From assembly GCA_900317305.1 (NCBI GenBank), contig ONGG01000018.1, forward strand, positions 1 through 51,695: DNA of 51,695 bases, in the 5' to 3' direction. The stretch comes from an uncultured Prevotellaceae bacterium. GTDB lineage: Bacteria; Bacteroidota; Bacteroidia; Bacteroidales; Bacteroidaceae. Positions 1-51,695 of the stretch are shown piece by piece (position 1 is the stretch's first letter; each line of letters opens with the position of its first letter). Both the position numbers and the translations under genes were made by a program. The notes beneath the pieces were generated by a model that was given only the letters and a program-made list of their open reading frames with translations, searched no databases and was not told the DNA's origin.

Positions 1-1
1 C

Positions 2-880
2 AAGGTGGTGGCCAACAGAGACCCGCGCCTCGCTGTCATGCTGAAAGTGCCAGGACAGGTCAACTGCTTCAAGAATGTCACCGACGTGGCCGGCACCCAC
101 TGGACAGAAAAGGAGCCGGTGCCCAATATCACCAACGCCAATGCCGAGGACGGATACATCACCGGCTATGCCATCCGCAAAGGCATGACCTTCGACCGCT
201 CTCTCACCGCCAATGGTGGAAGCTACAACGTGTGTGTCATCTTCCGTGCCACAGAGGCCTTGCTCAACTATATCGAGGCAGAGTATATGCTGACCAAGAA
301 TATCAACTCGGGCAAAATCATGGAATATTGGAGAAAGGTGCGTGAATGTGCAGGATTCACCGGCGACGGACTCGACCCACAGGTGACAATCGCTGCCACC
401 GACATGTCGAAAGAGGCACTCGACTGGGGTGCATACACCGCAGGGAAATTACTGACAGACCCCATCCTGTATAACATACGCCGTGAGCGTAGTTGCGAGT
501 TCCTTGCCGAGGGACTGAGAGACATGGACCTGAAGCGTTGGCGTTCGTATGAGCAGCTGATCACCAAACCCGTCTATGCCGAGGGCATACACCTTTGGGG
601 CACCACTATGGAGTCGTGGTATAACGACCTTGTTGCCGACGGCACCAGCAGCTCGAACGTCTCACAGCGCAGCATCAGCGAGTACCATTGCCCACATGTT
701 GTGAATATGACCAACAACAGTTATGCCAAAGGACTCACATGGCGCATGGCCTATTATCTCCAGCCACTGCCACTGAGACAGTTCTTGCTGACAGCACCCG
801 ACCACAGTTCTGTCTCTGCAAGCCCATTGTACCAGAATCCTTATTGGCCCACAGAGACCGACCAGCCAGCACAGCAATAA
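2..880 (+). CDS. SusD/RagB-family outer-membrane glycan-binding lipoprotein, C-terminal part
   Basis: The reading frame is already open at the window edge (AAG GTG GTG GCC...), so the GTG at base 5 is almost certainly internal and the N-terminus, including the lipobox, is missing. The visible ~292 residues carry the C-terminal pattern of SusD/RagB proteins: NRDPRLAV near the start, a helix with EALLNYIEAEYML, then IRRERSCEFLAEGLRDMDLKRWR, which is the conserved 'RR.RR.EL..EG.R..DL.RW' block, and a Trp/Tyr-rich end. SusD proteins sit on the cell surface and cap a TonB-dependent SusC transporter to capture glycans or peptides. The partner susC would normally lie upstream, outside the window. 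A strong hairpin follows, so the receptor downstream is probably a separate unit. Substrate cannot be read from this fragment. Confidence 0.9.
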   Translation, partial: KVVANRDPRLAVMLKVPGQVNCFKNVTDVAGTHWTEKEPVPNITNANAEDGYITGYAIRKGMTFDRSLTANGGSYNVCVIFRATEALLNYIEAEYMLTKNINSGKIMEYWRKVRECAGFTGDGLDPQVTIAATDMSKEALDWGAYTAGKLLTDPILYNIRRERSCEFLAEGLRDMDLKRWRSYEQLITKPVYAEGIHLWGTTMESWYNDLVADGTSSSNVSQRSISEYHCPHVVNMTNNSYAKGLTWRMAYYLQPLPLRQFLLTAPDHSSVSASPLYQNPYWPTETDQPAQQ

Positions 881-972
881 ACCGCTTGCTCAAACGACAC
901 AATAGCTGACTCAACTTTTGCAAGTTGAGAGAAGTTGAGCGAACGCGAGACTTCAATAGCTGATTTACGAAG

Positions 973-1004
973 AGACCTCCAATGTCACGCGACATTGGAG
1001 GTCT
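973..1004 (+). terminator. Rho-independent terminator after the susD-like gene
   Basis: A perfect 14-bp inverted repeat (AGACCTCCAATGTC / GACATTGGAGGTCT) with loop ACGC, followed by TTCTTG. It lies 92 bases after the stop codon of the susD-like gene. A second, shorter inverted repeat of CAACTT/AAGTTG type lies at about 911-930. Together they separate the susD-like transcript from the receptor gene. Confidence 0.8.
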
Positions 1005-1082
1005 TTCTTGACATTCATCAATTTGGAAAAGAAAGCATCAACTTTTTAACATATTTATAATCATTATATGCTGAATTTTAGT

Positions 1083-1090
1083 TAAATTTG
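1083..1090 (+). promoter_or_regulatory. Putative Bacteroidetes -7 promoter element for the TonB receptor
   Basis: TAAATTTG matches the Bacteroidetes -7 consensus TAnnTTTG and lies 62 bases before the receptor start codon in an AT-rich stretch. I see no clear -33 TTTG at the usual spacing, so this rests on the -7 box and position only. Confidence 0.45.
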
Positions 1091-1152
1091 CAAGCACAAA
1101 AGACCAAAAGGGCGTTTTTGCCCACATTTTTTAATTAATTTTTACAAACGTT

Positions 1153-4100
1153 ATGCAGAAAAGACTTTTCTTTCTGGCAACCCTCATGCTGGTGTTCGCC
1201 ACAAGCGTGATGGGTCAGATCACGACGTCGGCCTTGAGCGGTCGCGTGACCATGCAAGGAACCGACGAGACAGTCATTGGCGCCACGGTTCAGGCCGTGC
1301 ACGAGCCCTCGGGCACTCGTTATGCCGCTGTGACCAACATCGATGGTCTCTTTAACATCCAAGGTATGCGTACGGGCGGTCCATACTCCGTCTCCGTATC
1401 CTACATTGGTTACCAGACCAAGACCGTGAAGGGCGTGGTGCTCGTACTTGGTGAGACCTACAACCTGAACGTGGAGCTCTCTGAGGATGCCAATGAGCTT
1501 TCGGAAGTGGTGATATCGGGCCGTGCCTCGAAATTCGCCGCCGAGCGCACTGGTGCCTCGACCAACATCAGCAACACCCAGATTGTGAACCTGCCTACGG
1601 TGAACCGCAGCATTACCGATGTGACCCGTCTCTCACCCTATGGTGGAAATGGCATGAGTTTCGCTGGTGCCGACGGTCGTACCGCCAACTTCACCATCGA
1701 TGGTGCCAACTTCAACAACAACTTCGGTCTTTCCGACAAGTTGCCTGGTGGTGGCAATCCTGTCTCTCTCGACGCCATCGAGGAGTTGCAGGTGGTGATT
1801 TCGCCGTATGATGTGCGTCAGACCAACTTCATCGGTGGTGGCGTGAACGCCATTACCAAATCGGGTACGAACACCTTCAAGGGCTCGGCCTATATCTACC
1901 ACCGCAACGAGAACCTCCGCGGTGACGTGGTCGACGAGGTGACAATTCCCACAGCCCGTGAGAAAGACCGCCAGACCACCTATGGTCTGTCGTTGGGTGG
2001 CCCGATCATCAAGAACAAGCTTTTCTTCTTCGTCAATGGCGAGATGATCAAGACCCCGACCATCTCCTCACCATGGCGTGGTTCGGTGAATGGCGTGGCT
2101 GATGAGGCAAAGAGCATCTCACGCACCTCTCTTGCCGACCTGAAGACCATCTCCGACTTCGTGAAGAGCAGATACAACTACAATACCGGCAGTTGGACAA
2201 GCTTCCCCGCCGACGAGAGCAACTACAAACTGTTGGCCCGTTTGGACTGGAACATCACCGACAAGCATCACCTGGCCCTTCGCTACAACTACACGAAGAA
2301 CACCATCTGGAATGCTCCCAACGCCACTTCGATGGACGGTGGCACACGTATGTCAGGTGCCCGTATGTCGCAGTATTCGATGTCGTTTGCCAACTCGATG
2401 TATTCGATGGACAACATCGTTCACTCTTTCTCTGTCGACCTGAACAGCCGTCTGGCCGACAATCTCTCCAACCAGTTCCTCGCCACCTATTCAAAGCTCG
2501 ACGATATCCGCGGAACCGACTCCTCTGAGTTCCCCTTCATCGATATCCTCGATGGTGGCGACAACAACTACATGGCCCTTGGCTATGAGCTGTTCACCTG
2601 GAACAACGCCGTTCACAACACCATTTGGAACATCAAGGACGACGTGACCTACTACATGGGTAAGCACAAGATCATGGCCGGTCTCACCTTTGAGCACCAG
2701 ATGGCCGACAACCAGTATATGCGCAATGGTACGGGCTACTACCGTTACAACAGCATGGAAGACTTCATGTCGGGTGCCACACCCGAGGTGGTGTGTCTCA
2801 CCTACGGTTACGACGGCGAGTCGAAGCCTGCCGCCCGTGTGCAGTTCAACCGTGCCGGCATCTATGCCCAGGACGACTGGAGCGTCACCGACAAGCTGAA
2901 GCTCACCTACGGCCTCCGTATCGACGGATTGTTCTTCGACAACAGCGACCTGATGACCAACAAGGCCATCTACGACCTTGACTACAGTGGTCGCCACATC
3001 GACACCGGCAAATGGCCCGACAGCAGCATCACCCTCTCTCCGCGTCTCGGCTTCACCTACGACGTGTTTGGTGACAAGTCGCTGAAGATACGTGGTGGTA
3101 GTGGTCTTTTCTCTGGCCGTCTGCCTCTTGTGTTCTTCACCAATATGCCCACCAATGGCGGTCTGGTGCAGTATCAGGCCCAGCTCAACGCCAAGACCAA
3201 GGTTTGGGATGGCAAGAGCAATTCGGCCACCAAGGGCTTTGAGAACTACTCAGGTGCCTATACTACAGACGCCAGCGGCAACCGCTATATCGACATGAGC
3301 CAGTTTGCCGGCGGTCTGGTGACAGAGAACGGTGAGGCCTCCATCGCCGCCCTGCAGAACAAGCTGTTCTCGATGGGCTATCCCTCGCACGTGACTCCCG
3401 AGATGGGTACTGTGCCCTCCTCGATTTCCGCTGTTGACCCCAACTTCAAGATGCCACAGGTATGGAAGACCTCTATTGCCGTCGACTATCAGATTCCCGT
3501 CAACTTCCCGTTCACGGTGACTGTTGAGGGTATCTTCAACAAGAAGATCCACGACAACTGCATTTCCGACTGGGCCATTCCCTCTGTCGGTGGTTTCGCC
3601 CGCTTCAATGGTGTGGACAACCGTCCTATCTTCCCTGCAGGATTCCGCACAGGCACCAAGGCCTTCATTCTTGAGAACACCAGCAAGGGCTACGGATGGT
3701 CGGCCAACCTGACACTTACCGCCCAGCCGTTTGAGTGGCTCGACCTGATGGCCGCCTACACACACACCGTGTCGAAGGAGGTGACAGGTATGCCTGGTTC
3801 AGCCGCCGAGTCGGCCTTCACCTATGTTCCCACTGTGGAAGGTCCCAACAACATCAAGTTGCACAACTCACAATACGTGACTCCCAACCGTATCGTGGCC
3901 AACGCTACCCTTCACGACAAGAGCGGCAACCACTACAGCCTCATCTATGAGACCTGGCATGGTGGCTACAACTACTCTTACATGACGGTCAACGACATGA
4001 ATGGCGACGGCTACAACTACGACGCCCTCTATATCCCGACCGACGGCGAGGTGGCCAACAAGCAGTTCCGCTTCGTTTCCGACGACGATGCCCAGCGTTT

Positions 4101-4497
4101 CATGGCCTTCGTCCACAAGGACGACTACCTGAGCAGCCATCAGGGAGAGTATGCCGAGCCCTACAGCGTCTACAGCCCTTGGGTGCACCGCATCGACTTC
4201 GCCTACAAGCATGACTTCAAGGTGAATGTGGGCAAGACCAGCCACAAGCTGCAACTCTCGTTCGATATCAAGAACGTGCTCAACCTCTTCAACTCAAGCT
4301 GGGGCGTAGCCAAGTTCCTCAACACAGAAATTGGCACCGAGGCACGTATCCTGAAGTATGAAGGTGTGGATGCTGATGGCTATGCCACCTTCTCGACCCC
4401 ATCCTCCATCAACGGCAACACCAAGACTTGGGCACCCAACCACAACATCGGTCAGTGCTGGTATGCCTCTATCGGTATAAGATACATCTTCAATTAA
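1153..4497 (+). CDS. Oar-type TonB-dependent receptor with N-terminal carboxypeptidase-regulatory-like domain
   Basis: 1114 residues. A signal peptide (MQKRLFFLATLMLVFATSVMGQ) is followed by a carboxypeptidase-regulatory-like beta domain at about residues 28-115 (SGRVTMQGTDETVIGATV, GLFNIQGMRTGGPYSVSVSY). The plug domain runs to about residue 250 (VNRSITDVTRLSP, ANFTIDGANFNNNFG, IEELQVVISPYDVRQTNFIGGGVNAITKSGTN), the pattern typical of Oar-like receptors. The rest is a long aromatic-rich beta-barrel ending in GIRYIFN, with a near-terminal aromatic residue as in outer-membrane barrels. It should import a ligand across the outer membrane using TonB energy. The ligand is unknown. It is not a SusC pair with the upstream SusD-like gene, since a terminator lies between them and the plug is of Oar type. 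The lipoprotein 27 bases downstream is probably co-transcribed. Confidence 0.93.
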   Translation: MQKRLFFLATLMLVFATSVMGQITTSALSGRVTMQGTDETVIGATVQAVHEPSGTRYAAVTNIDGLFNIQGMRTGGPYSVSVSYIGYQTKTVKGVVLVLGETYNLNVELSEDANELSEVVISGRASKFAAERTGASTNISNTQIVNLPTVNRSITDVTRLSPYGGNGMSFAGADGRTANFTIDGANFNNNFGLSDKLPGGGNPVSLDAIEELQVVISPYDVRQTNFIGGGVNAITKSGTNTFKGSAYIYHRNENLRGDVVDEVTIPTAREKDRQTTYGLSLGGPIIKNKLFFFVNGEMIKTPTISSPWRGSVNGVADEAKSISRTSLADLKTISDFVKSRYNYNTGSWTSFPADESNYKLLARLDWNITDKHHLALRYNYTKNTIWNAPNATSMDGGTRMSGARMSQYSMSFANSMYSMDNIVHSFSVDLNSRLADNLSNQFLATYSKLDDIRGTDSSEFPFIDILDGGDNNYMALGYELFTWNNAVHNTIWNIKDDVTYYMGKHKIMAGLTFEHQMADNQYMRNGTGYYRYNSMEDFMSGATPEVVCLTYGYDGESKPAARVQFNRAGIYAQDDWSVTDKLKLTYGLRIDGLFFDNSDLMTNKAIYDLDYSGRHIDTGKWPDSSITLSPRLGFTYDVFGDKSLKIRGGSGLFSGRLPLVFFTNMPTNGGLVQYQAQLNAKTKVWDGKSNSATKGFENYSGAYTTDASGNRYIDMSQFAGGLVTENGEASIAALQNKLFSMGYPSHVTPEMGTVPSSISAVDPNFKMPQVWKTSIAVDYQIPVNFPFTVTVEGIFNKKIHDNCISDWAIPSVGGFARFNGVDNRPIFPAGFRTGTKAFILENTSKGYGWSANLTLTAQPFEWLDLMAAYTHTVSKEVTGMPGSAAESAFTYVPTVEGPNNIKLHNSQYVTPNRIVANATLHDKSGNHYSLIYETWHGGYNYSYMTVNDMNGDGYNYDALYIPTDGEVANKQFRFVSDDDAQRFMAFVHKDDYLSSHQGEYAEPYSVYSPWVHRIDFAYKHDFKVNVGKTSHKLQLSFDIKNVLNLFNSSWGVAKFLNTEIGTEARILKYEGVDADGYATFSTPSSINGNTKTWAPNHNIGQCWYASIGIRYIFN

Positions 4498-4524
4498 GCG
4501 TAAAGAACAAAGAATCAATCCATT

Positions 4525-6039
4525 ATGAAACTCAAATATTTCTTTCCGTTCTTCGTAGCAGTGATTGCTGCTATGTTTACAAGTTGCTCTGACGACAATG
4601 ACCCAACTTACTTCGACGAGATACGCGTGTCGCAATCGTATGTGAGCCTGAGCACCAGCGGTGGCTCCACATCCATCGACATCAAGGCCAACGGCGAATG
4701 GACGGTCTCGGAGATTCCCGAATGGCTTACCGTAACGCCCGCCTCTGGTTCGGGCAACGGAACCATTACCTTCTCGGCCGATGCCGGTGAGGGCCGCACT
4801 GCTGAGGTGCTGATCACATGCGCAGGCAAGACCCAGCACATCAATATCATCCAGGGCATTGCCACCGTCTCGAACGCCACCTGCGCTGAGGTGCTGGCTG
4901 GTCCCGACTCAAAGACCTACCGCGTGACCGGTACGGTGACCAAGATCGTGAACACCACCTATGGCAACTGGTACATGGACGATGGCACCGGCGTGTTGTA
5001 TATCTATGGCACGCTCGACGCCAAGGGTGGCACCAAGAACTTCCTCAGCTGGGGCCTCGAGGTAGGTGACCAGATTACTGTGGAGGGTCCGAAGACCACT
5101 TACAACGGCACCGTGGAACTTGTAGACGTGACCGTTGTGAAGATTGAGAAGTCGCTGATCAAGTGCGACTCCCTCACCGTGGCCGGCGTCAAGACCGACG
5201 AGCTGCCTCTTGAAGGTGGCGAGATTGTTGCCCACCTCACCTGCAAGGGTTCAGGCGTGGCCGTTGACATCCCCGCCGAGGCCCAGAGCTGGCTTGGCGT
5301 TGTCGCTTCCACAGTAGGCAATACACCCACCGTCACCTTCCGTGCCCTGCCCAATGCTGGCGGCGACCGCAGTGCCACCGTGCACTTCAACACCACCGAC
5401 GGCAAGAAGAACTACTCTGCCGAGGCCACCATCACCCAGAAGGGTGCTATCGTTGAGGTGACTGTAGAGGAATTCCTCGACGCTGAGAAAAGCACCAGCC
5501 AATACCGCATCACCGGTGTCATCACCGAGCTCTATACCAGCGACAAGCAGGGCAAGAGCTTCTACGTGCAGGACTACACGGGCAAAGTGCTCGTCTACCG
5601 TGCAGAAGGTTTCATTGAGGCTGGCGCCAAAGTGGGCGACATCGTGACCGTCGTAGGTCAGCGTGGAGCCTATAAAGACACGCCCCAGATGGTATCAGGA
5701 ACGTTTGAGAACCTGAAGTATGCCGTGACCGAGGTGAGCATCGCCGAGTTCCTGGCCAAGCCCGACTCGAAGGAAACCTACTACATGGTGACCGGTACCA
5801 TCGACGAAATCGCCAACACCACCTATGGCAACCTCTACATCACCGACGGCTCCAACCGCCTGTATGTATACGGCTGCTATCCCGGCTATGGCGCAACGGG
5901 TGACTTCCGCAAGGACTTCCTCTCCGCCGCTGGCATCGAGGTGGGCGACAAGCTGACGATGATTGGCTACAAAGACACCTACAAAGAGGTCATCGAACTC
6001 TGTGGAGGTATCTACTTCTCGCACGAGAAAGCCCAGTAA
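4525..6039 (+). CDS. Surface-type lipoprotein with BACON and repeated OB-fold-like domains
   Basis: 504 residues. The start MKLKYFFPFFVAVIAAMFTSC gives a lipobox with the lipidated Cys at about residue 21, followed by SDDND, a negatively charged run like the lipoprotein export signals of Bacteroidetes surface proteins. Residues ~36-112 form a BACON domain (VSLSTSGGSTSIDIKANGEWTV, PEWLTVTPASG). Three similar OB-fold-like units follow at about 117-208, 312-398 and 408-500; units 1 and 3 share YxVTGT...NTTYGN(W/L)Y and a GxEVGD..T..G.K.TY pattern. A second BACON-like domain lies near 215-308. The gene starts 27 bases after the TonB receptor and ends at a strong terminator, so the two likely form an operon and the lipoprotein may help bind the receptor's ligand. 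No catalytic motif is visible. Confidence 0.85.
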   Translation: MKLKYFFPFFVAVIAAMFTSCSDDNDPTYFDEIRVSQSYVSLSTSGGSTSIDIKANGEWTVSEIPEWLTVTPASGSGNGTITFSADAGEGRTAEVLITCAGKTQHINIIQGIATVSNATCAEVLAGPDSKTYRVTGTVTKIVNTTYGNWYMDDGTGVLYIYGTLDAKGGTKNFLSWGLEVGDQITVEGPKTTYNGTVELVDVTVVKIEKSLIKCDSLTVAGVKTDELPLEGGEIVAHLTCKGSGVAVDIPAEAQSWLGVVASTVGNTPTVTFRALPNAGGDRSATVHFNTTDGKKNYSAEATITQKGAIVEVTVEEFLDAEKSTSQYRITGVITELYTSDKQGKSFYVQDYTGKVLVYRAEGFIEAGAKVGDIVTVVGQRGAYKDTPQMVSGTFENLKYAVTEVSIAEFLAKPDSKETYYMVTGTIDEIANTTYGNLYITDGSNRLYVYGCYPGYGATGDFRKDFLSAAGIEVGDKLTMIGYKDTYKEVIELCGGIYFSHEKAQ

Positions 6040-6060
6040 TCAACGCTAATCAATAAAAAA

Positions 6061-6090
6061 CCATCCCCGGGAAGATTTTCCTGGGGATGG
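6061..6090. terminator. Strong terminator, possibly bidirectional, between convergent genes
   Basis: A 13-bp stem (CCATCCCCGGGAA / TTCCTGGGGATGG, one G-U pair) with loop GATT, preceded by AAAAAA and followed by CTTTTTTATT. It can terminate the plus-strand receptor/lipoprotein operon and, read on the other strand, the yicC-gmk-nadD operon. Confidence 0.9.
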
Positions 6091-6105
6091 CTTTTTTATT
6101 GGGAG

Positions 6106-6186
6106 ATGGGAATGATGGGCTCAATGGGCATAATGGGCTGGATGGGCTCAATGGGCTTGATGGGCACTATGGGTTTTGTGGGCTGG
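6106..6186. repeat. 9-bp tandem repeat (ATGGGCNNN), nine units
   Basis: Nine consecutive 9-base units fit ATGGG(C/A/T)NNN with little drift in the first six bases and varied last three bases. The array overlaps the last codons and stop codon of nadD (stop at 6167-6169 on the minus strand). On the minus strand the period corresponds to a Pro-Ile-X tripeptide in one frame, but the nadD frame stops within the array. Confidence 0.85.
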
Positions 6187-6784
6187 AGAGGTAATAGCCT
6201 TTTTGGGAGATGAGGGTGGCCACCGCAGATGGCACGAGATGATCGATGGGCAGGCCCTGGCTCACACGATTTCTCACCTCGGTGCTGCTCACCTCGTAGA
6301 GTTCGGTTTTAAGCAGCCTCACGTTACGGGGCAGCGTGGCGGCATCCACATCGCTCCCACTCCGGGGATAGACCACGATGTGGTGATGGGCCAAAATCTT
6401 GTCGTGCTCATACCACCGGTTGAACCCCACCCAGTTGTCGGCTCCGATAATGAGGGTGAACCGCCGGTCGGGATAGGCAGTGGTCAAGGCCTGCAGCGTG
6501 TTCCAGGTGTAGGAAGGCTTGGGTAGGGAGAACTCGAAGTCGCTCGCCACCAAACCCTTCTCGTCTTTCACGGCTGCCTGCAGCATCTCCAGTCTCAGGT
6601 CATCATCGAGCAGCACGCTATCCTTTTTCCACGGATTTTGTGGGGTGAGCAAGAGCCATACCTCGTCGAGCCGCGCAGCTTTCAGGATACGCGCCGCCAA
6701 AGCCACATGGCCATTGTGTACAGGATTGAACGTACCACCGAAGATGCCCGTGCGGATTTTCTTTTTCCGTTCGCCGACCGCCAT
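6167..6784 (-). CDS. nadD: Nicotinate-nucleotide adenylyltransferase
   Basis: About 205 residues from the ATG giving MAVGERKKKIRTGIFGG; an upstream extension in the same frame would overlap gmk and has no family character. It transfers AMP from ATP to nicotinate mononucleotide, making deamido-NAD in the NAD pathway. GGTFNPVHNGH is the nucleotidyltransferase HxGH motif and VSSTEVR is the second conserved motif (usual ISST.IR). The start lies 10 bases after the gmk stop, so it is the last gene of the yicC-gmk-nadD operon. The final codons (SSPQNP, stop) run into a 9-bp tandem repeat, so the extreme C-terminus may have been altered by repeat change. Confidence 0.95.
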   Translation of the reverse strand: MAVGERKKKIRTGIFGGTFNPVHNGHVALAARILKAARLDEVWLLLTPQNPWKKDSVLLDDDLRLEMLQAAVKDEKGLVASDFEFSLPKPSYTWNTLQALTTAYPDRRFTLIIGADNWVGFNRWYEHDKILAHHHIVVYPRSGSDVDAATLPRNVRLLKTELYEVSSTEVRNRVSQGLPIDHLVPSAVATLISQKGYYLSSPQNP

Positions 6785-6794
6785 GCCGCACTGA

Positions 6795-7397
6795 TTAAGC
6801 CTTAAGAAAAGACTTGATGATTTCCAAGGCCTCGGCCTCGGCCACCTCGAGCACATCGTTCACCACCACATGGTCGAACTGCGGTGCGAACGTCATCTCA
6901 TACTCGGCCTTGGCCAAACGGCTCTCTATCACCTCGGGGGTATCGGTGCCCCTGTTCACCAGGCGCTGGCGCAGCGCCTCTACCGAAGGAGGCTGGATGA
7001 AAAGGCTCAATGCCCTGTCGCCATAATACTTCTTGATGTTGCATCCACCCTTCACGTCGACATCGAACACCACATTCTGCCCTTTGTCGGCCTGCTGCTC
7101 CACCTGGGCTTTGAGCGTACCGTAGAAGCGGTCGGCATAGACCTCCTCATACTCCAGGAACTCGTCGCGGGCGATGCGCTCGCGGAATTCCTCGGGCGAC
7201 AAGAAGAAATACTCCACCCCATTCTGCTCGCTGCCCCTTGGCGGACGGCTGGTGCAACTCACCGAGAAATAGAGGTTGAGTTCGGGATGGTTGTCCATCA
7301 GCCATTTGATGATGGTACTCTTCCCCGACCCGCTGGGGGCAGAGACAATGATGAAAGCCCCTTTCCGGGCATTGCGTATGTTCTTTTTCTTATTCAT
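6795..7397 (-). CDS. gmk: Guanylate kinase
   Basis: 200 residues, normal family length. It phosphorylates GMP to GDP with ATP. The P-loop is SAPSGSGKST at about residues 19-28; the GMP-binding segment has SCTSRPPRGSEQNGVEYFF (usual S.TTR.PR.GE..G.DY.F) and EYEEVYADRFYGT. The order yicC-gmk-nadD on one strand with short gaps (62 and 10 bases) indicates an operon, an arrangement familiar in Bacteroidetes. Nothing unusual in the sequence. Confidence 0.97.
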   Translation of the reverse strand: MNKKKNIRNARKGAFIIVSAPSGSGKSTIIKWLMDNHPELNLYFSVSCTSRPPRGSEQNGVEYFFLSPEEFRERIARDEFLEYEEVYADRFYGTLKAQVEQQADKGQNVVFDVDVKGGCNIKKYYGDRALSLFIQPPSVEALRQRLVNRGTDTPEVIESRLAKAEYEMTFAPQFDHVVVNDVLEVAEAEALEIIKSFLKA

Positions 7398-7459
7398 TTG
7401 CTTGGCTCTGTTTCGTTTCCGGAATCCGAAGATAATGTAATGTTATAGTTCAGAACACC

Positions 7460-8335
7460 TTACAGCACATTGAGCACCTGCTCCTTGATTTGCTCGAGCT
7501 GGTCCTTCATCCTCACCACGATGTTCTGCATCTCGGCTTGGTTGCTCTTCGAGCCCGTGGTATTGATCTCGCGTCCCATCTCCTGGGCGATGAATCCCAG
7601 TTTCTTGCCCTGGCTCTGCTCCTCGGCCATCGTCTGGCGGAAATACTCCAAATGGTTGGCCAGACGCTGTTTCTCCTCGCTGATGTCGAGTTTCTCGATA
7701 TAGTAGATGAGTTCCTGCTCCATCCGGTTCTTGTCGTATTCCACCTCGGGGATGGCCGACAAGCCATCGATGATGCGCGCCCTGATTTTCTCGACCCTCG
7801 ACTTCTCATATGGTTCGATATCGGCCAACAGCTGGGCGATGGTATCGATGATGGCCTGGAATTTCCGCTCCAGGGCGGCACCCTCCTGCTTGCGGAACTC
7901 CACAAGTTGATTCAATGCCTCGTCGACTGCCGAACAAGCCACCTCCCACTCGTCATCGTCGAGCACCTCGACCTCGGTCTTGGTGGTCACGTCGGGCAAG
8001 CGGAGGAGAGTGTAGAACCAGTCGGCAGGCTCGGGAATGCCCGTCTTCTCGGCAATCTCCTTGATTTGCTTGTAATAATTCTCGACAAGCAGCGTATTGA
8101 TGGGAGTGGCGTCGGTGCCCGCCTCTTTCTCTATCCAAATGGAGAAATCGATTTTGCCCCTTACCAGCGCTTTGGCGATTTTTTGCCTGATTTCCATCTC
8201 CTTCTCCCTATAGAGCGGGGAGATACGCGTAGAGAGGTCAAGCGACTTGCTGTTGAGCGACTTCACCTCGACATGTATTTTCTTCTCCTTATAGGTCACG
8301 ACGGTTTTTCCGTAGCCGGTCATCGATTGTATCAT
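7460..8335 (-). CDS. yicC: YicC-family endoribonuclease-like protein
   Basis: 291 residues from the ATG giving MIQSMTGYGKTVVTYKEKKI; SMTG(Y/F)G at the N-terminus is the family hallmark, so the longer upstream frame, which begins in AT-rich promoter sequence, is rejected. The YicC N-terminal domain (VEVKSLNSKSLDLSTRISPLYREKEMEIR) and C-terminal domain (KLGFIAQEMGREINTTGSKSNQ) are both complete. In other bacteria YicC proteins act in RNA turnover; the exact substrate here is unknown. It is the first gene of the operon with gmk and nadD. Confidence 0.93.
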   Translation of the reverse strand: MIQSMTGYGKTVVTYKEKKIHVEVKSLNSKSLDLSTRISPLYREKEMEIRQKIAKALVRGKIDFSIWIEKEAGTDATPINTLLVENYYKQIKEIAEKTGIPEPADWFYTLLRLPDVTTKTEVEVLDDDEWEVACSAVDEALNQLVEFRKQEGAALERKFQAIIDTIAQLLADIEPYEKSRVEKIRARIIDGLSAIPEVEYDKNRMEQELIYYIEKLDISEEKQRLANHLEYFRQTMAEEQSQGKKLGFIAQEMGREINTTGSKSNQAEMQNIVVRMKDQLEQIKEQVLNVL

Positions 8336-8449
8336 CTTCAAAAAATTAATAATTGCAAAATAATTGCCATGCACAGCAAAGGAAACCTTAAAATCTGCCA
8401 AGTGCAATAGAAATTTATGCAAAAATACACATTTCTACGGAAAAATCAG

Positions 8450-8457
8450 TAATTTTG
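8450..8457 (+). promoter_or_regulatory. Putative -7 promoter element for the tsaB-murA-rseP operon
   Basis: TAATTTTG matches TAnnTTTG and lies 38 bases before the tsaB ATG in the AT-rich divergent region between yicC and tsaB. No clear -33 box at normal spacing. Confidence 0.5.
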
Positions 8458-8495
8458 CACTTTATTTATTAGGTAAGAAAGATAATTTCCACGAG

Positions 8496-9185
8496 ATGTC
8501 TTGTATATTGAATATCGACACCAGCACCGACGCATGCTCCGTGGCTGTGAGTCAGGATGGCGCCTGTATCTTCCATAAGGAACAGTTGGAAGGCCATAAC
8601 CATGCCGAGCGTCTGGGCTCATTCGTCGACGAGGCCCTCTCTTTCACCGACAACCACGCCATCCCCTTCGACGCCGTGGCGGTGAGTTGTGGCCCCGGCT
8701 CCTACACGGGTCTCCGCATTGGTGTGTCGATGGCCAAGGGCGTATGCTATGGCCGCGACCTGCGCCTCATCTCCATCCCCACGCTCGAGTTGCTCTGCGT
8801 GCCCGTGCTGCTCTCCGAGGAACTGGAAGACGACGCCCTCCTCTGTCCGATGATCGACGCCCGGCGCATGGAGGTCTACTCCGCCATCTACGACCGTGCC
8901 CTCCGCGAGGTGCGCGGCACCCAGGCCGACGTCGTCGACGGACTCACCTACAAGGAGTGGCTCGACCAGCACCCCGTCTACTTCTTTGGTAACGGAGCGG
9001 CCAAGTGCATGGAGACCATCAACCATCCCAATGCCCATTTGCTGAGCGGAAAGAAGCCCTTGGCCAAATACATGTTTCCGCTGGCAGAGAAGCGCATCGC
9101 CCTCGGGCAATATGAAGACGTGGCCTACTTCACCCCCTTCTACCTGAAGGACTTTGTGGCCAAGACTCCCAAGAAACTGCTTTAG
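8496..9185 (+). CDS. tsaB: tRNA t6A37 threonylcarbamoyltransferase complex subunit TsaB
   Basis: 229 residues from ATG giving MSCILNIDTSTDACSVAVSQ; the longer frame upstream contains the promoter region and is rejected. TsaB is an ASKHA-fold partner of TsaD and TsaE in making the t6A modification at position 37 of ANN-decoding tRNAs. Seen: ILNIDTST (first phosphate-like strand), HNHAERLGSFVDEAL, and SCGPGSYTGLRIGVSMAKG, the diagnostic GPGS(F/Y)TG(L)R(I/V)G block. It leads a plus-strand set with the DUF4290 gene (40-base gap) and murA. Confidence 0.95.
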   Translation: MSCILNIDTSTDACSVAVSQDGACIFHKEQLEGHNHAERLGSFVDEALSFTDNHAIPFDAVAVSCGPGSYTGLRIGVSMAKGVCYGRDLRLISIPTLELLCVPVLLSEELEDDALLCPMIDARRMEVYSAIYDRALREVRGTQADVVDGLTYKEWLDQHPVYFFGNGAAKCMETINHPNAHLLSGKKPLAKYMFPLAEKRIALGQYEDVAYFTPFYLKDFVAKTPKKLL

Positions 9186-9225
9186 GCACCCTGTGCCCAA
9201 GCCAACAACGAAATCAACGATCAAA

Positions 9226-9822
9226 ATGAACATAGAAGGATTAGACTACAACACCCAGCGCGACAAACTCGTGTTGCCCGAATACGGCCGCGAGGTGCAG
9301 AAGATGGTGGAACACGCCATCTCACTCCCTACCAAGGAGGAGCGCCAGCGCTGCGCAGAGACCATCATTGCCGTCATGGAGCGCATGGTGCCGCAGAGTG
9401 GCGACAGCGCCAACCACAAGCAGAAGCTGTGGGACCACCTTGCCTTGATGAGCGGGTTCCAACTCGACATCGACTACCCCTACGACGTGAGCATGGCCGC
9501 CGTCATCGCCACGAAGCCCGAGCCTCTGGCCTACCCCATGCGCGACATTCCCGTGCGCCACTATGGCAACATGATGTTCGAGGTGTTTGAGAAACTCAAG
9601 ACGATGCCTGCCGGTGCCGAGCGCGACGAGTTGGTGCGCATCACCGCCAACCATATGAAGCGCAGCCTCTACCAGTGGAGCCATGGCTCTGCCGATGACG
9701 AGAAGGTAGCCTCCGACCTTGCCCGCTTCACCGACGGCGTGATACAACTCGACCTGAAGAAATTCACCTTCGAGAAGATCAACGAGAGAGAGTTCAACGA
9801 GAAACGCAAGAAGAAAAAATAG
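9226..9822 (+). CDS. DUF4290 family protein
   Basis: 198 residues from ATG giving MNIEGLDYNTQRDKLVLPEYGREVQKM; this start gives the family's usual beginning (LDYNT.R..L.LPEYGR). It is a soluble, largely helical protein with a Lys-rich tail (ENEKRKKKK type). DUF4290 proteins are widespread in Bacteroidetes and commonly sit directly before murA, as here (4-base gap). No biochemical role is established and no catalytic motif is visible. Tight linkage to murA suggests, without proving, a role tied to envelope growth. Confidence 0.88.
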   Translation: MNIEGLDYNTQRDKLVLPEYGREVQKMVEHAISLPTKEERQRCAETIIAVMERMVPQSGDSANHKQKLWDHLALMSGFQLDIDYPYDVSMAAVIATKPEPLAYPMRDIPVRHYGNMMFEVFEKLKTMPAGAERDELVRITANHMKRSLYQWSHGSADDEKVASDLARFTDGVIQLDLKKFTFEKINEREFNEKRKKKK

Positions 9823-9826
9823 CCGC

Positions 9827-11134
9827 ATGCAGTCGTTTATCATAGAGGGAGGCCACCCATTGCGGGGCACCATCACCCCCCAGGGAGCCAAGAACGAGGC
9901 GCTGCAAGTGATCAGTGCCTGTCTGCTTACCGACGAGGAGGTGCGCATCAAGAACATCCCCGACATCCTTGATGTGAACAACTTGATCATGTTGCTCCTC
10001 GACATGGGCGTGAAAGTGAGCAAGAACGCCCCTGGCGACTTCACGTTCCAGGCCAACGACCTTCATCTCGACTACCTGGAGAGCGACGAGTTTGTGCAGA
10101 AATGTTCATCGCTCCGTGGCAGCGTGCTGATGATTGGTCCGTTGCTCTCACGCTTTCACCGTGCCGTGGTGGCCAAGCCCGGCGGTGACAAGATAGGCCG
10201 TCGCCGTCTCGACACCCATTTTCTGGGTTTCGGCTATCTGGGCGCCAGTTTCGACCGCATTTCCGGCCGCGACGTGTTTGAGTTGAAGGCCGACCAATTG
10301 AAAGGCTGCCACATGTTGCTCGACGAGGCATCGGTCACCGGCACCGCCAACATCATCATGGCCTCGGTCTTCGCCGAGGGCACCACCACCATCTACAATG
10401 CCGCCTGCGAGCCATATATCCAGCAGTTGTGCCATATGCTCAACAACATGGGTGCGTGCATCAGCGGCATCGCCTCCAACCTGCTCACCATCGTGGGCGT
10501 GGAGAAGCTTCATGGCACCACCCACACCATCCTGCCCGACATGATCGAGGTGGGCTCGTTCATCGGCATGGCCGCCATGGTGGGCGACGGCATCACCATC
10601 AAGGACGTGTCGCTCCAGCATCTCGGCATCATCCCCGACATGTTCCGCCGCCTGGGCGTGAACGTGGAGGTGCATGGCGACGACCTCTTCATCCCCCATC
10701 ACGACACCTATGAGGTAGACTCGTTCATCGACGGCACGATTATGACCATCGCCGATGCTCCCTGGCCAGGCCTCACCCCCGACCTCATCTCGGTGCTTCT
10801 GGTAGTGGCCACCCAAGCCAAGGGCAGCGTACTCATCCACCAGAAGATGTTTGAGAGCCGCCTCTTCTTCGTCGACAAGCTCATCGATATGGGCGCGCAG
10901 ATTATCCTTTGCGACCCCCACCGCGCCGTGGTGGTGGGCCACGACCACAAGATACAGTTGCGGGCAGGCCGCATGACCAGTCCCGACATCCGCGCCGGCA
11001 TCGCCCTGCTCATCGCCGCCCTTAGTGCCAATGGCACGAGCCGCATCGCCAACATCGAGCAGATAGACCGTGGATACCAAGACATCGAGAACCGCCTACG
11101 CCAACTTGGCGCCCATATTGAGCGAGTGAGATAG
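9827..11134 (+). CDS. murA: UDP-N-acetylglucosamine 1-carboxyvinyltransferase (Cys-to-Asp active-site form)
   Basis: 435 residues. MurA transfers enolpyruvate from PEP to UDP-GlcNAc, the first committed step of peptidoglycan synthesis. GAKNEAL holds the conserved Lys22. The active-site loop reads AKPGGDKIGRRRLDTHF, where the E. coli enzyme has LPGGCTIGARPVDLHI; the catalytic Cys115 equivalent is Asp121 here. Asp-type MurA enzymes (mycobacteria, chlamydia) are active but are not alkylated by fosfomycin, so intrinsic tolerance is expected. The gene sits between DUF4290 and rimM with 4- and 8-base gaps, in one operon. Confidence 0.96.
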   Translation: MQSFIIEGGHPLRGTITPQGAKNEALQVISACLLTDEEVRIKNIPDILDVNNLIMLLLDMGVKVSKNAPGDFTFQANDLHLDYLESDEFVQKCSSLRGSVLMIGPLLSRFHRAVVAKPGGDKIGRRRLDTHFLGFGYLGASFDRISGRDVFELKADQLKGCHMLLDEASVTGTANIIMASVFAEGTTTIYNAACEPYIQQLCHMLNNMGACISGIASNLLTIVGVEKLHGTTHTILPDMIEVGSFIGMAAMVGDGITIKDVSLQHLGIIPDMFRRLGVNVEVHGDDLFIPHHDTYEVDSFIDGTIMTIADAPWPGLTPDLISVLLVVATQAKGSVLIHQKMFESRLFFVDKLIDMGAQIILCDPHRAVVVGHDHKIQLRAGRMTSPDIRAGIALLIAALSANGTSRIANIEQIDRGYQDIENRLRQLGAHIERVR

Positions 11135-11142
11135 CAGCCATT

Positions 11143-11664
11143 ATGATCAGCCACGACGACGTATTCAAAATCGGACGGATAGGAAAAATCCATGGCGTGA
11201 AGGGCGAGGTGACATTCCACTTCACCGACGACGTGTTCGACCGCACCGATGCCGACTATCTGTTTCTTGAGGTCGACGGTATACTCGTACCCTTCTTTTT
11301 CGAGGAATACCGCTTCCGCAACGACGACACGGCCCTGGTGAAGTTTGAGGGTATCGACAGCGCCGAGAAAGCCACCGAACTGACGGGCTGTGACGTTTTC
11401 TTTGCCCGCGAACTGGTTGGAGACAACGACGGCGAACTGACCTGGAACGAGATTGTGGGCTTCCACATCACCGATGCCCAGACGGGGAAGGACGTGGGCG
11501 AGATCAGCGGCATTGACCTAAGCACCATCAACACCCTGTTCGAGGTGGTCACCCCCGAGGGAACCAGTCTGCTCGTTCCCGCCACCGATGACTTTATCGA
11601 CGACATCGACCGCGAGCAACGCCTCATCACCATGCGGTTGCCCGAGGGGTTGCTCGAACTATAG
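11143..11664 (+). CDS. rimM: Ribosome maturation factor RimM
   Basis: 173 residues, usual length. It helps assemble the head of the 30S subunit around protein S19. Seen: the N-terminal barrel motif KIGRIGKIHGVKGEV (usual .G.I...HG..GE), and a C-terminal PRC-barrel-like half containing NEIVGFHITDAQTGKDVGEI and LLVPATDDFIDDID (usual L.P......V..VD). It lies 8 bases after murA and 15 bases before dxr. Confidence 0.95.
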   Translation: MISHDDVFKIGRIGKIHGVKGEVTFHFTDDVFDRTDADYLFLEVDGILVPFFFEEYRFRNDDTALVKFEGIDSAEKATELTGCDVFFARELVGDNDGELTWNEIVGFHITDAQTGKDVGEISGIDLSTINTLFEVVTPEGTSLLVPATDDFIDDIDREQRLITMRLPEGLLEL

Positions 11665-11679
11665 CAAACATACGAAACA

Positions 11680-12837
11680 ATGGAAAAGAAACAACAAATA
11701 TGCATCCTGGGCTCCACCGGGTCGATAGGCACCCAAGCACTCGAAGTCATCGAGGAGCATGCCGACCTGTATGAGGTATACTGCCTCACCGCCAACAACC
11801 GCGTACGCGAGTTGGCCGAGCAAGCCCGGAAGTTCCGTCCCGCCGCCGTAGTCATCGCCAACGAGGCCCACTACGACGAGTTGCGGACCCTTCTCGCCGA
11901 CCTTCCCGACATCAAGGTGTATGCCGGCGCACGTGCCCTCGACGACATTGTGGAGGCAGGTCCCATCGACATGGTGCTCACCGCCATGGTAGGCTTCGCC
12001 GGACTATCGCCCACCATCCATGCCATCAAGGCTGGCAAGAAGATCTGTCTGGCCAACAAGGAGACCCTGGTGGTGGCCGGCGAACTCATCTGCCAGTTGG
12101 CCACCCAGCATCATGCCCCCATCATTCCCGTCGACAGCGAGCACTCCGCCATCTTCCAGAGCCTGGTGGGCGAGGATTGCAACGAGATAGAGAAAATCCT
12201 GCTCACCGCCAGTGGTGGTCCGTTCCGCACGAAGTCGGTCGACGAACTGGCCCATGTGACCAAGGCCGACGCCCTGCGTCATCCCACATGGGACATGGGT
12301 GCAAAAATCACCATCGACAGTGCCTCGATGATGAACAAGGGATTCGAGGTGATCGAGGCAAAATGGCTCTTCGGTGTGCCTGCCGACCGCATCCAGGTGC
12401 TGGTGCATCCCCAGTCGATTGTTCACAGTGCCGTGCAATTCCGCGACGGTTCGGTGAAAGCCCAACTTGGTGTGCCCGACATGCGGCTGCCCATCCAGTA
12501 TGCTTTCTCCTTTCCCCAGCGCCTGCCACTGAGCAGCGAGCGGCTCGACCTTTTCAAGCACCCGCTGGAATTCTTTGAGCCCGACTTAGAGAAATTCCAC
12601 TGTCTGGCCCTCGCCTTCGAGGCTATCCGCCGTGGCGGCAACATGCCCTGCATCGTGAATGCCGCCAACGAGGTGGTGAACCGTGCCTTCCTCGACGACC
12701 GATGCGGGTTCCTCGATATGGGCGCCATCATCGAGCAGACCATGCACCTCACCCCCTTCGACCCCAGTCCGTCTTACGACACCTATGTGCAGACCGACGC
12801 CGAGGCCCGCCGCATCGCCGCCAGCCTCATCAAATAA
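11680..12837 (+). CDS. dxr: 1-deoxy-D-xylulose 5-phosphate reductoisomerase
   Basis: 385 residues. It converts DXP to MEP with NADPH, the second step of the MEP isoprenoid pathway, and is the target of fosmidomycin. Seen: the dinucleotide loop ILGSTGSIGTQALEV at residues ~9-23, LANKETLVVAGE, the metal/substrate motif PVDSEHSAIFQ, TASGGPFR, and ITIDSASMMNKGFEVIEA. All are intact. It is in line with rimM upstream and rseP downstream (57-base gap). Confidence 0.97.
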   Translation: MEKKQQICILGSTGSIGTQALEVIEEHADLYEVYCLTANNRVRELAEQARKFRPAAVVIANEAHYDELRTLLADLPDIKVYAGARALDDIVEAGPIDMVLTAMVGFAGLSPTIHAIKAGKKICLANKETLVVAGELICQLATQHHAPIIPVDSEHSAIFQSLVGEDCNEIEKILLTASGGPFRTKSVDELAHVTKADALRHPTWDMGAKITIDSASMMNKGFEVIEAKWLFGVPADRIQVLVHPQSIVHSAVQFRDGSVKAQLGVPDMRLPIQYAFSFPQRLPLSSERLDLFKHPLEFFEPDLEKFHCLALAFEAIRRGGNMPCIVNAANEVVNRAFLDDRCGFLDMGAIIEQTMHLTPFDPSPSYDTYVQTDAEARRIAASLIK

Positions 12838-12894
12838 ACGACAACCCATTCACGGTGCTGTCATGCACCAACAAAACAGAACCAAGACAACGAC

Positions 12895-14358
12895 ATGAAC
12901 AGTGTATTTTTAATCAAGTTAGTGCAGTTCATCCTTTCGATATCCCTCCTCGTGCTGCTTCATGAGGGCGGGCATTTCTTCTTTGCCAAACTCTTCAAGG
13001 TGAGGGTGAGACGCTTCTACATCTTCTTCAATCCCAAATTCCACCTCTTCAGCACCTACGACACCTGGTTCCGCCGCCTGTTCAAGAAAGAGCCCGTGGT
13101 GGTGCCCGAGGTCACGAAGAAAGACGAGAACGGCAAAGAGTACAAAGAGAAGGAATATGTGGGTACGGAGTATGGCATCGGCTGGCTCCCCCTTGGTGGC
13201 TACTGTGCCATCTCGGGAATGATCGACGAGACCAACCAGCAACTCAGCGAAGAGCCCCAGCCCTATGAGTTCCGCACGAAACCCACCTGGCAGCGCCTGC
13301 TTATCATGATTGGTGGTGTGCTGGTGAACTTCCTGCTCGCCCTATTCATCTACTCCATGGTGCTCTTCTACTGGGGCGACTCCTACATCCAGACCAAGGA
13401 CATGACAATGGGCATGAAGTTCAACGCCGATGCCAAGGCTCTGGGATTCAAGGACGGCGATATCCTGCTGGGCACCGACAAGAAGACCTTCACACGGTTC
13501 GACGTCGACCTCTACCGCAGTCTCTCCGAGGCCGAGCGCGTCGACATCATCCGCGAGGGCAAGAAGATGTCGCTCACCCTCCCCGGCGACCTCAACCTGC
13601 TCGACATGCTGAAGACACAGCCTACCTTCGTGCAGCCCTTCGTGCCCTGCGTCATCGACTCCGTATTGCCCGGCACCCCCGCCGACAAAGCCGGACTGGT
13701 GAAGGGCGACAAACTGCTCTCTGTGAACGACTCCACGATAGAGACATGGAGTGACTTCCTACTTCAGATCAGCCGCCTCAACGACATCGTCACGGCCAAG
13801 GCTACGAAAGAAGACAGCCTGAAATACCGGACGCTGAACATCGTCTATACCCGTGGTGCCACCGGACGCTGCGACACCATCCGCACCATGCTCGACGAGA
13901 AAATGATGCTGGGCGTGGTGCAAAGTTCGATATACACCTACTACAAGCCTACCGAGCTGAAATACGGATTCTTTGAGAGTTTCCCCGCAGGCATCAAATA
14001 CGGCCTGAGCGTGCTGCGCGGCTATGTGGACGACCTGAAATACGTGTTCACCGCCGACGGTGCGAAATCGCTGGGCGGTTTCGGCACTATCGGCAGCCTG
14101 TTCCCAGAGACATGGAACTGGCAGGTGTTCTGGAACATGACCGCTTTCCTGAGCATCATCCTCGCATTCATGAACATCCTACCCATCCCCGCCCTCGACG
14201 GAGGTCATGTGCTGTTCTTGCTCTACGAGATGATCACGGGCCGTAAGCCCAGCGACAAGTTCATGGCACGTGCCGAATACGTGGGTTTTGCCATCCTTGT
14301 CTTGCTGATGGTGGTGGCCAACCTCAACGATATCCTCAGGTGGATGGGGATTATGTAA
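12895..14358 (+). CDS. rseP: RIP metalloprotease RseP (site-2 protease)
   Basis: 487 residues, an inner-membrane M50 zinc protease that cleaves membrane-bound anti-sigma factors or remnant peptides. The zinc motif LLHEGGHFFFAKLF places His23, Glu24 and His27 in the first membrane segment; the third ligand motif NILPIPALDGGHVLF places Asp435. Between them are PDZ-like regions (GFKDGDILLGTDKK near 185; GTPADKAGLVKGDKLLSVND near 265) and membrane segments. The loop after the HExxH helix is long and charged. It is the last gene of the tsaB-dxr run before a repeat-rich gap. Confidence 0.95.
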   Translation: MNSVFLIKLVQFILSISLLVLLHEGGHFFFAKLFKVRVRRFYIFFNPKFHLFSTYDTWFRRLFKKEPVVVPEVTKKDENGKEYKEKEYVGTEYGIGWLPLGGYCAISGMIDETNQQLSEEPQPYEFRTKPTWQRLLIMIGGVLVNFLLALFIYSMVLFYWGDSYIQTKDMTMGMKFNADAKALGFKDGDILLGTDKKTFTRFDVDLYRSLSEAERVDIIREGKKMSLTLPGDLNLLDMLKTQPTFVQPFVPCVIDSVLPGTPADKAGLVKGDKLLSVNDSTIETWSDFLLQISRLNDIVTAKATKEDSLKYRTLNIVYTRGATGRCDTIRTMLDEKMMLGVVQSSIYTYYKPTELKYGFFESFPAGIKYGLSVLRGYVDDLKYVFTADGAKSLGGFGTIGSLFPETWNWQVFWNMTAFLSIILAFMNILPIPALDGGHVLFLLYEMITGRKPSDKFMARAEYVGFAILVLLMVVANLNDILRWMGIM

Positions 14359-14363
14359 GAAGG

Positions 14364-14520
14364 CCCTCCCCCAGCCCCTCCCAAAGGGAGGGGGGTTAGA
14401 GCGGGGATGTGTTGATAATACCCTCCCCCAGCCCCTCCCAAAGGGAGGGGGGATTAGAGCGGGGATGTGTTGATAATACCCTCCCCCAGCCCCTCCCAAA
14501 GGGAGGGGAGGTGGTGTGAG
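14364..14520. repeat. Three tandem ~57-58-bp C/G-rich repeats with internal palindromes
   Basis: Units begin at 14364, 14421 and 14479. Units 1 and 2 are nearly identical (57 and 58 bases); unit 3 keeps only the first ~30 bases and then diverges. Each contains the palindrome CCCTCCCAAAGGGAGGG, able to form a hairpin, then TTAGAGCGGGGATGTG, then TTGATAATA. They fill most of the 223-base gap between rseP and the glutamine synthetase gene. This looks like a REP-like intergenic element that has multiplied locally. Confidence 0.9.
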
Positions 14521-14581
14521 GGGACGGATAGTAGGTATTGGATTTTTGAAAGAATAGACCAAGGTAAAAGATTTAGAGAAC

Positions 14582-16771
14582 ATGACAAATCTAAGATTCC
14601 AGGTGGTGGAAGAGGCTTTCAAGAAAAAGCCCCTAGAAGTCGCCTCGCCCACCGAGCGCCCTTCGGAGTATTTCGGCAAGTATGTGTTCACCCGTGACAA
14701 GATGTTCAAATACCTCCCCCGCGAGGTGTACATGCAACTCACCGACGTGATAGACAACGGCGCACGGCTCGACCGGTCGATAGCCAACGAGGTGGCCAAG
14801 GGTATCAAGCAGTGGGCCGAGGAGAACGGTGTGACCCATTACACCCACTGGTTCCAACCCCTGACCGAAGGCACCGCCGAGAAGCACGACGCCTTCATCG
14901 AGCACGACGGAAAAGGCGGGATGATAGAGCAGTTCAGCGGCAAGTTGCTCATGCAGCAAGAGCCCGACGCCTCCTCCTTCCCCAGCGGTGGCATCCGCAA
15001 CACCTTCGAGGCCCGCGGCTACTCGGCCTGGGATCCCACGTCGCCCGTGTTCATCATCGACGACACCCTCTGTATCCCCACCATCTTCATCTCGTATACC
15101 GGCGAGGCCCTCGACTACAAGGCCCCGTTGCTGCGCGCGCTGCGGGCGGTGAACAACGCCGCTACCGAGGTGTGCCATTACTTCTACCCCGACGTGAAGA
15201 AGGTGACCTGCAACCTGGGATGGGAACAAGAGTATTTCCTCGTCGACGAGGGCCTCTACAGTGCCCGTCCCGACCTGATGCTCACCGGCCGCACCCTGAT
15301 GGGTCACGACTCAGCCAAGAACCAGCAGATGGACGACCACTACTTCGGCACCATCCCCGACCGCGTGCAGGCCTTCATGAAAGACCTTGAGATACAGGCA
15401 CTCGAACTCTCCATCCCCTGCAAGACCCGCCACAACGAGGTGGCCCCCAACCAATTTGAGTTGGCGCCCATCTACGAGGAGACCAACCTGGCCGTAGACC
15501 ACAACATGCTGCTCATGTCGCTCATGAAGCGCGTGGCCCGCAAGCACGGTTTCCGCGTGCTGCTCCACGAGAAGCCCTTCGCCGGCATCAACGGGTCGGG
15601 CAAGCACAACAACTGGAGCCTCTCCACCGATACGGGCATCCTGCTGCACAGTCCGGGAAAGACGCCCGAGGACACCCTCCGCTTCGTGGTGTTCATCGTA
15701 GAGACCCTGATGGCCGTCTACCGCCACAACGGATTGCTGAAGGCCTCGATCATGAGTGCCACCAATGCCCATCGTCTGGGTGCCAACGAGGCCCCACCCG
15801 TCATCATCTCCTCGTTCCTGGGCAAGCAACTCAGCGAATTGCTCGACCACATAGAGAAAGCCGACAAGAAAGACCTCTTCAGTATGGCCGGCAAGCAAGG
15901 AATGAAGATCGACATCCCTGAGATTCCCGAACTGCTCATCGACAATACTGACCGCAACCGCACCAGCCCGTTTGCCTTCACCGGCAACCGTTTCGAGTTC
16001 CGTGCCGTAGGTTCGGAGGCCAACTGCGCCTCTGCGATGATTGCCCTCAATACCGCCGTGGCCGAGGCCCTTGTCAGTTTCAAGGAACGTGTAGACGCCC
16101 TCATCGCCTCGGGCGAGGACCAGACGAGCGCCATTATCGACGTGATACGCGACGACATCAAGACCTGCCGTCCCATTCATTTCGATGGCAATGGCTACAG
16201 TGACGAATGGGTGGAGGAAGCCACCCGCCGCGGTCTCGACGTGGAGAAGAGCTGTCCGCTGATTTTCGACAACTACCTGAAAGCCGACACCATCCGCATG
16301 TTTGAGAGCCAGAACGTGATGAACGCGAAAGAACTGGCCGCCCGCAATGAGGTGAAATGGGAGACCTATACCAAGAAAGTGCAGATAGAGGCCCGTGTGA
16401 TGGGCGACCTGAGCATGAACCACATCATCCCCATCGCCACCCAGTATCAGAGTCAGTTGGCCAAGAACGTGCTCAATATGTACGAAATCTTCTCTAAAGA
16501 AGAAGCCGACCAGCTTACGGCCCGCAACAAAGGCATCATCAAGGAGATTGCCGAGCGCACGCAAGCCATAGAGACCGGTGTGGAGGAACTGGTAAACGCC
16601 CGCAAAGTGGCCAACAAGATTGTCTCGGAGCGTGAGAAGGCCATTGCCTACCACGACACGGTGGAACCGAAGATGGAGGAAATCAGGTATGAGATAGACA
16701 AACTTGAGCTCATTGTGAGCGACGAGTGCTGGACCTTGCCCAAATACCGCGAATTGCTGTTTATCAGATAA
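14582..16771 (+). CDS. glnN: Glutamine synthetase type III
   Basis: 729 residues, the size of GSIII enzymes (GSI is ~470). It makes glutamine from glutamate, ammonia and ATP, and is the main ammonium-assimilating form in many Bacteroidetes. Seen: the GSIII start region FRVVEEAF-like with SEYFGKYVFTRDKM, GVTHYTHWFQPLT, WEQEYFLVD (catalytic Glu region), NEVAPNQFELAPIYEE, GINGSGKHNNWSLST, and NRTSPFAFTGNRFEFRAVGS. The C-terminal ~150 residues are helical and charged, as in the family. The gene stands alone after a repeat-filled gap; it probably has its own promoter there, though I could not fix a -7 box. Confidence 0.96.
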   Translation: MTNLRFQVVEEAFKKKPLEVASPTERPSEYFGKYVFTRDKMFKYLPREVYMQLTDVIDNGARLDRSIANEVAKGIKQWAEENGVTHYTHWFQPLTEGTAEKHDAFIEHDGKGGMIEQFSGKLLMQQEPDASSFPSGGIRNTFEARGYSAWDPTSPVFIIDDTLCIPTIFISYTGEALDYKAPLLRALRAVNNAATEVCHYFYPDVKKVTCNLGWEQEYFLVDEGLYSARPDLMLTGRTLMGHDSAKNQQMDDHYFGTIPDRVQAFMKDLEIQALELSIPCKTRHNEVAPNQFELAPIYEETNLAVDHNMLLMSLMKRVARKHGFRVLLHEKPFAGINGSGKHNNWSLSTDTGILLHSPGKTPEDTLRFVVFIVETLMAVYRHNGLLKASIMSATNAHRLGANEAPPVIISSFLGKQLSELLDHIEKADKKDLFSMAGKQGMKIDIPEIPELLIDNTDRNRTSPFAFTGNRFEFRAVGSEANCASAMIALNTAVAEALVSFKERVDALIASGEDQTSAIIDVIRDDIKTCRPIHFDGNGYSDEWVEEATRRGLDVEKSCPLIFDNYLKADTIRMFESQNVMNAKELAARNEVKWETYTKKVQIEARVMGDLSMNHIIPIATQYQSQLAKNVLNMYEIFSKEEADQLTARNKGIIKEIAERTQAIETGVEELVNARKVANKIVSEREKAIAYHDTVEPKMEEIRYEIDKLELIVSDECWTLPKYRELLFIR

Positions 16772-16785
16772 CCTGCTCAAAGGAC

Positions 16786-17484
16786 ATGAACACCGACTAC
16801 ATCAAAGTATTGGCTTTCGACGCCGACGACACGCTATGGGACTGCCAGTCGCATTTCGTGGCCGTGGAGCGCCAATACTGCGACATGCTCGCTCCCTATG
16901 GCGACGAGCAGCATATCTCGGGAGAACTGTTCAAGACAGAGACGAAGAACATGGCCGAACTCGGTTATGGCAGCAAGGCATTCACCCTATCACTGGTAGA
17001 GAACGCCGTGAAGGTAAGCGGTGGCAGCATCGACGCCACCACCCTGCTTGCCATCCAGGAGCTGGGCCGCAGTCTGCTTCGCCTTCCTGCCACGCCCCTC
17101 GAGGGCGTGGACTCCACACTGAAGGCCCTGCGCGGCAGGGGACATTACAAGATGGTGGTGTTTACCAAAGGCGAGATTCTCGACCAGGAGAACAAACTGA
17201 TGCGGTCGGGCCTTTGGGATTATTTCGACCGTGTGGAAGTGGTGGCCGACAAGACCCCACGCCAATACCGTGAACTCTGTGCCACCTTTGGTATCGGCAT
17301 CGACGAGCTGCTGATGGTGGGCAACAGTTTCAAGAGCGACATCGAACCTGTTTTACGGCTCGGAGGCTATGCCGTGCATATTCCCTTCGAACTGACATGG
17401 GAACACGAGCGCATAGAGGAGTTCGACCATCCCCATTTAGTGCGAATAGCCCGGTTCAGCGAACTATTGCAGATTCTAAGATGA
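16786..17484 (+). CDS. HAD-superfamily hydrolase
   Basis: 232 residues from ATG giving MNTDYIKVLAFDADDTLWDC; an earlier start would overlap the end of the glutamine synthetase gene. Motif I is FDADDTLWD (Asp12 nucleophile, Asp14), motif II is VVFTKGE, motif III has the Lys in DKTPRQY, and motif IV is MVGNSFKSD. An alpha-helical cap lies between motifs I and II, as in phosphoglycolate-phosphatase-like HADs. Substrate is not predictable. It starts 14 bases after the glutamine synthetase stop, so the two are probably co-transcribed. Confidence 0.88.
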   Translation: MNTDYIKVLAFDADDTLWDCQSHFVAVERQYCDMLAPYGDEQHISGELFKTETKNMAELGYGSKAFTLSLVENAVKVSGGSIDATTLLAIQELGRSLLRLPATPLEGVDSTLKALRGRGHYKMVVFTKGEILDQENKLMRSGLWDYFDRVEVVADKTPRQYRELCATFGIGIDELLMVGNSFKSDIEPVLRLGGYAVHIPFELTWEHERIEEFDHPHLVRIARFSELLQILR

Positions 17485-17498
17485 TTTTTCTTGAAATT

Positions 17499-17518
17499 TA
17501 GGAGTTGCTGAACTCCTA
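17499..17518 (+). terminator. Short hairpin after the HAD gene
   Basis: TAGGAGTT / AACTCCTA with loop GCTG, 15 bases after the HAD stop codon. It is followed by TAATAAAAAATA rather than a T-run, so termination strength is doubtful. Confidence 0.35.
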
Positions 17519-17530
17519 TAATAAAAAATA

Positions 17531-17559
17531 GGACAGCGACGAACCAATCGCCGCTGTCC
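17531..17559 (-). terminator. Terminator of the tandem C10 protease operon
   Basis: On the minus strand an 8-bp stem GGACAGCG / CGCTGTCC is followed by TATTTTTTAT, 30 bases past the end of the downstream protease gene. Confidence 0.75.
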
Positions 17560-17588
17560 CCATCCATTCAAAACTTAAAAAAGGTCAC

Positions 17589-20114
17589 TTATTTCACTAT
17601 TAACTTCTTTCTTTTGATGACATATATTCCTGAAGGCAACTCCTTCAGGTTGTTATCCGATGACAGTACTTTACGACCGTCTAATGTGTAAATATTAGTA
17701 ACACCTGCATTCTCTAATGCATCGCTTTGAATTGATCGAATTCCTGTGGGGTCGGGCAACACCTTGAGCACGCCTTGGGTGTAGCGGAACTCATAGTTGT
17801 CGGCCTCACCACCACTGATGACAATGGGATACTCGCCGGGTTCTGACTGTGGAGTGGCCTCGCACGACACCACGGGCATCACAGTGAGCGCCGATGCGTC
17901 CTCGTCGAGTTTGTAGCCCGAGATGCTGATTTCGAAATCGGGGTTCTCCTCACCCTCATAGCGTGTGTACTCGCCCACCGACACCTTCAGGGGCGCCTTC
18001 CACACCGTAAGGACACCATCGAAGAACTCCACAATCTCGTCGACTATCGTTCCTCTCTCGAGGTGGATGACATAGGTACCGGCAGGCGAATGCTCGTCGG
18101 CATCACACCACACTTCCGGCACACCCGTCACCATATCACCGCTGATGGAGTAGCCCAACTTAGGCATGGCGTCGCCATAGAACTTTCCGGCATTGCGCGC
18201 GCTGACGGCCGAGCCAAACTCCTCGATATTGTCGTGTAGGGTTTCTCCCTCCTTATAGAAGTCACCCCATCCGGCATGCTGCTTATACTTGTTCTTGCTG
18301 CCAGCAGGCACGTACAGCTTGCACATGCTTTTCCTTATGCCAAAGAACACGTCGGCTCCCACCTCGATGGGCTCTCTTGCGAACACCTTGATCATGCGCA
18401 GTTTCCATGCGTTGTAGAGACCATTGTTCTCAATCCGTGTAACCGACGAGGGGATGAAAAGCTCCGCAATCTGTTGGCAAGAGGAGAAAGCCCCCTCGGC
18501 GATGACCGCCACACCATCCCTCACCTTGTAAGTTCCTTTCACCGAAGGCATCACCATCATGAGCAACGTGGTGTCTTTGCGGGAGTAGAGAGCCTCGCCA
18601 TCGCTGACGAAGTTACATTGCTCGTTATTCTCCAGGCCTTCGAGCTTCTCCATCTTCGTGCAGAAGCCAAAAGCGGCCTTTCCTATCGCCTGTAACCCTT
18701 GTGGGACAATCAGATGGCGCAACATCCGGCAACCATAGAAGGCATAGTCGCCCAACTCATTGTCGAGGGTGGCATAGCTCACGCCATCCTGGGTGAGGTA
18801 GGGATTGCCACCAGCCACGACGGTGGCCCCACTGAGGTCGAGCGAGGCCAGACGGCCGCGCGATGCCGACCCATCGGTATTTCTTCCCGCCATCATGCGG
18901 AGGAGGCCAAGGTCGGAACTGTTGATGGGTCCCTCCACCTTTAACGCCGTGATTTTCCACACATTCTCATCGGAGATGAAATTCCGCAACGTCCCGGCAG
19001 TAGTGAGCGCCACCTCCTGGCTCATTGGCTCTAGGGGCGTGCCCCCAATACCAATAATCATATCCTGTTGGGCATCGAACATATAGGTACGAGGATTGAG
19101 CAGGGCGATGTTGTAATAGCCGTTCTCCGTACCGTTCCATCCCCAGTTGACGCTCACGTATCCTGCCTCGTCGTAGCCATCGAGCACGAAGGCATGGCCA
19201 CCGCCATCCACGGGATCGTTGTCCACGCCCGAGTAATAGACTGGGCGATTGTTGCTCAGTTCCTCATAGAGGACTTCCATCCACTGTCGCTCGCTGTAAG
19301 CATAGTGGTTGAGCATGTCGGCATTGGAATAGCCGAAATAGTTGCGCAAGGCCGACTCTGCCGAACCAGAATAGGCTCCCGAGCCCTCGGGCGAATAACT
19401 CATGTCGACAGCGATGCCACAATGCGACATCAGTTCGGCCACCGCATCAGCCTCCTCCTCGGTATAGCTCTCGCAATAATAGATATCGCGCATCAGGTCG
19501 TAGCGGTAATAAGTGTGCTCAAAATCGGCCAGTCCCGCCATGCTGTGATAATGTGAGCCATGGCCGTGTTCCGGTGACCGCTGGTAGTAGATAAGCTGGG
19601 CAATAGCAGTGGCCACACATCCCGTGACACAGGTGTCGGTAGTCACCGGACAGTGATTCCAATAAGGGCGGTCCTGTCCCCATTCCGAGGAGAGCAAAGT
19701 GGGCACCTTGGCCTTGAACTTGTCAGTATCGGGAGCGATATTGCCCGGAGCCTTCTTTCCCTCGCTGCGTGTCTGTTCAGAAGCCTGTTGCACCATGTGC
19801 AGATACCATCTGAAGTTGGGGTTGTCAGAATCGCTTCGGAAGGTCTTCTCAGAGTATCCCAGCAACTCGGGCATGGCATCATCTACAGCCACGATGGCGA
19901 ATCCACCCTGCTCGAATCCCCATACCGCATAGTCGTCGGTACGCTTCATCTCCCTCAGCGCAGCCTGATGGCCTTTCACGCGTGCCATCACGCCCGAATG
20001 AGTGAGCGCAGCAGCCGCCACCTGCCTCATCTGCTCGGCTGTCCTTGGAGCAGCATGCAGAGAAGCAAGGGTAAGCAGGAGTGAGCCTGCCAGGAGAATC
20101 GCTTTCCTTATCAT
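17589..20114 (-). CDS. Secreted C10-family (streptopain-like) cysteine protease with BspA-like repeats and sorting-like tail
   Basis: 841 residues. Signal peptide (MIRKAILLAGSLLLTLASLHA), then an inhibitory propeptide-like region. In the C10 catalytic domain, TGCVATAIAQ places the nucleophile at Cys166 and GGGHAFVLDGYD places the His at 307, followed by VNWGWNG. After ~residue 375 come BspA-type leucine-rich repeats (LGDYAFYGCRMLRHLIVP, IGKAAFGFC, IAEGAFSSCQQIAELFIPSSVTRIE), then two MBG-like domains (~655-800), and a C-terminal tail VTNIYTLDGRKV...LPSGIYVIKRKKLIVK. That tail resembles type IX secretion sorting tails; export by that route is inference. It lies 9 bases after a paralogue of the same architecture, so the pair is one operon. 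Confidence 0.92.
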   Translation of the reverse strand: MIRKAILLAGSLLLTLASLHAAPRTAEQMRQVAAAALTHSGVMARVKGHQAALREMKRTDDYAVWGFEQGGFAIVAVDDAMPELLGYSEKTFRSDSDNPNFRWYLHMVQQASEQTRSEGKKAPGNIAPDTDKFKAKVPTLLSSEWGQDRPYWNHCPVTTDTCVTGCVATAIAQLIYYQRSPEHGHGSHYHSMAGLADFEHTYYRYDLMRDIYYCESYTEEEADAVAELMSHCGIAVDMSYSPEGSGAYSGSAESALRNYFGYSNADMLNHYAYSERQWMEVLYEELSNNRPVYYSGVDNDPVDGGGHAFVLDGYDEAGYVSVNWGWNGTENGYYNIALLNPRTYMFDAQQDMIIGIGGTPLEPMSQEVALTTAGTLRNFISDENVWKITALKVEGPINSSDLGLLRMMAGRNTDGSASRGRLASLDLSGATVVAGGNPYLTQDGVSYATLDNELGDYAFYGCRMLRHLIVPQGLQAIGKAAFGFCTKMEKLEGLENNEQCNFVSDGEALYSRKDTTLLMMVMPSVKGTYKVRDGVAVIAEGAFSSCQQIAELFIPSSVTRIENNGLYNAWKLRMIKVFAREPIEVGADVFFGIRKSMCKLYVPAGSKNKYKQHAGWGDFYKEGETLHDNIEEFGSAVSARNAGKFYGDAMPKLGYSISGDMVTGVPEVWCDADEHSPAGTYVIHLERGTIVDEIVEFFDGVLTVWKAPLKVSVGEYTRYEGEENPDFEISISGYKLDEDASALTVMPVVSCEATPQSEPGEYPIVISGGEADNYEFRYTQGVLKVLPDPTGIRSIQSDALENAGVTNIYTLDGRKVLSSDNNLKELPSGIYVIKRKKLIVK

Positions 20115-20123
20115 TTTTTGGCG

Positions 20124-22616
20124 TTATTGTATTGTCACTTTCTTTCCGTTCACGATATAGATGCCCTTGGGCAACTGTCTTGGGTTATCAACCCTCATCT
20201 TGCGCCCATCGAGCGTATAGACTACAGAAGGACCTTTACCTTCCTGCAGTTCGGTGATGCCCAGCGGATTGGGCTCCACAATGAGTGTACCCTTGGTGTA
20301 CTTGAAATCGTAGTTGGGAGCCACGCCACCAGAAATAACGATATCATAAGTGCCCACGGGCGACGAGGCATCGGCCTCGCAAGTGGCCACGGGCAGCGTG
20401 GAGATGACCTCCATGCCCTCGTCGAGTTTGAAGCCCTCATACCTGAGAATGAACTCAGGGTTGTCCTCACCTTCCAATCGCGTGTAGTTGCCCACAGTCA
20501 CATTCAGCGGAGCCGCCCACACATGCAGCGTGCCATCGAAGAATTGCACAATCTCGTCGGTAATAGAGCCGGGAGTCACATGGATGACATAGTCGCCCAC
20601 GGGCGAAAGGATATTGGCCTCGCAAGTGAGCTCAGGATAACCATTGGGGATATCGCCCGAGATCATATAGCCCAGTTTGGGATTCTCATCGCCATAGAAG
20701 CGCCCGGAATTACGTGCGGTGATGGCAGAGCCGAACTCCTGGATATTGCTGAAGGCTCCCCATACCTCATGCCGCTTGTAACGCTCTTTTGAGCTGGCCG
20801 GCACGCGTAGTGTACACTTTCCAAGATTCACTCCATCAGCAGCATTGACACCCGTCTCAGGAACATTGTAATTGATGATCTTGATGACAGAGAGCCCGCT
20901 GCACCCCTGGAAGGCATAGCTGCCCACGGTGGCCACAGTCGAGGGAATCTCGACCTGTGTCATGCCGGTGCATCCTGCGAAAGCATAATCGTCGATGGCC
21001 GTGATGCCCTTGTCGATGACATAGGATCCCTTGAATGTCGGGAGTACCTCCTGTATGCGGCAGGTGTCGCTTTTGGGGAAGATGGTGTGGTTCTTGAAGA
21101 TATAGGTTTTGTCATCGCCGTTGGCGATGTCGATTTCCTTCAGCGACGGACACATGGCGAAGGCACCTGGCTCGATGCTGAGAATGTCGGCTGGCAATAT
21201 CAGTTGACGAAGGTTACGGCAACCATAGAACAATCTCGACGTGAGCACTTGGTCACTGGTATGGAACGCCTTGCCATTATCGTTGATATAGGCCTCGCCA
21301 CCTTTCACGATATGCGCCTCGCTGAGGTCGAGCTGGCGCAGACGTCCTTTGGTGCGGTCTAGGTTCTCGTCGTTGCCTGCCATCCAGCGGATAGCACGCA
21401 TGTCGGTACCATTGATATTGCCCAACACCTTCAATGAGGCCACCCGTTCTCTCAGCGTATCGAGTTTCTCGGCCAACTCGCCAGGTTTTCTCACTGTGAC
21501 GATGGTGTCGATGCTGGCCAAAACGCTGCCCTCGCCCTCAATGCCAATGATCATGTCTTGCTGTGCGCTGAACTTGTTTCCAGGAGGATTGAGCAGGGAA
21601 ATGTCATAGTATCCGTCGTCTTCGCCACTCCATCCCCAGTTCACATACACCAGTCCTTCCTCATTGTAGCCATGGAGCACAAAAGCATGTCCGGAGAAGA
21701 GGGCCATGTCGGTACCGCCATAATAGAGAGGTCCTACATTGCAGAGCTCATTGTATACGAAATCCATCCACTCCTCTTCCGAATAATTGTTTCGGGCGAG
21801 GCATTTGGCATTCTCAAAGCCGAAATACTTCCGGAGGCCATCAGCAGCATCCTCCGAGAAAGCGCCGCTGCCCCCGTCGAAGACGTTGCCATACTGCATA
21901 TTGGCTGCCACGCCACAGTCGCGCATGAGCAATGCCACGGCATCGGCCTCCGTTTCGGTATAGTCGCCATGGAGATAAGAGTCGCGCATATTGGGCCAAT
22001 CGTAGTAATCCTCCTCGAAGTTAGCCGTTACAGGCGTGCCTTTCGCACTGATGGTGCGTGAGCCTATTCCATGCTCCGGTAATTTGTGGAAGTTGAGCAC
22101 CTGTGCCATGGCCGTAGCCACACATCCGGTATAGATGCCCGAAGGCAAGAGGTTGTTGTAGGGAGTGAGCTGGTCCCAGAAGGTGGTCAGCATTGGATCC
22201 ACGTTGGTAGCATAGAGAGCCGGGTCGGGAGCGATGATCTTGGCAGGCATATTGTGCTCAGCTCTATAGGCAAGCGCAGCCGTCATGCTTCGCAACCAGA
22301 ATTCGAAATTGGAGTTGGAGCCGTTGGAATAGGGAGTAGACGAAACGCCCACGATGGCAGGGAAGCGGTCGTCGGCAGTCACCACGGCATAAGCACCATC
22401 AGCATAGCCTATGAGAGCGACCGAGGGATTCGATTTGAGCACGACCAGTTCGCGTCCATCTGCCGAAGGGGCATGCAAAGAATGCGATGCCTGTAAGGCA
22501 TCTGCGGCAGCGGCTAACATTTGAGTTTTAGTGCGTGGCGCGGCATTGGCCATCATCGAAAAGCTCAACAGGACGACATACAAAAACAGGTACGTCCTTC
22601 TCGAAAGGGTCATCAT
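20124..22616 (-). CDS. Secreted C10-family cysteine protease, paralogue of the adjacent gene
   Basis: 830 residues from the first ATG of MMTLSRRTYLFLYVVLLSF; a TTG four codons earlier is possible, and the second ATG would also serve. Signal peptide ends near ANA. YTGCVATAMAQ gives the catalytic Cys165 and FSGHAFVLHGYNEE the His310, then VNWGWSGED. BspA-like repeats follow (LTSRLFYGCRNLRQLILP, IDDYAFAGCTGMTQVEIPSTVATVGSYAFQGCS), two MBG-like domains, and the tail SVVYTLDGRKM...LPKGIYIVNGKKVTIQ. Architecture is identical to the following gene but sequences have diverged widely, so the duplication is not recent. It likely acts outside the cell in protein breakdown or maturation. Confidence 0.92.
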   Translation of the reverse strand: MMTLSRRTYLFLYVVLLSFSMMANAAPRTKTQMLAAAADALQASHSLHAPSADGRELVVLKSNPSVALIGYADGAYAVVTADDRFPAIVGVSSTPYSNGSNSNFEFWLRSMTAALAYRAEHNMPAKIIAPDPALYATNVDPMLTTFWDQLTPYNNLLPSGIYTGCVATAMAQVLNFHKLPEHGIGSRTISAKGTPVTANFEEDYYDWPNMRDSYLHGDYTETEADAVALLMRDCGVAANMQYGNVFDGGSGAFSEDAADGLRKYFGFENAKCLARNNYSEEEWMDFVYNELCNVGPLYYGGTDMALFSGHAFVLHGYNEEGLVYVNWGWSGEDDGYYDISLLNPPGNKFSAQQDMIIGIEGEGSVLASIDTIVTVRKPGELAEKLDTLRERVASLKVLGNINGTDMRAIRWMAGNDENLDRTKGRLRQLDLSEAHIVKGGEAYINDNGKAFHTSDQVLTSRLFYGCRNLRQLILPADILSIEPGAFAMCPSLKEIDIANGDDKTYIFKNHTIFPKSDTCRIQEVLPTFKGSYVIDKGITAIDDYAFAGCTGMTQVEIPSTVATVGSYAFQGCSGLSVIKIINYNVPETGVNAADGVNLGKCTLRVPASSKERYKRHEVWGAFSNIQEFGSAITARNSGRFYGDENPKLGYMISGDIPNGYPELTCEANILSPVGDYVIHVTPGSITDEIVQFFDGTLHVWAAPLNVTVGNYTRLEGEDNPEFILRYEGFKLDEGMEVISTLPVATCEADASSPVGTYDIVISGGVAPNYDFKYTKGTLIVEPNPLGITELQEGKGPSVVYTLDGRKMRVDNPRQLPKGIYIVNGKKVTIQ

Positions 22617-22672
22617 AGACAAATCCAAAAGAAGCTAAATACTATAAATGCTGATCTTAATACTTTAGGCTA

Positions 22673-22680
22673 CAAAGATA
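22673..22680 (-). promoter_or_regulatory. Putative -7 promoter element for the C10 protease operon
   Basis: On the minus strand TATCTTTG matches TAnnTTTG, about 57 bases before the start codon. A TTTG lies upstream but at only 12 bases spacing, shorter than usual. Confidence 0.5.
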
Positions 22681-22754
22681 CAAATAATTATCCAAACCGC
22701 ATTCATTTTGCCAAGGGAATTTTTGGAATTTATGAATTATTCATCTTTCGCTAA

Positions 22755-22859
22755 TTAAGAGGAGTTCAGAAGTTCAGGAGTTCAGGAGTTCAGACATTAC
22801 CACAGCAAACAGCCATGAAGCCTAAAGAGAGGTGAATTCGGACTATTATCTGAACTCCT
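22755..22859. repeat. Dispersed palindrome-ended intergenic repeat, copy A
   Basis: Starts with repeated GGAGTTCAG/AAGTTCAG units, has an internal core containing CAGACATTACCACAGC and GTGAATTCGGACTATT, and ends with the complementary CTGAACTCCT. A reverse-complement copy with the same core lies at 39986-40090. The element fills much of the gap between the C10 operon promoter and the large adhesin-like gene. Confidence 0.85.
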
Positions 22860-22866
22860 GCGCGAG

Positions 22867-22920
22867 TTAAGAGGAGTTCAGAAGTTACAGAAGTTCTGGA
22901 GTTCAGACATTGCCACAGCA
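22867..22920. repeat. Partial copy B of the dispersed repeat
   Basis: Begins TTAAGAGGAGTTCAGAAGTT like copy A, continues through CAGACATTGCCACAGCA, then loses similarity. It lies directly after copy A and before the terminator of the large gene on the minus strand. Confidence 0.75.
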
Positions 22921-22938
22921 CTCGGCAATCGAACAAAA

Positions 22939-22967
22939 AGGGCCGCACCCTTTTTGGATGCGGCCCT
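22939..22967 (-). terminator. Terminator of the large adhesin-like gene
   Basis: On the minus strand a 9-bp GC-rich stem AGGGCCGCA / TGCGGCCCT is followed by TTTTTGTTC, 28 bases after the stop codon. Confidence 0.88.
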
Positions 22968-22994
22968 GATTATGGTTTGAGCAGGGATGAAGGA

Positions 22995-25900
22995 TTATTT
23001 CTTCGAAACACCCTTCACGAGACCTGTCTCGTTGTTGCGGATGACGTAGACACCCTTAGCCAGACCATTGTATACGCCCTTGCCGGAAGCCACGATGGCA
23101 CCGTTGGTAGCATAGACAGTGATGTCGGCATCCTGGAGCGAAGCGTCGCTGGTGAGCTCAGAGATAGCGGTCACCACGGTAGCACCGTTGGAGAGACCCG
23201 ACTCCTTGTCGCCATAGAGAGCGGTCACATAGTAGGTATGCTCGCCATCGGTCTCGTTGATGTCGATGTAGCTGTTCACATCAGCACCCACGGTAGCGAT
23301 GAGCTGGCTGTCGCGGTAGATGTTGTAGCCGGTCACCTCGGTAGCGAGAGCGAGTTTCTTGGCAGCGGCAGCAGCATAGGTGATGTCGTCGACCTCGAAT
23401 CCGAAGACGTCGGTGGAGATGCAACGGATAGCGAAGTACTTGGCACCTGCGGGCAGGTCGAATGTAACCTCAGTCCAGTCGGTGCTGGCAGCCTGGCCTG
23501 TACCTACCACCTCGAACGAAGAGATGTCATCGTCGGTAGATGAGCAGAGCACCTCGAAGAGCTCAGGACCATAAGAAGTGGTATTCTCGCTTACGAAGAA
23601 GCTGATGGTCTGTGCCTCGCCAGAGAGCAGCGGCGAGATGAGCCACTTGTCGGACTGCTTGCCATCGGTGGTAGCGAACGACATGAGGAACTGGTCGCCA
23701 GAGTTCGGACCCATAGCGGCAACAGTGCTCTCATCGGTGAGGTCGAGGCCAATCACCTCAGGATTCCATACCTGGAATGCCATCGGAGCATATATGTTCT
23801 CATACTGAGGAGCGCCATTGAAGGAATAGGTATCGACACCATTTCCGTCGTAGAGCTTCCAGTTGCCGAAGTTACCGGTATGGATATCGGCGGTGATACC
23901 ACCCACTGACAGCGGCACGAAGATCTCCTGGTCCTCGAAGTCCTCAGTAATGATTTCGCTCTCGGTAGCCTCAATCACAGGAGCCGACCACTTCAGCTCA
24001 ACTGCTGGCCAACCACCGGTCTCGGCGGTAAGATCGTTGACGCGTGCGAGGCTCGGCTGACGGATGTTGACCATACCGTCATCAACGTTGTTCTCGAGGT
24101 CGAGGTCATAGGTATATACCAATTCAGCCTTCACATTGGCAGGAGAAGCATCGAACACGTTGGTAGTGTAGTTGAACACAAATCCAGCGCCACCGTTGTA
24201 AGCGGCGATATCATATTGGCTAACTGCAGAATCCACCAGTTTGTCGTTGACATAGAGGTTCACGGTGTAGTCGCCAGCGGGCACTGTAGTCTCACCGATG
24301 TTGTTCACGATCACCTGTGCTGTCATAGCGTCGCCCATGTTCACGGCTCTTGGCAATGTCAGGTCGATGGCCAAGTCGTTGGAGTAGACGTCGTAGATAC
24401 GCACGTCGTCGAACTCGAAGATACCACCAGTCTCGTCGGCCAGGGCCTCAAACTCCACGATGACATATGGGTCGTTGGTGAAGGCGCTCAGGTCGATAAT
24501 CTCCTGTGCCCACTGGATGTCGGTCACCTCTGCGCAGTCGATGACCTTCAGCTCAACAGGCTCCTTGCCATCCTGACGGTCGGCAAGCACGCGCACCTTC
24601 ATGTTGGCAGGCAGAGCCACCCACTTGAAGAGAAGCTTAGGATTGGCAGCACCCTTGACGGAAATCTTGCCCGAGCAGAGATAAGCGTCAGCCTGTTCGG
24701 CCACCTGATAAGCGGCGCAGCCACCATCGCCATTGGCGTCATCAGTTCCAAGACCCCAGCTAGCACCTACTGGGGTATTGACCCACCAGTAGTTGGTGAT
24801 GCTACCACCTGGGAAGCCCTCAGCGTAAGGAATGGGATCGGGAGTACCGGCTACGACAGCACCAGCGAGGATGCTACCCTCATACTCTTCACCATCCACA
24901 TCCACTACAGGAGCGAATGCCAGCTGGAGGAGACCAATTGGGCCATTGTCGATAGCATCGGAAGTGTACACATAGGAGAGTTCCTTGGTCTCGGTGAGCA
25001 CGTCGCCGAGATAGCCCTCAGAATCCACGGAGTAGATGCGGTAGGTGACAGACTCTGGGTCAACATAACCACCATTGGTACCCTTGGTCACAGGATCCCA
25101 AGTGAAGGTAGCGGAGCCATTGAAGTTGTCGTAAGCCACAATATTATCGATATCACCGGGCAGGTCGACACCGATGAATGCGGAAACGGTGGTGGAGAGG
25201 CCTTCGCCCTTGTCGTTGGAGGCCACAATCTCGTAAGCGTAGACATCGCTTTCCTCTACCTCAACGGGCACTGAAATAGCCTGTCCAGGAGTAACGTCGT
25301 TGATGAGCTGTCCGAAGCCCTCTCCGGAGATATGGATGCTCATGGTGCCAGTGAGCTCGTCGCCACCTACGGTCTTGGTAGGAGCGTTGAACGAGATGAC
25401 GCCATTGAGGGCACCCTTCTCACCTGGAGTGAGGACAGCGTTATCAACCTGTGCGGGAGCACCAAAGTCGACAGGAGCGGATACCGACCAGCTGAAGAGC
25501 TGGAGATACCACATATTGGCATCGGAAATGCCGTGGAATGCGATGCGATACTCGCCGTCGGCCTCCACAGAGAAGTTGTTGGAGAGATTCTCCGAATAAG
25601 TATAGATATCGGTAGGATCGATCAGCTGTTCGGCATAGCCAGTTGGGTCGTTACCCTGTCCGAGGAGCACCTCGATACGCTCAGGCACGTAGCTGGTGGA
25701 GTAAACACCCACGTTGCACTTGAAGGTATAGAGCTTGCCTGCCTCCATCTTGATGGGAGAGGTGATGAGCCAGTCGTCGGCATCGTTGTTCATATTGTAA
25801 GCTTCCGAAGGAACACCTCCTACAGTAGTCCATGTGCTACCGTCTTCGTTGGCATCAATCACAGTGTAGAGGTCGAGTGTGCTGTTCTCGTCGAAGGTCT

Positions 25901-27539
25901 CACCAGCAGGAGTATTATAGCTCTCGCCCACCTTCACGGCGTTGGTAAGCGCTTCTTCGCTGGGCACCTCACCATTAAGGGCGTAGATGCCATAGGACAC
26001 CATCCTGAGGTTGTCGGTCTCGACAGTCTCTTTGAACGATGTCTCCTTCAAGCCTTCGGCCACTTTCTCGCCTTCGGGATAACGAATCACGGTATAGGTC
26101 ACGTTCTCAGTGTCCACATAGCCATGGTGAGCGCCATTGAGGTTGGGGGCAGTCCACTCCACAGTAGCATTGCCCTGTTCATCGATAGCAAGTGTTGCAG
26201 GAGCTGGAGCCTTAGGAGCATCAGGACCTGCCCAGAGCTGGGTCTTGGCAGCAGGACCATCGCCCACGGCATTGGTCACGATTACGGTGATGACAGTCTT
26301 GCCAGAGTTCACACCCGGGATATTGCGGATGATGGCGGCACCTGGCTGACCCGAACCCTTGAGATAGAGCTCATTGTTGACATAGATAGCATACTCAAGC
26401 ACACCGGTGAGGGTGGTCTCGCCATCGTAAGCCACCTCTGGGAGGCTGAAGGACACCTTCACATCGTTGGGAGCGTCGTTCTCGACGTAAGCCTTCAGGT
26501 TAACGGCACGTCCGGGAGCGCCAGCCTCGGCCTCGTTGGAAATAGGAGCGAGGAAGCTCATCTCGATGTCGTCGAGGAAATAGCCTGCGATGGTGCTCTT
26601 GCCAGTAGCGAGGTCGACCTGTGCGATACCAGAGGCACCGTCCTCGAGGAGGAAGTTCCAGTAGAGGGTGTTGGTGGCAGGATTGATGGTAGCGCCCTGG
26701 ATGTAAGGATAAGCCTCGATGCCAGTGGAGGCGAAGAGGGTCTCCTCGAGCGTATTGACATCAATCTTGTAGACCTCACCATTTGCGGTAACACCAAAGA
26801 GGTTGCCCTTACCGTCGCAAGAGAAGTTGAGGTAATCGTCGGCATGCTGCAGCACACCACTGCCGATAACCTGCTTGGTCCAAGTGGTGTAGTCCATGGA
26901 GCAGAACTGCACTTGCGATGCCTCTGCATCATAGAACAGACCATAGGCCAGCTTGGTCGACTCATCGTAAGCCACGTTGTCACCAACAGCGATTTTGGAG
27001 AAGTCCTCATCCTGAGCCTGCACCTCCCATGTACCTGTGGTGAGGTCGTAGACATAGTGGTACATGAAGTACCAAATGAGGAAGATCTCGTAGTTGGCGA
27101 AATACAACTTGTTGTCGATGATCACACCACCACCGGTGATGTTGAGGTAATCGTCCTGCACGATGGGGTCGAGCACAGGATTGGCATTCGACTGGAACGA
27201 ATAGAGTCCATAGCCATTCTCTCCTGACTCATCGTAAATCAGGTTACCCATAAGGGCAGTGCCATCGCCAGCTTTCAGAGTGGAACTCTTCTGCTGAGCC
27301 CTGAGGCGTCCGACAACGGTTTTGGCCAGCCCGGAGTTGTCTTTCTTCAACATTTTCGGGGCTTTTGCCATAGCGGGATGCTGTTTGTAGAATTCCGCTC
27401 TCATGTTGGCCTGTTCGAAGGCCGTGGTTTTCTTTGCCTTGACGTCGAGCGAGCTCTTCTTCTGGGCAAAGGACGGGGTAGCCAGCATGAGCATCAATGC
27501 CAGCAGGCCCATTGTGATAGATGTAATTCTCTTACTCAT
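22995..27539 (-). CDS. Large secreted multi-domain protein with three cleaved-adhesin/choice-of-anchor J-like domains, Fn3-like domains and a sorting-like tail
   Basis: 1514 residues. Signal peptide (MSKRITSITMGLLALMLMLATPSFAQ) and a Lys-rich propeptide-like stretch to ~90. Residues ~95-335 look like a beta-propeller-like region (repeated 'YDLTTGTWEV', 'AYGLFYD'). Fn3-like segments follow (PAPATLAIDEQGNATVEWTAPNLNG). Three jelly-roll domains of the cleaved-adhesin/choice-of-anchor J type lie at about 545-705 (DDWLITSPIKMEAGKLYTFK), 885-1060 and 1215-1420 (SDKWLISPLLSGEAQTISFF). A CARDB-like domain (MTAQVIVNNIGETTVPAGDY) sits near 1070-1170. The last ~65 residues (ITVYATNGAIVASG...LAKGVYVIRNN) resemble a type IX sorting tail. 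It is probably surface-anchored or released; binding partner unknown. It stands as its own transcription unit between terminators. Confidence 0.85.
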   Translation of the reverse strand: MSKRITSITMGLLALMLMLATPSFAQKKSSLDVKAKKTTAFEQANMRAEFYKQHPAMAKAPKMLKKDNSGLAKTVVGRLRAQQKSSTLKAGDGTALMGNLIYDESGENGYGLYSFQSNANPVLDPIVQDDYLNITGGGVIIDNKLYFANYEIFLIWYFMYHYVYDLTTGTWEVQAQDEDFSKIAVGDNVAYDESTKLAYGLFYDAEASQVQFCSMDYTTWTKQVIGSGVLQHADDYLNFSCDGKGNLFGVTANGEVYKIDVNTLEETLFASTGIEAYPYIQGATINPATNTLYWNFLLEDGASGIAQVDLATGKSTIAGYFLDDIEMSFLAPISNEAEAGAPGRAVNLKAYVENDAPNDVKVSFSLPEVAYDGETTLTGVLEYAIYVNNELYLKGSGQPGAAIIRNIPGVNSGKTVITVIVTNAVGDGPAAKTQLWAGPDAPKAPAPATLAIDEQGNATVEWTAPNLNGAHHGYVDTENVTYTVIRYPEGEKVAEGLKETSFKETVETDNLRMVSYGIYALNGEVPSEEALTNAVKVGESYNTPAGETFDENSTLDLYTVIDANEDGSTWTTVGGVPSEAYNMNNDADDWLITSPIKMEAGKLYTFKCNVGVYSTSYVPERIEVLLGQGNDPTGYAEQLIDPTDIYTYSENLSNNFSVEADGEYRIAFHGISDANMWYLQLFSWSVSAPVDFGAPAQVDNAVLTPGEKGALNGVISFNAPTKTVGGDELTGTMSIHISGEGFGQLINDVTPGQAISVPVEVEESDVYAYEIVASNDKGEGLSTTVSAFIGVDLPGDIDNIVAYDNFNGSATFTWDPVTKGTNGGYVDPESVTYRIYSVDSEGYLGDVLTETKELSYVYTSDAIDNGPIGLLQLAFAPVVDVDGEEYEGSILAGAVVAGTPDPIPYAEGFPGGSITNYWWVNTPVGASWGLGTDDANGDGGCAAYQVAEQADAYLCSGKISVKGAANPKLLFKWVALPANMKVRVLADRQDGKEPVELKVIDCAEVTDIQWAQEIIDLSAFTNDPYVIVEFEALADETGGIFEFDDVRIYDVYSNDLAIDLTLPRAVNMGDAMTAQVIVNNIGETTVPAGDYTVNLYVNDKLVDSAVSQYDIAAYNGGAGFVFNYTTNVFDASPANVKAELVYTYDLDLENNVDDGMVNIRQPSLARVNDLTAETGGWPAVELKWSAPVIEATESEIITEDFEDQEIFVPLSVGGITADIHTGNFGNWKLYDGNGVDTYSFNGAPQYENIYAPMAFQVWNPEVIGLDLTDESTVAAMGPNSGDQFLMSFATTDGKQSDKWLISPLLSGEAQTISFFVSENTTSYGPELFEVLCSSTDDDISSFEVVGTGQAASTDWTEVTFDLPAGAKYFAIRCISTDVFGFEVDDITYAAAAAKKLALATEVTGYNIYRDSQLIATVGADVNSYIDINETDGEHTYYVTALYGDKESGLSNGATVVTAISELTSDASLQDADITVYATNGAIVASGKGVYNGLAKGVYVIRNNETGLVKGVSKK

Positions 27540-27668
27540 ATCAAACCTTTTTAGTGAAACATTAATAGATATTTAAATGATTAGAAGTTTACGGTAGTAA
27601 AGGTGCAGTGGTTACGAAAACCAAAACAAAGTCGGCCAAGGAGTCACTTCCTCAGGGACTTTAGGGTG

Positions 27669-27676
27669 CAAATATA
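27669..27676 (-). promoter_or_regulatory. Putative -7 promoter element for the adhesin-like gene
   Basis: TATATTTG on the minus strand fits TAnnTTTG and lies ~130 bases before the start codon, predicting an unusually long untranslated leader (27540-27662). The rest of the 340-base gap holds only the downstream terminator at 27826-27866 and AT-rich sequence. Confidence 0.5.
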
Positions 27677-27825
27677 ATCAATTTTTGCGAAAACCATTAC
27701 GAGAAAGGCCAAATTTTTAAAAATTTCTTAAATTTTGTTAGACCATGACCTTTATGGCCATAGATTGTTCTTTTTGACCTATTTATTCGTTGATAAATGA
27801 ATATTCCCTGGCTGACCTGTAAACA

Positions 27826-27866
27826 ATCCTGCCACGCTCGGTCCCATTAGGAGGGCGTGGCAGGAT
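27826..27866 (-). terminator. Hairpin terminator after the Omp28-like secreted gene
   Basis: A 12-bp stem (ATCCTGCCACGC / GCGTGGCAGGAT) with a 17-base loop, 14 bases past the stop codon on the minus strand; a modest T-run (TGTTT) follows. Confidence 0.7.
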
Positions 27867-27879
27867 CGTGGATGTTGTG

Positions 27880-29682
27880 TTATTTGACAAGCACTTTGAT
27901 GGTGGAACCATCGGAGAGGCGCACGACATTGACACCCTTCTGCGGTGTGCTGATCATACGTCCGTCGAGGGTATAGCGAGCCACCTCGCGCAAATTGCCT
28001 TCATGCATAATGCTGTTGTCGCGGATACCATCCGTTTCAGACACATAGCATTTTCCTGCATTGACAATCTTTCCAGAGTTGTCGACCAGGAATGCGGCCA
28101 CGGCGATGCAGTTGAGCTTGAGTGCGCTGCGCAACGGCTCCTTGGTGGGGAAGGGCAGTTGGTATTCCACGGTCTTGACATCACCCTTTGCAAGATAACC
28201 GAGGTCCATCTCATATTTTCCACCCTCATAGTAGGTGTTGATGGCCACATCGTTGAAATTCCAGAAGAAAGTGCTTTGTCCGAGCGATCCACCCGAGCCA
28301 AACATGGCCAGGTCGGCCGGCAGTTGGGATGACGAATATTGGGTATAGTAGTTGCTTTGCTTCCATGCACTCGAAGTGCCAGTGAGACTGTCGGCGAGGA
28401 GCACGATACCGAGTTGTGCGCCCGCCACATTGGCCTGAGGAGTGACCTTGATGGTAGCCACCACACCCGATGGGTCGTTGGGATTGTCCCAAGTGGCGTC
28501 TACATCCACCATGGCAAACGCACCCTTGTCCATTTCATTCTGGAAATCGACGAGAATATGGCGGTCAGACTCGGTGGTTCCATAATAGGGATCGCACTCG
28601 AAGTCGCGGTCGATGAGGCAAGATGGAGCGGCGTTGAGTCCGATGTTCTTGTATCGGGCAGGATACATGGGGTCGGAACTGTTGTACTGGTGGATGGCAA
28701 TACCCACGAAACCGAGTCCATAGGTCTCGTGCAGAAGGTCCATACCCACGAGTCCGCGCGGGCACCATCCGCAACCTGTGCCGGTAAATTCCTCCACCAC
28801 CACATTGCGTTTCACCTTGACGCCAACCACGATGCTGTTGTCGTCGGGTGTCTCATCCTCGCCACCGGCCACGCGTGAGAGCGTTACGGTGAGGTTCTTT
28901 TCGAATCCCACGCCTTCGGGCACATCATAGAGTACGGAGCTGACAGCTGCCTTGGAGCCACTGGCCACGAGGGTTGAGGCCGTGTAGGTATAGCTATAAC
29001 CCTCGGACGAGAAGGTGAGGTCGTAGTCGGTGAGGTCGACCTGTCCGCGGTTCTGGATGGTGGTGGTGATGTTGAGCACACCTGGAGTGGGCTGTATGCC
29101 CACGGCATCGATGAGCGAGGCATCAACCTGTGGCATGTTGTCGCCACCCACGAGGGCCTCAATGCTGCCCACGCCATCGGCGCTGATATCCTCCCATGCG
29201 GCGGTAGCACCCTTCTTGATAAAGGTAGTCTCGCTGATAGGCGCGCCCACCACCGATACGGTGGCATCGTTGTAACGCTGTGCGTAGGTAAAACCAATGT
29301 AGTAGGTCTTGCCGGCCTCAATGGCCACACCCTTATCGAGTGTCACGGCATTCCATCCCGACTGTGGCAGTTGCTCACCGCCGCGCTTGATGAGACCCTT
29401 TGCGAGGTTCTCACCGTCGAGCGACTCACGCACCCATACGACGAGCGAGTCGCAATATTTCACGCTCACCAGGGCAGCGTTCACGCCACGGATCTCGTTG
29501 CCCACATACCTGGAAAGGACTTCGGGAGTGAAGCGCACGGCAGCGCTCACCAATCCTTTTCCCTTCACGTTGTATTTACTGGCTGTGGCCACCTGACCGT
29601 CGCAATATCCCACGGCGATGTTGGCAGCAAAACTCATGCTGCATACCACTGTCATCAAAACAGAAAGTAAAAATTTTCTCAT
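27880..29682 (-). CDS. Secreted Omp28-related protein with CxxC thioredoxin-like domain and sorting-like tail
   Basis: 600 residues from the ATG giving MRKFLLSVLMTVVCSMSFA, a signal peptide; a GTG two codons earlier is less likely. Residues ~20-200 form an all-beta domain (GWNAVTLDKGVAIEAGKTYYIGFTYA), ~205-300 an Ig/CARDB-like domain (LNITTTIQNRGQVDLTDYDLTF). The Omp28-like domain begins near 300 with VVVEEFTGTGCGWCPRGLVGMD, containing GCGWC, a CxxC redox motif, and APSCLIDRDF as in the family. The end REVARYTLDGRMIS...GVNVVRLSDGSTIKVLVK resembles a sorting tail. It lies 122 bases downstream of the smaller Omp28 lipoprotein, with its own -7 box. Family function is not established; redox or folding work at the surface is inference. 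Confidence 0.85.
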   Translation of the reverse strand: MRKFLLSVLMTVVCSMSFAANIAVGYCDGQVATASKYNVKGKGLVSAAVRFTPEVLSRYVGNEIRGVNAALVSVKYCDSLVVWVRESLDGENLAKGLIKRGGEQLPQSGWNAVTLDKGVAIEAGKTYYIGFTYAQRYNDATVSVVGAPISETTFIKKGATAAWEDISADGVGSIEALVGGDNMPQVDASLIDAVGIQPTPGVLNITTTIQNRGQVDLTDYDLTFSSEGYSYTYTASTLVASGSKAAVSSVLYDVPEGVGFEKNLTVTLSRVAGGEDETPDDNSIVVGVKVKRNVVVEEFTGTGCGWCPRGLVGMDLLHETYGLGFVGIAIHQYNSSDPMYPARYKNIGLNAAPSCLIDRDFECDPYYGTTESDRHILVDFQNEMDKGAFAMVDVDATWDNPNDPSGVVATIKVTPQANVAGAQLGIVLLADSLTGTSSAWKQSNYYTQYSSSQLPADLAMFGSGGSLGQSTFFWNFNDVAINTYYEGGKYEMDLGYLAKGDVKTVEYQLPFPTKEPLRSALKLNCIAVAAFLVDNSGKIVNAGKCYVSETDGIRDNSIMHEGNLREVARYTLDGRMISTPQKGVNVVRLSDGSTIKVLVK

Positions 29683-29713
29683 AAGCACACTATATTTTAA
29701 ACTAATTTTGAGG

Positions 29714-29721
29714 CAAAAGTA
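29714..29721 (-). promoter_or_regulatory. Putative -7 promoter element for the larger Omp28-like gene
   Basis: TACTTTTG on the minus strand matches TAnnTTTG, 31 bases before the start codon. No -33 box at normal spacing; a TTTTTG lies at 13 bases. Confidence 0.5.
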
Positions 29722-29804
29722 GGCATTTCATTTTCAAAAACCTTAATTTTCACACGGATTTATCTTTTTCGAGGTCGTATTTCGATAAAAATACCACAAA
29801 CATG

Positions 29805-30614
29805 TTATTCTTCGATGGTGCCCGGAACCTCCAATTTGCTTTTGGTCACCTGGCAGATGCCCTGGTCGTTGTAGACAAAAGCCACCACCTCCATATTCTC
29901 CGGCACCCATTCGCTGTCGATGCCGCAAGTGAACGATTCCATCACCTCGGCACCCTCTTTCAAGCTGAAGTCGGTGCCCCAGGTGCCATTGACCGCCTTG
30001 CGGAACACATGGTTGTGCACATACTCGCGGTTGGTGCTGCCATCAGGCATATACTGGAACGCCGTGATGCCATTCTCGATGAGCCACACTTGCAGGTGTC
30101 CCGTGGTGTTGCCGTCGGTGCCAAGGGCACGCACATCGATGACCGCCTCTTTGCTCTCGGGGGCATAGCCACAAGTTACGTCAAGGGTCAGTGGTGCCGT
30201 CTTCGACAGTTCGTCGCGCACAAGCGTGCCCCATGAGGTGTAGTCGCTGGTTCCACGCCGGTCGATGACCCCCTTGGGCTGCGACTCCACTTTCCAATAG
30301 TCGAAATAGGCGTCGCCGTCCTCTGTCCACAGCGCATAGGGCACCCCTCTCACCGATTTGGAGAACGGGCCACTATGAATGCCTACAGCGATGACCGTGC
30401 CCTCGCCATACTGACCGATGAGGTTGGCGATCTCGTCGGTGGCGTTGGGGCAGTTGACGCACCGCTGCCCTGTGAAGTCCTCAATGAGCACGTTGCGGCT
30501 CGCCGACACGGGTTTCACATAGATGAGCCGCTCATCCTCGTCGATGTGACTGCAAGCCACCATCGTGGCCATCATCAACAAAGGCAGCAGATATATGGGT
30601 CGAAAAGTTTTCAT
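29805..30614 (-). CDS. Omp28-family outer-membrane lipoprotein with CxxC motif
   Basis: 269 residues. MKTFRPIYLLPLLMMATMVAC gives a lipobox with Cys21, followed by SHIDEDE, an acidic run suited to surface export. RNVLIEDFTGQRCVNCPNATDEIANLI holds a CxxC (RCVNCP) in a thioredoxin-like fold, and GVIDRRG matches the family's cis-Pro region. It begins 5 bases after the DUF6029 gene, in one operon with it and the TlpA-like gene. It shares the Omp28 fold with the larger secreted protein downstream. Confidence 0.9.
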   Translation of the reverse strand: MKTFRPIYLLPLLMMATMVACSHIDEDERLIYVKPVSASRNVLIEDFTGQRCVNCPNATDEIANLIGQYGEGTVIAVGIHSGPFSKSVRGVPYALWTEDGDAYFDYWKVESQPKGVIDRRGTSDYTSWGTLVRDELSKTAPLTLDVTCGYAPESKEAVIDVRALGTDGNTTGHLQVWLIENGITAFQYMPDGSTNREYVHNHVFRKAVNGTWGTDFSLKEGAEVMESFTCGIDSEWVPENMEVVAFVYNDQGICQVTKSKLEVPGTIEE

Positions 30615-30619
30615 CCGGA

Positions 30620-32254
30620 TTAGAAATTGTAGTTATACGAAATGGTGAAGCCCTTGCTTGCCGGCACGAACCGGCAAACGCCGCCCGAGCAGTTGTAGCC
30701 CGCGCGGGTGCGTCCGTAGCCAGCCTGGATGCGGTGTGAGCCCACATTGTAGGTCACGAGTCCCTGATAATAGTGAAGGTCGGTCTCGCCACAGTTATAC
30801 ATGTCGGAAACGGTGAACATGAAATGGGGAAGCACCGAAAGCTCGAGGAGCGCGAAAGCCCAGTCGCCCTGGTCCTCACCGGTGGTGAGATACTGGAGCT
30901 CGCCCCTGAGGGTGAGCTTGTTGTTGAACTTGTACTTGCCATCGGCCACGAAGATGTTGGAGTGGATCATGCCACCCTCGCCCTCTACAACGGTTTTGTT
31001 GTAGAACTGGTTCATATACATCAGGTTGATCTTGAAATCCTTGGTGAGCCGTTTGTCGATCTGCACGTTGATGTCCTGATAGTACATTTCGTCGCCCCAC
31101 TTCCAGAACGCGGAGCCGATGCCGTCGGAACCCGGCGTAGGGTTTCCTGCGTTGTCGATGCCATGCACATGCGAGAAGTTCACCTTCACGTTGGTGCCGT
31201 ATTTTCCACCGAGCACGGTCTTGCGCTTGAAATTGTAGCCCAGCTCAGCCTGATAGGCCCACTCGCCTCCGGGTTGGGTGGCATAGGGATAGAGGGCAGC
31301 CAGGGCATAGGTGTGGTCGAGCGTGAATGCCGGCAGGTGGTTGAGGAACGAGGAAGTGCCATTCATTGAGCGCCTGGAGCGGAAGGCCATGTTCTCGCTA
31401 CGTTTGGCCTGTAGCAAAAGGCTCATTCCCCGCTTCGAATACGAAGCCGAGAGCATGGCCACATGTCCTTTGCCATAAGTATAACCATTATCGAAAGAAG
31501 GGTCCTGTGACTTCTGGGCATATTCGGCCAGCACGCTCACATTGCCTTTCTGCACCCGTGCCCTGACATCGAAGGCGTTCACGTTCTCAGGCAGGTTGAG
31601 TTTGTGGCTGGCGTCGACAAAGATATCCTCTGTGCGCTCATGCTTGTTGACCATCGACGCACCGAGGGTAACGAAGGTGCCATTGTCTTGCATGGCCTTC
31701 GACCACTGGTCGATGTTCAGTTCCACGTCGCCACCCGAGACGAGGGCGTCGTTGTAACTCCAGTATCGCCGCTGGTATCCCGAGAGCGCCTTCAGGGTGA
31801 CACCCTTGAGGGGTTTGGCCATGACGCGTGCCCCCAGGAGCGAGTTGTCGATGCCAAGGCTCCGCTCCTCATAGGTACGCAGGATGAACCCGCTGCCAAA
31901 CTGCTCGTAGAAGTTTCCGAGGGTGATTTCCAGTTTCTCGGTATGCATCTTGGCATAGATGTTGGCCAGTCCCCATCCCTTGAAATCGTTCTCATATCCC
32001 GGAAGAGGGAATCGCATGAACTCCACCCTTGCGCCCACGTCGACGTTCTTGCTCATCATGTGCAGGTCGGCGTAGCTGTTGGTGAGCGCCCACTCGTCAT
32101 ATTTCTGGGCGCCGATATCAGTGTCTTCCTGCGGGAAGAGCACATCGCTCTGTATACTTCCCGTGAAAGTGATTTTGTCGTTGTTCTCGTTCTGTGCCAG
32201 GAGCGACAAAGGCAGGGCCATCGCTACGACAGCCAATAGTGAAAGTCTTCTCAT
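30620..32254 (-). CDS. DUF6029-family outer-membrane protein
   Basis: 544 residues with signal peptide MRRLSLLAVVAMALPLSLLAQ. The mature part is a run of amphipathic strands rich in Tyr/Trp/Phe and Gly (ITFTGSIQSDVLFPQ, LEITLGNFYEQFGSGFILRTYEERSLG, KDFKINLMYMNQFYNKT) ending in FTISYNYNF, a terminal Phe as in outer-membrane beta-barrels. The GNFYEQFGSG(F/L)ILR(T/A)YE block is typical of the DUF6029 family. It starts 3 bases after the TlpA-like gene and ends 5 bases before the Omp28 lipoprotein gene. Function of the family is unknown; conserved linkage to thioredoxin-like and Omp28 genes suggests a shared envelope role. Confidence 0.85.
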   Translation of the reverse strand: MRRLSLLAVVAMALPLSLLAQNENNDKITFTGSIQSDVLFPQEDTDIGAQKYDEWALTNSYADLHMMSKNVDVGARVEFMRFPLPGYENDFKGWGLANIYAKMHTEKLEITLGNFYEQFGSGFILRTYEERSLGIDNSLLGARVMAKPLKGVTLKALSGYQRRYWSYNDALVSGGDVELNIDQWSKAMQDNGTFVTLGASMVNKHERTEDIFVDASHKLNLPENVNAFDVRARVQKGNVSVLAEYAQKSQDPSFDNGYTYGKGHVAMLSASYSKRGMSLLLQAKRSENMAFRSRRSMNGTSSFLNHLPAFTLDHTYALAALYPYATQPGGEWAYQAELGYNFKRKTVLGGKYGTNVKVNFSHVHGIDNAGNPTPGSDGIGSAFWKWGDEMYYQDINVQIDKRLTKDFKINLMYMNQFYNKTVVEGEGGMIHSNIFVADGKYKFNNKLTLRGELQYLTTGEDQGDWAFALLELSVLPHFMFTVSDMYNCGETDLHYYQGLVTYNVGSHRIQAGYGRTRAGYNCSGGVCRFVPASKGFTISYNYNF

Positions 32255-32257
32255 AGC

Positions 32258-32746
32258 CTATTGCACCAGTTCGCGGACTTTCTCAATGAGTTCCTGCTCG
32301 GCTCCCTCGGTGTAGCCGTTGTGGCGGTATACGATTTTCCCGGTTCCATCGACGATGAGCACATAGGGAATCATCTGTATGCCGAGAGCCTTCTGGAACT
32401 CCATATTGGTATCGAGAATCACGTCGTATGTCCATCCGTGGTTGTCGACAAGCGGCTTCACCTTATTAATATTATGTGCTTGGTCGACGGAGATGGCATA
32501 GATTTTCACGCCAGTCTCCTCCTGCCAGTCCTCATATACCTCGTTGATGGCATCGAGCTCACGGTTGCATGGCTTGCACCAAGTGGCGAAGAAGTCGATG
32601 ATGAAAGGCTTTCCGTTGTTGGAGATGGTGTCGGTGCGCACGGTCTTTCCCTCCATCGTCTTGAGAGTGATAGCGGGCAACTGGGCATTGGTGTGGCCAA
32701 CAAACCCGAAAAGGGTGATGATGAGTATAAACAAGTATTTTTTCAT
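32258..32746 (-). CDS. Periplasmic TlpA/ResA-like thiol-disulfide oxidoreductase
   Basis: 162 residues from ATG giving MKKYLFILIITLFGFVGHTNAQ, a signal peptide; a TTG ten codons upstream is rejected because it overlaps the -7 element. The active site is DFFATWCKPCNREL (WCxPC), with the cis-Pro in IQMIPYVLIVDG. It should work as a thiol-disulfide exchange protein outside the inner membrane. It is the first gene of a tight operon with DUF6029 (3-base gap) and Omp28 (5-base gap) genes. Confidence 0.93.
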   Translation of the reverse strand: MKKYLFILIITLFGFVGHTNAQLPAITLKTMEGKTVRTDTISNNGKPFIIDFFATWCKPCNRELDAINEVYEDWQEETGVKIYAISVDQAHNINKVKPLVDNHGWTYDVILDTNMEFQKALGIQMIPYVLIVDGTGKIVYRHNGYTEGAEQELIEKVRELVQ

Positions 32747-32773
32747 ATTTCCTTTGTAGTTTATATTGACATG

Positions 32774-32781
32774 CAAAAATA
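32774..32781 (-). promoter_or_regulatory. Putative -7 promoter element for the TlpA-DUF6029-Omp28 operon
   Basis: TATTTTTG on the minus strand, matching TAnnTTTG, 27 bases before the TlpA-like ATG. Confidence 0.55.
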
Positions 32782-32878
32782 GTTATAAACACGCATTAAA
32801 ATTGAGTTTTTAGTGTTAAATTATGTTTAATACATCTATTTCTACTAACATCTTTTCAGTTTGGCGCAGTCAATGAAA

Positions 32879-32918
32879 ATGGAGCAAAGGGGTCGTTTCC
32901 GACATCCCTTTGCTCCAT
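32879..32918 (-). terminator. Terminator after the GH51 gene
   Basis: A perfect 13-bp stem (ATGGAGCAAAGGG / CCCTTTGCTCCAT) with a 14-base loop, 36 bases past the GH51 stop codon on the minus strand, followed by TTTCATTG. Confidence 0.8.
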
Positions 32919-32954
32919 CTTTACTATCCAGTGATACGGACTGTCTGAAAAAAA

Positions 32955-34883
32955 TCAGAAACTCAGCACCACGAAACTGCGAGCAGGCACAGGCACTGCG
33001 ATTTTGTTACCCTCGGCAGAGAAAGTGGCCTTGGCTGGCTTCACCATCTCGCGCTTGCCCACGAGGTTCTCCATCTTCTTGTCGCCGGTGAGGAGTACGC
33101 TCTCCACCTGTCCCACGCTCTTCATTCCCTTACAGGTAATCTCGACGTTCTGGTCGGTATCGAGTGCATTCACCAACTTGATGTAGCGCTTGTTGGCCGT
33201 CTTGTCGAGCACAGCGCTGGCATAGAGTCCATCCTTTCCTGTTACGGCCTTGCCATCCTCGGTGAGCTTGAGCACGTTGGTGCCTTTATAGGTGCCATAG
33301 AGCATCTGCACATACCAGTTGGCCGAGCGGGCTGTCTGCAGGTTGTCGAACCAGATGAGGTCGGGTTTCCACTGCCATCCCTCGACATGAGCGAAGAGAG
33401 GTGCGTAGGTAGCCTGCCACACCACGTCGGCATTGCGCTCCAGTCCGGTCATGAAAGCGGCCTCCGAGAGAGCAGCCTCCCAGTTGTTGAGGTCGCCCTT
33501 GCCATGGGCGGCATACTCGCCGGCAAACACCTTCGGGCCCTTGCGGTCGTAGTTGTCGTAACGGGCGGCGTTGTCGAGGAACCACTGTGGCGGTTTGTAG
33601 TAGTGCTCGTCGACGAGGTCGACCTTGAGCCGCTTCATCTCCTGCCATCCGTAGTCGAAGTCCTTGCCGTCGGCCGACGGTCCGCTGGTACCGCAAATCT
33701 TGATATTGGGGTATTTGGCGCGGATGGCCTTGACGAACTTCTCCAATCGTGGGGGATAGAGCTCGCCCCACTGCTCGTTGCCGATACCGATCTGCTTGAG
33801 GTTGAAGGGAGCAGGGTGGCCCATCTCGGCACGCAGTTTGCCCCATTTGGTATCGGTGGAGCCATTGGCGAACTCGATGAGGTCGAGCGCATCGTCGATA
33901 TACGGCTGCAGGTCGTCGACGGCCACGTGGGCATCGTCGGTCTTGTTCTGGAACTGGCAGGCCAGTCCGCAACTGAGCACGGGCAGCGGCTCTGCCCCTA
34001 TCTCCTCGGAGAGGATGAAGAACTCATAGAATCCCAGTCCGTAGGTCTGGAAGTAGTTGGGATACATGCGGTGGGCGAAGGTGTAGTTCCACCGGTTCTC
34101 GTTGAGCGGACGGTTCTCCACCTTCCCTACAGAGTTCTTCCACTGGTAGCGGGTCTCGAGGTCGGTACCCTCTACGATACATCCGCCGGGGAAGCGGAAG
34201 ATGCCAGGATGCAGGTCGGCAAGGTCTTTCACCAGGTCGGCACGCAGTCCGTTCCAGTTGTCGGAGGGGAAGAGCGACACATGGTCGAGGTCTACGCCCT
34301 GAGCGGTCTCGAGGAAGACGCGCATGAGTCCCTTGGGCTCGGTCTGGTTGGGTGTGAGCGATGCCGTGTATTTCTTCCAATCACTGCTGTTGATGGTGAT
34401 GCGCTGGGTGGTAATGATGTTGTTGTTGGCGTTCACCAGTTCCACGCGGATGCGTGCGGGTGCGCTGCCACTGTCGTGCAGTCGGGCATAGACGGAGAAG
34501 TCGTAGCGCAGTCCTTTCTTGAATCCCATGCCGAAGAATCCGCGGTTCTCCAGGCCGGTGCGTTTCTCAATATGTCCGGAGTCGCCGAGCACCACATAGT
34601 GCGGGTTGCGGTCGAAGGCCGGGCGCTGGTCGCTCACCTGCACGTTTCCGAAGGCGTTCCACCCCATGAGGCGTGTGGGGAACTCGAAGGAGCGGTTCTG
34701 CACCATCTCGGCATAGAGTCCGCCATCGGCGCCGAAGTTGATGTCCTCGAAGAAGATGCCATACATGGTGGGCTGGATGACAGCCCCTGGCTTGTTGGCT
34801 TGCACGGTGAGTTGCCGCTGAGCGTTGGCACTGAGCGACACCATGGCCATGATGGCCACTGCTGTGAAGAGTTGTTTTCTCAT
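32955..34883 (-). CDS. GH51 alpha-L-arabinofuranosidase, secreted
   Basis: 642 residues with signal peptide MRKQLFTAVAIMAMVSLSANA. It should release arabinose from arabinan, arabinoxylan or arabinogalactan side chains. Seen: PTMYGIFFEDINFGADGGLYAE at the N-terminus, a carbohydrate-binding-like insertion (~90-205), FRFPGGC, then the clan GH-A acid/base in IGIGNEQWGE (Glu370) and the nucleophile in KVFAGEYAAH (Glu456). A C-terminal beta domain follows from ~520. It lies 131 bases after a GH2 beta-galactosidase on the same strand but has a terminator and -7 box between, so it can be transcribed separately. Confidence 0.95.
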   Translation of the reverse strand: MRKQLFTAVAIMAMVSLSANAQRQLTVQANKPGAVIQPTMYGIFFEDINFGADGGLYAEMVQNRSFEFPTRLMGWNAFGNVQVSDQRPAFDRNPHYVVLGDSGHIEKRTGLENRGFFGMGFKKGLRYDFSVYARLHDSGSAPARIRVELVNANNNIITTQRITINSSDWKKYTASLTPNQTEPKGLMRVFLETAQGVDLDHVSLFPSDNWNGLRADLVKDLADLHPGIFRFPGGCIVEGTDLETRYQWKNSVGKVENRPLNENRWNYTFAHRMYPNYFQTYGLGFYEFFILSEEIGAEPLPVLSCGLACQFQNKTDDAHVAVDDLQPYIDDALDLIEFANGSTDTKWGKLRAEMGHPAPFNLKQIGIGNEQWGELYPPRLEKFVKAIRAKYPNIKICGTSGPSADGKDFDYGWQEMKRLKVDLVDEHYYKPPQWFLDNAARYDNYDRKGPKVFAGEYAAHGKGDLNNWEAALSEAAFMTGLERNADVVWQATYAPLFAHVEGWQWKPDLIWFDNLQTARSANWYVQMLYGTYKGTNVLKLTEDGKAVTGKDGLYASAVLDKTANKRYIKLVNALDTDQNVEITCKGMKSVGQVESVLLTGDKKMENLVGKREMVKPAKATFSAEGNKIAVPVPARSFVVLSF

Positions 34884-34921
34884 TGTTTTGAATTAGCGTT
34901 TGTAGGTTTCGGTTATTTCTG

Positions 34922-34929
34922 CAAAAATA
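34922..34929 (-). promoter_or_regulatory. Putative -7 promoter element for GH51
   Basis: TATTTTTG on the minus strand, 38 bases before the GH51 start and directly after the terminator hairpin of the upstream GH2 gene. Confidence 0.5.
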
Positions 34930-34932
34930 CAA

Positions 34933-34960
34933 AAAATCCACCTCAAGCGAGGTGGATTTT
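34933..34960 (-). terminator. Terminator of the GH2 gene
   Basis: A 12-bp perfect stem (AAAATCCACCTC / GAGGTGGATTTT) with a 4-base loop, followed on the minus strand by TTGTATTTTTG, 54 bases after the GH2 stop. Confidence 0.85.
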
Positions 34961-35014
34961 CTAATTATTTGGGTGGATTTTCCAAAATTCTTCCCGAAGA
35001 AGGGCTAGTTGTCC

Positions 35015-38179
<3,165 letters not shown>

Positions 38180-38189
38180 TTATGCAGGG

Positions 38190-38197
38190 CAAATTTA
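38190..38197 (-). promoter_or_regulatory. Putative -7 promoter element for GH2
   Basis: TAAATTTG on the minus strand, 49 bases before the GH2 ATG, in the divergent gap with the alpha/beta hydrolase gene. Confidence 0.5.
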
Positions 38198-38250
38198 GAA
38201 AAAAAAAACCAAAATGTGTGATGTTGGGCAGATAAGTGGTGAAAAATACG

Positions 38251-38258
38251 TAATTTTG
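38251..38258 (+). promoter_or_regulatory. Putative -7 promoter element for the hydrolase fusion gene
   Basis: TAATTTTG on the plus strand, 36 bases before the ATG, fits TAnnTTTG. With the GH2 element it makes a compact divergent promoter pair. Confidence 0.5.
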
Positions 38259-38294
38259 TGACGCGAACCCCATGTTTAATCCAATACACAAGAT

Positions 38295-39293
38295 ATGGCA
38301 GAGAACAAATACCTGACCCAGTATCCCGATGTGATGAACGGTAAGAAAGTGATGTATGTGCACGGCTTCGGCTCCTCGGCCCGCACCGGAACCGTAGACA
38401 GGCTGCGCCGTGTGCTGTGCAACGCCACGGTGATAGCCGAGGACATGCCCCTACATCCCCAGGAGGCCCTGGACCTGCTCCATCGGATGTGCGAGGCCGA
38501 GCGGCCCGACCTGATCATCGGCACCTCGATGGGAGGCATGTATACCGAGATGCTCTACGGCTACGACCGCATTGTGCTCAACCCCGCCTTCAAGATAGGC
38601 GAGACGATGGTGGAGCACGGCATGACTGGCGCGCAGACGTTCTTCAACCCCCGCAAGGATGGTGTGCAGAAGTTCTTTGTCGACAACAATCTGGTGAAGG
38701 AATACAAACGGATGACAGAGCAATGCTTCAGCGGAGTGACCGACGAGGAGCGCCAGCGCGTGTGGGGCCTGTTTGGCGACAAGGACGACCTGGTAGACAC
38801 ATTCGGCCTCTTCCACCAGCACTATCCCAATGCCATCCACTTCCATGGCGGGCACCGCATGGACGAGCACTCCTACATGCACTCGGTGCTGCCCGTGGTG
38901 CGGTGGATAGACGACATGCAGGAAGGCCGCGAGCGCCCCGTGGTAATGATCACGCAAGACAGCGTGCGCGATGACTATGGCCAGGCTCGGAGCAGTTCAC
39001 AAAAGGCATTCCGCCGCCTCATCGAGACCTATGACGTATACTTGGTGGCCCCGGCAGCATTCAATGGCCGCAACGAGATGGCGCAGGTCATCGACTGGAT
39101 GGAAGACATCTTCGACGCTCCCGCCTACAACCATGTGATTTTCGCCAACCAGCCCCATTTGCTGATGGGCGACTATCTCATCGACACCGCCGAGCACGAC
39201 CGCTTCATGGGCACCACGATATGCCTGGGCAGCGACAGTTTCAAGACCTGGGAACAAATCATCGAGTATTTCGACCGGTTGGGCGGACAATAA
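38295..39293 (+). CDS. YqiA/YcfP-like alpha/beta hydrolase fused to a degenerate 5'-nucleotidase-like (HAD) domain
   Basis: 332 residues, cytoplasmic. Residues ~15-205 are an alpha/beta hydrolase of the YqiA/YcfP type: MYVHGFGSS, IIGTSMGGMYTE (nucleophile Ser78 in GTSMGG), LFGDKDD (Asp162 region) and GGHRM (His187). Residues ~214-332 resemble the deoxyribonucleotidase-like NT5C family (YDVYLVAPAAFNGRN, WMEDIFD, HLLMGDYLID, FKTWEQIIEYF). In that domain the HAD DxD loop is absent (VVMITQDSVRDDY), the conserved Lys before LL.GDYLID is replaced (NQPHLLMG), and DYLIDD is DYLIDT. The second half is therefore probably a binding or regulatory module rather than a phosphatase. Substrates are unknown. 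Confidence 0.75.
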   Translation: MAENKYLTQYPDVMNGKKVMYVHGFGSSARTGTVDRLRRVLCNATVIAEDMPLHPQEALDLLHRMCEAERPDLIIGTSMGGMYTEMLYGYDRIVLNPAFKIGETMVEHGMTGAQTFFNPRKDGVQKFFVDNNLVKEYKRMTEQCFSGVTDEERQRVWGLFGDKDDLVDTFGLFHQHYPNAIHFHGGHRMDEHSYMHSVLPVVRWIDDMQEGRERPVVMITQDSVRDDYGQARSSSQKAFRRLIETYDVYLVAPAAFNGRNEMAQVIDWMEDIFDAPAYNHVIFANQPHLLMGDYLIDTAEHDRFMGTTICLGSDSFKTWEQIIEYFDRLGGQ

Positions 39294-39323
39294 CGACCAG
39301 CCGGAATCACGGCAATAGGCTTA

Positions 39324-39962
39324 TCATTCCTCCATCCACTTCATATACTCGTCATAGGGGATGAAGCGGGCACCCATCGACCTGAGATGCGGTGTCTCGA
39401 GCTGGCAGTCGATGATTCCCAAATGGTTCTCCTCCATTCGCCGTGCCAGAGAGATGAGGGCGAGTTTGCTGGCGCTGGGCACCAGCGAGAACATGCTCTC
39501 GCCGATGAACGAGCGGCCGTGCAACACACCATAGAGTCCGCCCACCATGCGGTCGCCTTCCCACACCTCCACACTCATGGCATGGCCTAAATGGTGCAGT
39601 TGGGTATATGCCGCAATCATGTCCTCTCCCAGCCAAGCCCCTTTCTCGTCGATACGCAACTCGCTGCAATGACGTATGGTCTGTTCGAAATCGGTGTTGT
39701 AGCGCACCTCATACAGGTTTTTCCGCATGAGGGTGCGCATGGAGTGCGACACATGAATCTCATTGGGGAAGATGACAAAGCGCTGCAGCGGACAAAACCA
39801 CATAATGTCGCTGTCGCGGAAAGAGAACCACGGGAAGATGCCATGGCCATAGGCCAGCAGCAGCCTGTCGGTGGAGAGGTCTCCGCCCACGGCAATCAGT
39901 CCGTCGGGCTCGCCTCCGTATGGGCTGGGGAAAATCAGTCGTTCGTCAAGCCGGTATACCAT
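39324..39962 (-). CDS. aat: Leucyl/phenylalanyl-tRNA--protein transferase
   Basis: 212 residues. It adds Leu or Phe from aminoacyl-tRNA to proteins with N-terminal Arg or Lys, creating N-degrons read by ClpS. Seen: FPSPYGGEPDGLIAVGGDLS, LLLAYGHGIFPWF, MWFCPLQRFV, GAWLGEDMIAAYTQLHHLGHAMSVE, VGGLYGVLHGRSFIGESMFS, and IIDCQLETPHLRSMGA, all diagnostic of the family. It follows clpS and clpA on the same strand, separated from clpA by 154 bases that hold a dispersed repeat. Confidence 0.96.
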   Translation of the reverse strand: MVYRLDERLIFPSPYGGEPDGLIAVGGDLSTDRLLLAYGHGIFPWFSFRDSDIMWFCPLQRFVIFPNEIHVSHSMRTLMRKNLYEVRYNTDFEQTIRHCSELRIDEKGAWLGEDMIAAYTQLHHLGHAMSVEVWEGDRMVGGLYGVLHGRSFIGESMFSLVPSASKLALISLARRMEENHLGIIDCQLETPHLRSMGARFIPYDEYMKWMEE

Positions 39963-39985
39963 TGTCTTATTCTTTTTCTTTTTGG

Positions 39986-40090
39986 GGAGTTCAGAAGTTC
40001 AGGAGTTCAGGAGTTCAGACAATAGTCCGAATTCACTTCGGTAGGCTCAATGGCTGTTGGCTGTGGTAATGTCTGAACTTCTGAACTCCT
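39986..40090. repeat. Dispersed palindrome-ended intergenic repeat, copy C
   Basis: The reverse complement of this stretch matches copy A (22755-22859) through the core: CAGACATTACCACAGC, AACAGCCAT, GAGCCTA and GTGAATTCGGACTATT. The GGAGTTCAG/AAGTTCAG units form complementary ends. It lies between clpA and aat. Confidence 0.85.
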
Positions 40091-40116
40091 CTCCACTTGC
40101 AAAAAGTGGAATAATC

Positions 40117-42375
40117 TTATATTTCCAGTTTCAGTTTTTCATCCTCGACGATGAGCCTCACCTCGCCGCCATCCTTCAGTCTGCCGAAGAGAATCTCGCG
40201 CATGAGCAACGGCTTGAGGTCGCGGGCGATGACGCGGTCGAGCTCACGGGCACCATACTCACGGGTGAATCCTTTTTCGAGGAGCATCAGCCGGGCCTCG
40301 TCGGTCAGGGTCATGTTCACCTTCCTTGCCACGAGGCGGCCGTTCAGCTCGCGCAACTTCTTGTCGAGAATCATGCCCGCCATGGTGCGGTCCATATCGT
40401 TGAACACCACGGTGGCCGAGAGCCTGTTGATGAACTCGGGCTTGAACGTCTTCTTCACCTGCCGCAGCATCGCCTCGCCCGCCGGCACGGAGTTGCCAAA
40501 GCCCACCGAGGCTTGCTTGGCATATTGTGCCCCGGCGTTGGAGGTCATCACGAGCACCACGTTGCGGAAGTCGGCCTTCCGCCCGCGGTTGTCGGTGAGC
40601 CGGGCATAGTCCATCACCTGCAGCAGGATGTTGTAGATATCGGAATGGGCCTTCTCTATCTCGTCGAGCAAGAGCACGCAGTTGGGCGTCTTGCGTATGG
40701 CGTCGGTGAGCAGGCCGCCATCCTCGTAGCCCACATATCCTGCTGGCGAGCCGATAAGTTTGGCCACGGTGTGCTTCTCGGTATACTCACTCATGTCGAA
40801 CCTCACCAGGGCGATACCCAGTTCGCGTGCCAGCACCCGCGCCACCTCGGTCTTTCCCACGCCTGTGGGACCCACGAAGAGGAGCGATGCGAGCGGCTTC
40901 TCGTCGTCGAGGAGGCCTGCCTTCGACATCTGCACGGCCTCCACCACCTGGCGCACGGCCTCGTCCTGTCCGTAGATGCTGGCCTCCATCCTCGCCCTGA
41001 GGGTCTCGAGGTGCTCGTTGTCGTCTTCCTTCATGGCCATGGCATCCACCTTGCACACCTTGGCCAGCACATCGCTGACGAGCTGCTTGTCGACCACCGT
41101 CGACCCGTCTTCGGCGGGATGCAGCTCACGGTAGGCCCCGGCCTCGTCGATGAGGTCGATGGCCTTGTCGGGCAAGAACCGGTCGTTCACATACTTGGCG
41201 CTGGCCTTTACGGCATATTCTATCACCTCGTCGGGATAGGTGACATGGTGGAACTCCTCGTACTTGGCTTTCAGCCCCTGGAGGATGCGGATGGTCTCGT
41301 CAACCGACGGCTCGTCGATGTCGATTTGCTGGAACCGGCGCACGATGCCCTTGCTCTTGGAGAAGAACCGGTTGTACTCATCGTAGGTGGTGGCACCGAT
41401 AAACCGGATGTCGCCACCCTCGAGATAAGGTTTGAGCATGTTGGAGGCATCCATTGAGCCGTCGCTGGTGCGCCCGGCACCCACGAGGTTGTGTATCTCG
41501 TCGATATAGACGATGGCATTGCCCTCCTTGCGGGCACCCTCCATGATGAGTTTAACCCGTTTCTCGAAATCACCCCTGAACTGCGTTCCGGCCAATAGCG
41601 AGCCGAGGTCGAGCTGGTAGATATGACTGCCTTTCAGGCGCTCAGGCACCTTGCCCTCGACGATGCGCTGGGCCAGTCCATAGACCAAGGCCGTCTTTCC
41701 CACGCCCGACTCACCCACATGCAGCGGGTTGTTCTTCTCCTTGCGGCAGAGCACCTGGATGGTGCGCTCCAACTCCGCCTCGCGGCCTATCAGCGGGTTG
41801 TGCTGTGCCACCAGGTCGTTGAGGCACACCACCTGCGAGCGCCATGTCTTGTCGGCCACCTCGGTGGCCTCTCCCGGGAGCGCCTGCTCCTCGTCGGGTG
41901 TCTCGTCGTCTTCCACGATATAGTCGTCGCTGCCACCATATTCGGAGATGACATTGCTGAGGAAGCCCTGCACATCGTGGTTCACTGCCTTGGTGAGCAA
42001 GTAGGCCGCCTGCGAGTTGGGCAACTGGAGCATGGCCATCACGAGATGGGGCACGTCGAGCTGCTTGGCCGACGAGTTGATCACATACTGATAAGCCAGG
42101 CCGAGAAGCTGGTCGAGTTGCGTCGATGGCGACATCTCATATTCCACCTCTTCGGGAACCTGCTCCTGACTGGCCAGGAAATCCCTCACCTCACTCTCGA
42201 GGGCTGTGGGATTGCCCCCACTGTAAGACAGTGCCTTGCGGAACGGCATCTGAGCCAACATCGCCAAGAGCATGTGCTCGGGCATGAAGAACTCGTGCCG
42301 CATACGCTTGGCCGTATTGGTGAGCTGGTTGATGACCGTGTTCACGTCATCGCTATGTTGAAGTTTCTTGGGCAT
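40117..42375 (-). CDS. clpA: ATP-dependent Clp protease ATP-binding subunit ClpA
   Basis: 752 residues, normal for ClpA. It unfolds substrates and feeds them to ClpP. An N-terminal double Clp-N repeat (~1-145; HEFFMPEHMLLAML) binds ClpS. AAA+ module 1 has Walker A VGESGVGKT (221-228) and Walker B IVYIDEIH; module 2 has GPTGVGKT (502-509) and VLLLDEIEKAH. No long middle domain, which separates it from ClpB/ClpC. VGF at 624-626 is the likely ClpP-docking tripeptide. It begins 3 bases after clpS. A small stem (TCCACTT/AAGTGGA) lies just past the stop, without a T-run. Confidence 0.96.
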   Translation of the reverse strand: MPKKLQHSDDVNTVINQLTNTAKRMRHEFFMPEHMLLAMLAQMPFRKALSYSGGNPTALESEVRDFLASQEQVPEEVEYEMSPSTQLDQLLGLAYQYVINSSAKQLDVPHLVMAMLQLPNSQAAYLLTKAVNHDVQGFLSNVISEYGGSDDYIVEDDETPDEEQALPGEATEVADKTWRSQVVCLNDLVAQHNPLIGREAELERTIQVLCRKEKNNPLHVGESGVGKTALVYGLAQRIVEGKVPERLKGSHIYQLDLGSLLAGTQFRGDFEKRVKLIMEGARKEGNAIVYIDEIHNLVGAGRTSDGSMDASNMLKPYLEGGDIRFIGATTYDEYNRFFSKSKGIVRRFQQIDIDEPSVDETIRILQGLKAKYEEFHHVTYPDEVIEYAVKASAKYVNDRFLPDKAIDLIDEAGAYRELHPAEDGSTVVDKQLVSDVLAKVCKVDAMAMKEDDNEHLETLRARMEASIYGQDEAVRQVVEAVQMSKAGLLDDEKPLASLLFVGPTGVGKTEVARVLARELGIALVRFDMSEYTEKHTVAKLIGSPAGYVGYEDGGLLTDAIRKTPNCVLLLDEIEKAHSDIYNILLQVMDYARLTDNRGRKADFRNVVLVMTSNAGAQYAKQASVGFGNSVPAGEAMLRQVKKTFKPEFINRLSATVVFNDMDRTMAGMILDKKLRELNGRLVARKVNMTLTDEARLMLLEKGFTREYGARELDRVIARDLKPLLMREILFGRLKDGGEVRLIVEDEKLKLEI

Positions 42376-42378
42376 GGG

Positions 42379-42681
42379 CTAATCGGGTAAATAAGTTAGA
42401 CGTAAAGGGTGGCCCTCCTCGCGGGCCATGGCGGTGGCGCGCCTCACCTTCGAGACAGCGATGTCGTAGCTGTAGACACCCACCACGGCCTTGTCGCTGT
42501 GGTGCACCTTGAGCATGAGCCGCTCGGCCTCGTCCTTGTTTTTGTAGAACACGGTGATGAGCAACTTCACCACGAAATCCATAGGTGTGAAGTCGTCGTT
42601 GTGGATGTATACCTTGTACCGTTTCGGTTCGCTCACATCGACACGCTGCCGTTCGAGCACGGAGGATTGCTGTTTAGCCAT
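42379..42681 (-). CDS. clpS: ATP-dependent Clp protease adaptor ClpS
   Basis: 100 residues. It recognises N-terminal Leu, Phe, Tyr or Trp and delivers such proteins to ClpA. Seen: YKVYIHNDDFTPMDFVVKLL (the ND(D/E)(Y/F)T.M.FV block with substrate-pocket residues) and MLKVHHSDKAVVGVYSYDIA (VH..G.AV.G.Y..). The N-terminal tail of ~20 residues fits the flexible tail family members insert into ClpA. First gene of the clpS-clpA(-aat) set. Confidence 0.96.
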   Translation of the reverse strand: MAKQQSSVLERQRVDVSEPKRYKVYIHNDDFTPMDFVVKLLITVFYKNKDEAERLMLKVHHSDKAVVGVYSYDIAVSKVRRATAMAREEGHPLRLTYLPD

Positions 42682-42809
42682 AAGCTGTGTTTTTTATGAA
42701 AAGCCATGGTCGTGAGATGAAAATGGCCACCGATAAATGTTGCTGCAAAAACTGCGCCAAAAAGGCCGGCACGAAAAGATGCACCGGGTTTTCTACGCCA
42801 GTGACGCCC

Positions 42810-44171
42810 TCACTCCGCATCCTCGCACACCATCTCGGGCCGTGCGTCGGGGTGGGCGGTGAGAATGCGGACATTGTCGAAGCGCACATTCCGGGCATGG
42901 CGCACGAAGAAACCCTTGGCAGGCAAGTCACCCCACATCGTGGCCTCAGGATACTCGGCCTCCTTCTCGTCGGCCGCCTGGCGGCGAATCTCGTCCAGGG
43001 CAGACTCCTCCACCCCTCCCTGATGATGGATGGTGACATCGCTCACCCACACGTTCTCCACAGGATGGCCGGGCAAGCCGGTCACCGAACAGCCCATCCG
43101 TCCCGCATTGTGCACCATGAAGCGAGAGATGGAGACCCCGGAGATGCGCCCCACCTGCTCCACGCGCTGTCCCTCGCGGTAGCCACGGGCCCTATTGCCC
43201 AGCCTAACGAAAATGGGGGCCTCGGTACCCTCGACGGTGAAGTCGGAGACGCTCACGTTCTCCATCACCCCGCCATCTACGATCTCGAGCGACAATGCCG
43301 ACGACCCTATCCATTGGCCGAAGAACTTCTCGCGCTGGTCGTCGCTGGGCTTCACCACGATGCCCGAGATGCTGATGTTGCGGAACCCTCCATTGGTCTC
43401 GGTGCCCAGTTTCACGGCGTTGCAATGGCTCGACACCACGCAGTCGGCGATGCGGATGTTCTCGCACAGCCGTGGCGACGTGCTCTTCAGGGTGATGCCA
43501 TCGTCGTCGCTGTCGGCCATCAGACCCCGCACCAGCACGTTGTGACACCCGTCGATATCAAGGGCGTCGTTGTTGTAGTTGTTGCGGTTCTGCACCACGA
43601 TGCCCTCTATGCGCACATTGTCACAAGCCAGATAGTGCTGCATCCAACAGCCCGAGTTGCGCAGGGTGATGCCCCTCACCGTGATATCGCGGCACTGGAT
43701 GAAGCGCAGCAAGTGTGGCCGGGTGATGCCCTCGTCGTTCCACGACTGCTTCACGAAAGCCCTTCCGCGCCCGTCGATGGTGCCCTCGCCGTCGATGGTC
43801 ACCCGCTCCACGCTGTCGGCATAGATGAGCTGCACAGTCTGGGTCTGCGTGCGGAGCGACACATACGACGACCGCATAGGCTTGTAGTCGGCCAGCGAAG
43901 TGCTGCCATAGAGCGTGGCACCATTCTCCAGATAGAGGTGCACGTCGGACCGGAGTTCGATGGAGCCGATTTTATAACTGCCCGTGGGCACCACCACACG
44001 CCCTCCGCCCTCCTTGGCGCAGCGGTCGATGGCCGCCTGCAAGGCGGTGGTACTGAGCACGCAGGTGTCGCTCACGGCACCGAAATCACGGATGTTATAA
44101 TCGTTTCCCCACAAGGGTAAGGCCGTCAGCAAGAGAGCGAGGCCCGTGACAAGGAAATGTATCTTTCGCAT
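42810..44171 (-). CDS. GH28 family polygalacturonase/rhamnogalacturonase-like enzyme, exported
   Basis: 453 residues from ATG giving MRKIHFLVTGLALLLTALPLWG, a signal peptide; a 41-residue in-frame extension upstream crosses the promoter and is rejected. NDYNIRDFGAVSD and LQAAIDRCAKEGGGRVVVPTG are the usual pectate-lyase-fold/GH28 start, followed by a right-handed beta-helix. Catalytic Asp candidates lie in NNDALDIDG (Asp205/207) and SDDDGITLK (Asp222-224). Where polygalacturonases have GHG, this has SSHCNAVKLGTET, as in rhamnogalacturonan-type members. It probably cleaves pectic backbone. The only other carbohydrate genes nearby are the GH2 and GH51 genes ~5-9 kb away. Confidence 0.9.
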   Translation of the reverse strand: MRKIHFLVTGLALLLTALPLWGNDYNIRDFGAVSDTCVLSTTALQAAIDRCAKEGGGRVVVPTGSYKIGSIELRSDVHLYLENGATLYGSTSLADYKPMRSSYVSLRTQTQTVQLIYADSVERVTIDGEGTIDGRGRAFVKQSWNDEGITRPHLLRFIQCRDITVRGITLRNSGCWMQHYLACDNVRIEGIVVQNRNNYNNDALDIDGCHNVLVRGLMADSDDDGITLKSTSPRLCENIRIADCVVSSHCNAVKLGTETNGGFRNISISGIVVKPSDDQREKFFGQWIGSSALSLEIVDGGVMENVSVSDFTVEGTEAPIFVRLGNRARGYREGQRVEQVGRISGVSISRFMVHNAGRMGCSVTGLPGHPVENVWVSDVTIHHQGGVEESALDEIRRQAADEKEAEYPEATMWGDLPAKGFFVRHARNVRFDNVRILTAHPDARPEMVCEDAE

Positions 44172-44175
44172 ACAA

Positions 44176-44207
44176 CAAAGGTAGTGCAAATCGGGAGGAT
44201 ATGCAAA
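44176..44207 (-). promoter_or_regulatory. Complete Bacteroidetes-type promoter for GH28
   Basis: On the minus strand TTTG (44204-44207), 20 bases, then TACCTTTG (44176-44183): both the -33 and -7 elements at correct spacing. Only four bases separate the -7 element from the ATG, so the transcript would start at or next to the start codon. Confidence 0.7.
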
Positions 44208-44281
44208 CAAAATATGGATTTTTTGTACACGTTTACGACAAAAACCACAACGATTCTCTTGTTTATTTCTCAATAAAACTG

Positions 44282-44289
44282 TAATTTCG
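44282..44289 (+). promoter_or_regulatory. Putative -7-like element for the PAP2 gene
   Basis: TAATTTCG differs from TAnnTTTG at one position, 29 bases before the ATG in AT-rich sequence. Confidence 0.4.
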
Positions 44290-44318
44290 CACACAGAACC
44301 GACATAAACCTACTTTTC

Positions 44319-46106
44319 ATGAAAAAAATCTTAGTCACCCTGGTCTTTGCCGCCACGGCCTTCATGGCAGGGGCACAAACCTACAACGACTTGAAAAACA
44401 TCGTGGAAGGCCCAACACCCGAATCCACGCTGCAACTCATGCAGACCGACACTATCCAGCATCTCATGGCCCTCTCCAACGAGGCCCAATACCGTGAGGA
44501 CCAGCGCCGCAGGGTTCGCCTCGCCTACCCTGCTCCACTGACCGCCCTCACCTCGGCTTCCGCTGCCGGTACCTATAGCCTTCCCTCCGCCAATCCAGAC
44601 ACCCAGAATGAGATCAACTACGAGCCGCTCGACGACATCTCATGGGTAGGCGTTCCCCTGTTTTTGGCTGGCATCATCGCCAAGAGCGAGAAAGAGGCGT
44701 TCAGGCAAGACTACAAGAACTCGCCTGCCAGCACCCGTCTGCTCACCGATTTCAAGACCCACATCGACGACTACAGTCAGTTTTTCTCGCCAGCGCTCAC
44801 CATTGGCCTGAAGTTAGGGGGTGTGGAGGGCCGCTCCGATTGGACACGCACGCTGGTTTCGGCCGCCATGTCGTATGGACTGATGGCCGGCTTTGTGAAC
44901 GGCATCAAATACACCGCCTCTGAGATGCGCCCCGACGGCAGCACCGCCAACTCATGGCCCTCGGGCCATACCGCCACGGCCTTCGTTGGCGCCACCATCC
45001 TCCACAAGGAATACGGAATGACCCGCTCGCCCTGGTTTTCGGTGGCGGGCTATGGCGTGGCCACTGCCACCGGCATCATGCGCGTGCTCAACAACCGCCA
45101 CTGGGTGAGCGACGTGCTCTCTGGCGCCGGCATCGGTATCATGTCGGGCGAGCTGGCCTACATGCTGAGTGACTTCATCTACAAGGACCGCCATTTGCTC
45201 CGCGGCCCCATCACCACACGCCCCGACCTCACCCGAAAGCACCCTTCATTCTTCGACGTGTCGATGGGTATTGGCTTCGGAAGCAAGAACCTCGACTTTT
45301 TCGATGAAGATGAAGATGAGGCCATCCATCTTAAATTCCGGTCGGCCACCTCGGTACAGGTCGAAGGAGCCTACTTCCTCAACAATTTCGTGGGTGTTGG
45401 TGGACGTCTTCGCGTCCGCACCTCCCCCATCAAGGGATGGAACGACTTCATGAAATTGGCTGAGGTCGATGCCCAGGAAACGATGGATGAGCTGAAAGCC
45501 TTGGAAGAAGATGCTACCGACTTAATTATCGATGGAAAACTGACCAACATGATTGAAGAGAAGCGGATTTCGATTGAGAGCGACCACCTGACGGAGTTTG
45601 CCGGCGACGTGGGTCTCTATTTCAATATTCCTATCAACGACCATCTGGCCATAGGCACTAAAGCGCTCATCGGACGCAGCATCATGCAGTCGCTTGACAT
45701 TGAGGCTAAATTCATGGGCCAGGTCAAAGGTCTCGACTACGACATCAACATACGCGACCGTTTTATTGAAGACATCAACCTCATCCGTTTTTACGACACC
45801 GACGAATCATACGAAACCCAATGGGACTACCTAAGTGTCTCGGGTGACAACAGCACGAAATGGGGCACCGGCATATCCATTTCCTACGCCTACCGCAACA
45901 ATTTCTGCTGGAAACTGTACTGCGACTACGACTACACCCGCAAGAACTACACGTTCACTTACGACCCCGCCAATTATCTTAATGATGCGTGTCCGGAACT
46001 CTATGCACTCTATAATTTCATGAACGAAACGGCCAAAACCGAGATTCACCAGAAGAAAGACATGCACCAATTCGTGATTGGCGCCTCTCTATCGATACAA
46101 TTCTAA
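44319..46106 (+). CDS. PAP2-superfamily phosphatase with C-terminal outer-membrane-barrel-like half
   Basis: 595 residues with signal peptide MKKILVTLVFAATAFMAGAQ. The PAP2 motifs are complete: KYTASEMRP (Lys197, Arg204), SWPSGHT (214-217), and RVLNNRHWVSD (Arg255, His261, Asp265), within hydrophobic segments from ~108 to 285. Such enzymes dephosphorylate lipid phosphates such as undecaprenyl diphosphate or lipid A. Residues ~310-595 alternate like beta-barrel strands (VQVEGAYFLNNFVGVGGRLRVR, GISISYAYRNNFCWKLYCDYDY) and end FVIGASLSIQF with a terminal Phe, the usual outer-membrane barrel signature. A charged helix interrupts at ~380-420. Substrate and final location are uncertain. The nitroreductase gene follows after 19 bases. 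Confidence 0.85.
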   Translation: MKKILVTLVFAATAFMAGAQTYNDLKNIVEGPTPESTLQLMQTDTIQHLMALSNEAQYREDQRRRVRLAYPAPLTALTSASAAGTYSLPSANPDTQNEINYEPLDDISWVGVPLFLAGIIAKSEKEAFRQDYKNSPASTRLLTDFKTHIDDYSQFFSPALTIGLKLGGVEGRSDWTRTLVSAAMSYGLMAGFVNGIKYTASEMRPDGSTANSWPSGHTATAFVGATILHKEYGMTRSPWFSVAGYGVATATGIMRVLNNRHWVSDVLSGAGIGIMSGELAYMLSDFIYKDRHLLRGPITTRPDLTRKHPSFFDVSMGIGFGSKNLDFFDEDEDEAIHLKFRSATSVQVEGAYFLNNFVGVGGRLRVRTSPIKGWNDFMKLAEVDAQETMDELKALEEDATDLIIDGKLTNMIEEKRISIESDHLTEFAGDVGLYFNIPINDHLAIGTKALIGRSIMQSLDIEAKFMGQVKGLDYDINIRDRFIEDINLIRFYDTDESYETQWDYLSVSGDNSTKWGTGISISYAYRNNFCWKLYCDYDYTRKNYTFTYDPANYLNDACPELYALYNFMNETAKTEIHQKKDMHQFVIGASLSIQF

Positions 46107-46125
46107 TTACCAATTCAAGAAAAAA

Positions 46126-46746
46126 ATGATGAAAAAATTAATGTTTACCCTCATGTTGGCGGCAGTGGCTGTCAACATGAACGCACAGGAAGTGAAGCAA
46201 CTTCCCCAGCCCGACATGCAACTCAGCGTGACACTGACCGAAGCACTGCAGAAACGTCGGTCGGACCGTGAATACAATGCCGACCGGGACATCACCGACC
46301 AGCAACTCTCCCAGATTCTTTGGGCCGCCTGTGGTGTGAACCGCCCCGACAAGAAATTGCTGACCATCCCCACGGCCATCAATGCCCAAGACATCCAGGT
46401 GTATGTGTGCCGCAAAGACGGCGTAGCCCTTTACCAGCCCTATGACAACACGCTGAAGAAAGTGAGCGGCGAGGACATCAGGCCCCTGCTTGCTGAGCGG
46501 CAGCAGAACATGAAGAATGCGCCTGTATTCCTCCTGATTGTAAGCGACCAGGAGAAATTCCGTCATAATGCTGAGGTGTATGGAGCCATGGATGCTGGAT
46601 ACGCCTCTCAGGACATCTGCCTGATGTGCGCGGCATTAGGCTTGAAGACGGTGCCTCGGGCGATGATGAACAAAGAAGCCGTGGCCAAGGCGCTCGGCCT
46701 AGGCGACAAGCAGATTCTCGAACTGAATCATCCCATCGGATATTAG
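46126..46746 (+). CDS. Exported nitroreductase-family flavoprotein
   Basis: 206 residues from ATG giving MMKKLMFTLMLAAVAVNMNAQ, a Sec-type signal peptide ending near NAQ; the second ATG is an equal choice. The mature part is a SagB/nitroreductase fold: LTEALQKRRSDREYNADRDITDQQLSQILWAACG with the FMN-binding RRSxRxY pattern, then VFLLIVSD, GAMDAGYASQDICLMCAALGL and ELNHPIGY. No twin-arginine pattern is seen, so cofactor loading would occur after export. It lies 19 bases after the PAP2 gene, probably the same transcript. Substrate unknown. Confidence 0.88.
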   Translation: MMKKLMFTLMLAAVAVNMNAQEVKQLPQPDMQLSVTLTEALQKRRSDREYNADRDITDQQLSQILWAACGVNRPDKKLLTIPTAINAQDIQVYVCRKDGVALYQPYDNTLKKVSGEDIRPLLAERQQNMKNAPVFLLIVSDQEKFRHNAEVYGAMDAGYASQDICLMCAALGLKTVPRAMMNKEAVAKALGLGDKQILELNHPIGY

Positions 46747-46748
46747 AT

Positions 46749-46774
46749 TGTTGGCGGGCGATTGCCCGCCAACA
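46749..46774. terminator. GC-rich hairpin between convergent genes
   Basis: An 11-bp stem (TGTTGGCGGGC / GCCCGCCAACA) with loop GATT, directly after the nitroreductase stop. No T-run on the plus side; it may act as a terminator or an mRNA-end stabiliser. Confidence 0.5.
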
Positions 46775-46791
46775 GCATTAAGAGCCCATTG

Positions 46792-47127
46792 TTATCTCTG
46801 TGTCCACTCGGCAGAGAGGTCGTCTCCCTCGTCGGTGACAGTGAGGTCGTAAACCACTTCTACGGAGTCGTTGACATGGCCTCTGAGCTCACCGATGTAA
46901 TTATTGTCGGACGTCGGGTTGAGGAATATGGTATCCACGACGAGCACTCGTCCGCTGTCTCTCTGTTCGGCAATCACCGATTCAGAGATGGTCTTGCTGA
47001 GTTTGTCGACCGACACCTCCCTTTTCTTGTTGCATGCCCCAAGGGTCATCAATGCCATCAACGCGACAAGGGTCCACCCTGCATGGTTGGAGATTCTCTT
47101 CAAGGTCTTTGTTATCATCTTTCTCAT
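46792..47127 (-). CDS. Small lipoprotein of unknown function
   Basis: 111 residues from ATG giving MRKMITKTLKRISNHAGW; a GTG two codons earlier or the Met at residue 4 could also start it. LVALMALMTLGAC is a hydrophobic stretch ending in a lipobox (Cys near residue 32), then NKKREVSVDKLSKTISESV. The short mature domain (VLVVDTIFLNPTSDNNYIGELRGHVNDSVEVVYDLTVTDEGDDLSAEW) looks all-beta. I recognise no family. It points toward the PAP2-nitroreductase pair (convergent) and has its own -7 box. Confidence 0.6.
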   Translation of the reverse strand: MRKMITKTLKRISNHAGWTLVALMALMTLGACNKKREVSVDKLSKTISESVIAEQRDSGRVLVVDTIFLNPTSDNNYIGELRGHVNDSVEVVYDLTVTDEGDDLSAEWTQR

Positions 47128-47169
47128 AACCACATGATTTGAATTAGGTTGACAGAATTCTTATTTCTG

Positions 47170-47177
47170 CAAAAGTA
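47170..47177 (-). promoter_or_regulatory. Putative -7 promoter element for the small lipoprotein
   Basis: TACTTTTG on the minus strand, 42 bases before the chosen ATG. Confidence 0.45.
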
Positions 47178-47209
47178 ATAAAAAATCTGACAACTAATGT
47201 ATTAGAGAG

Positions 47210-47340
47210 GAGAATGTTACGTCCAAGGTGGAGAATGTTACGTCCAAGGTGGAGAATGTTACGTCCAAGGTGGTGAATGTTACGCCCATTCGAGGAGAAT
47301 GTTACGCCCTTTCGAGAAGAATGTTACGCTTGCCTTTGAA
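47210..47340. repeat. Tandem repeat of 21-22 bases with core GAATGTTACG, six copies
   Basis: Copies begin near 47210, 47231, 47252, 47273, 47295 and 47317. Copies 1-3 are identical; copies 4-6 have drifted outside the core. Read on the plus strand, the core encodes ENVT in each copy, but the frame moves by one base at copy 5 and again at copy 6. No spacers lie between units, so this is not a CRISPR array. The repeat marks the left edge of the lower-GC region. Confidence 0.9.
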
Positions 47341-47550
47341 GAGGAGCGTGTCATGGAGGGCATTCCCGTAGGGAACAAGAGGCACGACGATGCCGCCAAT
47401 ATAGGAAACAGCTGCTTTGGGGCCGCGATTGCCGCCACAGAAAGACCTAAAAAGAAAAACAAAAAAGAAAAGGCCCCTTTAACCCCAAAAGAAAAAAATA
47501 AAATAAAAACTCCCCTACTACGTACGCGCGCGAAAGTAAACACGGCCTGA
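47299..47550 (+). pseudogene. Possible remnant of a small charged protein gene
   Basis: An 83-codon open frame begins inside the tandem repeat (MLRPFEKNVTLAFEEE), continues through MEGIPVGNKRHDDAANIG and ends in a Lys-rich stretch (RPKKKNKKEKAPLTPKEK). Repeated NVT-containing peptides followed by Lys-rich tails occur in C-terminal parts of some Bacteroidetes accessory-region proteins, as I recall, so this may be the tail of a decayed gene. There is no clear ribosome-binding site. The reading as a remnant is inference. Confidence 0.3.
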
Positions 47551-47596
47551 GATCACGTCCATACGAAAATGACACACCAATGGCAGCAAAATGCAT

Positions 47597-47604
47597 TATC
47601 TTTG
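47597..47604 (+). promoter_or_regulatory. Putative -7 promoter element upstream of the recombinase
   Basis: TATCTTTG on the plus strand matches TAnnTTTG. It lies 222 bases before the recombinase ATG, implying a long leader that contains a G9 tract (47625-47633) and a 38-codon open frame beginning at 47618. Confidence 0.45.
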
Positions 47605-47624
47605 CAACAACAAAAGGATGGTTC

Positions 47625-47633
47625 GGGGGGGGG
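47625..47633 (+). other. Nine-G homopolymer in the recombinase leader
   Basis: Nine consecutive G residues inside a short open frame (ATG at 47618, preceded by AAAAGG). Such tracts can slip during replication; here slippage would change the frame of the leader peptide. Function unproven. Confidence 0.6.
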
Positions 47634-47826
47634 TAATGCTGTGCATCAATAGTTGCCGTTGCCAAATACGGCAAAGATTGTGGGATTCGGAAAAACATCT
47701 TTGGAATACCTGCGAGATAAAAACGGCTTTGTGACAACCAACAAGAAGGCTGCACCAATAAAACTTCATTTTCATTTCGCAATGAGATTGAAAAATATTA
47801 ACTATTGCACAACACAATAGGATAAT

Positions 47827-49146
47827 ATGAATAAAAAACAAAATACCGACTCGACAGAACAACCGCGCATGGTGAAGTCTCATGACATTCATATCGATGC
47901 GGAATATGCAGAATGGATAGCCGAACTGAAGCACCGCTATCGCTCTGCCCAGGTGAAAGCAGCCGTCAAAATGAATGCCGAGAAGTTGTTGTTCAACCTC
48001 GTGGAAGCAGGAAATCCGCGATTATTGAAGAAATTAGTGAAGAATGACACCGAATATAGCCTATATTTGGAGTATCAGATGGGTTATAATCGTGACAATG
48101 GCACATCCATTCGTAAGAAGGAAAGTCTGTCACTGTATCTTTTGGCATCACCTCGTACACCCATCCAGAGACAGCAAAACAAAGAGACGCTGGAATTGGC
48201 CAAGAAGATTCGTTTCGAGCGTGAGCAGGAGTTCCTGGACAACCGCGAGGGGTATCGGCTGAAGAAAGAGAAAGGCATCAACTTCCTCGACTATTACCAG
48301 TCGTACATCAGCAGTTATACCAAGAAGGACATCCGCATGATTCAGATTGCCCTCAATTGTTTCCAGGACTTCCTTGCGGAGTATCATCCGCTGTTGAAAG
48401 ACTTCATCCGGCCCAATGCCATTACTCATGAAATGATGGTGAAGTTTGCCGAATATCTCCAGACTCGTAGTGTGGGTGAAGGGGCAAAAAGCATCTTGCA
48501 GCGATTCAAGAAGGTGGTGCGTTCTGCCGTTGACCAAGGCATCATGGCGAAAGATCCATGCAGGGGAGTAGTCTGTGTTGTTGATGACCAGGTGCTGAAG
48601 AAAGATGTGCTCTCACAAGAAGAGATCGTTAAACTTATCAACACCCACTATCAGTTTGAGAAAGAGAACGTGCGCAATGCCTTCATCTTCTGTCTCTATA
48701 CAGGCATGCGTTTCTGCGATGTCAAAGATTTGCGCTACTCGAATATTGACTACGCCAACAAACTCCTGCGCTTTGAACAGGACAAGACTAAAGGACACTC
48801 TGCCCGTAGTTGGGTCACCATTCCCCTCAATGACGGACTCATCCATCTGGTTGGCAGGTCAAAGGAAGGCGAGACAAAGGATTCGCTTGTTTTCAACCTT
48901 CCATCATACGAAAGCTGCTGTAAGTCCGTCAAGCGATGGGTGAAACGTGCCGGCATCGACAAGCACATTAGCTGGCATTGCGCTCGCCACTCCTTCGCCG
49001 TGAACATTCTCAACAACGGTGCCAACATAAAAACCGTTGCCAGCCTCCTTGGTCATAGCGGTTTGAAGCACACCGAGAAATACACCCGTGCCGTTGACAA
49101 GTTGAAAGAGGATGCCATCAATAGCCTGCCAGCACTCAACCTATAA
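47827..49146 (+). CDS. Tyrosine recombinase with an N-terminal DUF1016/YhcG-like segment
   Basis: 439 residues. The catalytic set is complete: Arg295 (YTGMRFCDVKDL), Lys322 (DKTKGHSAR), His384 and Arg387 (HISWHCARHSF), His410 (LLGHSG) and the nucleophile Tyr419 (HTEKYTR). A SAM-like core-binding domain lies at ~150-245. Residues ~22-57 (IDAEYAEWIAELKHRYRSAQ, then VKAAVKMNAEKLLFN) match the opening helices of DUF1016/YhcG nuclease proteins rather than a recombinase arm; family similarity is lost after LLFN, where recombinase arm sequence (DTEYSLYLEYQMGY, KKESLSLYLL) begins. The gene looks like a fusion by recombination. It sits 272 bases before hsdR, as invertases of type I specificity genes often do in Bacteroidetes. 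GC is lower than the core genes. Confidence 0.9.
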   Translation: MNKKQNTDSTEQPRMVKSHDIHIDAEYAEWIAELKHRYRSAQVKAAVKMNAEKLLFNLVEAGNPRLLKKLVKNDTEYSLYLEYQMGYNRDNGTSIRKKESLSLYLLASPRTPIQRQQNKETLELAKKIRFEREQEFLDNREGYRLKKEKGINFLDYYQSYISSYTKKDIRMIQIALNCFQDFLAEYHPLLKDFIRPNAITHEMMVKFAEYLQTRSVGEGAKSILQRFKKVVRSAVDQGIMAKDPCRGVVCVVDDQVLKKDVLSQEEIVKLINTHYQFEKENVRNAFIFCLYTGMRFCDVKDLRYSNIDYANKLLRFEQDKTKGHSARSWVTIPLNDGLIHLVGRSKEGETKDSLVFNLPSYESCCKSVKRWVKRAGIDKHISWHCARHSFAVNILNNGANIKTVASLLGHSGLKHTEKYTRAVDKLKEDAINSLPALNL

Positions 49147-49160
49147 CATTGATTTATTTA

Positions 49161-49218
49161 CTGGCGAAAAGAGAAGATATTTTTCCTTTCGCCAGCAAAC
49201 ATCATTGTTCTGGCGAAA
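49161..49218. repeat. Three CTGGCGAAA motifs (two direct, one inverted) between recombinase and hsdR
   Basis: CTGGCGAAA at 49161-49169, its reverse complement at 49187-49195, and a direct copy at 49210-49218. The first two form a 9-bp stem with a 17-base loop, just 15 bases after the recombinase stop. They may be a terminator or recombinase-binding sites. Confidence 0.6.
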
Positions 49219-49344
49219 GAAGAATAAGTTTAGTCCACATTGCGCATATATAGCAAGGTGGCAAACCAATCCTGATTTTATATATAATAATGTGAATAAT
49301 GCTTGTTTTTAGACCGTTAATGCAATTTTTCGACTAAAAATGAG

Positions 49345-49352
49345 TACCTTTG
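49345..49352 (+). promoter_or_regulatory. Putative -7 promoter element for hsdR
   Basis: TACCTTTG fits TAnnTTTG, 66 bases before the ATG. A TTTTT run lies at the -33 position. A small palindrome GAGATA-TTG-TATCTC (49374-49388) follows in the leader and could be an operator or hairpin. Confidence 0.55.
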
Positions 49353-49418
49353 TGCCGCAAATTGATTATATTGGAGATATTGTATCTCTAATGTTGTTCA
49401 ACATGATTTGATTCGAAT

Positions 49419-51695
49419 ATGACGCAGAGCGAAGAGATACTGGAGCAAGGACTGATAAAGACCCTGACGGAAATGAGCTACGAGTACGTTTCCATCAAGG
49501 AGGAAGAGAACTTGCTTGCTAATTTCAAGGTGCAGTTGGAGAAGCACAACCATAAGGAGCTGGCTGCGCATGGTCGTGAACACTTTACCGATAAGGAGTT
49601 CGACAAGATACTGCTCTACTTGGAGGGTGGTACCCGCTTTGAGAAGGCAAAGAAGCTCCGTGACTTGAAGAACTTCCAGTTAGAGAACGGTGAACGTGTG
49701 TGGATTGAGTTCATCAACAAGCAGCACTGGTGCCAAAACGAGTTTCAGGTCAGCAATCAGATAACCGTTGAGGGACGAAAGAAGTGCCGTTATGACGTTA
49801 CCATCCTCATCAACGGTTTGCCACTGGTACAGATAGAGTTGAAGAAGCGTGGTGTGGAGTTAAAACAGGCATACAACCAGATTCAACGATACCACAAGAC
49901 TTCGTTTCACGGGCTTTTTGATTACATCCAACTCTTCGTTATCAGCAACGGTGTAAATACCCGTTACTTTGCAAACAACCCTAATAGCGGCTATAAGTTC
50001 ACGTTCAACTGGACGGATGCAGAAAACGTACCTTTCAACGACCTGAGTAAGTTTGCCTACTTCTTTTTTGACAAGTGCAATCTTGGCAAGATGATAAGCA
50101 AGTATATAGTACTGCATGAGGGCGATAAGTGCCTAATGGTGCTTCGCCCCTATCAGTTCTATGCTGTGGAGCAGATACTCGACCGAGTGCAGAATTCTAA
50201 TAAGAACGGCTACATCTGGCACACTACAGGAGCAGGTAAGACCTTGACATCGTTCAAGGCGGCTCAGTTAGTGAGTGAGATTGATGGTATTGACAAGGTG
50301 ATGTTTGTCGTTGACCGCCACGACCTCGATACCCAGACACAATCGGAGTATGAAGCGTTTGAGCCGGGTGCCGTTGACAACACGGACAACACTAAGGAAC
50401 TTATCAAGCGATTGCGTAGTGACAGCAAGATTATCATTACAACAATTCAGAAGCTGAATGTGGCCGTTACCCGTGAGTATTACAACAAACGGTTGCAGGG
50501 AGTGCGTGATCAGAAAGTGGTGATGATTTTTGACGAGTGCCATCGCAGTCACTTCGGCGAATGTCATAAAAACATCGTGAAGTTCTTCAATAACCTACAG
50601 ATATTCGGTTTTACAGGAACGCCCATTTTTGCAGAGAATGCCAAACAGGAGCATACGACGGCAGAAGTATTTGGCGACTGTCTGCACAAATATCTCATCA
50701 AGGATGCCATTGCGGACGAGAATGTGCTTGGTTTCTTGGTAGAATACTATAAGGGGCAGCAGAATATAGACCTGTTCAGTGAAAAGCGCATGACGGAGAT
50801 AGCACAGTTCATCCTCAACAACTTCAACAAGTCAACATTTGACGGGGAGTTTAATGCTCTATTTGCCATCCAGTCCGTTTCCGTTCCCATGCTCTTGAAA
50901 TACTACAAGATATTCAAATCATTGAATCCGAAAATCAAGATTGGAGCCGTATTCACTTACGCTGCCAACGAGAGTCAGGACGATGCACAGACAGGCATGA
51001 ACCAAGGCTTTGCAGATGACAAGGTGACCTCTGACGAGTTGCAAGCCATCATGGACGACTATAATGAGATGTTCAATACGGCATTCACGACGGAGAACTT
51101 CAGCGCATATTACGATGACATCAACTTGCGTATGAAGAAGAAAAAGCCGGATATGGAACCTCTTGACCTACTGACTGCTGCAGGCATTCAGTCGTACCAA
51201 CCGTGTGCTGAACGAGAAGAAACGCTTTGGCAAGGTGGTATGTTTCCGTGACTTGAAGGATAACGTGGATGCTGCTATCAAGTTGTTCAGCAACAACCAG
51301 CCGAATGAATTTATCATCCGTGAGCCATTTGAAGAAGTGAAAAAGGAACTGAACAATCTCACTATTGAGTTCCTAAAGAAATACCCCAAGCCACAGTATA
51401 TCGACACACTGCAAAGCGAACTGGATAAGCGTGACTTCGTACTGGCATTCCGTGAAATCATCAAAAAGCAGGCTGAGATACAGATATACGAGGACTACAA
51501 TACCAATGATCCAGACCTCTACATGACCGAACAGGAGTTTGCCGATTTCAAGAGCAAATACCTGGACATCACTGTCGGCGTTATCAATCCTCCTGTCGAT
51601 GCTACGACTATGGCTGCAGAGGGAGAAATTCCCTATAATGACGAAAGTGGTTTGGAGGATATAGACTTCTGTCTGGAACTGCTTCATAGTGACGT
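49419..51695 (+). pseudogene. hsdR: Type I restriction enzyme R subunit, disrupted by internal deletion and frameshift; runs off the window
   Basis: The first frame codes 610 residues and stops at 51249-51251. It holds the nuclease domain (RYDVTILINGLPLVQIELKK: Asp126, Glu140, Lys142), Walker A TTGAGKT (Lys274), DECH box (372-375) and FTGTP. At about 51170-51176 the frame should continue into motif V (of the LVVNMFLTGFDA type), but the sequence jumps from EPLDLL straight to motif VI in another frame: LLQAFSRTNRVLNEKK from 51175. That second frame stays open to the window end (VCFRDLKDNVDAAIKLFSNN...). Roughly 30 codons are missing by comparison with the family. The protein cannot translocate DNA as written. 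hsdM and hsdS are not in the window. Confidence 0.88.

Follow-up and report, generated by a model that had tools for sequence, protein, structure and literature searches.

A tyrosine recombinase that begins with the start of a DUF1016/YhcG nuclease, probably a chance chimera

In the window, the whole stretch of 51,695 nucleotides analysed here, the open reading frame at 47827-49146 (+) encodes a protein of 439 amino acids, a tyrosine recombinase that has the start of a DUF1016/YhcG nuclease as its residues 1-57. We confirm that the switch from DUF1016 to integrase is abrupt, that it exists in the assembled sequence, and that it stands far above chance. In our judgement, the protein is quite probably a chance chimera, in which the integrase of a decaying island acquired a new start through a single illegitimate join. 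As no second example was seen in the genomes searched, the fusion seems to be accidental and not to represent a novel type of enzyme. It may be regarded as a curiosity, a clear case of a mobile-element integrase that gained a new start by illegitimate joining, and that was probably then locked in place. The integrase-DUF1016 gene pair, which is widespread in tRNA-Leu(CAA) islands, may be more useful than the fusion itself.

The recombinase body and its relatives

The body of the protein, residues 58-439 (47998-49146, +), is defined by Pfam matches and by catalytic-type residues. Pfam detects a SAM-like domain at residues 152-245 and the phage-integrase catalytic domain at residues 261-422 (PF00589, 84.3 bits against a cut-off of 27.1). 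The residues expected to be catalytic in the recombinase, R295, K320/K322, H384, R387, H410 and Y419, are all present. The catalytic domain matches both XerC/XerD-type profiles (TIGR02224 and TIGR02225), but with scores of 75 and 85 bits, far under the NCBIfam cut-offs of about 330 bits. By this score test, the protein is predicted not to be a Xer housekeeping enzyme.

The best 80 of 82 matching stretches correspond to 77 distinct related loci. Matches to most of the nearest loci begin at residue 57, the exceptions being L010 (residue 50), L011 and L012 (residue 65), and fragments. The nearest recombinases begin MAESRGKNK/NLVEAGN, a nine-residue native start (before the slash) followed by the body, and the start of the nearest intact relatives reads MAESRGKNK/NLVEAGNPRLLKK with small variants. 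A second integrase of the same kind, with a native-type start, is encoded on contig C40 of the source genome (G000, a Prevotella genome), and is 86% identical to the window protein from residue 56.

The tRNA-Leu(CAA)-island integrases L007-L010, L013 and L066 have 94-95% protein identity to the window protein in the alignment, and the same arm, SAM-like and catalytic domains. They also have the downstream hairpin region in common with it, and L007 and L008 the same hsdR gene as well. In contrast to these integrases, the window gene lacks the native nine-residue start, the promoter and the attachment site, and has 57 foreign residues instead. In the L013 integrase, His replaces Y419 (window numbering), the expected nucleophile, and this copy is probably inactive.

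The recombinase body has been under constraint. At otherwise invariant codons, it has 9 synonymous and 3 non-synonymous private changes, compared to 44 synonymous and 8 non-synonymous ones summed over six Prevotella relatives (L007, L008, L009, L013, L066 and L010). Pairwise comparison of the window body with the same six relatives yields dN of 0.012-0.018 and dS of 0.33-0.50. The truncated copies L011 and L012 have 5 synonymous changes and 1 non-synonymous change each. Since these truncated copies show the same pattern of changes, the fusion event may be young.

The DUF1016 head

The head, residues 1-57 (47827-47997, +), includes a donor-type start codon, and is delimited by an amino acid match to a DUF1016 protein of genome G453 and by a DNA boundary at 47996/7. 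In a four-protein comparison, it is 91% identical to residues 1-57 of the G453 protein, including the same Met (E 4e-35), and this match was also found in an 85-amino-acid junction search of 398 genomes (E 8e-24). Identity to the DUF1016 protein of genome G406 is 86%. The recombinase with a DUF1016/YhcG front end, which the original prediction had proposed from the letters alone, is thus borne out. The abrupt switch that it had placed near residue 57 is also real, but the DUF1016-like part does not begin at about residue 22, as had been thought; it begins at the Met, residue 1.

The G453 (contig C5) and G406 (contig C20) proteins are complete Prevotella DUF1016/YhcG nucleases with DUF1016_N and YhcG_C domains (PF17761 and PF06250 in Pfam). 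The start codon and the first 57 residues are common to them and the window protein, and in the case of G406 also the leader DNA. In contrast, the window protein lacks about 350 further residues of these nucleases, among them the remainder of DUF1016_N and the entire YhcG_C nuclease domain. The absence of the YhcG_C PD-(D/E)XK nuclease domain is also seen in the Pfam matches of the full 439-amino-acid protein. At the DNA level, 47817-47997 is 86.7% identical to the G453 gene, and 47754-47996 is 85.6% identical to the G406 gene. Part of the latter match, 47754-47826 (+), is the leader of the captured DUF1016 gene; it has no match in G453, for which similarity begins at 47817.

An earlier suggestion, that a one-off recombination captured a promoter and a start, gains support from the capture of the DUF1016 start codon together with about 73 bp of leader (by comparison with G406), and from a join unseen elsewhere. 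In the alignment of the leaders, a -7-like box reads TTAACTTTG in G406 and TTAACTATTG in the window. The box was recognized on the basis of TAnnTTTG, which we take to be the Bacteroidales promoter consensus. If this consensus applies, the change from TTAACTTTG to TTAACTATTG would weaken the promoter.

The head has no significant score in the profile search that had been proposed as a check of its origin, an outcome that had been named beforehand as counting against that origin. Pfam DUF1016_N (PF17761) did not match residues 1-70 (to E 1), nor residues 1-57 or 13-70 (to E 10). This is explained by the extent of the head, which holds only about the first 25 of the 137 DUF1016_N model positions; in full-length DUF1016 proteins, the Pfam match starts at residue 33. 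The origin of the head is still certain from the full-length homologues. With so small a coverage of the model and no Pfam match, the head is not a domain.

Integrase arm regions vary, and the head is located where the arm domain starts, so that it could in principle be a divergent native arm region and not foreign at all. We attach next to no probability to this reading. When the 77 related loci (L001-L083) were searched by tblastn with the head as query, the search retrieved only the window's own copies and otherwise chance matches (E of 1.2 or worse), which is not expected if the N-terminal 57 residues were an ordinary recombinase arm. Moreover, the native arm domain is still present: Arm-DNA-bind_5 is found at residues 67-134, in a Pfam match that appears only when residues 1-57 are removed. 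Finally, DNA identity of 86-87% to DUF1016 genes extends up to the join, and this match, together with the one to full-length DUF1016 proteins, refutes a native arm.

The junction

The junction codon AAC (N57, 47995-47997, +) could come from either parent, being AAC in G453, AAT in G406 and AAC in native integrases. Integrase similarity at the DNA level begins at 47995, and from there on, blastn identity to the integrases L007-L010, L013, L016 and L066 is 89-93%. DUF1016 similarity ends at 47996/7. At the join (indicated by a slash), G453 reads TTTAAC/TGG, G406 TTCAAT/TGG, the native integrases AAGAAC/CTC, and the window TTCAAC/CTC. The parents have at most three bases (AAC) in common at this point, and ordinary homologous recombination is therefore an unlikely cause.

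In the chimera that we favour, a tRNA-Leu(CAA)-island integrase would have been deprived of its first nine codons with the start codon, of its promoter and of its attachment site. Integrase codon 10 (N57) would have been fused in frame to DUF1016 codon 57 by a deletion or rearrangement that needed next to no homology, so that the integrase would now carry the leader and start codon of a Prevotella DUF1016 (YhcG-type) nuclease gene. The protein, if made, would be an ordinary and possibly active tyrosine recombinase, whose arm-binding domain is preceded by a foreign N-terminal tail. The deletion route is an inference, and it counts against this reading that the source genome (92.9% complete) yielded no remainder of the donor gene and has no DUF1016_N (PF17761) match. 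The sole YhcG_C match in this genome, a fragment at G000:C20:53775-54068, was considered as a reciprocal product and rejected, since it is only 29% identical to the donor type. The DUF1016 gene that is the operon partner of the integrase in islands was rejected as the donor as well: it belongs to another subfamily, with the L062 and L023 proteins 26-28% identical to those of G453 and G406 in long alignments.

Loss of integrase 5' ends is common. At a DNA identity of 84% or more to the L008 native gene, there are 17 loci (L008 included), of which nine have the native 5' end and eight begin at inner points. With such losses in 8 of 17 loci, one in-frame join to a passing gene is unsurprising. 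Even among the nine loci with the native 5' end, there is one (L010) in which a one-base insertion shifts the native ATG out of frame, and another (L013) is the copy with His in place of Y419. L011 (near 6001) and L012 (near 5999) belong to different genomes, but their 5' ends are missing up to almost the same base (CGATTATTG, window 48017-48019), and the DNA that precedes the breaks differs between the two. These breaks prompted the idea that the recombinase might drive a switch at its own 5' end. The idea gained no support: the head was not found in those loci, and the blastn comparison of the window with L011 and L012 gave no reverse-strand match.

The junction could also be an assembly or library artefact that is absent from the organism. 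The locus often coincides with contig ends, which hint at shared sequence that can mislead an assembler: the window stops inside hsdR, and the contigs of L007, L008, L009, L011, L012 and L046 terminate within the locus or close to it. The DUF1016 genes of G453 and G406 are likewise near contig ends. However, the three or fewer bases common to the parents are too short for an assembler overlap, there is no ambiguous base N around the junction, and the join is in frame. A chimera of this origin thus appears rather improbable.

Island type and attachment site

Some 220-260 bp upstream of the gene, intact relatives have a stem-loop and then either GTACCCAGAGCCGG or GTACCCAGACCCGG. In L007-L009, L013 and L066, GTACCCAGAGCCGG is located about 220 bp 5' of the start. 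The matching core at the other island end is the 3' end of tRNA-Leu(CAA). ARAGORN identified tRNA-Leu(CAA) in 10 of the 12 loci scanned, ten of which had been picked for a tRNA-type core already seen there. Both island ends are present in L053, L054, L062 and L069, 4.6 to 7.1 kb apart. In the genome of a close relative (G667, L010/L150), the tRNA core is found at C6:277571, and a distance of about 19 kb separates it from the site on the integrase side of that contig. The window recombinase thus belongs to the integrase lineage whose islands sit where tRNA-Leu(CAA) ends (3' end).

The window gene itself has no attachment core. There is no match to GTACCCAGAGCCGG near it with up to 3 mismatches, and the four 3-mismatch matches in the window are elsewhere. 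The search for the tRNA-side core in seven assemblies did not identify it in G000, G765 and G406. Because the adjacent attachment site is gone, the island is probably immobile, and probably locked in place.

The cargo of the islands varies. It comprises hsdR in the window, L007, L008 and L046, DNA methylase and helicase-type genes in L150, and replication-type proteins in L053 and L069; in the Pfam scan of the cargo, 4 of 10 proteins had no match.

The integrase-DUF1016 gene pair

In 34 of the 77 relatives (from the best 80 of 82 stretches), a DUF1016 match is found on the same strand, 29-42 bp past the end of the integrase match. These loci are L017-L029, L031-L042, L047-L049, L060, L062, L068, L072, L077 and L083. 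The DUF1016 gene is confirmed by Pfam in L062, and was identified by tblastn in the other 33. Viewed from the DUF1016 side, L089 and L107 have a distant integrase (23-28% identity) just 5' of the DUF1016 gene. These are 2 of 65 DUF1016-type loci tested, out of 67 given (L118 and L120 were left out as integrase loci), most of them with only about 1.5 kb of flanking DNA.

In tRNA-Leu(CAA)-type islands of Bacteroidales, integrase and nuclease genes thus appear to form a conserved pair. DUF1016 is listed as a PD-(D/E)XK family in PMC1913061, and PMC10782964 counts it (as COG4804) among the frequently shared transferred genes of gut bacteria. In view of the pair, a role of DUF1016 nucleases, which have been little studied, in moving or defending tRNA-Leu(CAA) islands may be suggested. 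It is conceivable, albeit quite doubtful, that integrase and DUF1016 form a two-gene module, and that the fused DUF1016 segment helps to find the partner or alters site choice. If this were true, nature would have performed an experiment in the window protein, by tethering an N-terminal segment of DUF1016 to an integrase.

Search for further fusions

A second fusion was not seen in four overlapping searches, of 399, 398, 393 and 395 genomes. The query was residues 1-70 for the 399 genomes of the family, with 57 places listed, and residues 14-98 for 398 genomes of the genus, 393 of the order and 395 of the phylum, in samples that overlap and include the source genome. From the family search, 26 of the 56 places outside the window were translated and contained no fusion; L091 and L099 among them had no usable frame, and L096, L098 and L105 had short frames only. 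The genus search yielded 116 places. Translation of 29 loci (L117-L145) and two more identified them as ordinary DUF1016 proteins or ordinary integrases. As judged by the match range, none of the remaining places and of the order places, other than the window, aligned end-to-end with the query. The two further ones translated are the wide matches G542:C149 and G569:C99, considered as fusions and rejected, as the translations are those of an ordinary integrase and an ordinary DUF1016 protein. Phage, plasmid and viral-contig collections contained no fusion. A published description of a DUF1016-recombinase fusion was not found in the literature covered, which excludes most papers in subscription journals. 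An occurrence in several genomes, which would have made the fusion a novel architecture, was not encountered in those searched.

In view of the in-frame join with a donor start codon and the constrained body, it may be asked whether the fusion is functional, with a DUF1016 head that has been retained for its use in regulating the recombinase or in recruiting it to a partner bound by DUF1016. The body is about as conserved as that of intact relatives, and the reading frame is preserved; both points speak against a chance chimera and are what a functional fusion would predict. The gene pair, too, is in line with a function, since it shows that both families co-occur in the same elements. However, truncated L011 and L012 show similar private changes, and constraint is thus no proof of use. 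The head comprises a small part of DUF1016_N, its DUF1016 subfamily is not that of the island partner, and recurrence was not seen in the four genome searches. A functional fusion is thus unlikely, in our view strongly so. The related idea of a domesticated targeting module is left unsupported by a head that is a partial domain and was not seen again, and by a source genome in which no DUF1016_N gene was found.

Flanking DNA

Downstream of the recombinase gene, a conserved hairpin region (CTGGCGAAAAG..CTTTCGCCAG, 49147-49257, +), defined by an alignment of 15 sequences from 14 loci, closes the integrase module. Similarity to L010, L011, L013, L075 and L076 ends at 49256-49261. The region may be a terminator or an integrase-binding region. 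It reads CTGGCGAAAAG..CTTTTCGCCAG, then TAAGTTTAGTYC, and follows either the integrase or the integrase-DUF1016 pair. Equivalents are present in L007, L008, L010, L011, L013, L035, L036, L046, L048, L049, L070, L075 and L076.

The cargo gene hsdR, for a type I restriction subunit, follows at 49419-51251 (+), with Pfam matches to HSDR_N, SWI2_SNF2 and T1R_D3-like. Its frame breaks near 51172 (51172-51251), at a point where about 83 nt are missing relative to L008, the sole locus compared. Past the break, the frame continues in another phase to the contig end at 51695. In L007 and L008, integrase and hsdR stand in the same order but there is no DUF1016 head, so that hsdR arrived with the integrase and not with the head.

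Upstream of the fusion gene lies a repeat-rich remnant (47208-47625, +), related to the upstream DNA of L011 (G757) and to parts of G000:C36. In the blastn comparison with L011, 47448-47625 is 88% identical to 5660-5838, and 47208-47329 is 78% identical to 5528-5650. The remnant also matches three pieces of G000:C36:1410-2231. It has ATGTTACGCC-type units, and is apparently a shortened relic of a gene like the open reading frame at G000:C36:1024-2163. In G757, the repeat-rich DNA (L011 5528-5838) sits just 5' of the integrase. The upstream PAP2-type gene has relatives in 37 of 60 genomes.
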